From contig CANFHC010000024.1 in NCBI GenBank assembly GCA_947446575.1, forward strand, positions 1 through 49,147: a stretch of DNA of 49,147 nt. Reading direction: 5' to 3'. Positions 1-49,147 of this stretch are shown here, one piece after another. The stretch is from Bacteriovoracaceae bacterium (GTDB lineage Bacteria; Bdellovibrionota; Bacteriovoracia; Bacteriovoracales; Bacteriovoracaceae). The translations under genes were made by a program, and so were the position numbers. The notes beneath the pieces were generated by a model that ran no database searches, was not told the DNA's origin, and saw only the letters and a program-made list of their open reading frames with translations. Numbering within the stretch: the stretch's first letter is position 1; each line of letters opens with the position of its first letter.

Positions 1-189
1 AAAAATCGCTATGATGAATATGCCCATCTCTGGTCACCAGCGATGTATTTAAAAATTGTCGATAAAATTTTAGATTTTGAAGAAATTTTTAATATTCGAA
101 GATTGAGGAGTCATTTTAAATTGGACGAGAGAGAAAATGATTTTTTAGATCGACATTATCCTTTTTCAAGACAAAAAATGGCGAATTAA
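1..189 (+). CDS. 3' end of an unknown gene (truncated by the window edge)
   Basis: Frame 1 is open from the first base to a TAA at 187-189 and encodes 62 residues rich in charged and aromatic residues, ending SRQKMAN. I do not recognise a family. The stop codon sits inside the loop of a strong hairpin terminator, which supports this being the true 3' end of a plus-strand gene. The start lies outside the window, so total length and function cannot be judged. Confidence 0.6.
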   Translation, partial: KNRYDEYAHLWSPAMYLKIVDKILDFEEIFNIRRLRSHFKLDERENDFLDRHYPFSRQKMAN

Positions 190-201
190 TCGCCATTTTT
201 T
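173..201 (+). terminator. Rho-independent terminator overlapping the stop of the first gene
   Basis: A perfect 12-bp inverted repeat (arms 173-184 and 190-201) with a 5-nt loop contains the stop codon. The left arm begins with six A and the right arm ends with six T, so it could work in both directions, ending the plus-strand gene and possibly transcripts from the minus-strand gene at 308-781. Confidence 0.75.
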
Positions 202-307
202 AAAGTTAATTAGCATCAGTTGTCTGCTCACAATTTAATCTTTTGATGAATTAAGACAAATGAGGTCCGCTCAGCTGAGCAAACCCCAAAATATCTTAAG
301 CAATATT

Positions 308-781
308 CTATTTGTCACAAGTAAATTCATGGATCCAATCACCCCAACCAGTTCTCTGAATTTGTTGCTCACTTACAAATAATTCATAGCCTTGAAAAAG
401 AACTGGAATATCTCCCCATCCAAGCTTGTTATCTGTTGAATAGGCTCCTGGGTAATAATATGTATTTCGGGTCTCACCAACGTATGTTTCTTTATTTGAT
501 CTCAATTGCCAAAAACCAGCATCGATCCAATTCTTATTAACGTCCATGTATCGAACATAGGCCACAATTTCTTTGTAACAAGAATTCAACAAAAACAAAC
601 TGTACGAATCACTGTTTTGAATAGACTTCTTAAATTCCTTAAACGAAGGAATAATACGATCAACAGAATCAGCTAATGCTTCTATTTGATCTTTTGAGTA
701 AACATTAGAAGATTGAACAATTCCGGCACTTGCAAATGCCGATAGAGATATGAGTAGTGCAAACGATATTAATATTTTCAA
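308..781 (-). CDS. Secreted protein, DUF1036-like resemblance
   Basis: The 157-residue product begins with a clear Sec signal peptide (positive start, hydrophobic core, cleavage near SAFASAG). The start is TTG at 781, preceded seven bases upstream by the strong ribosome-binding site AGGGGG. The C-terminal half contains a pattern AYVRYMD..W...GFWQL....YYYPGAY, which resembles the DUF1036 pattern of an aromatic strand followed by a W-rich turn and a tyrosine run. This is a by-eye resemblance. The protein is likely periplasmic or surface exposed. It is followed on the same strand by no close gene; the next minus-strand gene upstream is another small secreted protein at 816-1082. Confidence 0.7.
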   Translation of the reverse strand: MKILISFALLISLSAFASAGIVQSSNVYSKDQIEALADSVDRIIPSFKEFKKSIQNSDSYSLFLLNSCYKEIVAYVRYMDVNKNWIDAGFWQLRSNKETYVGETRNTYYYPGAYSTDNKLGWGDIPVLFQGYELFVSEQQIQRTGWGDWIHEFTCDK

Positions 782-815
782 TTTAGACCCCCTAATAAAA
801 GCGGCAAATAAAAAA

Positions 816-1082
816 TTATTTTTTATCCATCATTTCTTTATGCATATCTTTCATATCTTTCATGCAAGTACGGATTGCCTCTTTATCTTTTGCATCATTC
901 AGGCATATTTTTTCATCTTCGATCATTTTTGTTTTTTTATCTAGCATATCGAGATGCATTTTTTTTGCATCTTCAAAAGACATATTATCCATCTTTTTTT
1001 CCATTTCTTTATGATGTTTCATATCTTCTGAGAAAACATTTAGAGAAAATAAAATGCAACTTGTAATTAATAACGCTTTCAT
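816..1082 (-). CDS. Small secreted Lys/Met-rich helical protein
   Basis: An 88-residue protein is read from ATG 1082, which has a good AAAGGAG site just upstream; a longer reading to 1145 has no such support. Residues 1-18 form a signal peptide ending near VFSED. The mature part is highly charged and methionine/lysine rich (repeated HKEM, KKM, DKK patterns) with two cysteines, and is predicted almost wholly helical. Small Met/His-rich periplasmic helical proteins include Spy/CpxP-like chaperones and metal-binding proteins, but no family signature is visible here, so function is open. Confidence 0.7.
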   Translation of the reverse strand: MKALLITSCILFSLNVFSEDMKHHKEMEKKMDNMSFEDAKKMHLDMLDKKTKMIEDEKICLNDAKDKEAIRTCMKDMKDMHKEMMDKK

Positions 1083-1165
1083 AATCACTCCTTTTATAGA
1101 ATTAGTGTTATTCACTACTAGATTTTCTAGCAGATAGCATGCCAAAAAAAATGTTCATTTGAAAA

Positions 1166-1684
1166 TTAAACGAATAGTTTAATACAGTCGATTAGTAATG
1201 GGGCTCGATGGTCTGGATCAGGATGTGTCCCCTGAATATCCCCCACTCCCACTAAAATGGTTTTACATCCAGCAGAAGCACCTGCAGATATATCACCATA
1301 ACGGTCTCCCACCATAAAAGATTGAGTGAGATCTATCTTCCAATTTTGGGCAGCTTCTAAAAGCATTCCTGGCAAAGGTTTGCGACAAAGGCAGTTGTCA
1401 CTATTAGTGTGATAACAAATTTGAATATCATCAATAGGAAGAAGTTCTTTAATTTTATTGTTTATTAATTCTACGCTCTCAATGCTCACCCATCCGCGTG
1501 CTACATCTGGCTGGTTGGTTACAACGATGGCCAAAAATCCAGCTGCTTTAATAAAACGCAAAGCTTCCGGAACTCCTGGATAGAGTTCAAATTCTTCTAA
1601 GGTATAGGGTGCTTGGGCCTTTCCTTCACGGATAATTAATTTATTCAGGACACCATCACGGTCGAGAAAAATTGCTTTTTTCAT
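1166..1684 (-). CDS. gmhB: HAD-IIIA phosphatase, D,D-heptose 1,7-bisphosphate phosphatase-like
   Basis: The 173-residue product carries the HAD motifs in order: DRDGVLN close to the N-terminus (nucleophile and acid Asp), VTNQ, CRKPLPGML with the motif III lysine, and GDRYGDI. A C-Y-H ... C-L-C set between motifs II and III matches the zinc loop of GmhB. GmhB dephosphorylates D-glycero-D-manno-heptose 1,7-bisphosphate during LPS inner-core heptose synthesis in the cytosol. The ATG at 1684 is chosen because the HAD motif always sits next to the start; an in-frame TTG at 1744 would add 20 residues without family support. Related histidinol-phosphatases share the fold, so substrate is inferred. 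Confidence 0.75.
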   Translation of the reverse strand: MKKAIFLDRDGVLNKLIIREGKAQAPYTLEEFELYPGVPEALRFIKAAGFLAIVVTNQPDVARGWVSIESVELINNKIKELLPIDDIQICYHTNSDNCLCRKPLPGMLLEAAQNWKIDLTQSFMVGDRYGDISAGASAGCKTILVGVGDIQGTHPDPDHRAPLLIDCIKLFV

Positions 1685-1762
1685 AATGCTTTTTTTGGCA
1701 TTCTTTTTTGATGTAATTTGAACCCCCTGATAGAAGTACTGCAAACATTCATAAATTATGAT

Positions 1763-2062
1763 TTATTCTTCGCGAATTAAAAAGTGATTAACGATAGATT
1801 TGGTGATTACTTTCATATCTAATAAGGCCTGATAATCTGTTTTTTTTAGTTCCAAACATTCAAGAAACTTCTCTACATCAGCTTCCGTATAAAACTTTCG
1901 TCCGTTTTCCAGATGATCTATATCGGCAACCTTCAACTCAAGTTTTTTGGCAATGTCTTGCATAGAGTAGCGTTTAGCTTCACGAACTAATCGCAGCACA
2001 AGACCAATTTTACTTTCACGGTTATTATGGGTGTGCTTTCCAAGCTTAGGATTTTTAATCAC
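1763..2062 (-). CDS. XRE-family helix-turn-helix regulator
   Basis: The 99-residue protein contains a Cro/CI-type helix-turn-helix at about residues 20-75, with the typical pattern LVREAKRYSMQDIAKKL...IDHLENGR. The GTG start shares one base with the TAG stop of the helicase gene upstream (TAGTG), implying translational coupling. There is no ligand-binding domain. Its target is unknown; coupling to a DEAD-box helicase suggests autoregulation of that transcription unit or an RNA-related stress role, but this is inference. Confidence 0.8.
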   Translation of the reverse strand: MIKNPKLGKHTHNNRESKIGLVLRLVREAKRYSMQDIAKKLELKVADIDHLENGRKFYTEADVEKFLECLELKKTDYQALLDMKVITKSIVNHFLIREE

Positions 2063-3441
2063 TACGCTAATCCCACTTTAAATTTGCGCCCTTTAATTTT
2101 TCCATTCAATAATTTTTCAATTGTCTGGTTAATTTGAGCAGCTTCTATGGCCACAAAACTTTGTCGATCCTGTATTGTGATATTTCCAACTTGCGAAGCT
2201 GTGAGCCCTGCTTCGTTTACCAGTGCTCCTAAAATATCCCCAGGTCTGACCTTATCTTTTTTCCCGCCGTTGATGTACATCGTCTTCATAGGAGCAACCA
2301 GATCAAAACGAGCATTGGTATTTAAATCCGCGAGTTCAAGTGTTTCATTTTTTACTTCAAGAAAGTTTTCAATTTCTTCTAGTTTTTCTCTTTCACTTCC
2401 AACGTAAAAAGAAAAAGCGAGTCCTTCTTTTCCAGCTCTGGCCGTTCTCCCGATGCGATGAGTGTAAACTTCGGCATCCATTGGTAAATCAAAATTAATA
2501 ACTGCGTGAAGATCTTTTATATCTAATCCGCGAGCCGCTACATCTGTTGCAACTAAAACTAAACAACTATGATTAGAGAATTTTGTTAAAACGACTGTGC
2601 GTTCATTTTGTTCGAGATCACCATGAAATGGCAGAGCTGAAATTCCTTGTTTAATAAGCATGCTCGCTACATCAGCACAGATTTGTTTTGTTTTACAAAA
2701 GATCACTGTGGATTCTGGCTTAAAGTGCCCAAGGACTTTAATGAGCCCTTCCATTTTTTGTCGATGATCCCCAACATTAATAAATATTTGCCTAATAATA
2801 TTTTCTTCGTGTTTAGCATCGACTTGCAATCTTTTTGGATTCACTTGAAAGTATTCACTGAGTTCAGCAATTTCTGGAGGAAATGTTGCAGAAAAAAGGA
2901 GTGCTTGCAATTTTCTTGGGGCAAATCCAATGATAGACACCATGTCTTCTTGAAAGCCCATATCCAACATGCGGTCTGCTTCATCTAAAACCAAAAAATC
3001 AATGCTAGATATATTAAGAGCACCTTTTTTTAAAAACTTTAAAAGACGACCAGGAGTTCCAACGACAATATGCCCACCATGCTCTAATGAACTCAATTGT
3101 TGGTATTCCGAAACTCCACCAGTGATAACTAATATTTTACAATTAGGGATCGTGCGAGCAAGTCTTCTTAACTCTTCAGCTACTTGAACGGCGAGCTCTC
3201 TTGTGGGACAAATAACAAGTGATTGAATTTTTTTAGTATCTGTTGAAATCTTATTTAATATCCCCAAACCAAAGGCTGCGGTTTTTCCACTGCCGGTTTT
3301 AGCTTGAGCTATTAAATCATGGCCTTCTAGAATGAGTGGCAAAGCTTCTGCTTGAATGGGAGTCATGGAAGTAAATCCCAATGAATCTAAATTTTCTAAA
3401 ATTTTAGGATTGAGTGCTAGGGACTTGAATGAAGTGATCAT
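2062..3441 (-). CDS. dbpA: DEAD-box ATP-dependent RNA helicase DbpA
   Basis: The 459-residue product has all DEAD-box motifs: Q motif near residues 23-31, AKTGSGKT (47-54), PTRELA, TPGRL, DEAD, SAT, the HGDLEQ..R motif, ATDVAARGLD and HRIGRTARAG. The last about 75 residues form a DbpA-type RNA-binding RRM that includes VRPGDILGALVNEAGL, and this separates DbpA from RhlE or CsdA. Length matches E. coli DbpA (about 457). DbpA acts on hairpin 92 of 23S rRNA during 50S assembly. It follows the TolC-like gene by 9 nt and is coupled to the XRE gene behind it. Confidence 0.9.
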   Translation of the reverse strand: MITSFKSLALNPKILENLDSLGFTSMTPIQAEALPLILEGHDLIAQAKTGSGKTAAFGLGILNKISTDTKKIQSLVICPTRELAVQVAEELRRLARTIPNCKILVITGGVSEYQQLSSLEHGGHIVVGTPGRLLKFLKKGALNISSIDFLVLDEADRMLDMGFQEDMVSIIGFAPRKLQALLFSATFPPEIAELSEYFQVNPKRLQVDAKHEENIIRQIFINVGDHRQKMEGLIKVLGHFKPESTVIFCKTKQICADVASMLIKQGISALPFHGDLEQNERTVVLTKFSNHSCLVLVATDVAARGLDIKDLHAVINFDLPMDAEVYTHRIGRTARAGKEGLAFSFYVGSEREKLEEIENFLEVKNETLELADLNTNARFDLVAPMKTMYINGGKKDKVRPGDILGALVNEAGLTASQVGNITIQDRQSFVAIEAAQINQTIEKLLNGKIKGRKFKVGLA

Positions 3442-3450
3442 TTATTCTCT

Positions 3451-4797
3451 TTATTGTTTTTGCGTAATAAGCGGATCAACTTCAGTGCCTACTGCACTTG
3501 AAAGTGACGCCCATGCCATTTGGTAACGATAAAGCGATTCATAATAATCTTTGTAAACAAGAGCTCTCGTTGTGTAAGCATCAACAATATCTTTAGCAGG
3601 AGTTAATCCTAAGGCTACAGAAGATCCAATATTAGTCATCCAGCGCTTGGCCGATTTATAAGCATTTCTTAGAGCAGCAGCGCGAGCTTTTGTTTCTTCC
3701 ACTTCCATATAAGCTTTATTCAATAAAACTTTAAGGCCTTCGTGGGCAAACATTTCTTTAGATCTTAGCTCTGCTATTTCTAAAACCAATTTATCTTGTT
3801 TTGATTGCTTTACGCCAAAATCAATATCCCAAGTAATTCCCACTCCAAAAGCGACATCGCTGTGATTGTAATTATCCACGATGAATGGATTTTTCTGAGC
3901 TGTTCTTTGATTCGTTGTCGCATAATCGTATTTAACTAATGCACCTAAGACCGGTCTACCCGATTTTTTTTCGCTCAATAGTAAATCTGACTTTGCCAAT
4001 ATTCCTTTTTCAACTTTTTGGATATCAGGATAAAATGTATTCATTAAATCAACATAGTAATCAAAATCGCGCAGCTCTCTTTCATCAATTTCAATCCACT
4101 CGCGTTCATTTTGAACTGCTTCATCTGGCTTTAGACTTTGACCGATATAGAAATTCACTCCCATACGAGCTAAGCGAACGGTCTTTTCAATTTCAACTAA
4201 TTTTTCTTGAACTTGGTATTTTAAAACTTCTAAGCGCAAAACATCTTCTTTTTTTCCGTTCTTTTTTTCGTTTAAAGCATTAATCGCTGACTCTAAGTCT
4301 TTTTGAGTCTCAGTGACGAAATCCAAAAGTGATAAGGCATATTGCCAACCGAAATAAGCTTCCTTAAGTTTAAAGATAATTTCATTTTGTTTTTTATTCA
4401 CATCAAGTTGGTTAATTTCTGTATTAAGAAGAGCAGCATGTTTTAAATCATCTCCGCGTCCCCAAACATAAAGTGGAATTTTCGCTTCAATGCTCGCAAT
4501 CCATTCCGTGCCCCAAGAATTGGTGTCTTGATAAAAAGTGTAATTTCCTTTTTTACCATTGATGGGACCAACTCCGGCCATGGCATTAATCTTGGGAGAG
4601 AGCTCCCCTTGAATTAAGGTAATATCTGTAGCAGCAATAGGCGCCTTAAAAGATTCAGACTTAATTTCCAAATTGTTTTTAAGTGCACTGGCTATCGCTT
4701 CTTTTAATGTCACTACTCTGGCCTTTTGAGCGGGAGCCGTTTCATCAGCATGAAGAGAAAACGATATTAATGACGATATAAGTAAAAACGTTCGCAC
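3451..4797 (-). CDS. TolC/OEP-family outer membrane efflux protein
   Basis: The 448-residue product has a signal peptide ending near SLHADE, then LKEAIASALKNNLEIK, the classic first-helix sequence of outer membrane efflux proteins. Long helical stretches and repeat-like halves fit the TolC trimeric channel. The GTG start overlaps the stop of the MlaC-like gene by one base (TAGTG). Company with an MlaC-like periplasmic carrier and a divergent RND exporter suggests that it serves as the outer-membrane exit of that lipid or hydrophobic-substrate system. Confidence 0.8.
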   Translation of the reverse strand: MRTFLLISSLISFSLHADETAPAQKARVVTLKEAIASALKNNLEIKSESFKAPIAATDITLIQGELSPKINAMAGVGPINGKKGNYTFYQDTNSWGTEWIASIEAKIPLYVWGRGDDLKHAALLNTEINQLDVNKKQNEIIFKLKEAYFGWQYALSLLDFVTETQKDLESAINALNEKKNGKKEDVLRLEVLKYQVQEKLVEIEKTVRLARMGVNFYIGQSLKPDEAVQNEREWIEIDERELRDFDYYVDLMNTFYPDIQKVEKGILAKSDLLLSEKKSGRPVLGALVKYDYATTNQRTAQKNPFIVDNYNHSDVAFGVGITWDIDFGVKQSKQDKLVLEIAELRSKEMFAHEGLKVLLNKAYMEVEETKARAAALRNAYKSAKRWMTNIGSSVALGLTPAKDIVDAYTTRALVYKDYYESLYRYQMAWASLSSAVGTEVDPLITQKQ

Positions 4798-5381
4798 TAT
4801 GACTTCTTATTTGATTTTAGTTCAGTTAATCGTTTATTTAAAAGATCGCGCAATCCGCTCCAACCTTTTTCCTTAATCGTCTTTTGAACTTTTTCGTTAA
4901 TTGTTTTTACCCAAGATTCTTCATCGATAGCCACATCGACAACTTTCCACTCGCCGTTAAATTTCTTTAAGAGATAATCAACGTCCGTGCTCTCACCTTT
5001 TTTGCTAACACTTGAAGAAACTTTTGCATCAGTATCAGTAATTTTTGATTTTTTATAAGTAATCTTTACATTTTCTAAAAATTTTGGTGCCGATGGATAA
5101 ACTGAGCGCGAGATGATTTCTTTTAAAGTTAATTCAAACCATTTAAGGTCACTGCCTTGGTGTTTTGAATATTCTTGGGCCAGAATTGATTTGGCCATTT
5201 CACTGAAGTCGATGTGAGATTCAACTTCATCTTGTAATTTTTTATTAAGTAATAAATTCTCTTTTCCAGTTTTTTGGAAAATGTCTTTAATCAGCTCTTC
5301 CGGAGTAGTGGCAGCCTGTAATAAATTAAGACCAACAAGATTAAAAGCAAGAAAACAGAAAACAAACAATGTCTTTGTCAT
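4797..5381 (-). CDS. MlaC/Ttg2D/HpnM-like periplasmic lipid-binding protein
   Basis: Read from ATG 5381, the product has 194 residues and a signal peptide ending near NLLQA; an earlier start at 5516 would bury the signal peptide. The body matches the MlaC family: TPEELIKDIFQ, an IDFSEMAKSIL segment, LKEIISRSVYPSA, then YLLKKFNGEWKVVDVAIDEESW, which is the hallmark GxWKVxDV turn. These proteins shuttle phospholipids or hopanoids through the periplasm. The neighbouring RND gene makes an HpnM-like role as plausible as an Mla role; no MlaE/F/D permease genes are nearby. Confidence 0.8.
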   Translation of the reverse strand: MTKTLFVFCFLAFNLVGLNLLQAATTPEELIKDIFQKTGKENLLLNKKLQDEVESHIDFSEMAKSILAQEYSKHQGSDLKWFELTLKEIISRSVYPSAPKFLENVKITYKKSKITDTDAKVSSSVSKKGESTDVDYLLKKFNGEWKVVDVAIDEESWVKTINEKVQKTIKEKGWSGLRDLLNKRLTELKSNKKS

Positions 5382-5498
5382 AAAGGGTTCCAAAAATAGA
5401 TTTAATAACGTTGTGAATATATATTTTTTTCCCTTTAAGTCAATTTGTAGGTAACTTTTCCAATGTACAAAAAGCGCAAAAAATTCTATTGAGTATTT

Positions 5499-7829
5499 AT
5501 GAAAAAAATATTGCAATTTAACCTTAAGTACTTTTGGCTGGCCCCCCTATTTTTGGTCCTTTTTGCGGCTTTTGGTGTGAAATATTCCTCTAAGTTGAAG
5601 ATAAATTTAGACCTAGCGGGCCTTTTACCTGAAAACAGCGAAAGCATCCAAGAGATGAACCACGTTGTGTCTAAAGTTGGTGGAGGTGGTTATGTTATTG
5701 TGCTTATTGGACCAATAACCAACCCAGAATCCAAACTTACGCTTATTGATTCTAAAATAAAGGATTTACCAGACGTAAAGTATACTTATTTTGAGCGTGA
5801 AGAATTTATGCTGCAAGATAAGGCCTTGTACATTATTCCAAGAAAAGACTTTAAAAAATTGACAGATTACGCCCGAATTTTATTTGCTAAAGGTCCGGTG
5901 GATACAACGGGTCTGGGACTTGTCGATGAATCAGATCGCGAAGATCAATTAAAAGAAGCCAATAATTTCTTTACCAAATTAAAAAACCGTACCAGTACTG
6001 GTCGCTATTTTTTATCCAAAGATAAAAAGTACGCCATGCTTTTAGTCCGCCCAACTTTTGATTCAACTGACTTAGTTCGCTCAAAAGTTTTGGCAGAAAA
6101 TATTAAAAACCAAATCAACTCTCTTTTTACAGAAGACGCTTCGAACAAGTTTCCTTACAGCCTCTCAGGCCGTTATGTAGAAAAAGCAGAAGAAGAAAAA
6201 CAATACGAAAAAGATATTACCTCTACTGCCATCATCAGCCAGATCGCAATTACCATTTTATTAGTTTGGGGAATTGGGACTTTTAGAGGTGCTCTTGCAA
6301 CCGCTCTTACTGTTATGCTGGCAATGTGCTTAACTGGTGGTCTTGCCTATTTCTTTATTGGCCAAATAAATGTGCTCACAGGATTTTTATTGGCGATTTT
6401 ATCAGGGATTGGATCCAAGTTTGGAATTCATCTTATTCGCCGTTATTACCAAGAAAGAGAAAAAGGATTGTCTCGCGAAGTGGCCACAAGAAACACTTAT
6501 TTTCATTTAAGTCGTCGCGCTCTCTTTTCTTCCGCCATGACAGCGTCGTGCTCATTTTTCATCTTAGCGCTCTCAAAGTTCAGAGGATTTTCAGAACTTG
6601 GCATTTTTGCTGGAACAGGAATCATTGTTACCTATTTAGTCTTCGTTTTAGCATTCCCAATAATTGCTCGAATTCTTCCAGATAGAAGTGCGACAGGAAG
6701 ACGAGGACATTTTAGTTTAGGAAAGTATCCTTTTACTCCAAAATGGTTAAAAGTTTTACCTCTTTTTATACCGTTGTTTATTTATGGTTTATCGAAATCG
6801 TATTTTGAATATGATTTTGAAAAACTTCATAGCTTTCCTCCTGCAATAGAGCGTATCAATGAAATGACAGACAGCATTTTTGGTCGAGCAATTTCTCCTT
6901 CAGCGATTCTCGCGCGCGATAAAGACCAAGTCATAGCGCTTTCAGAATGGCTTAGAAGCGACGATAATGCTCAGACCATTGATCAAGTTGTTTCAATGTA
7001 TGACCTAGTTCCACCTGACATGAAAAAGCGCGCTGAGCGCATCGCTAAGATTCGTGGATACGTTTATAAAGTTGACCCAAAAGAATTAGAAGAAAAATCT
7101 GGAATCTCTAAAGAGAGCATTTATAAGTGGATCAATGCTCCGATGTATGACCGCTCAATTATTCCTAGAGCAATCAATGACAACTTTGGAAAAGACGGAA
7201 ATATCATTATTGTTTTTCCCAAAGAGCGTCAGGGAAATTACGATGCTATTACTCGTTACGCCAACACACTCGCCGATGCAAAAAAAGAATTTCCTGGCAT
7301 GGAAGTAGGAAGTGACACGTTAGTATTTGCTGAGATCTTAAAACACATTATTGAAGACGGAAAATTAGTCTTAGGCTTATTCCTTTTGGGCGCCTTTCTT
7401 ATATTCTGGATGGATTTCAAAAAAATAAAAGACGCTCTTATTTTAGAGATGCAATTAATTTTTTGCGTTCTCCTTTTAGTGGCCCTCATGGGACTCTTCC
7501 ATATTCCTTTTACTATTTTAAACGTGGCCATGATTCCAGAAGTTTTAGCTGCTGGTATAGATATGGGCGTGCATATGCGACACCGTGAAAAAGAAGGTCA
7601 TACATCTCTCGAGAGCGCTCGCCTCATTTCACATGCGGTTCAATTAGGGGCCTTCACCTCGATTATTGGATTTGGTTCCCTCTTGTTTGCGAGCTCAAAA
7701 ATGCTTCAAGGAATTGCATGGATTTCAATCTTGGGACAAGTGTCATCATACTTTGTTTGTATGCTCGCTTTCCCATTAATCCGAGATTGGTTCAATTTGA
7801 ATTATAGAGAAATTAAAAAAAGAGCATAA
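5499..7829 (+). CDS. RND/MMPL-family exporter, HpnN-like
   Basis: The 776-residue membrane protein has the two-fold RND layout: TM1 at residues 13-30, a periplasmic loop of about 200 residues with a VSKVGGGGYVIV segment, five TMs at about 240-395 (including GFLLAILSGIGSKFGIHLIRRYYQER), a second loop, and a final TM bundle at 620-765 containing VLAAGIDMGVHMRHR. This is the sterol-sensing/HpnN/MMPL type, not the tripartite AcrB type. HpnN moves hopanoids to the outer membrane. It is transcribed divergently from the MlaC- and TolC-like genes across 117 bp and ends at a bidirectional terminator. Substrate is inferred. Confidence 0.8.
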   Translation: MKKILQFNLKYFWLAPLFLVLFAAFGVKYSSKLKINLDLAGLLPENSESIQEMNHVVSKVGGGGYVIVLIGPITNPESKLTLIDSKIKDLPDVKYTYFEREEFMLQDKALYIIPRKDFKKLTDYARILFAKGPVDTTGLGLVDESDREDQLKEANNFFTKLKNRTSTGRYFLSKDKKYAMLLVRPTFDSTDLVRSKVLAENIKNQINSLFTEDASNKFPYSLSGRYVEKAEEEKQYEKDITSTAIISQIAITILLVWGIGTFRGALATALTVMLAMCLTGGLAYFFIGQINVLTGFLLAILSGIGSKFGIHLIRRYYQEREKGLSREVATRNTYFHLSRRALFSSAMTASCSFFILALSKFRGFSELGIFAGTGIIVTYLVFVLAFPIIARILPDRSATGRRGHFSLGKYPFTPKWLKVLPLFIPLFIYGLSKSYFEYDFEKLHSFPPAIERINEMTDSIFGRAISPSAILARDKDQVIALSEWLRSDDNAQTIDQVVSMYDLVPPDMKKRAERIAKIRGYVYKVDPKELEEKSGISKESIYKWINAPMYDRSIIPRAINDNFGKDGNIIIVFPKERQGNYDAITRYANTLADAKKEFPGMEVGSDTLVFAEILKHIIEDGKLVLGLFLLGAFLIFWMDFKKIKDALILEMQLIFCVLLLVALMGLFHIPFTILNVAMIPEVLAAGIDMGVHMRHREKEGHTSLESARLISHAVQLGAFTSIIGFGSLLFASSKMLQGIAWISILGQVSSYFVCMLAFPLIRDWFNLNYREIKKRA

Positions 7830-7857
7830 AAAAGGGGCATTTTCATGCCCCTTTTTT
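7828..7857. terminator. Bidirectional Rho-independent terminator between convergent genes
   Basis: A perfect 13-bp stem (7828-7840 with 7845-7857) and a 4-nt loop has an A run on the left and a T run on the right. It lies between the stops of the RND exporter (plus) and the SEC-C protein (minus), so it can terminate both. Confidence 0.9.
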
Positions 7858-7861
7858 TATC

Positions 7862-8509
7862 TTAATTATTACCGTGACATTTTTTATACTTCAATCCACT
7901 TCCACAAGGACAAGGCTCATTGCGCCCGACTTTTGGAGTCTCTCTAATGATTGGAGTTAATGGCTCATGCTCAACTTCAGGAAGAGGCTCATGATCGTGG
8001 CTTGGTGAGCGTGGATTTTCATGCATACTCTTAGCTATTTTTAAATTAAGGAAACTGTTTTCTTCTATTGGTTTTGGTGCATCTTTAGCAGGCTTAACAA
8101 CTTTTGCCACAGCTGACTTTTTAGCTGGAACAACTTTCGGTGCAATTGGAGGAGCTTTCGAAGCTGCTTTAGGTGCCGCTTTAGGAGCAGTTTTTGGAGC
8201 TACCTTTGCGACTACTTTTTTAGCAACTGCTGCTTTTTTTGCGACTACTTTTTTCTTAGGAGCAGCCTTTTTAGCTACTACTTTCTTTTTAGGAGCGGCT
8301 TTTTTAGCTACTACTTTCTTTTTAGGAGCGGCTTTTTTTGCTACTACTTTCTTTTTAGGAGCAGCTTTTTTTGCTACTACTTTCTTTTTAGGAGCAGCTT
8401 TTTTTGCTACTACTTTCTTTTTAGGAGCGGCTTTATTTGCTACTACTTTCTTTTTAGAAGCAGCTTTTTTAGCTGCTACTTTCTTCTTAGGTGTTGCTTT
8501 TTTTGCCAT
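7862..8509 (-). CDS. Histone-H1-like Lys/Ala repeat protein with C-terminal SEC-C zinc motif
   Basis: This 215-residue protein starts at ATG 8509 after the site GGAGGA. Residues 8-95 are eight near-identical 11-residue units of the type [11 protein letters not shown], followed by an Ala/Pro/Lys-rich stretch to about residue 145. This is typical of histone H1-like bacterial nucleoid proteins (AAKKP repeats). An acidic/histidine-rich linker ([14 protein letters not shown]) leads to a C-terminal SEC-C motif ([19 protein letters not shown]), the zinc knuckle found at the end of SecA and in many accessory proteins. The basic tail probably binds DNA or RNA; the SEC-C end may bind zinc and protein or ribosome. 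The fusion of both is unusual. Confidence 0.8.
8225..8488 (-). repeat. 33-bp tandem repeats encoding 11-residue [11 protein letters not shown] units
   Basis: Eight tandem 33-bp units lie in frame in the SEC-C protein gene. Units differ mostly at silent third positions, with the outer ones more divergent (A for V, N for K, S or V for P). Such arrays expand and contract by slippage or recombination, so copy number may vary between strains. Confidence 0.9.
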
Positions 8510-8615
8510 ATATAAATCCTCCGATTAAAAGTAAGGGGGTGTACATTACTAAATACTCTTTATAGTATGAATCATATCTTTATTCCGGTCAAAATTTTTT
8601 GTAAGCGAGAGTGCA

Positions 8616-10265
8616 ATGAAGTTTTTATTTCTTTCCCTTTTTTCTCTTTTTTTAGCTTTGAACACGGCCCGAGGTGGCCTATCTGATGGAAAGGTACACC
8701 TCAGTTTGGTCAGCAATCACCTAAATGTTAAAGTCGATGACGGATTTCATGTCAACCTTGAGGCGCCGATAAAAGTCAAAAGTACAAAGTCAGATTCTGT
8801 CATTTTGCCAGTATCTATGGGCACACACCAAATTGACTTCGATCTCTCTGCCTTAATGGCCGTACCTTTTAGAGTCAGTTTTTATATTTGCGATGATAAA
8901 AACACCAGCTGCGAGTTGCAAAAATACGCTTATGAAATCAAAAATAATGAGCTTCTAAGCGTTGTCATTAAAGATAATGAATCAGCTCTGCAGCTCGCAA
9001 CCAAGTTAGAATATAACTCTCATCACTTTATAAAAGACAACCTGGAAGCTGCCTTAGATCGTGCAAAAAAAGATAAAAAGCTGCTCTTTGTGGATTTTGG
9101 TGCTCCCTGGTGCCCGGCCTGTGTGCGATTAGAAACAGAAGTTTTCAGTACAGCTGAATTCAAAAAAATCATCAAAAAATTAGTAACGGCAAGTCTCAAC
9201 TCAGATGTTGAAGTGAATCGCGAAAATTATAAAAAATATAATGTATTAGTACTCCCAACTCTCATCATTATGAACGCTGATGGGCAAGAGCTACACCGCT
9301 TAATTGATTTTAAACCGGCCAAAGACTTTAATAACGATCTCACTGCTGCCCTTAAAAACTCACATCAAACAACTACTGAACTCACAGAACTCGCTCTAAA
9401 AAAAGATAAAAAAGCCCTTAAAACTTTGGCAAGAAGGGCCTTTAGTGAAAGCAACTATAAAGAAGCGCTCAAATGGTATGAACTCTTAGCAGAGGAATCT
9501 CAAGACTTTGCAATAGCAAAAACGGCAGTGGCCGCGAGTGTCTATGAAGAAGACAAAAAAAATGAAGTTGAATATGCAACATTATTAAAGAAAAATATTG
9601 ATAACTATCCGTCTAGTTATGAAGCGCTTGAATGGAGATTAAATTTAAGTGATATTGATAAAAAAAATGCGGATGAGTTACTAAGTGAAAATGCCCGTAT
9701 CCTGGTTGATCTTTTATTAAAAAAGTCTGAGAAGGAAAAAATGTTTTCCAATACTTCAGTAGGCACTATTTCATTTCCAGACTTAGAAATATACTCATAT
9801 CTCGTTAAAACATACGAGAAATTAAAATCACCATTGTTAGAAAATAAATCTCGTGAAAACTTTCAAGCTGAAATAAAAAAAATCAAAACTACTCCCAAAA
9901 AACCAGGGGAATTGATGATGATTGTGCAATACCAACGAGAAGCAAAAATGCCGGAAGAAGGAGAATCCCTTGAGTCATTAGTGAAAACTTATCCAAATAG
10001 TCACACTTATCATATGAAGCTTGGAGGATATTATTTTCGAAGTAAAAAATTCTCTGAGGCCCTTAAAGAATTTCAAGCCTCAACAGCGCTTGAGAAGCCA
10101 GTGACAATCTTTAATCTAGCCTTTTTAGCCAAAACTCAAAAAGAGTTAGGCTTAATTGCCGATATGAAAAAAACGATTGAATTAGCTGATAGTTTGCCCG
10201 TTGCTAAATCAGAGCGTTCTAAAGAAAGTTTGAATGAAATGCATGATTTGTTATTAAAAAAATGA
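8616..10265 (+). CDS. Secreted thioredoxin-fold protein with DsbD-alpha-like N-terminus and TPR tail
   Basis: The 549-residue product has a signal peptide (about 1-20), an immunoglobulin-like N-terminal region (22-110) that resembles the DsbD alpha domain, and a thioredoxin domain at about 140-245 with the redox motif C-P-A-C (166-169) after DFGAPW and a cis-proline in VLPTLII. From about 250 to the end are helical repeats including a TPR-like segment (YKEALKWYELLAEES; FSEALKEFQASTALEK). Likely a periplasmic thiol-disulfide protein with a protein-binding tail. Its TGA stop overlaps the ATG of the EamA transporter by four bases, so the two genes are coupled. Confidence 0.75.
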   Translation: MKFLFLSLFSLFLALNTARGGLSDGKVHLSLVSNHLNVKVDDGFHVNLEAPIKVKSTKSDSVILPVSMGTHQIDFDLSALMAVPFRVSFYICDDKNTSCELQKYAYEIKNNELLSVVIKDNESALQLATKLEYNSHHFIKDNLEAALDRAKKDKKLLFVDFGAPWCPACVRLETEVFSTAEFKKIIKKLVTASLNSDVEVNRENYKKYNVLVLPTLIIMNADGQELHRLIDFKPAKDFNNDLTAALKNSHQTTTELTELALKKDKKALKTLARRAFSESNYKEALKWYELLAEESQDFAIAKTAVAASVYEEDKKNEVEYATLLKKNIDNYPSSYEALEWRLNLSDIDKKNADELLSENARILVDLLLKKSEKEKMFSNTSVGTISFPDLEIYSYLVKTYEKLKSPLLENKSRENFQAEIKKIKTTPKKPGELMMIVQYQREAKMPEEGESLESLVKTYPNSHTYHMKLGGYYFRSKKFSEALKEFQASTALEKPVTIFNLAFLAKTQKELGLIADMKKTIELADSLPVAKSERSKESLNEMHDLLLKK

Positions 10266-11128
10266 GACCAATTGATCTAGCTCGTTTAATTACTCTTGCC
10301 GCTATATGGGGTGGGTCATTTATTTTTATGCGAGTTATTGCTCCAGTTCTAGGAGCAATTCCCACTGCAAACTCTAGAGTACTTATCGCTGGAGCTGTTC
10401 TCTCACTTTATTTTTTACTTACGGGATATAATCCAGAGTGGAAGAAAAATTGGAAACAATATTTAATCATCGGCATAATAGGTTCTGGAATTCCTTTTGC
10501 TTTATTCGCCTATGCGGCTCTATCCATTCCTGCTTCCTATGAAGTCATCTTAAACTCAACGGCTCCACTTTTTGGCGCTATTTTTTCTTGGGTTTGGTTG
10601 GGCGATAAAATGAATGGAGAAAAAATTATTGGATTAATAATTGCAGCTTTAGGTGTTTCGATTGTCGTGAACTTAGGACGAGCAGATCTTTCGACTCAAT
10701 TTATTCTCGCCGTCCTTGCCTGTTTACTGGCCGCAATTTGTTATGGATTGGCCGGAGTTTATATTAAAAAATTTACCAACGATTTAAAGCCAATTGCAAT
10801 TGCTGGAGGTAGCCAGCTTATGGTGGGGTTATTCATGCTGCCTTTTTCAGCAACTCACTCTGCAGATCTCTCACTTGTTTTTAATGCAAAAATCATTCTC
10901 TGCATTTTAGGACTGGCCCTCATTTGTAGTATGGTAGCATACTTGCTCTACTATCAATTAATCGCTGATATCGGACCTACTAAGGCCTTAACTGTGACTT
11001 TTCTTATGCCGGTCTTTGGAATGATTTGGGGAGCTGTGTTTTTAAAAGAAATTATCACGCTACAAATGATTTTCGGAACTATTACTATTTTGCTTGGAAC
11101 AAGCCTCGTCGTTAAAAAGCATATTTAA
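10262..11128 (+). CDS. EamA/DMT-family transporter
   Basis: The 288-residue membrane protein has about ten predicted helices in two repeated halves. The first half starts LAAIWGGSFIFMRVIAP, the EamA signature, with PASYEVILNSTAPLFGAIFSWVWLGD at the end of the first repeat; the second repeat closes with GPTKALTVTFLMPVFGMIWGAVFLKE. Drug/metabolite transporters of this type export amino acids, metabolites or drugs; substrate cannot be assigned. The last 69 bases overlap the convergent minus-strand gene at 11060-11758, which is an unusually long tail-to-tail overlap. Confidence 0.85.
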   Translation: MRPIDLARLITLAAIWGGSFIFMRVIAPVLGAIPTANSRVLIAGAVLSLYFLLTGYNPEWKKNWKQYLIIGIIGSGIPFALFAYAALSIPASYEVILNSTAPLFGAIFSWVWLGDKMNGEKIIGLIIAALGVSIVVNLGRADLSTQFILAVLACLLAAICYGLAGVYIKKFTNDLKPIAIAGGSQLMVGLFMLPFSATHSADLSLVFNAKIILCILGLALICSMVAYLLYYQLIADIGPTKALTVTFLMPVFGMIWGAVFLKEIITLQMIFGTITILLGTSLVVKKHI

Positions 11129-11758
11129 ATCTTTTTTCGGTGAATTAAAAAGTGATTCAATAAAACATCTGAGTTCAATCATTTCACTAAAGCCTGGACC
11201 AAATTGGTATTGACCTAGCACTCGGGCCATTGTTTGTTCAGGCGTAAGAACAACCCAATTCATCCCTTCAAAACAATTTGTAAAAAATGCAGCAGAAAAT
11301 TTGAGAATACGATGATGACTACGGTACCGGCCCATGTAAATTGATTCGTCATTTTCTTTAATCTCCTGAAATTGAGTAGTCGCTTTTAAATTTTGTAATT
11401 CATCACTCACCTCTAGTTTTCGTCTATTAAACTCAATCAAGTCAAAATCATTTTTTGAATGTAAAAGATTAATATCTTCAAATAAAGTGCGGTAAAAAAT
11501 TTTATACAATAAACGCCATGTGGAAAAATCGTTAAAGCAAGAAACGAATTCAGCCTCAAGCAGTAATTCACGAGGAATTAGTGTGACAACATTTTTAAAC
11601 TTTGGAGGAATTGAAAGGCCGTCAAAAAAAGTCCCCGTGAATCTATTGCCAATGTTCTTTTGCCAAATAACTTGATCGTAATGAATTTTTTCTGCAAGGA
11701 GTATCCTTGCTTCACTTATCCATGTTTCAAATGTTCCATCAAAAGAGATTGTTCTCAT
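11060..11758 (-). CDS. DUF4130-like (TIGR03915-type) putative DNA-metabolism protein
   Basis: The 232-residue cytosolic protein starts at ATG 11758 behind a GGAG site. The opening ISFDGTFETWISEA, a central RLLYKIFYRTLFED, a basic segment YRSHHRILKFSAAFFTNCF followed by MNWVVLTPEQTM, and the closing ELRCFIESLFNSPKK follow the order of the DUF4130 family (DGSFEG..., ...REHHRMxGF..F, ...YFRSIFNPAR). DUF4130 proteins usually occur with a radical-SAM protein or fused to uracil-DNA glycosylase-like domains and are thought to act in DNA modification or repair. No such partner is in this window. The assignment rests on pattern memory. Confidence 0.55.
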   Translation of the reverse strand: MRTISFDGTFETWISEARILLAEKIHYDQVIWQKNIGNRFTGTFFDGLSIPPKFKNVVTLIPRELLLEAEFVSCFNDFSTWRLLYKIFYRTLFEDINLLHSKNDFDLIEFNRRKLEVSDELQNLKATTQFQEIKENDESIYMGRYRSHHRILKFSAAFFTNCFEGMNWVVLTPEQTMARVLGQYQFGPGFSEMIELRCFIESLFNSPKKDLNMLFNDEACSKQNSNSSENHL

Positions 11759-11997
11759 TTAAATTTTCTCCGTTAAAGAAAGCTTAAATGGGCCATTGAA
11801 AAAAAGATACGTACATTTTGCGTAAGTTTAAAATTTCTGTAAGAAACATTGATAAATTAGATAGTTAGAAACGCTTTTTTGCATTTGGCAATTATATATA
11901 GGGCCTTTCAATGCTTCAAGAAGAATCAAAAAGTATTATTAAATTAACTCGAAAAAGATGATTGTTACAAACAAACCTAGAGACCAAGGACAGTAAG

Positions 11998-12981
11998 ATG
12001 ATCATAACAAATTTAATAGAAGAAAAAAAACTCAGCCAAGATTTTTATCGAAGTGAATTCATGAAAGAGATCGCCAACGGATTAAATTCCATGCCTAAAA
12101 TAATTTCCTCAAAATATTTTTATGACGATATTGGCAGTCAGCTCTTTGTAGAAATCACTAAACTCGATGAATATTATCCCACGAAAGCCGAAGAAGAAAT
12201 TTTACTAAGTCTTAAAGATATACTGCCAGATCTTGTGGGACGGGATGAAGTTGATATTATCGAATTAGGTGTTGGAGATGGACACAAAACAAAAATCTTA
12301 ATCGATAGTTTTATTAAATCAAAAATAAAAATTAATTTTTACCCCATTGATATTTCGCTAGAAGCGATGAATTTACTCGAAGAAAATCTTCCAAAATCCA
12401 ACAACCTAAAAGTGCATGGCATAGTGTCTGAATACCTTGAAGGATTGCGATTTGCCAGAATGAATTCTTGTAACCGACAAATTGTTTTATTTTTAGGGGG
12501 AAATATTGGAAATTTTGACCGACATGAAAGTTTAAAAATCCTTAATTCAATAAGACTTACTTTAAACGAGGATGATTTTCTTTTAATCGGTTTTGATTTG
12601 AAAAAAAATATAGATAAAATGCAAAATGCTTACAGTGACAAGCGCGGAATAACTGCCCTCTTTAACTTAAATCTCCTAGAGCGAATTAATAGTGAATTGC
12701 ATGGAAATTTTATTAAAGAAAATTTTAGGCATCAAGCTTTTTATAATCCCACAATTGGAGCAATGGAAAGTTATCTAATTTCACTTATTGATCAAGATGT
12801 AGAAATTAATGACCTCAATCAAACATTCCATTTCGAAGAATTTGAAGCTATTCACATGGAATATTCATTTAAGTTTTTAGAAAAAGATATTATAGAGATA
12901 TGTGAACAAACTGGTTTTACACATATCTCAAGTTTTAAAGATACTCGTCAATACTTTATTGATTCTTTATGGCAAGTTTAA
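11998..12981 (+). CDS. egtD: EgtD-like L-histidine N-alpha-methyltransferase
   Basis: Read from ATG 11998 (AAGGA seven bases upstream) the product has 327 residues, the usual EgtD length. It shows the family opening SKYFYDDIGSQLFVEITKL followed by EYYPTKAEEEIL, a SAM-binding IIELGVGDGHKT, PIDIS, and LFLGGNIGNFDR. EgtD makes hercynine (trimethylhistidine), the first step to ergothioneine. No EgtB sulfoxide synthase is next to it, so the product here may be hercynine or another methylated amino acid, or egtB may lie elsewhere. The stop overlaps the start of the CapA-like gene (TAATG). Confidence 0.8.
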   Translation: MIITNLIEEKKLSQDFYRSEFMKEIANGLNSMPKIISSKYFYDDIGSQLFVEITKLDEYYPTKAEEEILLSLKDILPDLVGRDEVDIIELGVGDGHKTKILIDSFIKSKIKINFYPIDISLEAMNLLEENLPKSNNLKVHGIVSEYLEGLRFARMNSCNRQIVLFLGGNIGNFDRHESLKILNSIRLTLNEDDFLLIGFDLKKNIDKMQNAYSDKRGITALFNLNLLERINSELHGNFIKENFRHQAFYNPTIGAMESYLISLIDQDVEINDLNQTFHFEEFEAIHMEYSFKFLEKDIIEICEQTGFTHISSFKDTRQYFIDSLWQV

Positions 12982-14114
12982 TGAAATATTTAATACTCCT
13001 AATATTAGTATTTCCAGAAATAATCTCGGCCCAAGATAAAGATTTGAGTTACTCAACAAATTGTTCCTCATCCAATAATCAGGTAACCATTTCTTTTGTA
13101 GGCGATATCCTCATCCATGAGGCGCTCTACAAAGTGGTTGTTAATGAAACAAAACATTTTTCTCAAATCTGGAAAAAAGTAGAAGGCCTTTTTTTGAAAG
13201 CAGACTTTTCCCTTGGAAACCTAGAAGGAGCTGCGGCAATGGGGATTGATGGGAGTGGAAAAGATCATGGCGATATTGGTTTTGTGTATGACGACTTTGT
13301 TTATTCGGGGACACATTTTTCATTTAATTATCATCCACGAATTCTTACTGATTTAAAAAATTCTGGTTTTGATTTAATTACTTCTGCTAATAATCACGCT
13401 ATGGATAGAACGGCTACTGGAATTGATAAAACAATTGCAGCGGCGAGAAGTGCAGGCCTCTCAACAATTGGGGTTCACGAAAGTTTTAATCCCGATGGAT
13501 TATTTTATAAAATAGCTTTCATAAATAATATCAATGTTGCATTTTTAGGTTGTACGGAAATGACCAATGGGAATAATGATTTTAAAAATCAAATCCTGAA
13601 ATGCTTCAATCATCCTGAAAAAATTTTAGGTATCATTCGCGATTTAAAAAACCACTCTGAGATCGATGCCATTATCGTCTTTCCCCATTGGGGAGTTGAG
13701 TATTCCCATACACCAGAGGCAATACAAAAATCTTTTGCCCACCAATACATCGAAGCAGGAGCAATCGCTGTTGTGGGTTCTCATCCCCATGTGATTCAAC
13801 CGTGGGAAAAATACATTGCGACTGATGGAAGAGAAGGATTCATCGTTTACTCTTTAGGAAATTTTGTCGCGGGTCAAGCAGGTCTTGAGCGAAAAACTGG
13901 ACCTGTCGCCTATTTGGGACTTTCTAAAAAAGAAAATGAGAAGGCCCGTATTTTCGGCGTTGGTTATACTCCAACTTATCGAACAGGAGCTGTTCTTAAT
14001 CCCATAGGATCTGGCGATGCTATCGAAGTATTAAAGCATGTCGCCAGTATGTTTGGGTCTAAAAGACGAATTGAACCAAATGCCAACTTACTTGAAAGTT
14101 TGTGCAAGCACTAA
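12981..14114 (+). CDS. CapA/PgsA-family metallophosphatase-like secreted protein
   Basis: From ATG 12981 the product has 377 residues and begins with a signal peptide (MKYLILLILVFPEIISAQ). The CapA (poly-gamma-glutamate capsule) motifs follow: SFVGDILIH, NLEGAA, ANNHAMD, FPHWGVEY, GSHPHVIQPWE and YSLGNFVAGQ, giving the D, H and N ligands of a calcineurin-like dimetal centre. CapA proteins help make or export poly-gamma-glutamate, but many family members have unknown substrates. An in-frame ATG at 12969 exists but would spoil the signal peptide start. The last 27 bases overlap the convergent ADP-ribosylglycohydrolase gene. Confidence 0.8.
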   Translation: MKYLILLILVFPEIISAQDKDLSYSTNCSSSNNQVTISFVGDILIHEALYKVVVNETKHFSQIWKKVEGLFLKADFSLGNLEGAAAMGIDGSGKDHGDIGFVYDDFVYSGTHFSFNYHPRILTDLKNSGFDLITSANNHAMDRTATGIDKTIAAARSAGLSTIGVHESFNPDGLFYKIAFINNINVAFLGCTEMTNGNNDFKNQILKCFNHPEKILGIIRDLKNHSEIDAIIVFPHWGVEYSHTPEAIQKSFAHQYIEAGAIAVVGSHPHVIQPWEKYIATDGREGFIVYSLGNFVAGQAGLERKTGPVAYLGLSKKENEKARIFGVGYTPTYRTGAVLNPIGSGDAIEVLKHVASMFGSKRRIEPNANLLESLCKH

Positions 14115-15497
14115 AGCTTTTTCTAAAATACTATTGTGATCAAAAGCTAAGTTCATCTGTTGAGCCTCAGTAATAGGAATCCATTTCGCTTCATCAGCAT
14201 CATCCATTCCTCGGATAAAATCTTTTTGAGATAGATAAGTTTTATCACCTATGCGATAAAAAAAAGCATGAGTTTTAGACCATGAAATACTATTGTCTCT
14301 AGGATCGCGGTTATTGCCTTCAAACTCTCCGACTAACTGCAGCTCAACAAAACTTTCAAGTTTTAGATTTGTTTCTTCTTTTAACTCGCGCAAAGCTGCC
14401 GATTTGGGATTTTCAAGTCCATCGATCCAAAAACTTCCTTCAAGAGCACTTGAATCAATGAATCCTCCAGGAAAGGCCATCATTCCTGGACAGGCTTCAC
14501 TGGTAAGTGAGCGTTTGATTAAAAGAATTTCATTCAATGGGTTGATGATAATTAAATCGACAGTGGGGTTTACCCCTTCATAAAAATAAGGATTCACTTT
14601 CTTATAAAGATCATTCCCCATAGTCTCTATGAGTTTTTTATCCCAAAGACCTTCCAAGAAATGTGGAGTGATGTTTTTGACTCCGTAAAAAGCTCCCGCT
14701 AATTGGCCAAAAACTGCTGCAGTTGTATCTGAATCTTCGCCTAGATTCGCTGCCAATAATACGCCATCATTAAAATTATCTGTTTGATAAAAAGACCATA
14801 GTGCAGCTTCCAAACAAGTGGTTGCTAAGCCCTTGGCTGAAATTTCGTCTCGAGATTTTTTTTGATAACTACCTAAAAGAATTTCTTCGATAGAAGAACA
14901 AACAAGCATGTCCTCTTTTTTGTATTTTAAAATATCACTCTTTGAGTATCCGTGCAGGGCCCGATGAATAAATAGGGCCAAAACTCTACAAGCATCAATG
15001 CATTCAATTGGAGCATGAGTAATTCGCGAGCTCTCCCCTGCATAAAAAAGAGTTTTCTCTACGTTGTGAAAATAAAAAAGGGGAATCGGAGCAAGCCGCA
15101 TAATTGATCCGTTAGTTGCTGGATCAGTTGGTGCTCCGGAATAAAGATCACTGTGCTCTTCAAAACGCAGTAAGGCAGCCTTGGTGGTATTGCCAATATC
15201 AAAACAATTTCCCGTGCAACTCATATAGCCTTCGCGAAACCATTGGTGAAATCGTTTAATAATATCTAGGGCATCAAAAGATTTTTTTTCTAATAAACTT
15301 GATCCAATGCAAAGAGCAAGACTAGTATCGTCAGTCCATTGACCAACTTTCAAATCAAATGGTCCACCTGCTCTGTAATTTGTTACTGGAATGTATGAGT
15401 CACGTTTTTCAAATTCAATCGGAGCACCGAGAGCATCTCCCACTGCTAAGCCCAGCAATGATCCAAGAAATCTATCTTTGGTAAATATGTTTTGCAT
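14088..15497 (-). CDS. ADP-ribosylglycohydrolase-Nudix fusion protein
   Basis: The 469-residue protein has two enzymes in one chain. Residues 1 to about 305 are a DraG/ARH-type ADP-ribosylglycohydrolase: LGLAVGDALGAPIEF, QWTDDTSLAL (metal ligands T-D-D) and GEDSDTTAAVFGQLAGAFYG. Residues about 312-469 are a Nudix hydrolase: LLIKRSL...MMAFPGGFID, then E-x7-REL-x-EET, the Nudix box glutamates, within a segment that resembles ADP-ribose pyrophosphatases. The pair would release ADP-ribose from protein or small-molecule targets and cleave it to AMP and ribose 5-phosphate. No NAD-biosynthesis gene is adjacent. Its 3' end overlaps the CapA-like gene. Confidence 0.85.
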   Translation of the reverse strand: MQNIFTKDRFLGSLLGLAVGDALGAPIEFEKRDSYIPVTNYRAGGPFDLKVGQWTDDTSLALCIGSSLLEKKSFDALDIIKRFHQWFREGYMSCTGNCFDIGNTTKAALLRFEEHSDLYSGAPTDPATNGSIMRLAPIPLFYFHNVEKTLFYAGESSRITHAPIECIDACRVLALFIHRALHGYSKSDILKYKKEDMLVCSSIEEILLGSYQKKSRDEISAKGLATTCLEAALWSFYQTDNFNDGVLLAANLGEDSDTTAAVFGQLAGAFYGVKNITPHFLEGLWDKKLIETMGNDLYKKVNPYFYEGVNPTVDLIIINPLNEILLIKRSLTSEACPGMMAFPGGFIDSSALEGSFWIDGLENPKSAALRELKEETNLKLESFVELQLVGEFEGNNRDPRDNSISWSKTHAFFYRIGDKTYLSQKDFIRGMDDADEAKWIPITEAQQMNLAFDHNSILEKALVLAQTFK

Positions 15498-15597
15498 GTA
15501 AATGATATTAAACTATTTCAAACATAATCAAAAGCGTAGTTTTCAATCTGCTTTATTCTTCGATATGCTGATCAGGTATTAACCAGGAGAAAATCAA

Positions 15598-16095
15598 ATG
15601 ACAAAAATTAGATTACAAGGAAACGAAATTAACACCCATGGGACACTGCCAGATGTAGATTCAATCGCGGGAGATTTTACTTTTGTCAAAACTGATTTAA
15701 GTGAAGCTAATCTTTACTCTTTTAAAGGACATAAACTTTTAAATATATTCCCAAGTGTAGACACTGGTACATGCGCTAATAGTGTTCGAAAGTTTAATCA
15801 AGATGCATCTGACTTAGGCAACGTTGCCGTTATTAATTTATCAATGGATCTTCCATTTGCCCAAAAACGCTTTTGCGGTGCCGAAGGAATCAATAATGTT
15901 GTTATGGGTTCTCTTTTTAGATCTAACTTTTTTAAAGTTTTTCCTGTAGATCTCGTTGATGGACCACTCAAAGGATTATGTTCGAGGGTTATAGTCGTTA
16001 TAAATGAAAAAAATGAAATCACTTATACAGAGCAGGTTGCAGAAATTGCCAATGAGCCCAATTATGAGGCTGCTCTCTCTGCACTCCAACTTTAA
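15598..16095 (+). CDS. tpx: Thiol peroxidase (Tpx, atypical 2-Cys peroxiredoxin)
   Basis: The 165-residue product starts after a strong AGGAG site. It shows the peroxidatic cysteine motif FPSVDTGTCANSVRKFN and the resolving cysteine in LPFAQKRFCGAEGI, the spacing typical of Tpx. It reduces hydrogen and organic peroxides using thioredoxin. Length is as usual for the family. It is a single-gene unit closed by a strong terminator. Confidence 0.95.
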   Translation: MTKIRLQGNEINTHGTLPDVDSIAGDFTFVKTDLSEANLYSFKGHKLLNIFPSVDTGTCANSVRKFNQDASDLGNVAVINLSMDLPFAQKRFCGAEGINNVVMGSLFRSNFFKVFPVDLVDGPLKGLCSRVIVVINEKNEITYTEQVAEIANEPNYEAALSALQL

Positions 16096-16107
16096 CTAAA
16101 AATATTT

Positions 16108-16137
16108 AACAAGAGAAAGTCTTACCTTTCTCTTGTT
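16108..16137. terminator. Bidirectional terminator between tpx and the beta-propeller gene
   Basis: A perfect 12-bp inverted repeat (16108-16119 and 16126-16137) with a 6-nt loop lies between the convergent genes and touches the stop codon of the minus-strand gene at 16136. The T-rich flank is short, so strength is uncertain. Confidence 0.7.
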
Positions 16138-17527
16138 ATTCACCAAGTTCATACAAATCTATTAATTTTTTAATATCATAAAAATAAAGTTTATCCCCAA
16201 TTAAACTCCCAGAAATAAGTATTTTATTATCGCGAGAAACTTCAAGGGCCGTCGGTTGTGAACCTGCAACTAATGTAAAAATGACCTTATCTTTTTTGGT
16301 GTCTACGATATCAATTTTTCCCATTATTTTGGGATCAACTTTACTATCATCTGCATTAGAAGTTGTTCTGCTTGAGACATAGAGATAACGATTCTGATAG
16401 GGACTTAAAACAATTGTATTGGGATGAGCATATATCCATTTTTTTCCAGGAAAATTGGGATGATCGAGAGGATAATCTTCCAAAACTAAAATTTTTTTCA
16501 CTCCTTCAGGAATTTTAAAAGGAATTAATAAATCATCCCATAGAGACGAAGGCAATGTGATATCTTTTCCTGATTTTTTCAAATTTAATACGAGTTCAAT
16601 CAGCTTTGGTAAATTAAATCTCGAAATTGAGTTCCCTCTCATATGGCTTAAATAAGCCGTTTGTCCATCGCTAGAAATCACAATATGGCGAAGATTTAAT
16701 TCTCTCCCAACACTTGCTGGATTAAGGGGAGCGAGTTCAGCAATTTGCTGATGCTTTATTGCATCGACGATTATTAAACTTCCTGTTTCAGTAGAGAGTA
16801 TCAGCGCAAATTTACCGTCGGGAGTAAATGCAATTCCTCTCGGTGCAATAAAATAGGCCTTTGAATGGGGATTTTTAAAACTAGTATGTAATGAAATCTT
16901 CCCCACAAAATGAGTTGTTCCATCTAATTTTCCATCTTCTTTTAAATTGGTTACATCAACTACGCTCACATCATCTGAAAAATAATTGGCGACATAAAGA
17001 ACTTGTTTTCGCTGTGGATCTCCTGAAACAAAAGGTCTCGCACTTATTATTTTTGATCCAAGGCCGTAAAGCGGGATGTATTTAGAAATTGTTTGGGAAA
17101 ACGTATTAACGACAGTCAAGAGTCCCATATTTTTGTAAACTTCAGAATGTTCATCACCTTCTGCTCGTGTCACAAATCCCCATTCTTCATTGAGAGAAAA
17201 TTCAACTTCAGTATTAGCCAAAATTCCATCGGACTTACCAACAGGTGTAATAATTGTTTTACTAAGAGTCCTCTTCTCTAAATCGTAAATCGACATGGAC
17301 GGCACTCGTTTTTTTGTGATGGGATCTATCTTGCCGCACATTTCTGCGACATAAAGTGAATTTCCAATGGGGTCCAGCTTCATGCCCTTCGGCATGCATC
17401 CAGTGGGAGTGGTATTCATTAGAAAATTCTTGGTAGAGTATTTTTTTAAATCGAGCTGTGACGCGTGAACTGGTTGTGAAATTTTGAGCAAAAAAAAACC
17501 AACGGCAATCACATTTTGTGCTTTCAC
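16136..17527 (-). CDS. Secreted YVTN/lactonase-like beta-propeller protein
   Basis: Read from GTG 17527 (AGGAG seven bases upstream) the product has 463 residues; a GTG at 17533 lies too close to that site. It has a signal peptide ending near PVHASQ and then repeated propeller blades: DPIGNSLYVAEMCG, QVLYVANYFSDDVSVVDVTNL-type strands, GIAFTPDGKFALILSTE, VISSDGQTAYLSHMRGNSISRF, YLYVSSRTT and ALEVSRDNKILISGS. This repeat is the YVTN/cytochrome-cd1-like class, common in secreted scaffold or binding proteins. No catalytic residues could be assigned. A receiver-domain gene lies 106 bp upstream on the same strand. Confidence 0.75.
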   Translation of the reverse strand: MKAQNVIAVGFFLLKISQPVHASQLDLKKYSTKNFLMNTTPTGCMPKGMKLDPIGNSLYVAEMCGKIDPITKKRVPSMSIYDLEKRTLSKTIITPVGKSDGILANTEVEFSLNEEWGFVTRAEGDEHSEVYKNMGLLTVVNTFSQTISKYIPLYGLGSKIISARPFVSGDPQRKQVLYVANYFSDDVSVVDVTNLKEDGKLDGTTHFVGKISLHTSFKNPHSKAYFIAPRGIAFTPDGKFALILSTETGSLIIVDAIKHQQIAELAPLNPASVGRELNLRHIVISSDGQTAYLSHMRGNSISRFNLPKLIELVLNLKKSGKDITLPSSLWDDLLIPFKIPEGVKKILVLEDYPLDHPNFPGKKWIYAHPNTIVLSPYQNRYLYVSSRTTSNADDSKVDPKIMGKIDIVDTKKDKVIFTLVAGSQPTALEVSRDNKILISGSLIGDKLYFYDIKKLIDLYELGE

Positions 17528-17633
17528 AATCACTCTCCTCTATAAAATTTTTTCTAAAAGGAGAATGACAGATGTTTTAAATAAAAAATAATATATTTTT
17601 TAAAAGAAAAGCAGAGCTAATTTCTATGTATGA

Positions 17634-18005
17634 TTATTCTTTCATGGACATTTTTACGTAACGAGCGAGTCTATTGAAATCAACTGGCTTATCCATAAAG
17701 AATGTATTTTCGATAGTTTTAATTGCATCAGACAATTCAGGAATATGAGCAGAGATCATAACAACAGTTGTATTTTGATTAATGCCTGGCTTTATCCGAA
17801 GCGCCGTTAAAAAATCTGCACCTCTTAAATGTGGCATCATATGATCAAGTGTAATAATATCAAATTTTTGTAAAGAGCATTCAGTGAATGCCTCTAAACC
17901 ATCTTGAGCAAATGTAATACTCTCAAAACCAAAGTCATTACGAAAAACTTCTTCGAAAATATGCCTAATTTCTTTTTCATCGTCGACAATTAAAACTTTT
18001 TTCAT
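17634..18005 (-). CDS. Single-domain response regulator (CheY-like receiver)
   Basis: The 123-residue protein is a receiver domain only. It has VLIVDDEKEIR with the acidic pair, the phospho-acceptor Asp in IITLDHMMPH, a conserved Ser in MISAHIP, and the Lys in MDKPVDF. There is no output domain, so it must act by protein contact. No histidine kinase is adjacent. It is divergent from the urate operon, sharing a roughly 236-bp upstream region. Confidence 0.9.
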   Translation of the reverse strand: MKKVLIVDDEKEIRHIFEEVFRNDFGFESITFAQDGLEAFTECSLQKFDIITLDHMMPHLRGADFLTALRIKPGINQNTTVVMISAHIPELSDAIKTIENTFFMDKPVDFNRLARYVKMSMKE

Positions 18006-18241
18006 TGTTTAGCCTTACTTTTATTATGGAGTGATACAGAACATATCGACCAACATATTTATATCTTAATATAATAATTCTTATGCTTAAATGTGTTATT
18101 AGGTACATAGCTACTTTAATCCATGAAGTTTTAATGGTTTAAATATAAATTTAAGTTCAGAACAAGTTGCCTTAAAACAACGAATTGTGGTCTAATTTAG
18201 TTTACTATTTTTTCATGCTGCTCTTACAAAGGACTCTGTCG

Positions 18242-19891
18242 TTGGATCAAGATATTTTTGAATGGATACTTTTATTGACTCGCTGGTTGCATATAACTGT
18301 AGCCGTTACATGGATTGGAACTTCAATCTTTTTTATGTGGCTGGATCGCACACTTAAAGTAAATGCAAGTTCAACTAGAGATGGTCACGTTGGCGAATTG
18401 TGGATGGTTCACGGTGGTGGATTTTATCATGTAGAAAAACTGCTAATGGGACCTACGAAAGTTCCAGAACATTTACATTGGTTTAAATGGGAATCGTACT
18501 GGACGTGGATGAGTGGTTTCGCTCTAATCGTTCTTATTTTTTATACTGGAGATGGAACGTATCTTTTAGACGCTAGTGTTTCCCAAATTTCTTATTGGCA
18601 AGGTGTTAGCATCGGGCTGTTTTCAATTGTTGGCTCGTGGTTTTTTTATGATTTTCTATGGGAGAGAAAACTAACGAAGACAACTCCGATAGTCGGTCAT
18701 GCTCTAACCATGTTGTGGTTTATTGGAATGGATTATTTTCTTTGTCATACATTAAGTGGCAGAGCTGCTTACATACATATTGGTGGTATGCTTGGAACGT
18801 GGATGACGGCCAATGTATTTATGCGAATTATTCCTCGCCAATTAAAAATGGTTGAAGCTTCTAGAAAGGGTGAACCAGTTAATCAGGACTGGGGGAAAAA
18901 TGCCAAAAATAGATCCACTCATAATACCTATTTTACTTTGCCAGTTATTTTTATCATGCTCTCAAATCATTTTCCTGGAACATACGGACATGAGTACAAT
19001 TGGTGTATCCTACTGGCCATGAGTGCGGCAGGTGCAGCTATTCGTGAATTTTTTGTGGTGAGAATGAATAATCCTAGTAGAGCTAAAAAGTTTTTAGCTC
19101 TTGGTATTTTAATCATTGCAACTTTGATGTTCTACTCTCGCGGCAAGTCAGCTCCGAGCGTTGAAGTTCATCAGCATTTAGAACCTGCTATAGTTGTTGA
19201 AAAGAAAGAGGCTAAAGAGGCCCCTGCAGCAACGACAGCTGCACCAACCACGACAGCTACAACGACGCTAAAAGGTACTATTTCCTTTTTAGGCACTCCT
19301 CCGTTGGGGAAAAAATTAAATCTTCCGAGCGGCTGCAGTGAAAATGCTAAAGGAAATGTTTACTCTAATGAAGTTTTAGTTAAAAACGGAAAACTAAAAA
19401 ATGTTTTAATCCGCATAACCAAAGGACTAGAAGGAAAAACTTATAGTGATATTCCAGCCAACACTATTGAGTTAGATCAAAGAGGATGTCTCTATTCTCC
19501 AAGAGTCATCGCAGTTCGTGTGGGACAAAAAGTTGACTTCATAAACAGTGATCCGGTTTTTCATAATATTAGATCGGTCACGACTGCTAATAAATCTTTT
19601 AACCTACCAATGCCTAAACAAGATCAACGCATAACTATGACTTTCGATAAACCAGAAATTTTTATGCAATCAAAATGTTCAATTCACCCCTGGATGGGGG
19701 CACAGATTGCAGTTCTTGATCATCCTTTTTTTAGTGTGAGCAATGATTTTGGTGAATATAAAATTGAAAATATCCCAGCTGGTACTTACACATTAGAAGT
19801 ATGGCATGAAGTCTTTGGCGTTCAAACTAAAGAGTTCACAGTTATTAATGGCACTCCTCTTAATTTAGATTTTCAATTTAGTGCAAAATAA
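18242..19891 (+). CDS. puuD: PuuD-type urate hydroxylase membrane domain fused to a cupredoxin-like copper domain
   Basis: I start at TTG 18242 (AAGGA eight bases upstream; family alignment); an ATG at 18215 is the alternative. Residues about 5-300 form an eight-helix membrane domain with the PuuD pattern LTRWLHITVAVTWIGTSIFF, GELWMVHGGGFYHVEK, HWFKWESYWTW, SGRAAYIHIGGMLGTWM and HNTYFTLPVIFIMLSNHFP. An Ala/Thr/Pro linker follows, then a domain with H441 and C479-x2-H482-x2-M485, a type-1 copper ligand set, and a carboxypeptidase-regulatory-like tail (about 495-549). Known PuuD proteins end in cytochrome c, which is absent (no CxxCH). It would oxidise urate to 5-hydroxyisourate. It heads the operon with hiuH 14 nt behind. 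Confidence 0.85.
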   Translation: MDQDIFEWILLLTRWLHITVAVTWIGTSIFFMWLDRTLKVNASSTRDGHVGELWMVHGGGFYHVEKLLMGPTKVPEHLHWFKWESYWTWMSGFALIVLIFYTGDGTYLLDASVSQISYWQGVSIGLFSIVGSWFFYDFLWERKLTKTTPIVGHALTMLWFIGMDYFLCHTLSGRAAYIHIGGMLGTWMTANVFMRIIPRQLKMVEASRKGEPVNQDWGKNAKNRSTHNTYFTLPVIFIMLSNHFPGTYGHEYNWCILLAMSAAGAAIREFFVVRMNNPSRAKKFLALGILIIATLMFYSRGKSAPSVEVHQHLEPAIVVEKKEAKEAPAATTAAPTTTATTTLKGTISFLGTPPLGKKLNLPSGCSENAKGNVYSNEVLVKNGKLKNVLIRITKGLEGKTYSDIPANTIELDQRGCLYSPRVIAVRVGQKVDFINSDPVFHNIRSVTTANKSFNLPMPKQDQRITMTFDKPEIFMQSKCSIHPWMGAQIAVLDHPFFSVSNDFGEYKIENIPAGTYTLEVWHEVFGVQTKEFTVINGTPLNLDFQFSAK

Positions 19892-19905
19892 AAAGGACGA
19901 TTATT

Positions 19906-20229
19906 ATGATCAGTACACATATACTTGATACGACTAAAGGAATGCCGGCCAGTGATGTCGCCATTATATTAGAAAAAAAAGAAAATGATAAATGGATTAA
20001 CTTAGGTACGGGAAATACAAATGCTGACGGTAGACTCGTTTTTGATTGCCCAAAAGCAGAAGGCGTTTATCGACTGAATTTTAAAATTGAAGATTATTTT
20101 AAACGAATTGGGACTGAATCTTTTTTTATGGATACACCTGTTATTTTTAAGATCACTAATCTTGATCGCAAATACCACGTCCCTCTTTTACTTAATCCTT
20201 ACGGATACTCTACTTACCGAGGAAGCTAA
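19906..20229 (+). CDS. hiuH: 5-hydroxyisourate hydrolase (transthyretin-like, HiuH)
   Basis: The 107-residue protein begins ISTHILDTTKGMPASDVAI and ends in YSTYRGS, the two hallmarks of the HIU hydrolase family; the family catalytic His and Arg near the N-terminus (H5) and middle and the C-terminal YRGS are present. It opens the 5-hydroxyisourate ring to OHCU. It follows the PuuD-like gene by 14 nt with AAGGA and precedes the large fusion gene by 5 nt. No signal peptide, so cytosolic. Length matches the family. Confidence 0.95.
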   Translation: MISTHILDTTKGMPASDVAIILEKKENDKWINLGTGNTNADGRLVFDCPKAEGVYRLNFKIEDYFKRIGTESFFMDTPVIFKITNLDRKYHVPLLLNPYGYSTYRGS

Positions 20230-20234
20230 CTAAA

Positions 20235-23200
20235 ATGTCTAACACAAATTGTGATATTCCCTACTATAAAGATTATGTTTCTGATTCAATTCTTTCTTAC
20301 TTAATGAAAGAAGCAAATCCTGTTTTGGGTGTCCCTGATTTAATGGAAGTTGGCAGCCATCAGGGCCTAGAAACTCCAGAAGCACTAGCTTTTTTATGTG
20401 AGCTCTATGAATCCCTAAAACATGATTTGAATAAAGTTTTAAATCAAAGGATTATTGATCGACAATTTATTGATCAACAAACGCGTGCCTGCTTTGAATT
20501 TAATCAATTCCTAAAACGCGATTTGCTCTCTGCTGAATATAAAACCATCATAGGCATTACAGACTCTACTGGTAGAATTGTTATTGGCCCTAAAAATGAA
20601 TTTTATTCTAAAAAAGGCGCAGGCCTTCCTATTGCAAAAATTCCAAGTTACTTAGATGGAAATCATGTGACATTATTTGGTCCACCTGATGACACCAAAC
20701 TGTCTATCAATGCTATGAATGCCTATCACCGCAAACTACCGAAAGAGCCTGCAGTAATAGAAGAACTCTTGGCCACTCAAAAAAATAATCCTTTTTGGGG
20801 AGCAGATGATGAGGATTCAAAAACTCCTATGCGAGCTGACTTACAATCTGCGGGAGTCAATTTAACTGAATGTATTGCTGGCACAATTACCCACACTGAT
20901 CCTAAAACAAAAAAAGAATATAATTTAGAAAAAGATCATTTAGCACTTCCTATTAAAAGATTTCCTGGATTAGCACTTCCTTCTTTTTTTCTTTTTTATA
21001 AAAATAATCCACTTCCATTGCACATGTATGATTTCGCTCTTCACTTTTTTAAAAATTGGAATAACGAAAAAGCGCTCGCTTTTTATGTTCCTAAATTAGA
21101 AAATGAAGAAGAGGCCCGTTATATTCGAGTAATGATTGAAACTGCTGAAGCTATGATTAAAAAACTTCATCCTGAATATAAGTTGGGATCGATACGTTTA
21201 ATGATTGTTTTAGAAAATCCCAGAGCTGTTTTTCGCGTAAACGAAATCATGGATGAATTACATCCTTACTTTGTAGGGGCCTCGCTGGGATGGCATGATT
21301 ACCTAGCCTCCACCGCAAGACTTTTTAAAGAAGACGCCAACTATAGAATTCCAGTAAAAGCAGATCCAAATATTGTTATTAAATATATTAAGGCCTCTCA
21401 TCACCTGCTTGCTGAAGTTGTTGGATCTCGTGGTGGAATAAAAGTTGGTGGAATGTACGGAATTTTACCGGTTACTACTGATCTTAGCAGCCCATCTTTT
21501 CAAGTTACCATGAAAGGCTTTATCAAAGATGTCATTACTCAGTTTAAAAGAGACCTCACGGGATTTTGGGTTGCCCATCCGGATTTCGTGCGAATTGGCC
21601 TTGCTCTCGTTGAAGGCTGGAAAAAATATGCCAGCGGCGATAAAGAGAAACTAGAAAGATTGGTATGTGATTTATTAGATGAAAAATACCATCAAGAAAT
21701 ACTAGATTTTATCTCGGGCCCTGATATTTCTGGATTAGATATTAAAGATGCGCTTTATCCCCGCTCTTTAATTGTGGCCGATATTAAAGAATCAAATTTT
21801 ATTGCTAACAATCATCCTGATGAAATTCGTTATAATGTATTTCAATCGTTGCAGTATTTAACTGACTGGCTTTCTGGAAATGGTTGTGTAGCCTTGCCTG
21901 CAAGCATAGAAGGAATTCCTGTGCGTGTAATGGACGATCTTGCAACAGCAGAGAGATCGCGATGGGAAGTTTGGCATGAACTTCACCATGGGCGTTTTGG
22001 AATTGAAGAATTTTTAAAAATTGCTCACGAAGAATTGCATTTTATCAGAAAAGATTTATCTAATAATAAAAAGATTGTTCAGGTTAAATGGAATGAGCGC
22101 ACGGCCCTTTGGTATCCTGTGGCGATGAAGCTTATGATAAAGCTTATGACTGATCATAAGCCAGTAGAGTTTGCAACAGAATTGCTTCTTCCATTTACGA
22201 CTCCGTCAGTTCGCGACTCAATTGATCCCTGGCAAGCTGTTTGTAAAATTGATTCCAAAAAATATAAAATTTCTGCTTCAATCAAAAAATTCAATTATTA
22301 TTTTGAAATGTGTGGAAGCTTGCAATTTGCAGCTGCAATGGCAAAAAACACAGCACTTGATTTTTCAGAAGCACAGAAGTCTATATTAGCTTTTGATAAA
22401 AATAATATCTTAGAAGCTGCTGGGTTTCACGGCGATATAGGAGAAGGCAAAACAACTTTAGATGCGATGGCAGCACTTGAGCAGTCAAAAGTACTTAATG
22501 AAGAAGAAACACTCAAGAATCTTTTACGTTCTGAGGGGGAAAAATACCGCCAAAAATTCGGAATGAAATTTTTAGTTTCAGCTAAAGATAAATCTGGAAG
22601 TGAACTTCTAGCTCTTTTACAAGCTCGAATAAATAATTCTGAAGCAGAAGAATTAGTAAATGCCAAAGAACAATTATGGCAAATCACTTATAAGCGAATG
22701 TCAGCTACACCTATCACACTTTTGCAGGATAGAATTATTGCAAGTTTTAAAAAGCATGGCATTCATGACGCTCAAATCGCAATATCTAGTAGTGAATTTA
22801 AAACTCAAACCATTGTCTTGGGATCAGCAACTAGTGAAACGTGGTTTGAAATGGCCTCGCTTAGTAAAACGATTGGCAGTGCGTTTGCGCTAGAGTATTT
22901 TAAAAAGAAAAATATATCGCTTTCTACCTCAGTCAATGACCTATTAGAAAAAACGAAATCGACCTTTAGATTAAAATCTTTAGATACTACTCATCCTGAA
23001 TGGGCCGCTAAAACGACGCTACTTCATTTAATGAGTCACTCCGCTCTTAATATGCACTACGTGAATGGAGTTCCCGCTGATCGTGAGATGCCAAACGTAA
23101 GAAATTTTCTCGAAGGCAATGCTGATTATCATTACGCCCCGATTGGTGTTCTCAACTCTCCAGGAGAAAAATTTCAATACTCCGGTGGAGGATTTTTAGT

Positions 23201-24956
23201 TCTTGAACATTTAATTGAAGCACTGGAAGAAAAATCTATTTATGATCTTACTCGTCCTTTTTTAGATCAATTAGGAATGAAGAATTATAGTTTCCAACAA
23301 AAGACACTTAAAGATGTTCAATATGCTTCTGGATATTTAGCTGATGGATCGATTGTATTAGGCTCAAGAAAAATGTTTCCTGCCTTTGCCGCTGGAGCAA
23401 TGGGCACGGCTTTTGATATGCAACAATTTCTTCAACATCTAACTGTCGCCTATCATTCATTAGAAGGATCAGGTCCCATCTCTCACGACACTGCTATGGC
23501 GATGTTGTTTGGACGAGATCTTGGTTGTCAGAAATTCATGGCCTCAAATATGGGACTTGGAATTTTTACTGCGGACGCTGGTCCTAACAAATTGGCCCTT
23601 CATCAAGGGGCCAATGATGGTTTTAGATGTCTCTATATTCACTGCTATGCTGGTCCCGATAAAGGTCTGGGAATGACAATTCTTTGTAACGCTGAATTTA
23701 ATGGAGTGTTATTTAATTCGGAAGTGGCCCAAGCAATTTTAGCTGAATTTAAAATGCAAGGAGTGAATTTAGAAGCTTTCAAAGCTAGTTTTGATGCTGC
23801 TCAAATTCCAGAAGAAGAAATTGTAAATATTGGTTATAAAAATTTAGTCTTTAATTCATTTACACCTGCTCTTCCTGAAATAATTAAAGATCATGGGCCT
23901 CTGGATCCACTGGCAAAATTTAATTTAGGTATTGGTGGCAAAATTCTCGAAGTAACAAACCAAAAGTTTGCACGCGCAGAAAATCTTCTCTCTCCTTATT
24001 TACCGGTTTTTAATCCTGACCTTTTTGGCGTACAGGGAAAAATTATGGATAGCTGGGAGACCGTACGGCATAATCCACTTCCGTGTGACACATTACTCTT
24101 AGAATTAAAAAAACCCGCTTCAGTTCACTATGTTTCCGTCTCTACCAAGTTTCACTTGGGGAATCAGGCACAATTTATAAAAATTGAAGGATTTGAAATT
24201 AACGAATTGAAATGGATCGAGATAATTCCTAAAACATCACTAAGTGGACATGCACTCAAGTTGATGATTGCAACAAACGATAAAAATAATATCTTCAATG
24301 AAATTCGAGTTTCTAATTTTCCTGATGGTGGAATTTCTAGGCTCGGTTTATATGATAACTCTCTGCCGGCTGATGAAAAAAATAAATATCAAGAAGTGAC
24401 TGTCGCCAAGTCACAAGGCTTCTCTGATGAAATTCCAAAAACTCTTAAGCCACTTGCTGCTCCTTATGCTCCAAATGCTGAAGAAATAAAATTTAACTGG
24501 AGTCTCTTAAAAGCTGGCGATGAAGTGGACGTTGGAAACTTGGCTTACGGAGCAAAACTTTTATACGCTTCTAACGAGCATTATGGTCCAGCGATTCAAA
24601 CCATCTCACCGTTTGGTCCTATGCATATGTTTGATGGATTTGAATCGGCCAGAAGCCGTGAAGAGGGTCATCACGAAGAAGTTCTTATTGCTCTTGCAAG
24701 ACCTTCCGTCATTCACCGTATCGTTATGGACTTTAGTTATTTTGTGAACAATAGCCCACTCTATGCAAGTCTCATGGGCCTGGTGGGCCCTGAATGGATA
24801 CCACTTGTAGAAAAAACGTTAGTGAAGCCATTTGCAGGAAATAAAAAAGAATTCATCCTAACTTGTGACAAAAAAATAGAACAAGTAAAAGTGATTGCTC
24901 ATCCTGATGGTGGAGTAAATCGGGTGAGAATTTACTCGCGTAAAAAGCTCGAGTAA
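20235..24956 (+). CDS. 1573-residue fusion: malate synthase-like, OHCU decarboxylase, beta-lactamase-like, allantoicase
   Basis: Domains in order. (1) About 1-680 malate synthase-like: LAFYVPKLENEEEAR, E327 in IVLENPR, D355 in GWHDY, SRGGIKVGGMYGILP, FWVAHPDF, and D568 in VMDDLATAERSR, equivalent to the MEDAATAEISR catalytic Asp; it would turn glyoxylate and acetyl-CoA into malate. (2) About 685-825 OHCU decarboxylase: H732 in FHGDIG, E749-Q, KFGMKFLVSA, R821, making S-allantoin. (3) About 825-1180 serine beta-lactamase fold: S875-L-S-K878, Y982-S-G984, H1123-Q-G. (4) About 1225-1573 allantoicase, two repeats: ENLLSPYLPVFNPDLFG, KIMDSWETVRH, FPDGGISRLGLY; then HMFDGFESARSREEGHHEE and HPDGGVNRVRIY. 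It starts after GAGGAAG, 5 nt behind hiuH. No signal peptide, so cytosolic. Individual residue equivalences are my alignment by eye. Confidence 0.9.
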   Translation: MSNTNCDIPYYKDYVSDSILSYLMKEANPVLGVPDLMEVGSHQGLETPEALAFLCELYESLKHDLNKVLNQRIIDRQFIDQQTRACFEFNQFLKRDLLSAEYKTIIGITDSTGRIVIGPKNEFYSKKGAGLPIAKIPSYLDGNHVTLFGPPDDTKLSINAMNAYHRKLPKEPAVIEELLATQKNNPFWGADDEDSKTPMRADLQSAGVNLTECIAGTITHTDPKTKKEYNLEKDHLALPIKRFPGLALPSFFLFYKNNPLPLHMYDFALHFFKNWNNEKALAFYVPKLENEEEARYIRVMIETAEAMIKKLHPEYKLGSIRLMIVLENPRAVFRVNEIMDELHPYFVGASLGWHDYLASTARLFKEDANYRIPVKADPNIVIKYIKASHHLLAEVVGSRGGIKVGGMYGILPVTTDLSSPSFQVTMKGFIKDVITQFKRDLTGFWVAHPDFVRIGLALVEGWKKYASGDKEKLERLVCDLLDEKYHQEILDFISGPDISGLDIKDALYPRSLIVADIKESNFIANNHPDEIRYNVFQSLQYLTDWLSGNGCVALPASIEGIPVRVMDDLATAERSRWEVWHELHHGRFGIEEFLKIAHEELHFIRKDLSNNKKIVQVKWNERTALWYPVAMKLMIKLMTDHKPVEFATELLLPFTTPSVRDSIDPWQAVCKIDSKKYKISASIKKFNYYFEMCGSLQFAAAMAKNTALDFSEAQKSILAFDKNNILEAAGFHGDIGEGKTTLDAMAALEQSKVLNEEETLKNLLRSEGEKYRQKFGMKFLVSAKDKSGSELLALLQARINNSEAEELVNAKEQLWQITYKRMSATPITLLQDRIIASFKKHGIHDAQIAISSSEFKTQTIVLGSATSETWFEMASLSKTIGSAFALEYFKKKNISLSTSVNDLLEKTKSTFRLKSLDTTHPEWAAKTTLLHLMSHSALNMHYVNGVPADREMPNVRNFLEGNADYHYAPIGVLNSPGEKFQYSGGGFLVLEHLIEALEEKSIYDLTRPFLDQLGMKNYSFQQKTLKDVQYASGYLADGSIVLGSRKMFPAFAAGAMGTAFDMQQFLQHLTVAYHSLEGSGPISHDTAMAMLFGRDLGCQKFMASNMGLGIFTADAGPNKLALHQGANDGFRCLYIHCYAGPDKGLGMTILCNAEFNGVLFNSEVAQAILAEFKMQGVNLEAFKASFDAAQIPEEEIVNIGYKNLVFNSFTPALPEIIKDHGPLDPLAKFNLGIGGKILEVTNQKFARAENLLSPYLPVFNPDLFGVQGKIMDSWETVRHNPLPCDTLLLELKKPASVHYVSVSTKFHLGNQAQFIKIEGFEINELKWIEIIPKTSLSGHALKLMIATNDKNNIFNEIRVSNFPDGGISRLGLYDNSLPADEKNKYQEVTVAKSQGFSDEIPKTLKPLAAPYAPNAEEIKFNWSLLKAGDEVDVGNLAYGAKLLYASNEHYGPAIQTISPFGPMHMFDGFESARSREEGHHEEVLIALARPSVIHRIVMDFSYFVNNSPLYASLMGLVGPEWIPLVEKTLVKPFAGNKKEFILTCDKKIEQVKVIAHPDGGVNRVRIYSRKKLE

Positions 24957-25025
24957 TTCATTATAGATAGGCAAAAAGTTTTGGGTAAACAACTCTTGCA
25001 TTCTAAATTAAAGAATACCTAAAGG

Positions 25026-25084
25026 TCCCTCGATAAGCTAGTGAAGATACAAAGAAAAATCAGAAACTAGCTAATTTCGAGGGA
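25026..25084 (+). promoter_or_regulatory. 5' hairpin that masks the Shine-Dalgarno site of the next gene
   Basis: An 8-bp stem (25026-25033 with 25077-25084) is followed, across a small internal loop, by a 7-bp stem (25036-25042 with 25066-25072) and a 23-nt A-rich loop. The right arm contains GAGGGA, the ribosome-binding site of the gene starting at 25091, so folding would block its translation. It lacks a T run and is not a terminator. Confidence 0.5.
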
Positions 25085-25090
25085 ATTTCG

Positions 25091-25696
25091 ATGAGCATTT
25101 ATAACATTTTATTGTGTACACTTTTATTATCAACAACAGTTGTTGCTGCTGATAAAAATTGCGTTGATTGTGTATCAAAAGAAGTTATTGGCATGCCTGT
25201 CATTAATGCAAAATTAGTTGCAGCTTTAAAAGAAAAGGCGGGAGTTGAATCCTTTGCCGATACTGCTGGTTACTTCTGTTTGAAAGTCACGCAAATAGAG
25301 CGAAATGAAGTAGCTTCATTTACAAAAGAAATGGATAATTCTGCATATCCTACTGATGATTATTTTCAAAAACCCATGTGCCAACCTGGAGCATATGGAT
25401 CTGATGTCAAAGCACCAATGTTACAAATAATGGCCGACAGGCCAGTAACTCGCGATGGATTCACTGAAGTTATTTACAAGTACTATACAATTAAACGTAA
25501 AGATGAATCACTATGGCTAAAAGCTGTTAATGCTAAAAATGAAAAAGGTGAAACATTTCTTGATTATATTGAAACAAAGATGAAGTCTGGTGTTTATTCT
25601 AATAGCGAAGTATTGAACACTGCAATTAATATGAGAAATTTTATTTGCTCTAAAGGTGCAGTTTATTCAGTATACAAGGATAAAAAATGCCCTTAA
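25091..25696 (+). CDS. Secreted cysteine-containing protein of unknown function
   Basis: The 201-residue product has a signal peptide (cleavage near VVAADK) and then a CVDC pair, a lone C in AGYFCLKVTQ, a PMCQPGAYG segment and two late cysteines (FICSKG and the C-terminal KKCP). A segment near residue 155 (EKGETFLDYIETKMKSG) resembles an ankyrin-like GETxLDYI pattern but no tandem repeat is seen. Probably periplasmic with disulfides. The downstream gene begins 14 nt past its stop and is also secreted, so the two likely form one unit. I do not recognise the family. Confidence 0.65.
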   Translation: MSIYNILLCTLLLSTTVVAADKNCVDCVSKEVIGMPVINAKLVAALKEKAGVESFADTAGYFCLKVTQIERNEVASFTKEMDNSAYPTDDYFQKPMCQPGAYGSDVKAPMLQIMADRPVTRDGFTEVIYKYYTIKRKDESLWLKAVNAKNEKGETFLDYIETKMKSGVYSNSEVLNTAINMRNFICSKGAVYSVYKDKKCP

Positions 25697-25710
25697 AAAC
25701 GGAAATTAAA

Positions 25711-28152
25711 ATGAAGTTATCTTTATTCTTATTATTTTATTCGTTTAGCATTTATGCATCACCTAATATGGATGGTGCCTGTAGTGCAAAATTAAAAATT
25801 TTTGAACTCAGTAAACTTGAAATGCAAAACTGTAAATTAGCTGGTGCACTTGTTGAAAATGCTCCAGAAATTAAAGAATATCAAAAAAATCAAATTTATG
25901 AAAAACTCTCAAAAAAATTAGCCACTCAACTTGAGCAAAATCTAGAAGACATTGCCCTAATTGATCAATTCTACTCATCTAATAAACAAGATCTTACAAT
26001 GGGAAGTGATAAACTAAAAAACAGCTGTAAGGTTGATCATATAAAAAATATTGAATCAAAGTGTGGTGGAAAAAAGTTAGAACTTTTAAAAAAACATTTC
26101 CCCACAAAGGGTGGAAATTTAGTTGAGCAAATAATAAATAAATTCAGTTCCGTACGGAACATTGGGGCCAGTAACGCCAGTAAAACATGCCCACTAGATA
26201 AATCATCAGGAGCATTTGTTCTTTCTAGTCAGTTAAGTAATGAAGCAGCATTAAACATAATCTCTAAAATTAAAACTGGTTCCACTGAAGGGAACCTATA
26301 CTTCAATCAATTCCCACAATTAAAACTCATAGAAAAAAGTGGTCCTAAAATCTTAAAAAAATTTAAAGATTATATAAGTTCATTTAATGGTAAACCTGAA
26401 GAAGCTAAAGCATATCTTTCACAATTTCTATTTAATAATGAAAACAAACCAGAGCTAGCTCAAGGTCTAGCTTCTCAATGTGAAAGTATTAATCGAAATG
26501 TTGAAACTTTTTTATGCAATGATCTTGAGCAAGTAGGAAGTTTAGATCCTACTACATCTAATGCTCTTTTTTCCCTTGAACCAAAAACAAAATTAGAGGA
26601 TATGTTTGATATTCCCAATATTAAAACAAACGAAGGTTCAACTTTTTATGCCGCCTACGCTTTTCAGTGCCTAGCGCAGCGTGATCAAAATAAAGCCTCA
26701 ATGCCTAAAGCAGAATTATCAGTAGATTCATGGTACAAAAATTTTACTACCAATATTCGACCAGCAAATAAAACGGCTGATTTAAACACTGACGTTACTA
26801 ACTTCTGTAGTTTGTATACTTGCTCAGATCCAGCCAGCAAATCGACCTCTTCTTGTAAGACAAAAGGGCATTTAAATTTTGAAGATTTTAAAAAAATGAA
26901 TGATTGCTCAAATCTTAAAGCAAAATGCAGTGAGCAAAATGCAAGTATCTATGCTTATCTAGAAACAATGAAATTTGAAGAAGAATATCAACAGTTACAA
27001 TATCCAGAAAACAAATTGTCATCGACAGATACAAGTGCTTCAAGAATGTCTACATTTTCACAAAACTTTCTCGGCGTTGAAGGTACACTTTTTGTTGAAG
27101 GAAAGAAAATAACAACAGCGGCGATTGCGGAGCGCTCTCAAGAATTTGTAGAAAGAAAATTAGATCCAACACCAATTACACACGAGATTAAACCCCTAGA
27201 TAAAACCCCTACTCTGATTGCTAATAATTCAACTATTGCTGGCCTTGGTGAGCGACAAACAATAGAAGCACAAAACACTGTCATTCCAACTACGGCCAGA
27301 ATTGATCAATTTGCATCTAATGATAGCCTTAGCGCTCTACCTTCTAAAAAGACAATAACAATTAAGAATACTCCCTCAAAAGATTCAGTTTCTCCTGCTG
27401 TTGATTTTGATAAAGAAACGGAAATAAAAAAATTAAGAGCTGATTTAGAGTCCGTAACAAATTCAATTAAAGGAAATAATTCTGAAAAACTGGCTACCGT
27501 CACTGATAATAATTCAAGATATAGTTCAGCCAATCTAGGTGGCACTAGCAAATCAGAACCACTTAAAGGCTTAAACACATCGGAGAAAGATCGACTCGAG
27601 CAATATCAAAAAAATCTAAATGCTTGGGAAAATAGATTACAAAATTGGCAAGCAGATCTTTCAAATAACGGACGCTCTACTGCTAGCTCAATCGAAACTC
27701 CTCAAGCAAAAAAACCTGAGAGTTTAGAGAGTGTTGCAAACAGATCATTAAAAAGTGATTCTTCGCTTCTTTTATCGGCAGGTGGATCAGTTAGCGATAA
27801 AGGTAAAAATGCAAAAGGAAATGCTTCTGTGGCAAATGGATCTGGGAATGAAACTCCTGAGGCCATTGTTAATAGTGAAGACTTAGCTGAGTTAAAAATT
27901 GAAACACTTAAAAAAATGGGAATTAATTCTAAAAGTGCTTTTATTATGAAGATTCGTTACCAAAATAAAATGTACAACGTCCCTGTAAAAACATTATTAT
28001 ATAAAGGAAAAGATATTCTAGTTCCACTTTTGTCAGATAAAAATAATGTCCTTTCAAAAATCGTTTTAGAAAGCCCACTTTTTAGTGATTACAAAGATCA
28101 ACAAATCGAGCGCCAAAAAGAAAGGGCCGGCTTTGCAGCGGCCCTTAATTAA
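25711..28152 (+). CDS. Large secreted protein, unknown, with low-complexity and coiled-coil regions
   Basis: Taken from ATG 25711, which places the signal peptide (MKLSLFLLFYSFSIYAS) at the N-terminus; a start at 25687 would overlap the previous gene and add eight residues. The 813-residue product has an N-terminal helical, cysteine-containing half, a segment NEGSTFYAAYAFQCLAQ (codons around 26630-26676) reminiscent of the papain-like active-site helix but with T in place of the catalytic Cys, a Ser/Asn/Thr-rich middle, a helix KDRLEQYQKNLNAWENRLQN and a small globular end. Function unknown. It follows the smaller secreted gene closely. Confidence 0.65.
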   Translation: MKLSLFLLFYSFSIYASPNMDGACSAKLKIFELSKLEMQNCKLAGALVENAPEIKEYQKNQIYEKLSKKLATQLEQNLEDIALIDQFYSSNKQDLTMGSDKLKNSCKVDHIKNIESKCGGKKLELLKKHFPTKGGNLVEQIINKFSSVRNIGASNASKTCPLDKSSGAFVLSSQLSNEAALNIISKIKTGSTEGNLYFNQFPQLKLIEKSGPKILKKFKDYISSFNGKPEEAKAYLSQFLFNNENKPELAQGLASQCESINRNVETFLCNDLEQVGSLDPTTSNALFSLEPKTKLEDMFDIPNIKTNEGSTFYAAYAFQCLAQRDQNKASMPKAELSVDSWYKNFTTNIRPANKTADLNTDVTNFCSLYTCSDPASKSTSSCKTKGHLNFEDFKKMNDCSNLKAKCSEQNASIYAYLETMKFEEEYQQLQYPENKLSSTDTSASRMSTFSQNFLGVEGTLFVEGKKITTAAIAERSQEFVERKLDPTPITHEIKPLDKTPTLIANNSTIAGLGERQTIEAQNTVIPTTARIDQFASNDSLSALPSKKTITIKNTPSKDSVSPAVDFDKETEIKKLRADLESVTNSIKGNNSEKLATVTDNNSRYSSANLGGTSKSEPLKGLNTSEKDRLEQYQKNLNAWENRLQNWQADLSNNGRSTASSIETPQAKKPESLESVANRSLKSDSSLLLSAGGSVSDKGKNAKGNASVANGSGNETPEAIVNSEDLAELKIETLKKMGINSKSAFIMKIRYQNKMYNVPVKTLLYKGKDILVPLLSDKNNVLSKIVLESPLFSDYKDQQIERQKERAGFAAALN

Positions 28153-28174
28153 TAATTTTAGTAGATGTGATTAC

Positions 28175-29287
28175 CTATTTTAATTTTCCGATGAATGAAT
28201 TTATATCAACGCGAAATATAGCGGCATCTGACTTTACTTCTTTTTCATCAACTGTACATTCAGACTTAGCTACGAAATAGATATAGTGATCATGAAAACC
28301 AGCAGCAGCATGTTTTGTCGATTTAATCGAACAATCATGAAACTTCATTGAAAGCTCACGAATTTTTGAATCTTCTTTTAGCTCTCTAATATATAGATGC
28401 TTTGATCCATCTACTTTTTCTTGTCCGTGATAAACAATAAAATTGGTTCCTGGAACCATTGTTGGATGTTTTTGGTAAGTGTATTCATTCTTAAGCTTAG
28501 GATTATCAATCAAATGGCGTTCAGCACTGATCACTTCATCTTCAGAAAGCTTCACATCAAACCATCCAATAAATGCTTCTTCTGTATCCGCTTCAGTTTT
28601 TACATTTCCACCTCTTTGAAAGTGGAACATAATTTTATTTCCCTCAGCATTCCAAGTCGGATGTTTGTCATCAAACTCACCAAGTGAAGTCGTTTTTCCT
28701 GTGTTCATATTATGCAAATAAATTCCTGCTGGATTAGAGGCACCTTTTAAATAAAAAGTTAGCCAATTCTTATCTGGAGATAACCTTGCATGATCAAGCA
28801 TTTCTTTTTTAATCCCCAACTCTTTAGCGCATAAAAGTTTAATGCTTTGATTTGTACCAGCATCTCTAATATCAATACAAGAATTATACCCTTGCGGAGT
28901 ATCGTCTTTGGTAATGAGTTGGTGAATAATAGTTCTTACAATTGAACCAAAACCATGAATTTCGTGATTCGTGAGTACTTCATTTTCATTTCCCACAATT
29001 GGTGAAGCAGCAGAGTAAATATCTCCAAATCCTCGCTTGATTCTTTCTGGATTTACGTCTCTAGTTGAACTATGCCAAACATCAATTGGTTGTAAAAAAC
29101 TGTGTTTACTTTTTTTCGCAATCCAGAAAATTTCACTACCGTCATCGTTAACCGCTAGAGCGCTAGGCTCGGATGTTTGATTGGTAAATAATTCTACTCC
29201 TGTGTCTATTTTGATCTTTCCAGCACCTGCTGCATAAGAATTCAAAGAGCTAAGTCCTAATACTACAAGGGCTATATAAGCGCGCAT
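28175..29287 (-). CDS. Secreted PD40/TolB-like beta-propeller protein
   Basis: The 370-residue product has a signal peptide ending near NSYAAG and repeated TolB/PD40 blades: ALAVNDDGSEIFWIAK, ARLSPDKNWLTFYLKG followed by IYLHNMNTGK, HPTWNAEGNKIMFHF and HPTMVPGTNFIVYHG then LYIRELKEDSKIREL. The order H/R-P-x-W/S-P-DG..I.F is typical of WD40-like PD40 repeats, often used for periplasmic protein binding. There is no TolB N-terminal domain and no tol genes are close, so it is not TolB itself. It is convergent with the preceding gene. Confidence 0.75.
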   Translation of the reverse strand: MRAYIALVVLGLSSLNSYAAGAGKIKIDTGVELFTNQTSEPSALAVNDDGSEIFWIAKKSKHSFLQPIDVWHSSTRDVNPERIKRGFGDIYSAASPIVGNENEVLTNHEIHGFGSIVRTIIHQLITKDDTPQGYNSCIDIRDAGTNQSIKLLCAKELGIKKEMLDHARLSPDKNWLTFYLKGASNPAGIYLHNMNTGKTTSLGEFDDKHPTWNAEGNKIMFHFQRGGNVKTEADTEEAFIGWFDVKLSEDEVISAERHLIDNPKLKNEYTYQKHPTMVPGTNFIVYHGQEKVDGSKHLYIRELKEDSKIRELSMKFHDCSIKSTKHAAAGFHDHYIYFVAKSECTVDEKEVKSDAAIFRVDINSFIGKLK

Positions 29288-29452
29288 AAAGTGTCCTTCG
29301 TAAATTGTTGATTCGAAAAGGGTAACATGTTGTAAAATTCTTCTACAGGGGGGGCCGTAATCTTTTCATGCCTCCTCCTATCCCACCCACTAAATTTTTG
29401 ACAATGCTAGAATTTCACAAAACACAGGTGACTTTAGTATTTAGGAAAATTT

Positions 29453-30118
29453 ATGAAGATTATTAACTCAATGCTCTTTTGGATAGTGAGAAATTTTTTA
29501 AAAAGACAACACTCGCTGGAGTTTATTGGACCTGAAACAATTTCTAGTTCAAGCACTCAAGATCTAATTACCTTTAGAGATGGAATCCTTTCTAAAACTG
29601 CACCCTATCTTTATGATGAAGAAGGATTAGAAAACGAAGCACTCGGAGAATTTGATCAGCGATCATTTCACTTCGGTGTGAAATTTCAAGGAAATGTCGT
29701 AGCCTACGTCCGATTAACTCCGGCCGGATTTGAATTAAGTACTTTAGGACAATCTTGGAGTGCCATCTCAAGACACTATGATGATTATATCGAATTCAAT
29801 CGACTTGTAGCTGACCCAAATATTCCTAAGCGCGGGTATTTTGGCAGACTACTTTTGCTTTATGTGGGGTTGTGGCTATTTGAGCGATCAAATTATAAAG
29901 GAATAGTTGCAATATGCCGACCTGAAAGAATCGAATTCTTAAATAGTTTTGGTCTTTCTTCAGTCACAGGTCTTACAACTTATTTACCAAAGAGAAAAGA
30001 AAACTATCAGATGCTTATTGGATCAAGAAAAGAAATATTAACGACAATACTAAAGAAATACCTCACTGATAATAGAATGTTTAATTCTGCTTATCGTATG
30101 GGCTCTCTTTCAAAATAA
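29453..30118 (+). CDS. GNAT-fold N-acyl amino acid synthase / autoinducer synthase-like (FeeM type)
   Basis: The 221-residue protein shows the FeeM/LuxI-like layout: an opening that reads FRDGILSKTAPYLYDEEGLENE, then D..S.HFGV with GNVVAYVRLTP, a catalytic-region EFNRLVADPNIPKRGYFGRLL and a late ERIEFLNSFGL. FeeM-type enzymes move an acyl group from acyl carrier protein to an amino acid, making long-chain N-acyl amino acids; LuxI relatives make homoserine lactones. The ATG follows AGGA. Close, same-strand oxygenase and transferase genes suggest a small biosynthetic operon. Donor and acceptor cannot be read from sequence. No LuxR-type gene is nearby. Confidence 0.7.
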   Translation: MKIINSMLFWIVRNFLKRQHSLEFIGPETISSSSTQDLITFRDGILSKTAPYLYDEEGLENEALGEFDQRSFHFGVKFQGNVVAYVRLTPAGFELSTLGQSWSAISRHYDDYIEFNRLVADPNIPKRGYFGRLLLLYVGLWLFERSNYKGIVAICRPERIEFLNSFGLSSVTGLTTYLPKRKENYQMLIGSRKEILTTILKKYLTDNRMFNSAYRMGSLSK

Positions 30119-30133
30119 ATTATAGGATTAAAA

Positions 30134-30862
30134 ATGACAGCATCAAAAACAATTGCAGAATTAAAACTTATCTTAGACGATGAAATGGGAAATCTTGCTA
30201 ATGGCGATAACTTAGAAAAAGTTCTAACTCCAGGATTCGTAGATAAAAGACTTTATGCCATTTATTTAATTGAGACTTATCACTACACCTATCACAATGC
30301 TAGAAACCAGGCCCTTGTTGCAACAAGACCAGAGAAACTCGACGCTCGTTATATGAAGTATTGCTTAAAACATGCAATGGAAGAAACGGGACATGAGCTC
30401 ATGGCCGTTCACGATTTAAAAAAAGCTGGGTTCTTGCAAAAAGAATTAAAAGAATTTAGAGACACAGATCTGCCAAAACCATTGATGACTACAGAAGTTT
30501 TAATTGCTTATTTATACCGAGTTTCGACGACAGGAAATCCACTTGCTCGTTTAGGTTATAGTTTTTGGGCAGAAAGAGTTTATGAATACCTAGCACCTTT
30601 AATGGAAATGTTTACTCACTTAGGAGTAGAAAAGTCGGCGATGACATTTCTAACTGACCATTCAACAATTGATGCTGATCACGCTGAAGAAGTCGATCGC
30701 GCAATAAATATGTTCGCTAAAACGGAGCAAGATTGGGAGGATATCGAAAATTGTATGAGAACATCGTTGCGCTTAAAAGCTAGAGTGATGGATTCTGTTT
30801 TTGAAGAATTTGTTAAATTAAAAAAAGGCATATCTAATCGTTACGATTTTTTAAATAAGTAG
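30134..30862 (+). CDS. Heme-oxygenase-like diiron protein (HDO / iron-containing redox enzyme)
   Basis: The 242-residue all-helical protein is of the TenA/PqqC-like HDO fold. Candidate metal ligands are E and H in YLIETYHYTYHN, H and E in KHAMEETGHEL, and the H-x3-D-x2-H motif in LTDHSTIDADHAEEVD, which is the ligand pattern of heme-oxygenase-like diiron oxygenases (such as the N-oxygenase SznF and fatty-acid decarboxylase UndA). It lies 15 nt behind the FeeM-like gene and 4 nt before the hexapeptide-transferase gene, so it very likely acts on the same product. Substrate unknown. Confidence 0.75.
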   Translation: MTASKTIAELKLILDDEMGNLANGDNLEKVLTPGFVDKRLYAIYLIETYHYTYHNARNQALVATRPEKLDARYMKYCLKHAMEETGHELMAVHDLKKAGFLQKELKEFRDTDLPKPLMTTEVLIAYLYRVSTTGNPLARLGYSFWAERVYEYLAPLMEMFTHLGVEKSAMTFLTDHSTIDADHAEEVDRAINMFAKTEQDWEDIENCMRTSLRLKARVMDSVFEEFVKLKKGISNRYDFLNK

Positions 30863-30866
30863 GCAT

Positions 30867-31511
30867 ATGAATAATAACAATAAATCTCTGCTTTTTTTTG
30901 TAGGACTCATTCCGGCCATGCTGATTATGCTTATGGTGGGTGTTCTCATTAAATGTGTCGTGGAGCAAAGTACGGTTCTGGCCTTTGTTTTTATCGGAAT
31001 TATTTATTTATTACCACCAGTTATGTGGAGGATTTTAAGTCCATTCATTCCTGCCAAAATGGGAGCAAGCTATTTAGGAGTGAACACTGATTCAGTAAAT
31101 GGATGGTTTGTTAGTTATCAAATTCAACAAATTTATAATGCACTACCTTTTTTAGAAGCAGTACTTAAACTAATCCCTGGTCTCTACTCTGCTTGGCTTA
31201 GGCTTTGGGGAGCAAAAATTGGAAAAAAAATTAACTGGACAGCACAAAGTAAAATAGTTGATCGCCCATTTATTCACATTGGAGACCGATGTCTTATTGG
31301 CAATGAATCCTATCTTTCTGCACACGCCATTAAGAAAAAAGATAATCGTTACCTGCTCTATTTAAAAGAAGTCACAATTGGATCCGATGTTGTTCTTTCT
31401 CTTCAAAGTATCGTTGGTCCTGGTGCGATCATTGGAGATCGTGCATTTATTTCGGCGAGGGCTGCCGTTCATCCAAACGCCAAAATCTCGGAAGGTCAAT
31501 TATATGAATAA
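30867..31511 (+). CDS. Membrane-anchored hexapeptide (left-handed beta-helix) acyltransferase-like protein
   Basis: The 214-residue product has two hydrophobic helices near the N-terminus (about 8-35 and 38-58), an amphipathic region, then hexapeptide repeats with the [LIV]-G-x4 pattern: AKIGKKINW, IHIGDRCLIGNESYLSAH, VTIGSDVVLSLQSIVGPGAIIGDRAFISARAAVHPNAKI. This is the left-handed parallel beta-helix of LpxA/LacA-type acyl transferases. The membrane anchor suggests a lipid substrate. It overlaps the next gene by eight bases. Confidence 0.75.
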   Translation: MNNNNKSLLFFVGLIPAMLIMLMVGVLIKCVVEQSTVLAFVFIGIIYLLPPVMWRILSPFIPAKMGASYLGVNTDSVNGWFVSYQIQQIYNALPFLEAVLKLIPGLYSAWLRLWGAKIGKKINWTAQSKIVDRPFIHIGDRCLIGNESYLSAHAIKKKDNRYLLYLKEVTIGSDVVLSLQSIVGPGAIIGDRAFISARAAVHPNAKISEGQLYE

Positions 31512-32421
31512 TAAAAAAAATGAAACAGAAGCGCTTAAAATATTTTTTTCTGAAGATGAAGTCTTTCATATTCCAACAGATTCAAAAAATAAAGTCCTTC
31601 AACAATTATTAGAATCTGCTTTTGGAAAATTAACAATTGAACCGAAAAAATCTGAATTCCCAAATCATTTTTGGTCTGAAAAACGATATGGATTTGATAA
31701 GTCAAAAAGTTATCTAGCTCTAGATGTCCAACAAAAGCAGAGGACGCTTCGCCACTTAACAGAATTAAATTTATCTCTTTCCTATTTTATTGAAAAATCT
31801 GGTCATAATTATGGCGCTAAAATGATTTTGTTAGCCAAAAATCAAGATGAAAAAGCACTTTATAGTTTGTTTGCTGCTGAAGAGGCCATTCATCAAAAAG
31901 AATTTATTAATCATATGTGGTTTACTCCCAACAAAGATATTCATTGGCATCCAATGCTAGATGTTTTGGGTGAAGTTATGTGCGAGGGTGAACGAAATAC
32001 ATTAATCTACGTTGTTCAGGTTTTACTTGAAGGTTTTGGAATGTCATTTTATTCAGGTTTGGGCGAATCTTGTGAATTTTCTCCTATGAGAAATGTTTAT
32101 TCAAGAATATTGCAAGATGAGGCACGTCATCATGGCTCGGGAGTAATACTCGCTAATTTTTATGATGTTGATCAAAATGAAAAAGAACAAATTTTTGAAT
32201 ACACCAAAAAATTCATCCACGCACTTCAAAATGCAAGTTGGTTTGTTAACGCCATTGAAAGAGAATCTGGCCCCATGAGCATAGAAGAAAAGAAAACGTT
32301 TTTAGAGAATATTTCATACGAAGAAACGTTGACGGCGCGAAGAAGAAAGATAAGAGATATGCTTTTAAAAGTTGATTCTTGGGGATTAGTTTCAATGCTT
32401 GAGAAAGATAAAGTTATTTAA
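31504..32421 (+). CDS. Ferritin-like diiron oxygenase-type protein
   Basis: Read from ATG 31504, which overlaps the previous gene by eight bases and has GGAAGG upstream, the product has 305 residues. It shows two ExxH pairs, AAEEAIHQKEF and LQDEARHHGSG, plus an intervening Glu in QVLLEGFGM and an earlier Glu (HLTELNLSLS), the four-helix-bundle diiron ligand set. Members include N-oxygenases such as AurF, ribonucleotide-reductase R2-like oxidases and desaturases. It closes the four-gene set with the FeeM-like synthase. Its exact subfamily is uncertain. Confidence 0.7.
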   Translation: MNNKKNETEALKIFFSEDEVFHIPTDSKNKVLQQLLESAFGKLTIEPKKSEFPNHFWSEKRYGFDKSKSYLALDVQQKQRTLRHLTELNLSLSYFIEKSGHNYGAKMILLAKNQDEKALYSLFAAEEAIHQKEFINHMWFTPNKDIHWHPMLDVLGEVMCEGERNTLIYVVQVLLEGFGMSFYSGLGESCEFSPMRNVYSRILQDEARHHGSGVILANFYDVDQNEKEQIFEYTKKFIHALQNASWFVNAIERESGPMSIEEKKTFLENISYEETLTARRRKIRDMLLKVDSWGLVSMLEKDKVI

Positions 32422-32804
32422 TTTTTATTTCTTAAGCACTGAGTGATTTTATCGTTTAATTGCTTAAGTGAAAATGGTTTAACTATTATATCTTTTAATC
32501 CACCATCTATGGCCTTCAAGACATCATCTTGTTGAAGTGCTCCCGACATTAAAATAATTGGAAGCTGAGAGTACTTTAGCGATAGTCTCATCGTTAAAGC
32601 AAAATCAATACCCCGTTTGCCAGGCATAATATTATCAATAAGAACAATGTCAAAATCTTGATTAGATAATTTCAAAACGGCTTGTTGAGTATCAGCGGCC
32701 ATCACGCAAGTAACACTATCTCCTTTTAAACTAAAGAAAGCCTGGAGTAATTCACGAACTTTAGGGTCATCGTCAATGACGAGTATGACTATCTTTTTAT
32801 TCAC
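32418..32804 (-). CDS. Response regulator, single receiver domain
   Basis: I start at GTG 32804, which has GGAG nine bases upstream and overlaps the stop of the hybrid kinase gene by eight bases; an in-frame GTG at 32825 adds seven residues. The product, about 128 residues, carries VILVIDDDPKVR, the phospho-acceptor Asp in IVLIDNIMPG, a Ser in ILMSGALQ and the Lys in IIVKPFS. No output domain. Coupled to the sensor kinase upstream, it is a likely phosphorelay partner. Its end overlaps the convergent diiron gene by four bases. Confidence 0.9.
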   Translation of the reverse strand: MNKKIVILVIDDDPKVRELLQAFFSLKGDSVTCVMAADTQQAVLKLSNQDFDIVLIDNIMPGKRGIDFALTMRLSLKYSQLPIILMSGALQQDDVLKAIDGGLKDIIVKPFSLKQLNDKITQCLRNKN

Positions 32805-34308
32805 TAATCGCAGCTCCAATTGCACCGACTAATTCATCTTTTGTAAAAGGTTTAATAATAATTCCTTTTAACCCCAATTCATTTTTAAGTGATTTATATT
32901 TATCTACAAAATCTTTAGAGGTCATAAATAATACCGGAACCATAATTTTTCGAGCACGCAATTCTCTAATAAAACTCTCTCCATCTAATGTAGGCATTTT
33001 CATATCAGTAATAATCATATCGACACTAGCTCGCTCTAATTCTTTAAAAGCCTCTTTTGGGCTTGTAGCACCTAAAAAATGATAGTCGCTATCAGAAAGA
33101 AAATTCATACACAAATTAAGAATATTGGTTTCATTATCAACGACCAATACTCTTGTTATCTTATCACCTTCAGTGATTAATTTTTCCCAATTGCCATTCA
33201 TGTGCCCTGCAATTCCAATGGCCGGCAAAGTGATTCTAAATAAAGCCCCTACATATGAATCTAATAACTCTAATTTTCCTTGATGGGATTCAATAATTCT
33301 ATTTGAGATAGAAAGGCCTAAACCTGTCCCCTTTCCCATATCTTTGGTAGTAAAAAATGTATCGAATATTTTTGTTCGGTTTTCAGGCGTTATCCCTGGA
33401 CCATTATCCTTAACAGAGATATGCACAAAATTTCCACCGGCATCCCCTTGGCAATTAATAGTAATCGAAGGAGCATTGGTATGGGCATCTTTAAGTGAGT
33501 CTATTGCATTTTGAATAAGATTGACTAAAACTTGCTCAATTTTCACTTGATTCACTAATAAGATTGGAGAAACGCCAACCATATTGACTTTGATAGAAAT
33601 AGGATTTCCCAAAAGTGATGGTTGTGTAAAGGACAATGCTCTGTCTATAATAACTTCAGCATCGCAATATTCTTTTTTGTCTTCACTTTTGTGTAAATAC
33701 TCTTTCATATTGGAGATAATTTTATTTATTCTATCCAATGAATGATTAATATTTTCGTGAAACTTTTGAATGTTTTCTTTTTCTTTATTTAAGTCAGTAT
33801 TTTCAAGAGCAAATTCAATCAGTTCACAATTTCCAATTGCCACGGTGAGTGGATTGTTAATTTCATGAGAAATATTAGCTGTCATTACTCCTATAACTTT
33901 TAACTTATCCGACTGGATAATTTGAGCATGCGTATTCTTTAATTCATCTAGCTGGGCGCGATACTTATCGTTAAGTTGTTTTTCTACAGTTGCATCTTTA
34001 AAAAATAAAAGTGTGTGACCTGAATTTTTTTTAATTCCTTTCACGATGATGGTACATGAATAACTTTCTAAAATAAAAGTTAGTTCAGGACTTACGGCCT
34101 GCAACGATTTCTCAAGTTCAGCGTAAAATTGATTAAACTCAGGAATAATCCCACAAAGATATTCTTTGATATTAGTTTGTTTTTTTAAATTCCTTGGAGT
34201 TGTTTTAAAAAGTGTTAAGAAACTTGAATTAAAATAAGCAATGCTTTCATCTTGATCAGCGATTAGAACAGGCTCAAAAAGATCATCTAAAAATTCAAAT
34301 GATTCCAT
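32797..34308 (-). CDS. Hybrid histidine kinase (PAS-HisKA-HATPase-REC)
   Basis: The 503-residue product has a PAS domain at about 5-110 (FEPVLIADQDESIAYFN), a coiled coil, a HisKA helix at 135-165 with phospho-His in NISHEINNPLTV, an ATPase domain to about 370 (N box QNAIDSL, G1 DNGPGI, G2 GKGTGLGLS), and a C-terminal receiver at about 385-503 with Asp in IITDMKMP and Lys in IIKPFTKDE. It has no membrane segment, so it senses in the cytosol. Its stop codon overlaps the GTG of the receiver protein downstream, and a STAS protein gene lies 3 nt upstream. Confidence 0.92.
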   Translation of the reverse strand: MESFEFLDDLFEPVLIADQDESIAYFNSSFLTLFKTTPRNLKKQTNIKEYLCGIIPEFNQFYAELEKSLQAVSPELTFILESYSCTIIVKGIKKNSGHTLLFFKDATVEKQLNDKYRAQLDELKNTHAQIIQSDKLKVIGVMTANISHEINNPLTVAIGNCELIEFALENTDLNKEKENIQKFHENINHSLDRINKIISNMKEYLHKSEDKKEYCDAEVIIDRALSFTQPSLLGNPISIKVNMVGVSPILLVNQVKIEQVLVNLIQNAIDSLKDAHTNAPSITINCQGDAGGNFVHISVKDNGPGITPENRTKIFDTFFTTKDMGKGTGLGLSISNRIIESHQGKLELLDSYVGALFRITLPAIGIAGHMNGNWEKLITEGDKITRVLVVDNETNILNLCMNFLSDSDYHFLGATSPKEAFKELERASVDMIITDMKMPTLDGESFIRELRARKIMVPVLFMTSKDFVDKYKSLKNELGLKGIIIKPFTKDELVGAIGAAISE

Positions 34309-34311
34309 TTC

Positions 34312-34782
34312 TTAATTTCCTTGACTGCGAAAACTAAAATATTGTTTTTCGATAGCATCAAACTCCAAATCCATCTTACAAGTATTACATTGCTTAATAG
34401 GAGCCTTGAAATTGAAAACTTCATTATTTTGAAGCAAAATCTTTTTTTCAGTGTCACAATTGGGACAAAAATAAGGTGCAAAAAAAGTTTCAACGCCTAT
34501 TCCTTTTCGGATAAAGCCATGAACCATATTAACCTGTTCAATAATGATTTGTGGGCAATTGATATATTTTATTTCAGCGCCTTCAATTTCTTGCAGATAT
34601 TTAATCCAACCTCTAATTCCACATGAATTAATCATGCTAACTTTATTAAAATCAAAGATAAATTTATTCATTTTTAGATTTTTAACCTTATCAAATGTCG
34701 AATCTTCATCGATGACCCCAATAAGCTCAACATGCGCTTCTTCGCCTGTAATGCGGGTATTTATTGATAATTTATCACTCAT
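34312..34782 (-). CDS. STAS-domain anti-sigma-antagonist-like protein with C-terminal zinc ribbon-like motif
   Basis: The 156-residue protein has an N-terminal STAS domain (about 5-95): ARITGEEAHVELIGVIDEDSTF-type first strand (seen in part as AHVELIGVIDEDS), FDFNKVSMINSCGIRGWI with the SCGIRGW segment where the phosphorylatable Ser of SpoIIAA-type antagonists sits, and an IEGAEIKYINCP strand. A tail of about 50 residues carries CPNC and CNTC pairs 20-some residues apart, a zinc-ribbon pattern not usual in STAS proteins. It sits between a SpoIIE-type phosphatase (upstream, overlapping TAATG) and the hybrid kinase, so it is probably the phosphatase substrate. Confidence 0.75.
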   Translation of the reverse strand: MSDKLSINTRITGEEAHVELIGVIDEDSTFDKVKNLKMNKFIFDFNKVSMINSCGIRGWIKYLQEIEGAEIKYINCPQIIIEQVNMVHGFIRKGIGVETFFAPYFCPNCDTEKKILLQNNEVFNFKAPIKQCNTCKMDLEFDAIEKQYFSFRSQGN

Positions 34783-37313
34783 TAACTTATCTCCTTGGCC
34801 AAGAAATGAAATGAAGTTATTCTTTCTTTGGCTTGCTTATATCTATTAAATCTTTCAAAGACACAAATAATTTGCCCACTGTCTGGTTTGCCGTTGATAA
34901 TCCAAAATTGATTGCAATTTTCATATATCATATACAGACCAAGGCCTGCCCCTTTGTCTCCATCCAAAGGACTTTTTTCTTTGTAGCCTCTTTGAATGCT
35001 AGAGATTACTTTTTCTCTAGAAGAAAATCCCGAAGGACCTTTAACAGAGATCACCACGTATTCACTGCTAATAGCAAAAAAATACTCAACAATCTTATCG
35101 GGAGTTAAGAGAATTTCCTGACCGCGAGTATAAGAATTCCCATCTCCACTTGAGTGATAAAAAGCATTGGAGAGAAGCTCTTCACTTACTAATCGCAGAA
35201 TATCAATATTGATGGCACCAGAGAAATCTTCACTAAAATGATTTCCCATAGCAGAGACGATACCTGCAATATTCTTATTGCTATCTAGTTCCCATTTTTC
35301 TTTTTTATAATTTTCATTTATATAATCATCTAAATTAAATTTTAATTTACTCTCAAGGATTTCAACTAATTTTGTTTCCCGCCCTAAATTAATCGTATTG
35401 AAACCGATAAGATGATTCACAGAACTTTCAGCTAAGAGTTGGGCTATATTATCTTCATTTGATAATTTGGTAATAACGACAGAGTCTGGTGTTAATTTAG
35501 TTTTTAGGTTGTTAAATTGCTCAACTGTATCGATTACAATTTTTGCACTATCAAATGAAACACAAACTAACGTAATATCATCTTGTAAGGGGGTGTTTTT
35601 TACATGTTCATTGAAATCTTCCATTACTAAATAGATGATTCCACTTGCATCTTTTGGACATGCCTTAAATAAACTTTTTAGAAAATTTCTTTGTCCCCAA
35701 GCTTTTCCATCTACTGCCATTTCAGTTAGACCGTCGGAGAATAAAATCACGCGATCACCAGTGCCAATAAGTTGTTGAGCCTCAAGATATTCTGAATCGT
35801 ATGCTTCCCCCACTCTCTTACCATTATTTTCTTGGAGTGGATGCACACCTTCTTTGGAATAATTGTCTTCAACTTTACGAATAAGATACGGTGTCATATG
35901 TGAAGCGTTTGAATATTTAATTGATTTATTTTCATCGTCGATTTCTAAAACAAAGGCAGTCATTAAAATTTCTGAATTCATGGAGCAGATAACTTTATTT
36001 AATCGCTCTAAAACTCTTTTGGGAGAGACATATTGATTTTCTGACTCAATTTTCAAAGTAGAAATACAACTATGCGCTGCTGCTGTAATAAGGGCCGCGG
36101 GAACTCCATGCCCAGTAGCATCACATACAATTATAGTGGTTTTTGATCCTTGTTCAAAAAATCCCCACCAGTCACCACTACATTCTGAAGCAGGCTTATA
36201 AAGGCCATCAAAACTATAGTTTTCTTTAATGACAGCGTGTTTTGGAAAAAATGAGTGTTGTACTAAGTGAGCTACTTTTAATTCGCTCTCTAGCCTTGCC
36301 TTCTCTTTCATCTCTTCCATAAAACCTACAATCTTATCTTTCATGTCCACAAATGAATCTGTTAATGCTCCTATTTCATCATTTCCTAAAGCGATAGGAT
36401 GGACATCGAAATTTCCTTCTGCCACTTGGGCAGTTGCTAAAAATAAAGTCTGTACATTTTTGGTCATCCGTTTGGTAAAGAGAATTCCCGCGATTACAGC
36501 TATTGATAAAATAAGAATTCCAAAATAAAGAGATTTTTGAATCAATTCTCTTGAGGCTAAGAAGGCTTTATTTTCTTCAATCTCAGTTATGGCAATGAGC
36601 CCCAAACCGGGAACTTTTGAAAAAGCGCGAATGATGGCCACTCCATTATTCGTAAAGCGTTTTACTCCCTGTTGAATATCTTGAATAGTTGGGTCTTTTA
36701 TAACGCTAATTAAGTCTGAACTTTCAGAGATATTATTTAATTTGAAAAAGACTTTTCCACTATCAGTAAGAATATAAGTACCATACTTTAGAGTTTCATT
36801 CATTAATGGCATTAGTTTTTCGTATGAAATATGAATAGCGCATTTAAGATTTTTATCTATAGAGCGAATAACAGAAAAGTGTGCTGGGAAATTTTTAACA
36901 GGTGACATCTCTAGGCGAGTTTCACCAAAGGGAGTTGCTTTTAATAAATTTAAGACTCCACTCTCAGCACTTAATTCTAATAAAGCCTTTTTATCAAAAA
37001 GGTAGTCTTGATTATTTACGAGGCACTCAATTCCAAAAATCTCTTCATGATTTGCTATAATAGAGGATAGCTTTTTAGCTATCTCAGAATCTTTTAATCC
37101 ATCTAAAAGCAAAACATCTTCATTCATTAAAAGTTTTGCTCGCTCTGCTACTGAAATAGAATTTGTAAGAGTAATAGAGTAAACATCTGCTGCTTTATCT
37201 TCTTTAAAAATATTTAGTGCGTACGAAAGATAGAACCCCATAGTCAATAACAAGAGAGTTGTGATCACCACGACGAACTTATATTTCAACGGAAATTTGA
37301 CTTTTCTTATCAA
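34782..37313 (-). CDS. Membrane sensor with SpoIIE-type PP2C phosphatase and C-terminal HATPase domain
   Basis: I start at TTG 37313 (AGGAAG seven bases upstream) giving about 843 residues; TTG 37331 is an alternative. A TM near residues 15-38, a periplasmic sensor to about 265, a second TM (LILSIAVIAGILF), a HAMP helix pair, then a PP2C/SpoIIE phosphatase at about 360-580: SGDWWGFF, IIVCDATGHGVPAALITAAAH, RVILFSDGLTEM and QDDITLVCVSFD. A connector follows, then a GHKL ATPase-like domain (about 690-820): EELLSNAFYHSSG, GAGLGLYMIYENC. The protein therefore has both halves of a partner switch: a phosphatase and a possible RsbW-like kinase. The STAS protein is the natural substrate. Confidence 0.85.
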   Translation of the reverse strand: MIRKVKFPLKYKFVVVITTLLLLTMGFYLSYALNIFKEDKAADVYSITLTNSISVAERAKLLMNEDVLLLDGLKDSEIAKKLSSIIANHEEIFGIECLVNNQDYLFDKKALLELSAESGVLNLLKATPFGETRLEMSPVKNFPAHFSVIRSIDKNLKCAIHISYEKLMPLMNETLKYGTYILTDSGKVFFKLNNISESSDLISVIKDPTIQDIQQGVKRFTNNGVAIIRAFSKVPGLGLIAITEIEENKAFLASRELIQKSLYFGILILSIAVIAGILFTKRMTKNVQTLFLATAQVAEGNFDVHPIALGNDEIGALTDSFVDMKDKIVGFMEEMKEKARLESELKVAHLVQHSFFPKHAVIKENYSFDGLYKPASECSGDWWGFFEQGSKTTIIVCDATGHGVPAALITAAAHSCISTLKIESENQYVSPKRVLERLNKVICSMNSEILMTAFVLEIDDENKSIKYSNASHMTPYLIRKVEDNYSKEGVHPLQENNGKRVGEAYDSEYLEAQQLIGTGDRVILFSDGLTEMAVDGKAWGQRNFLKSLFKACPKDASGIIYLVMEDFNEHVKNTPLQDDITLVCVSFDSAKIVIDTVEQFNNLKTKLTPDSVVITKLSNEDNIAQLLAESSVNHLIGFNTINLGRETKLVEILESKLKFNLDDYINENYKKEKWELDSNKNIAGIVSAMGNHFSEDFSGAINIDILRLVSEELLSNAFYHSSGDGNSYTRGQEILLTPDKIVEYFFAISSEYVVISVKGPSGFSSREKVISSIQRGYKEKSPLDGDKGAGLGLYMIYENCNQFWIINGKPDSGQIICVFERFNRYKQAKERITSFHFLAKEIS

Positions 37314-37388
37314 GATTAATCTTCCTAGCAATTATTTCTTTTATCTAATGTTACAATAAAATTAAGAAATTACCCAATAGTGGAAGAA

Positions 37389-40300
37389 ATGAGACTTAAA
37401 TCCTTTGATAACCTTTTAATCGGCACAATGAGCTTTGTAGCGCTCATCTGCGTTTATATGCTCTACGGTGCAAAATATTTCAATCACCCAAACGGTCCCG
37501 ATATAAAAATAGCTTCTATTGTAGAGCAGATAAAAACAGTCAAACGAAAAAGAGACTTCTATCAAAGTTGGGTGGATGTAAGCCCTGGAGATTCACTCTC
37601 GCAAAACGATGAGATCTATACTCATGGACAAAGTTCGGCCAAAATAAACTTTGTAAATGGACCAGAAATTAGTTTATTTGAAAATTCCTTATTAAGAATA
37701 AAGGCGAAGACTTTGGGCAACACCCTCACTCTTGAAAAAGGAAATCTTTCAGCGAGACTAACTCCTACATCACCCAACTTAGATGTTGTCCTAAATGGGA
37801 AAAAATATTCATTCGAATCCAAAAATGCGAATATTCAAATCGAGCAGGGAAAAACTGAAAATAAATTTATGCTTTTGGATGGAAGGGCCAAAATAAAAAT
37901 TAACCAAGAGGCTCAAGAACTCTCCCCTAATCAAATTCTTATTCAAAACAAAGAAACAGGGAAAGTAAAAATTAAAGAACTTCCTTTTGTTTTAAAAGGT
38001 CCTATTCAAAACTTAAATCAATACTTTGTAAACCAACAGGCAATAGATTTTAACTGGAATTACACATCTGGTCCCACCCCCCTAAAAATCACAATTGCTA
38101 GAGATTCAATATTTTCTGATATTTTAGAAACTAAGGTCATAGACACTGATCATTACACTCAATCTTTTAATAAGGCCGGAACCTATTATTGGAAAATTTC
38201 TTCTGCCAATGATATTGAAGACCTCTCTGGTCCCATTAGAAGTTTTACTCTAAAAGAAGAACATGCTCCGGAAGTTACGATAGATAAAAATATTTTATAC
38301 ATTGGACCAAAAAAAGCCGAAAAAGTTTTTATTAATTGGTCTAAAGAAAGTGCCAAAAACTTTGTGTTAAAAATAGAAAATCCTAATAAAAAAATTGAGA
38401 CTCTAGAATTAGCTCAAAACAATTTTGATCTGCAAGCTAATTTAATCGGAACATATAATGTCTCAGTGAAAATAAACGAAGATTTGCGCCCCCTCGCTCT
38501 TTGGAGTGCACCAACAACGATTGAAGTACTTGAAGCAAAATCTATTTCCATAACAAGTATTACTTCAGAAATAATTGAAAAAGTTAATTATAATAATCAA
38601 CCACTCACCCAAATTCTCTCTTGGAATGGGCCTAGTTCTGATGTTACATATAAAATAAAATTAACTAAAGATTCTATAAACAAAAATTTTGAAACAACAA
38701 GTACAACTTTCCCCTTAATCTTAAACTCTCCAGGGGAGTACAAGTGGGAAATAATTGGTGAAAGCTCGGCCGGAATTTTAACAAATTCAATACATGGAAA
38801 AATTCTTCTCCAGTCGCCAATGAGATTAGCCCAAAATCCTGCTGAAGGTGCAGTAATCGAATTAGATAAACCAGATCAACTCGTCTCTTTTAAATGGGAT
38901 CAAATTGAAAACACTAAGGAGTATCAATTGGAATTATCCAATGAATCAAGTTTTCAAAAAATTGTTTTTACTAAAGACTCAGAGAGTAACAATCTTTCAA
39001 CCACAATTGCCCAAACCGGCAGATACTATTGGCGAGTTAAAATAAAAAAGGGAAATAAAGTTGAATACTCAAATCCTGTAAGTGTTGAAATCAAACCTTC
39101 TCCTCCTCTTGAGCGACCAGAGATATCACCCAACATTAAAATCAAAATAAAATACTTAGATGATAAAACAACTAATTTTCATTTAATTGATTTACTTATT
39201 GCCAAAGCATTTGCTGACGATCCTATTGCTGTCGCCGAATGGGATTTACCTGCAAATTCTAGAGCAAAAAATTATATTGTCGAAGTGTATGAAGACCAGA
39301 AGTTAACAAAGCTCATAAAAAGAATTGAAGCATCTTCTCCCCATGTTGTCTGGAAAAACGCTACAATTGGTAAGTTTTATTGGCGAGTCTCTTATGAAGA
39401 TTATTGGGGAAGAAAAACTGATTTTTCGAAAATTGCAGTTTTAGAAGCTGAGATTGATCCTGCATTTATAAAACCGGAGCCTCCAAAAGCTGTTGAAAAG
39501 CTTACTCCTCCCCCAATTTATCTCGTTTCTCCCAAACACAGGGAAAATATTTTAGAAAATAGTGAAGATGAAGCCGAATTTCAATGGGAAGCAATTCCTG
39601 AGACGAAAATTTATGAATTGGACATAGCGAGTGATTTAGAATTTGAAAAGATGATTTTCAAAACAAAGCTCAATCAAACAACAGTGAAAATTCGATGTAA
39701 GGATCTCAAAGAAACTGCTGGAGACTACTATTGGAAAGTCTTAACGAATGAGGGGAGTTCATCTAAACGCCGTATGCTTCATGCGAATTGCCTTCCTAAA
39801 ACAGTAATCTCTCCAACTGAACCAATAGTTGTTGCAAAAAAAGAAGAAATTTCAATTGTTGCTAAAAATTTAAAATTTGCTCGTCTTGGTTTTTATCCTC
39901 ATCACCTCACCTACACCAATACGGCTACTGCCTACACGGCAAAAGTAAGTGGAAATGCTCTGAATAGTTGGTATGGGATGTATCAGGCACCAGTTGATTG
40001 GAAATTTTTTCAGCTTTTTAATTCAACCTTCTACATAAGTAGAGGAAAAGTTTTTAAAAGCACCACCTTTACAGATATGGAATTAAATTTTAAAGTTCAT
40101 CGATTCTCTGAGGGGCTTTCGTGGGGGCCAGTCTTCGCCTTTATCAAAAAAACACTTTATGTAGAATCAAATCTCGCTATTACTAGCGCAACTCATGCCT
40201 CTCCACTTTTAGGCGCTTTTATACAAAAGAATTTTGAAAAAGTAACAATTAATGCTGAAGCAAAATTTGGTGGAACACTTGATCTACATGCAGATCTTTT

Positions 40301-40427
40301 AATGGAAGTGAAAAAGAACATTATGGTAGGACCATTCATTGACTCGACTACACTAACTAAAGACACCAACAAGCATAGTTTTTCAAGATTTGGGATGAAT
40401 TTGAGTTACACTTTTCCTCTTAATTAA
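37389..40427 (+). CDS. Envelope protein with FecR domain and beta-sandwich repeats
   Basis: The start is ATG 37389 (GGAAG nearby; a GTG at 37380 is possible). The about 1012-residue product opens with one TM helix (residues ~7-28), then a FecR-like domain (DIYTHGQSSAKINFVNG-type strands, LLDGRAKIKINQEAQELSPNQ). Five or more Ig/fibronectin-like beta repeats follow, each closing with a YYW-[KR]-[IV] strand (codons near 38185, 38740, 39020, 39375, 39725). A C-terminal region of about 190 residues, rich in aromatic strands and ending in YTFPLN, looks like an outer-membrane beta-barrel. It may be a surface adhesin or scaffold; no enzyme is seen. It is divergent from the phosphatase operon. Confidence 0.7.
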   Translation: MRLKSFDNLLIGTMSFVALICVYMLYGAKYFNHPNGPDIKIASIVEQIKTVKRKRDFYQSWVDVSPGDSLSQNDEIYTHGQSSAKINFVNGPEISLFENSLLRIKAKTLGNTLTLEKGNLSARLTPTSPNLDVVLNGKKYSFESKNANIQIEQGKTENKFMLLDGRAKIKINQEAQELSPNQILIQNKETGKVKIKELPFVLKGPIQNLNQYFVNQQAIDFNWNYTSGPTPLKITIARDSIFSDILETKVIDTDHYTQSFNKAGTYYWKISSANDIEDLSGPIRSFTLKEEHAPEVTIDKNILYIGPKKAEKVFINWSKESAKNFVLKIENPNKKIETLELAQNNFDLQANLIGTYNVSVKINEDLRPLALWSAPTTIEVLEAKSISITSITSEIIEKVNYNNQPLTQILSWNGPSSDVTYKIKLTKDSINKNFETTSTTFPLILNSPGEYKWEIIGESSAGILTNSIHGKILLQSPMRLAQNPAEGAVIELDKPDQLVSFKWDQIENTKEYQLELSNESSFQKIVFTKDSESNNLSTTIAQTGRYYWRVKIKKGNKVEYSNPVSVEIKPSPPLERPEISPNIKIKIKYLDDKTTNFHLIDLLIAKAFADDPIAVAEWDLPANSRAKNYIVEVYEDQKLTKLIKRIEASSPHVVWKNATIGKFYWRVSYEDYWGRKTDFSKIAVLEAEIDPAFIKPEPPKAVEKLTPPPIYLVSPKHRENILENSEDEAEFQWEAIPETKIYELDIASDLEFEKMIFKTKLNQTTVKIRCKDLKETAGDYYWKVLTNEGSSSKRRMLHANCLPKTVISPTEPIVVAKKEEISIVAKNLKFARLGFYPHHLTYTNTATAYTAKVSGNALNSWYGMYQAPVDWKFFQLFNSTFYISRGKVFKSTTFTDMELNFKVHRFSEGLSWGPVFAFIKKTLYVESNLAITSATHASPLLGAFIQKNFEKVTINAEAKFGGTLDLHADLLMEVKKNIMVGPFIDSTTLTKDTNKHSFSRFGMNLSYTFPLN

Positions 40428-40440
40428 CCGATAAATAACC

Positions 40441-42912
40441 ATGAATCGAATTCTTTCTTACACACTTTATCCAATGATACTGATAACAGCGACGCTTGCC
40501 TATTTGTTGAGTTATCAGCTCACCCATATGCATTTGGTTGCTCTTTATTGTGGGGTTACCTTGTCCGCCATTATTGTCTATATTGCCGAAAAATTTTATC
40601 CCTTACATACAGAATGGATTCCAGAAAAAAATGATCTTGTAACTGATGTCTTTTTTTATTCAGTAATTGTTCAAGTCTTCTTTCCTTTCCTTTTGTACTT
40701 CACCGGTACGGCCATATTAAAGTGCTTAGGATTTAAAGTAGGTATAGTTTTAAATATATGGCCTCATCATTATTCTAAAATAACTCAATTTTTTCTCCTT
40801 GCTATCAGTGGTGAATTTTTTCAATACTGGTGGCATCGCCTATGTCACACTTATCGCATATTATGGCCGGTGCATGCTCCTCATCACTTCCCTCAAAAAC
40901 TTTATTCTTGGAATACTTCCCGCTTTCATTTCTTAGATAAACTTGTGGAATTTTTTTTCACCATTTTTATTTTTATGGCGTTGGGATTAAGTTTTGAAAT
41001 CCTCTCCTACTACTACCTCTTTTTTGCTATCACCGGATATATTCAACATTCAAATTTAGGTATTAAAATGGGCTGGCTTGATTATATTATTGCCTCTGGA
41101 GAAACTCACCGTTTTCACCATGATTCTAATATTAGTAAAAGCAAAATAAATTACGCAAATAACTTTGTTTTATTTGATTTGCTCTTTAAAACGTTTAAAA
41201 GAGCACCCGATGAAAAATTAGTTTTAGTTGGAGTTCGCTCGAAAAATACCCCGAAGAACCTACAAGAAGAAACTCTTTATCCCATCACTTACTACAAAGC
41301 AGAGTCGTTCAAGCTCATTCTAAAAATCGCAATGAAGGTCATCAACATAAAGAAGGTGACTCCGTTGAAAAAAGCTGCGAGCAATCCAAAAGAGGCCCAA
41401 AGCCAACAACTATTACATATAATAAAGATCAATGAATCAACGGCATTTGGAATTGAACATGATTTTAAAAATATAAAATCAGTAAAAGATTTTAAAGCTC
41501 GCGTACCGATCAGAGATTATGAAGAACATCGCCCATATATTGAGCGAATTTTTACAGGAGAAGACAATTCAATAAGTGCCACTCCACCTCATTATTTTAC
41601 AAAGACCAGTGGAACAACAGGTCTTCCTAAATATATTCCCGTTAATATAGATGCCCAAAACAATTATATTACATCTCAACAAATTCTTTCACATTCCCTT
41701 TACTCCCTAGCTCCAGATTATCTCTCTGGTGATATATTCTCTGTGACAGGAGTTGAGTGCGAAGAAATTCTCTTTAATAAATGGCCCTGTGGATCGATGT
41801 CTGGAAAACTTTATTCATTGGCGCATAAATCTATAAAAGCAAAACATGTCTTTCAAAAAGACATTGCTAAATTAAATGATTCAGAAAAAAAATACTTTTA
41901 TTTAGCTGCCCTTGCTCTTCTTTCTCCTAATATTAGTTTTTATGTCTCACCAAATCCTTCGACACTACTTAAAATTTTCGAAGTGATTAATAGCAAAAGA
42001 TTTGAATTAAAAAAATTAATAATTGATGGTAGTGATCCTATTATCTCTGGATTTGCTAATCATTTCCCTCATGCACTCGAGTTACTTGAAACGGAAACAG
42101 TACTGAAAATCAGCGATGTCTGGCAAAATCTTAAAGTGCTCTCTCTTTGGACCCATGGAAGCTGCTCATACTTAATTCCGCAAATAAAAAATCAAATCGC
42201 TCCTAAGACACATTTAACAGAATTAGGTTTTTTATGTAGCGAATTCTACGGCACCCTTCCAGTTGATGCAAATCCTAATAATCAAATCCCTACTCTCTTA
42301 GATAATTATTTCGAATTTATAGAAAAAAATGATTATGAATCTGGCTCTCGTGAAACAATCGATCTCCATGAATTAAAAATAAATTCTGAATATTATATAA
42401 TAGTCACGACTCCAGGGTGTTTTTATCGCTACAATATATTCGATATTATAAAAGTTACTGGCTTCTACGAATCAACTCCAACAATTGTTTTTTCTCAAAA
42501 GGGAAAGGGAATTACAAATATCACTGGAGAAAAGCTCTCTGAGAAACAATTAATTTCATTTTTTGAAATGCAAAACAGCAAAGAACATATAGCGCATTTT
42601 TTTATTTGTCTCGCTGATCTAGTTTCTCAAAGTTACACCCTTTATCTAGAATTAGACCCTAATTGCAAAATAGAAAATTCAAAATTAGAAGTTGAACTTG
42701 ATCACTATTTAAAAACAGTCAACATTGAATACGCGAGTAAAGTTGCCGACCAGAGACTGGCCCCCATAAAAATCGTTCTTTTAAAAACGGGAACGGCTGA
42801 ACTCTTTCGCAGTCACTGCATAAAAAAAGGGCAGAGCGAAGCTCAATTTAAATTTTTATTCCTGCAACTTAAAACAAATATAGATTTCCCATTTGAGGCT
42901 CACGAACGGTGA
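40441..42912 (+). CDS. Fatty-acid hydroxylase / sterol desaturase domain fused to GH3 acyl-amide synthetase
   Basis: The 823-residue protein has two enzymes. Residues 1 to about 260: four to five TM helices with the His boxes HRLCH (132-136), HAPHH (145-149), QH (202-203) and HRFHH (223-227), a membrane diiron oxygenase of the sterol desaturase/FA hydroxylase superfamily. Residues about 320-823: a GH3 domain with KTSGTTGLPKYIPVN (388-402) as the nucleotide loop, and FYRYNIFDIIKVTGFYES.....VFSQKGKGITNITGEKLSE, the GH3 signature. GH3 enzymes adenylate a carboxylic acid and join it to an amino acid. So it may hydroxylate and then amidate a fatty acid. Ends overlapping the next gene (GTGA). Confidence 0.88.
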   Translation: MNRILSYTLYPMILITATLAYLLSYQLTHMHLVALYCGVTLSAIIVYIAEKFYPLHTEWIPEKNDLVTDVFFYSVIVQVFFPFLLYFTGTAILKCLGFKVGIVLNIWPHHYSKITQFFLLAISGEFFQYWWHRLCHTYRILWPVHAPHHFPQKLYSWNTSRFHFLDKLVEFFFTIFIFMALGLSFEILSYYYLFFAITGYIQHSNLGIKMGWLDYIIASGETHRFHHDSNISKSKINYANNFVLFDLLFKTFKRAPDEKLVLVGVRSKNTPKNLQEETLYPITYYKAESFKLILKIAMKVINIKKVTPLKKAASNPKEAQSQQLLHIIKINESTAFGIEHDFKNIKSVKDFKARVPIRDYEEHRPYIERIFTGEDNSISATPPHYFTKTSGTTGLPKYIPVNIDAQNNYITSQQILSHSLYSLAPDYLSGDIFSVTGVECEEILFNKWPCGSMSGKLYSLAHKSIKAKHVFQKDIAKLNDSEKKYFYLAALALLSPNISFYVSPNPSTLLKIFEVINSKRFELKKLIIDGSDPIISGFANHFPHALELLETETVLKISDVWQNLKVLSLWTHGSCSYLIPQIKNQIAPKTHLTELGFLCSEFYGTLPVDANPNNQIPTLLDNYFEFIEKNDYESGSRETIDLHELKINSEYYIIVTTPGCFYRYNIFDIIKVTGFYESTPTIVFSQKGKGITNITGEKLSEKQLISFFEMQNSKEHIAHFFICLADLVSQSYTLYLELDPNCKIENSKLEVELDHYLKTVNIEYASKVADQRLAPIKIVLLKTGTAELFRSHCIKKGQSEAQFKFLFLQLKTNIDFPFEAHER

Positions 42913-44006
42913 AAAAGAGAATCGTAAGTTTTCAGTCTATTGAAATCCCTTTTAAAGCAAAATTTGCTCACCATACTGCAATTCGGGAATCTACTGAAAC
43001 GATTATTGTTGAAATTAAAAATGAAAATGGATTAATTGGTTTTGGTGAGGCATGTCCACGCTCTTATGTGACTGGAGAGACAGTCGTATCAGTCAGTGTG
43101 TTCCTTGAACAAGTTACACCAGATATGAGCGCCATTAAGTCTTTAGAAGACATAAAAATATTACAAATAAGCTTAAAAAATGAAATTGATAAAAACCCCA
43201 GCGCATGGTGTGCACTAGAAATGGCAATGCTCGACTTATTGGCCCGTGAAAAAAAAATTTCGATAGAAGAATTGCTAAATATCTCAACTCAACAAAACCG
43301 CGCCCCCTATACTGCAGTTCAGGGTATTGACTCATTCCTAAAAGTTTTAATAAAATTTCTTATATACAAATTTTTTGGTTTTTCGGATTTCAAATTTAAA
43401 TTAAGCGGAAACCAGCAAGAAGATTTGAAAGTTTTAAAACTCCTAGAACTTTCTTCAAAATCAATTCGAGTTGATGCTAATAATTTATTTAAAACAGCAG
43501 ATGAAACAATTGCGTATTTAACTCCCCTACGCACTTATATTTGGGCCATAGAAGAGCCTGTCGCTCCAAATGATTTTCATGGAATGCAAAAAATCGCAGA
43601 GACACTAAAATTAAAAATCATATTAGATGAAAGTTTTTTAAACCAATCATCAATCGAGCCAATTAAAGGAATGAAAGATCTCTATATTCCGAACCTTCGC
43701 ATCTCTAAACTGGGAGGAATTTTAAGAACTCTAACACTAATAGAGCAACTTGAATCCCTGGGGATTGATTGGATTTTAGGATCTCATGTTGGAGAAATGA
43801 GTTTACTTACGAGGGCCTCTCTTCTCATTTCAGGAAGTCATCACAAACACCTGAAGGCTATCGAAGGTGGATTTAGCACTCATTTATTAAGTTATGATCC
43901 ATTCTTTCCTAATTTAAAATTGGGAATGGGGGCCACTATCAATTGGAAAAAATATTCACTTGCGAAAAAACCTGGCCTGGGAATGGACTATAAGAGGAAA
44001 GAATGA
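42909..44006 (+). CDS. Enolase-superfamily dipeptide epimerase-like protein
   Basis: The 365-residue product starts at GTG 42909 inside the TGA stop of the fusion gene. It has the MLE/MR subgroup residues: K162-x-K164 in DFKFKLSG, metal ligands D189 (VDANN), E215 or E216 (IEEPVAP) and D240 (LDES), and K267 in ISKLGG. The N-terminal capping domain carries GFGEACPRSYVTGE. This set fits L-Ala-D/L-Glu-type dipeptide epimerases or N-acylamino acid racemase/OSB synthase. Given the amide-forming GH3 neighbour, an N-acyl amino acid or dipeptide substrate is a sensible guess. Overlaps the ICMT-like gene by four bases. Confidence 0.82.
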   Translation: MKKRIVSFQSIEIPFKAKFAHHTAIRESTETIIVEIKNENGLIGFGEACPRSYVTGETVVSVSVFLEQVTPDMSAIKSLEDIKILQISLKNEIDKNPSAWCALEMAMLDLLAREKKISIEELLNISTQQNRAPYTAVQGIDSFLKVLIKFLIYKFFGFSDFKFKLSGNQQEDLKVLKLLELSSKSIRVDANNLFKTADETIAYLTPLRTYIWAIEEPVAPNDFHGMQKIAETLKLKIILDESFLNQSSIEPIKGMKDLYIPNLRISKLGGILRTLTLIEQLESLGIDWILGSHVGEMSLLTRASLLISGSHHKHLKAIEGGFSTHLLSYDPFFPNLKLGMGATINWKKYSLAKKPGLGMDYKRKE

Positions 44007-44641
44007 AAAAAATATTAGTTGGAATCATTGTCAGCATCCCTTTTTTAGTACTAATGAGTTTTATCAATATTCATCTTCTGTTTGAATCCAAAATCATTAT
44101 TATTTTTCTCATTGGGATTGTCGCTTCTTATTACCAGGCAGATTACAATCCATTAAAAGGCAATAATAACGATCTAGATAAGGGCACTGTTTTGCAAATT
44201 ATCTGGACGGTTTATTTAACGGAAGCTCTGGCATTATCAGAAGCTTTTTTTATGAATCGTGAGCAAGCTTTTAAATATGATTGGTTCACTTATCTATTTT
44301 TAGCGATCGCTCTTTTTGGTCTTATCTTTAGGAGTTGGGCCTATATTACGCTGGGGAAATTCTTTACTATGCATTTGCAAACCAAAAACGATCAACCCCT
44401 CATTGAAAATGGTCCATACCGCTTTTTACGTCATCCGAGCTATACGGGAGCATTTCTGACTTACTCGTTCATTCCGCTTTTTTTAGGTTCATACAGAGCG
44501 GCAATACTCTCTGTGCTTTTACTTTTGTTTGCATTCTATAGACGAATTATTTTAGAAGAAAAAATGTTGGTAGCTCACTTAGGTGAAAAATATAACTCAT
44601 TTTGCCAAAAACGCTCGCGACTCATTCCTTTTATTTGGTAG
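44003..44641 (+). CDS. ICMT/PEMT-family membrane methyltransferase
   Basis: The 212-residue membrane protein has five or so TM helices and the C-terminal signature of isoprenylcysteine carboxyl methyltransferases: QPLIENGPYRFLRHPSYTGAFL, then RRIILEEKMLVAHLGEKYNSF. Bacterial members methylate carboxylates or lipids at the membrane using SAM. It is coupled to the epimerase gene (ATGA) and ends 11 bases inside the convergent FabD-like gene. A role in methylating the carboxyl end of an acyl-amino acid made by the fusion protein is possible but unproven. Confidence 0.85.
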   Translation: MKKILVGIIVSIPFLVLMSFINIHLLFESKIIIIFLIGIVASYYQADYNPLKGNNNDLDKGTVLQIIWTVYLTEALALSEAFFMNREQAFKYDWFTYLFLAIALFGLIFRSWAYITLGKFFTMHLQTKNDQPLIENGPYRFLRHPSYTGAFLTYSFIPLFLGSYRAAILSVLLLLFAFYRRIILEEKMLVAHLGEKYNSFCQKRSRLIPFIW

Positions 44642-45557
44642 TGGCAAGTAGATCTTCAGCATCTACAATATCAAAATCTAGTGAGATATCTCGAAGCAGT
44701 GTATATAAACTTTTACATGGCCCAATATTCACAAATCGTGTTACACCATGCTCATTATAAAGTTTGGTGATAGCTTGTTCGAAATGAATCGTTCGAGTAA
44801 TCGTTTCTAAAAATTCCGTTTTTATTTCTTTTGGATCAGTAAGTGATTTGCAACTTATTGTCGAAAAAATGGGAATGAGTGGCTTCATCGTTTGCACGTT
44901 CATAAACTCATCACGACTTGCATCTACATATGGCAAGATATAGCGTGAATGCGCAGGATAATCAATAATCGGCATAATCCGCCATCCACGCTCGCGCGCT
45001 CTTTCTCGAACAAGTTCAAGAGATTTAAATAGTGCCCCTACATTTAAAAAGCGCGAAGTTAAAATAGAGACATCAACTCCCATGCTCTCAAACCAGTCAA
45101 AGTCTTCGGTTGTAAAAGGACGGGCGAGCGTTGTGGCCACACCAATATTTCCACCGAGCTTATCAATACCATCAATTTTGTAAGTGAATCTTACGTGTGA
45201 GACGACAGCGACTTCAAAATCATAAGCTCCGGCCGAAACGGTGCGAGCAATATCCCCAAGGGAAACACCAACCATCCACTCTGGATTAGGAAAATGTTCG
45301 CGCAAATGATCGACAACTCCCACTTGAATGGCCGAGATAACAACTGCTGCCAGAGAGATATTATCTATCCGGTAAATTTCATCAGTATTTCTTTGTTTAA
45401 GCATTCCCATAAGATCAGTCTTAAGGTTAAGCTCGCGCAAAAGGGCCGTCTGCGCCTGTTCAAGACGTTTGATGACATGAGGAAGTTTAAGATATCTCTC
45501 GCGATCTTTTTGGCGTAGAAGCCCATTAAGCCCGGGAAAAACGAAGGCCGTTTTCAT
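44631..45557 (-). CDS. FabD-like acyltransferase (malonyl-CoA:ACP type)
   Basis: The 308-residue protein opens TAFVFPGLNG as FabD/AT domains do, with the nucleophile S99 in VGVSLGD (G-x-S-x-G) and catalytic H203 in YPAHSRY; near the end NIGPCKSLYTLL is the usual VGPG..L-type turn. It would load malonyl or another acyl group on an acyl carrier protein. The ATG at 45557 follows a GAGGG site and lies 32 bp inside the upstream diiron-protein gene. No ketosynthase or ACP gene is adjacent, so it is likely a dedicated loader for a special lipid or a stray copy of fabD. Confidence 0.8.
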   Translation of the reverse strand: MKTAFVFPGLNGLLRQKDRERYLKLPHVIKRLEQAQTALLRELNLKTDLMGMLKQRNTDEIYRIDNISLAAVVISAIQVGVVDHLREHFPNPEWMVGVSLGDIARTVSAGAYDFEVAVVSHVRFTYKIDGIDKLGGNIGVATTLARPFTTEDFDWFESMGVDVSILTSRFLNVGALFKSLELVRERARERGWRIMPIIDYPAHSRYILPYVDASRDEFMNVQTMKPLIPIFSTISCKSLTDPKEIKTEFLETITRTIHFEQAITKLYNEHGVTRFVNIGPCKSLYTLLRDISLDFDIVDAEDLLATTK

Positions 45558-46635
45558 TCTGATTTACCCTCGAAAATTCTGAATTCAATTCTGCCCACAG
45601 TGTGCTTTCCACACCAACACTTTCATCTGAGATTGCGTTGCTCGGAAGATCTTCTAAAATTCTAAAATAGGCATAACTTAAGGGAACATTGTTGGTATTA
45701 TAAATCATTTTTTTATAATGATTATCAAATCGATTTAAAATAATTGATTCACTCACACCAGCAACTTTTGCTTTTACAATATAATCATTCACTAGAGCAG
45801 AAAGTGATTTTTCCAAATCACGAAATTCACTATTTTTTCTAAAGACCATTCTTTGTAACGTATTAGCATCTTTTAAATGCTGAGCTCTAGGTGGTGAAAA
45901 ACAATTTTCACCACAACTTAAAGCATAATTCCATGCAACTTCTAATTGACCATCTTTTGAAATACGCTCTTCAAGATCACAATTAAATTCCGGTCCATAG
46001 AGATTAAGTATTTGTCTAAGGGCCAAGTTCATTCGCTTTAACATCATCAAACAAAGCTCTTCTTCTAGACGGTATAATTTAGATAAAGACATGCGCTCAC
46101 TTGCATCAAGCTTGGCATACATTTGTTTACCTAATTCGATATGCTCATTTTCATCTTCCATAATTCCTGGAAGTTCGGCCTTAACAATTTCCAGCTTACT
46201 CATCGATAGATACAAGCTGTAAATTCTAAATGGAAAGCGCTCAATCGTTTGAGCTCCATGAACATAGGCTGCATGCCTGTGGTTGGCTTCTCTTAAAAGA
46301 GGAGTATTGAAAAATCCCAAGATAAACTCTTGCCCGATTTTTTTCCATTCTTCTTCAATAAGATAATATTTGAGCTCAGGGTAAATGGTAACTGGTCGCA
46401 TCTCTTCAAGTATTCTTGCGTGTCTTTGCTCGTCTTTTACGTGCTCAATAATATTTCTTAGGGCTTCTGCTGGAGTCGCTTTTGTGATATTGCTTAAAAT
46501 ATATTTTGCAGCAATGTCTTCTAACATAGACATATTGCCTAGCCAAATCGACTCGAGATAAATGTCGTTAGTGACCAGCTCTAAAAGAGGACTAACCTCC
46601 TTTTTAAAACTCGCCAGTTTGTGTCTTGAATCCAC
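45526..46635 (-). CDS. Ferritin-like diiron protein of unknown subfamily
   Basis: I choose GTG 46635 (AGGA six bases upstream); a TTG at 46641 sits too near that site. The about 369-residue protein has Glu in MSMLEDIAAKY, ExxH in VKDEQRHARIL, Glu in QTIERFPFR and a second ExxH in MEDENEHIELG, the four-helix diiron set, followed by an about 180-residue C-terminal helical part with two cysteines. It is unlike the first diiron protein (31504-32421) in the rest. Coupled to the FabD-like gene, so it may modify a thioester-bound acyl chain. Substrate unknown. Confidence 0.7.
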   Translation of the reverse strand: MDSRHKLASFKKEVSPLLELVTNDIYLESIWLGNMSMLEDIAAKYILSNITKATPAEALRNIIEHVKDEQRHARILEEMRPVTIYPELKYYLIEEEWKKIGQEFILGFFNTPLLREANHRHAAYVHGAQTIERFPFRIYSLYLSMSKLEIVKAELPGIMEDENEHIELGKQMYAKLDASERMSLSKLYRLEEELCLMMLKRMNLALRQILNLYGPEFNCDLEERISKDGQLEVAWNYALSCGENCFSPPRAQHLKDANTLQRMVFRKNSEFRDLEKSLSALVNDYIVKAKVAGVSESIILNRFDNHYKKMIYNTNNVPLSYAYFRILEDLPSNAISDESVGVESTLWAELNSEFSRVNQNENGLRFSRA

Positions 46636-46742
46636 GTTCAATCCTCATGTAATTGATGATGATCTATTTTTACATATATATAGGATTTGAGGGAAGATGT
46701 GTAAAAAATACATGTGCTTTTGGGACTAAATTCTATTTTTTA

Positions 46743-46799
46743 AGTCCTCTATGATTCGATTAAAGAGATTCACCTCTTTCCAGATAAGTCTTGAGGACT
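46743..46799. repeat. Inverted repeat upstream of the diiron/FabD genes
   Basis: Within the 261-bp gap between the diiron-protein start and the FabZ-like gene, a 7-bp arm AGTCCTC (46743-46749) pairs with GAGGACT (46793-46799), with matching T and A runs outside, and encloses a 6-bp hairpin AAAGAG/CTCTTT (46763-46768 with 46774-46779). A third copy GGGACT lies at about 46722-46727. The gap also holds a TATATATA stretch near 46674. It could be an operator or a small structured RNA; I could not decide. Confidence 0.3.
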
Positions 46800-46896
46800 A
46801 AAAAAAAATTCTTTTTTTCTTATATTTATATTTTAAAATTTAATCGTACTTAATAACATAATTCGTGTCTTGGATCATCTTTACCAAGCTCCTAAA

Positions 46897-47376
46897 TTAA
46901 TACAGGTGTTCATCACTGATAATAGTCAGGGCAAATTTATTCTTCATAATAGTCATTGAATTATTTTTTATGATTTCTCCGCTGAAAACAAAATAGTTAT
47001 TCTCACGATCTAATAACTTTACTTTGATTTCAAGCGAATCATCGGGCTTGGCAAAATTTAAAAATTTTGAGCTATAAACTTTAGAGAGAACACCAATCGC
47101 ATGGCCCTTTGTTTTTTCTGAATCATAATTAGCAACTGGAGAATAAAACTTAGTCATCAAAACACCAGCACTTTGTGTCGTCATTTCTTGCATCATTGCA
47201 CCAGGAACGACAGGGGCATTAGGAAAATGACCTTTAAAAAAATAGTCATTCGTAAGACTTAGAGTTTTGTAAGTCGTAATCTCTACTTCCGAAACACTTA
47301 AGACTTCATCAATAAGTAGATAAGGATCACGGTGATGTAAGAGTTTCTGAATACCAGTTTTATTTATTTTTTCCAT
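46897..47376 (-). CDS. FabZ-like (3R)-hydroxyacyl-ACP dehydratase
   Basis: The 159-residue hot-dog protein has LLHHRDPYLLIDEV near the start and GHFPNAPVVPGAMMQEM, the FabZ catalytic motif with H in HFP and E in QEM. FabZ removes water from beta-hydroxyacyl-ACP; length is near the normal 145-160. The core family is usually beside lpxD/lpxA or fabA/fabF, not so here, and this copy has an insertion (SPVANYDSEKT). It is likely a specialised copy supporting the neighbouring acyl genes. Confidence 0.85.
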   Translation of the reverse strand: MEKINKTGIQKLLHHRDPYLLIDEVLSVSEVEITTYKTLSLTNDYFFKGHFPNAPVVPGAMMQEMTTQSAGVLMTKFYSPVANYDSEKTKGHAIGVLSKVYSSKFLNFAKPDDSLEIKVKLLDRENNYFVFSGEIIKNNSMTIMKNKFALTIISDEHLY

Positions 47377-47488
47377 ATAGATTTATATCGAAAATAAATT
47401 AGTATGAAAAGTATTTGTCGGTTTGCATTGATTAGACAAATGATTTTTGTTCCTAGAGATATGAGACTTCAGGCATAGAAGTCTAAGA

Positions 47489-47980
47489 CTACTTTTTCCC
47501 AGGAAATTTATAATCTCCTGGATTGGCCCACTTCATAAAAGAATGGTAAATATGCTCAAATTTAGAATTGGGATTATTGTCTTTATAAACTTCGTCCTCG
47601 CGATAAGACTGCAACTCCATTGCCTCAATTTTTGCTTGGATCTCAGGCAGGTTTAAACCCTTCAAGATAATGCCTTCGAGTTTTTTAAAATTGGCATTTT
47701 CATTGGCAGAGAAATCTTTATCTAGAAAGCCAATCACTCTTAAGGTATTCAGTAAAAATGCCAGATCAACTTTGTCAGTTATTTTCCCATAGGCTTCTTC
47801 AAAATTTTTCCCACGCTCAAGGTCATCTTTTAAAATCAACTTTTGTTCCGATGTGCAAGGAAGTGTTTGAATTCTATCTTCCACCCATTTGCGCTCTTGA
47901 GTGCTCACTATATTGTCTAGATGAACTGCTGCTACACAGGCCCGCCACATATTAAACTTGCTATCTGTCAAAGGGATCAT
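47489..47980 (-). CDS. Small helical protein, TerB-like candidate
   Basis: The 163-residue cytosolic all-helical protein has WRACVAAVHLDNIVSTQERKWVEDRI near the N-terminus and a second similar half (LLNTLRVIGFLDKDFSANE), the pattern of TerB/DUF533-like acidic helix pairs that start with a hydrophobic helix and a D..V...E loop. That is a by-eye match only. The C-terminal 30 residues are polar and end in PGKK. No tellurite genes are near. Function unknown. Confidence 0.5.
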   Translation of the reverse strand: MIPLTDSKFNMWRACVAAVHLDNIVSTQERKWVEDRIQTLPCTSEQKLILKDDLERGKNFEEAYGKITDKVDLAFLLNTLRVIGFLDKDFSANENANFKKLEGIILKGLNLPEIQAKIEAMELQSYREDEVYKDNNPNSKFEHIYHSFMKWANPGDYKFPGKK

Positions 47981-48099
47981 AAAGGCTCGCTTTTTTACTC
48001 GGATTTTTTTGTTTTTCGGTATTTAATAAAATAAATTAAGTAATAAATTTATGAAGAATAGGGTCTACTTTAGAAATATTACTAGTTAGGATAGATAAT

Positions 48100-48888
48100 A
48101 TGGAATATTCAAAATTAGAACAGTTTTACAAGGATGATGCTTATTGCGGATTTGGATCAGAAATAAAAGTTGAGCGATACAAAGAATACGCTGAATATGT
48201 AAAGTCCCATGTGTCTAATAAAGTTTTTGAAATTGGATCAGGACTTGGTCTTGCAGCCTTAGCAATCAAATTGGCCGGAGTAGAAGTAAGTGCAACAGAT
48301 ATTTTTCCCCAAAATGCAGAAAAAACTTTTTTAAAAAATAACATTTCCATTGAAGTCATAGAACTCAATGTGAACAAAATAACATTAGCAGATAATGTTG
48401 TTGATAACTTCTGTCTTTATCAAGTAATGGAGCATATCGAATCGCCGGAAATAGCAATTGCAGAAATATATAGAACTCTTAAACCTGGAGGTTCATTTAT
48501 ATTAGTAGGTCCTAATTTAATTTCACCTTTAACCAGTCTTAAGAGTTTTGTTATGGCCATCACCCGCAAATGGGATACACCCTTTTTTAGTCGCAACGAT
48601 GGATATGAATTCCCATTTGGCAGTACCGTTGTTGAATGCTTTTTTATTATTTTTATTAATTTATATCGGACTTTTCTAAAATTATTATTAAAAAGCAAGC
48701 GCAATATTATTTTTCGAAAGCCCTGCTTAATAAAACCTGCGATAAGTGACTCTGACGCTGTTATTTTATTAAATCCTATCGATATGAGAGAGATGTTACT
48801 AAAAACTGGATTTAGTATTTTAGATTATCAAACCAAGCGACTTTTTGGGTCCTTTGCAGGATCTACTTGGATAGTGGCACGCAAATAA
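48100..48888 (+). CDS. Class I SAM-dependent methyltransferase (Methyltransf_11 type)
   Basis: The 262-residue product has SAM motif I FEIGSGLGLAALAIK, an acidic motif II in SATDIFPQN, then QVMEHIESPEIAIAEIYRTLKPGGSFILVGP, the typical H-E-h...LKPGG segment. A hydrophobic stretch (about 178-200) follows, as in many membrane-associated lipid or sugar methyltransferases. The start follows an AGGA site. A 42-residue membrane ORF sits six bases behind and may be co-expressed. Substrate not determinable. Confidence 0.85.
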   Translation: MEYSKLEQFYKDDAYCGFGSEIKVERYKEYAEYVKSHVSNKVFEIGSGLGLAALAIKLAGVEVSATDIFPQNAEKTFLKNNISIEVIELNVNKITLADNVVDNFCLYQVMEHIESPEIAIAEIYRTLKPGGSFILVGPNLISPLTSLKSFVMAITRKWDTPFFSRNDGYEFPFGSTVVECFFIIFINLYRTFLKLLLKSKRNIIFRKPCLIKPAISDSDAVILLNPIDMREMLLKTGFSILDYQTKRLFGSFAGSTWIVARK

Positions 48889-48894
48889 TAAATA

Positions 48895-49023
48895 ATGGTG
48901 TTTCTCGATAAAATTTCGTCCATCTTATATGTGATTGGTCTCATAATCATTAGCATCCTATGCTATAAATACCTGGGAGAACCGATGCGTGTTCGTATTA
49001 AGCAGCTGATAACTAAACACTGA
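48895..49023 (+). CDS. Very small single-TM protein
   Basis: A 42-residue ORF runs from ATG 48895 to TGA 49023. It has one strong hydrophobic helix (about residues 9-23, SILYVIGLIIISILC), a Cys and a basic C-terminus (MRVRIKQLITKH). No ribosome-binding site is obvious, but the six-base gap after the methyltransferase gene and the ordered TM-plus-basic-tail layout argue for a real small membrane protein. It may be translated by coupling. Confidence 0.45.
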   Translation: MVFLDKISSILYVIGLIIISILCYKYLGEPMRVRIKQLITKH

Positions 49024-49027
49024 ATTT

Positions 49028-49147
49028 TTAATTTCCTCTACCCGATTGCTTTAAAACATCAAAAGGATTATCCATTTGCTTTCTTAGGTATTGATTAATT
49101 TTCGGATCTGCACTTTCTGCCAAATCTTTATCAATCTTTGCCCCATG
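49028..49147 (-). CDS. C-terminal end of an unknown gene (truncated at the right edge)
   Basis: The minus strand is open from the window edge to a TAA at 49028-49030, giving 39 residues (KINQYLRKQMDNPFDVLKQ and a GRGN end). Only the last part of the protein lies here, with the rest beyond 49147. No family is recognised; the stop lies four bases from the plus-strand small ORF, a convergent arrangement. Confidence 0.5.
   Translation of the reverse strand, partial: HGAKIDKDLAESADPKINQYLRKQMDNPFDVLKQSGRGN

Follow-up and report, generated by a model that had tools for sequence, protein, structure and literature searches.

AllB/DAL1, the canonical allantoinase (amidohydrolase superfamily, TIGR03178), is a metal-dependent amidohydrolase barrel. 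A non-homologous allantoinase, PuuE (NodB/CE4-like, TIGR03212), was reportedly found in 2008 by missing-gene logic. Fused purine-catabolic enzymes are known from Cryptococcus (Dal2-Dal3-Dal3), and the Dal7 malate synthase of the yeast allantoin cluster serves glyoxylate disposal (PMC3646786). The described urate oxidase PuuD is a cytochrome c form, and its description mentions neither cupredoxin nor malate nor lactamase (PMC4562309).

Here, we analyse a locus at which malate synthase, OHCU decarboxylase, a serine beta-lactamase-fold domain (BL domain) and allantoicase form one chain. Quite probably, this chain is a tetrafunctional catabolic enzyme which, after PuuD and HIU hydrolase have acted, would carry OHCU to malate with the BL domain as allantoinase. 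The initial annotation knew of no description of the four-way combination, and the open-access literature offered none either: in open-access full text (most subscription journals and all preprints lie outside that scope) we found neither the four-domain chain nor a beta-lactamase-fold allantoinase described. Such a gap in the open-access literature is no proof of novelty.

Results

The fusion gene occupies positions 20235-24956 (+) of the window, i.e., the whole stretch of 49,147 nucleotides that was analysed, as a single uninterrupted open reading frame with an ATG start, encoding 1573 residues. A Pfam domain search found all four domains above gathering cut-offs, in the order (N to C) malate synthase, OHCU decarboxylase, BL domain and allantoicase, which bears out the chain proposed in the initial annotation; OHCU decarboxylase and allantoicase, on whose detection by HMM search that proposal hung, were both recovered. 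The catalytic residues that it had named (D568 of malate synthase; H732, E749 and R821 of OHCU decarboxylase) are present and conserved in alignments, and so is the PDGG motif of both allantoicase repeats in alignment A2 of relatives, where the first (P684-D-G-G, A2 numbering) is invariant and the second, near residue 1558, is at least 90% conserved. AlphaFold models of residues 7-688 and 680-1573 reached mean pLDDT values of 91.7 and 91.4, respectively.

Domain 1, malate synthase (residues 7-655; 20253-22199, +), was delimited by Pfam, by alignment to E. coli malate synthase A (3cuz) and by the model. Its membership of the malate synthase family is supported by MS_TIM-barrel (PF01274, residues 245-456, E 1.3e-20) and MS_C (PF20659, residues 529-648, E 1.7e-9), both over cut-off, by the fold (top structural match 3cv2_B: Z 35.2, 496 aligned, rmsd 2.4) and by R242, E327, D355 and D568, which align with catalytic positions of the E. 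coli enzyme and are kept in all alignment rows spanning the site. We take their E. coli counterparts to be the catalytic Arg, the Mg-binding Glu/Asp and the Asp base. Domain 2, OHCU decarboxylase (residues 690-826; 22302-22712, +), rests on PF09349 (residues 711-822, E 6.7e-17, 62.9 bits against a cut-off of 24), on alignment to 5uou/3o7h and on the His/Glu/Arg set of H732, E749 and R821, invariant in A2; it belongs to the OHCU decarboxylase family. Domain 4 (residues 1231-1573; 23925-24953, +) is an allantoicase of two repeats, matched by PF03561 in two stretches (E 9.4e-47) and related to yeast allantoicase 1sg3 (phmmer E 3.3e-33, Foldseek E 7.7e-27). All three domains score well below NCBI equivalog cut-offs (for malate synthase A, TIGR01344, 145 against 594.5 bits) and are therefore divergent copies of their families. 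Some same-genus genomes have, in addition, a malate synthase-isocitrate lyase protein of ~991 residues encoded by another gene, so the malate synthase of the fusion is a copy in its own right. That protein (L096:1621-4596, genome G002) has isocitrate lyase C-terminal to malate synthase, which combines the glyoxylate shunt in a single polypeptide; a 984-residue frame in G001 (L097) is its counterpart, the isocitrate lyase part having been seen in L096.

Domain 3, the candidate allantoinase (residues 828-1210; 22716-23864, +), has the serine beta-lactamase/DD-peptidase fold. PF00144 covers residues 857-1156 (E 4.2e-22, over cut-off), and the best matches of the model are beta-lactamase-fold hydrolases, e.g., 7spn_A (Z 34.2, 328 aligned, rmsd 2.7). 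Three motifs are invariant in 32 aligned fusion proteins: the nucleophile motif S875-x-x-K878 (22857-22868, +), Y982-S-G at the position of the class C YxN (23178-23186, +) and H1123-Q-G at the position of KTG/HxG (23601-23609, +). N939, H941-Y-V, R1131 and C1137 are likewise invariant in these sequences. The Pfam match, the SxxK/Tyr/HxG motifs and fold matches at Z 34 place the domain in the serine beta-lactamase/class C-type hydrolase superfamily; it is no true class C beta-lactamase by the NF033085 equivalog (21.6 against 415 bits). A common fold by itself is no proof of function, and sequence alone does not set an allantoinase apart from esterases and amidases that share its fold.

The fusion is the last gene of a cluster in the order PuuD, HIU hydrolase, fusion, with gaps of 14 and 5 bases. 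The PuuD-type integral-membrane urate oxidase (18185-19891, +; PF06181, residues 24-315, E 3.4e-106), predicted to convert urate to HIU, has a C-terminal region with cupredoxin and CarboxypepD_reg-like segments, an amicyanin-like match at 442-510 and, at residue 498, a type-1 copper-like C-x2-H-x2-M motif; CxxCH is absent from this PuuD. HIU hydrolase (19906-20229, +; PF00576 at 19909-20223, E 6.5e-32), predicted to yield OHCU, ends in YRGS. No canonical allantoinase is encoded in this operon. Because the operon consists of PuuD, HIU hydrolase and the fusion, the neighbours would lead from urate to OHCU and the chain from OHCU to malate, with the canonical allantoinase missing.

The same gene order was found again in other Bdellovibrionota, and in Planctomycetota HIU hydrolase adjoins the fusion in divergent orientation. 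Stand-alone clusters such as those of G562 and G086 read PuuD-AllB-allantoicase-OHCU decarboxylase-HIU hydrolase; in G020, AllB, allantoicase, OHCU decarboxylase and HIU hydrolase lie together with PuuD not adjacent. Compared with these clusters, fusion genomes have the same gene set, with the BL domain replacing AllB and malate synthase added. The PuuD of two stand-alone clusters (L086, L092) has CxxCH, and that of L076, L087 and L089 has the copper-type motif. Elsewhere in the window, an ADP-ribosylglycohydrolase is fused to a NUDIX domain (14088-15497, -), and a run of four genes (29453-32421, +), for a FeeM-like N-acyl amino acid synthase (weak), a haem-oxygenase-like protein, a hexapeptide transferase and a ribonucleotide-reductase-small-chain-like protein (weak), may form a small biosynthetic cluster.

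By its relatives, the window's genome belongs to Bdellovibrionota. Of 97 related genomes, about 20 carry the fusion at full or nearly full length, and a scan of public genomes added further carriers among Bdellovibrionota and Planctomycetota MAGs. Full-length relatives are about 42-71% identical to the window protein (Planctomycetota MAG fusions, ~52-58%). Within Bdellovibrionota, 96 of 369 genomes encode allantoicase: 68 have the fusion type only, 25 stand-alone allantoicase only and 3, all of genus g9, both kinds. Frames of at least 1200 residues were found in 54 of the 96, all among the fusion-only set; the remaining fusion-only genomes, with contig-end cuts, broken frames or frames not individually listed, were classed by a weaker allantoicase match, and most of the assemblies compared are incomplete. 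In a tree of full-length chains, the Planctomycetota fusions form one clade (support 100/100) that midpoint rooting places among Bdellovibrionota rows, a position compatible with a single transfer; one member labelled Chitinophaga (L038) is probably a mislabelled bin. A search of the class Planctomycetia gave the fusion in 2 of 198 genomes and a stand-alone allantoicase match in none of the 198, which adds little to the test of replacement.

Could the fusion be an artefact? An assembly join or frameshift, which the initial annotation had raised, or a pseudogene might be suspected from the frames broken inside the OHCU domain in G009, G536 and G370. Against this, the frame is uninterrupted not only in the window but in dozens of further genomes, across Bdellovibrionota and the one Planctomycetota clade, with the same domain order and conserved active sites; this reading is already refuted, and its probability is practically nil. 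As for the broken frames themselves (L076 in G009, L081 in G536 and L079 in G370, whose contig begins at the break), they may reflect sequencing error or decay. A true gene split at the OHCU/BL boundary was considered for G009 and G536 and rejected, the breaks lying inside the OHCU domain.

Across genomes, the fusion replaces the canonical allantoinase. All 25 stand-alone-only genomes have one (24 AllB, 1 PuuE), whereas neither AllB nor PuuE passes its cut-off in any of the 68 fusion-only genomes of the 369-genome Bdellovibrionota set. AllB exceeds the cut-off in 23 of the 369, 22 of them stand-alone genomes and the other G021, from genus g9; partial matches were found in two more stand-alone genomes, beside the allantoicase in G526 and at a contig edge in G579. 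The sole genome with PuuE over cut-off, G042, has a stand-alone allantoicase. The fusion chain itself has no AllB (TIGR03178) match. Ignoring relatedness, Fisher's test for this exclusion gives p ~3e-23, and 4e-21 when the fusion side is limited to the 54 genomes with frames of at least 1200 residues; both overstate the number of independent events because fusion genomes have common ancestry. Swaps between the fusion and stand-alone states occur within genera g157 (G548/G549) and g168 (G563/G562), and families f1, f6 and f8 each contain both states. AllB was also below cut-off in all of 16 further fusion genomes reached via loci: 11 from the Planctomycetota clade and 5 others, some of which may overlap with the 369. 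The PuuE search covered the 369 Bdellovibrionota genomes.

Genus g9 carries both forms. Its three genomes (G021, G375, G376) have a two-domain BL-allantoicase gene without the OHCU domain, an arrangement confined to this genus, plus other shorter or stand-alone allantoicase genes; AllB was seen in G021 only, fused to OHCU decarboxylase. In two readable sequences, the BL domain has Y982 replaced by F (FSG), HQG by HHA and a changed N939-x-H941, which fits a loss of function where the canonical route persists. The genes lie at L077:4743-7034, L078:6472-8853 and in L082; in L077 and L082, a separate gene for malate synthase and a short frame resembling allantoicase lie close by.

Discussion

Recognised enzymes of the operon cover the way from urate to malate save two steps: the allantoinase step from allantoin to allantoate, and the formation of glyoxylate from ureidoglycolate. 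The conversion of OHCU to malate by one chain, as initially suggested, gains support from the four domains, their conserved active sites and the operon; as written, that suggestion lacked the step from allantoin to allantoate and assigned no function to the BL domain. The activities of the individual domains, the sequence in which they act, the role of the BL domain as allantoinase and any advantage of their fusion are our inferences. Since fusion-only genomes have neither AllB nor PuuE over cut-off and stand-alone genomes all have one of them, the BL domain most likely performs the missing allantoinase step, an assignment that rests on genome logic and conservation.

The route that we propose would run as follows. 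Urate would be oxidised to HIU by PuuD and passed by HIU hydrolase to OHCU, from which the OHCU decarboxylase domain would form S-allantoin. The BL domain would then open the hydantoin ring to give allantoate: presumably, the ring amide is attacked by S875, K878/Y982 acting as base and H1123 occupying the KTG/HxG position. The allantoicase domain would release urea, leaving ureidoglycolate; loss of the second urea to yield glyoxylate may be a side activity of allantoicase, spontaneous decay or the work of some other enzyme. Finally, the malate synthase domain would condense glyoxylate with acetyl-CoA to malate, which would clear away a reactive aldehyde and supply the TCA cycle. Yeast DAL7 is a precedent for malate synthase as a means of glyoxylate disposal when allantoin is used (PMC3646786).

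Two other readings of the BL domain have to be weighed against this one. The domain might act on ureidoglycolate, releasing urea or ammonia to give glyoxylate, with the allantoinase coming from elsewhere, and it is true that ureidoglycolate lyase (PF04115) is absent from the fusion genomes among the 97 relatives, where only G086, a stand-alone genome, has it. However, PF04115 is found in only 1 of 12 stand-alone clusters, so the ureidoglycolate step is missing irrespective of the BL domain, and what varies with its presence is AllB/PuuE. Ring-amide hydrolysis also suits a beta-lactamase fold better than the ureidoglycolate step does, and we regard this role as unlikely.

The other reading assigns the allantoinase step to a divergent dihydroorotase- or hydantoinase-like amidohydrolase elsewhere in the genome and leaves the BL domain with an unrelated or regulatory role. 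Against the AllB model, amidohydrolases of some fusion genomes do reach as many as 291 bits; however, stand-alone genomes such as G020 have matches near 280 bits in addition to true AllB. A hidden canonical allantoinase was sought in the window's own genome and rejected: none passes the cut-off, and the single substantial AllB homologue is dihydroorotase-like at 132 bits, a score within reach of same-genus genomes that lack allantoicase (106-139 bits in G005, G008, G010 and G011). Moreover, an amidohydrolase elsewhere would leave the invariant serine-hydrolase motifs unexplained, and we hold it to be improbable. It appears likely to us that domain 3 represents a third, independently evolved allantoinase class, built on a penicillin-recognising serine-hydrolase fold and set within a single OHCU-to-malate chain that would couple purine nitrogen salvage to carbon assimilation.

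If true, this would supply the absent step of urate catabolism in a large part of one phylum and in a clade of a second, and it would show the beta-lactamase fold in a role that had not been expected of it, the opening of a natural five-membered ring amide. The chain could also pass intermediates between its sites, as the initial annotation suggested; with all sites on one polypeptide, it would allow direct tests of whether substrates are handed on from OHCU decarboxylation to hydantoin opening, allantoate cleavage and finally glyoxylate capture. A pathway enzyme of this kind can stay hidden behind an automated label, be it 'serine hydrolase' or 'malate synthase'.

Among known systems, AllB/DAL1 would share with the BL domain the proposed reaction, and it holds the same place in pathway and gene cluster; fold and mechanism are unrelated, and genomes with the fusion type alone are without AllB. 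PuuE differs in fold as well, and the only PuuE-positive genome of the 369 has a stand-alone allantoicase. Cryptococcus Dal2-Dal3-Dal3 also joins purine-catabolic enzymes, but in a protein without the four-domain chain, a beta-lactamase-fold member or malate synthase. The PuuD of the window carries a cupredoxin at the place of the cytochrome c of the described PuuD (PMC4562309). E. coli malate synthase A (3cuz/3cv2) and the fusion domain are alike in fold and in the four aligned catalytic positions, but the latter is only ~28% identical, has an extended N-terminal part and is joined to OHCU decarboxylase. The closest comparison for the BL domain is with beta-lactamase-fold hydrolases (IS11 esterase 7spn, P. 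abyssi 2qmi, R61 DD-peptidase, D-amino acid amidase, LACTB and EstB), with which it has the fold and the SxxK/Y/HxG framework in common. At 16-19% identity to them, it has YSG where they have YxN and, unlike them, carries the family-specific N939, H941-Y-V, R1131 and C1137 and is fused to urate-pathway enzymes.
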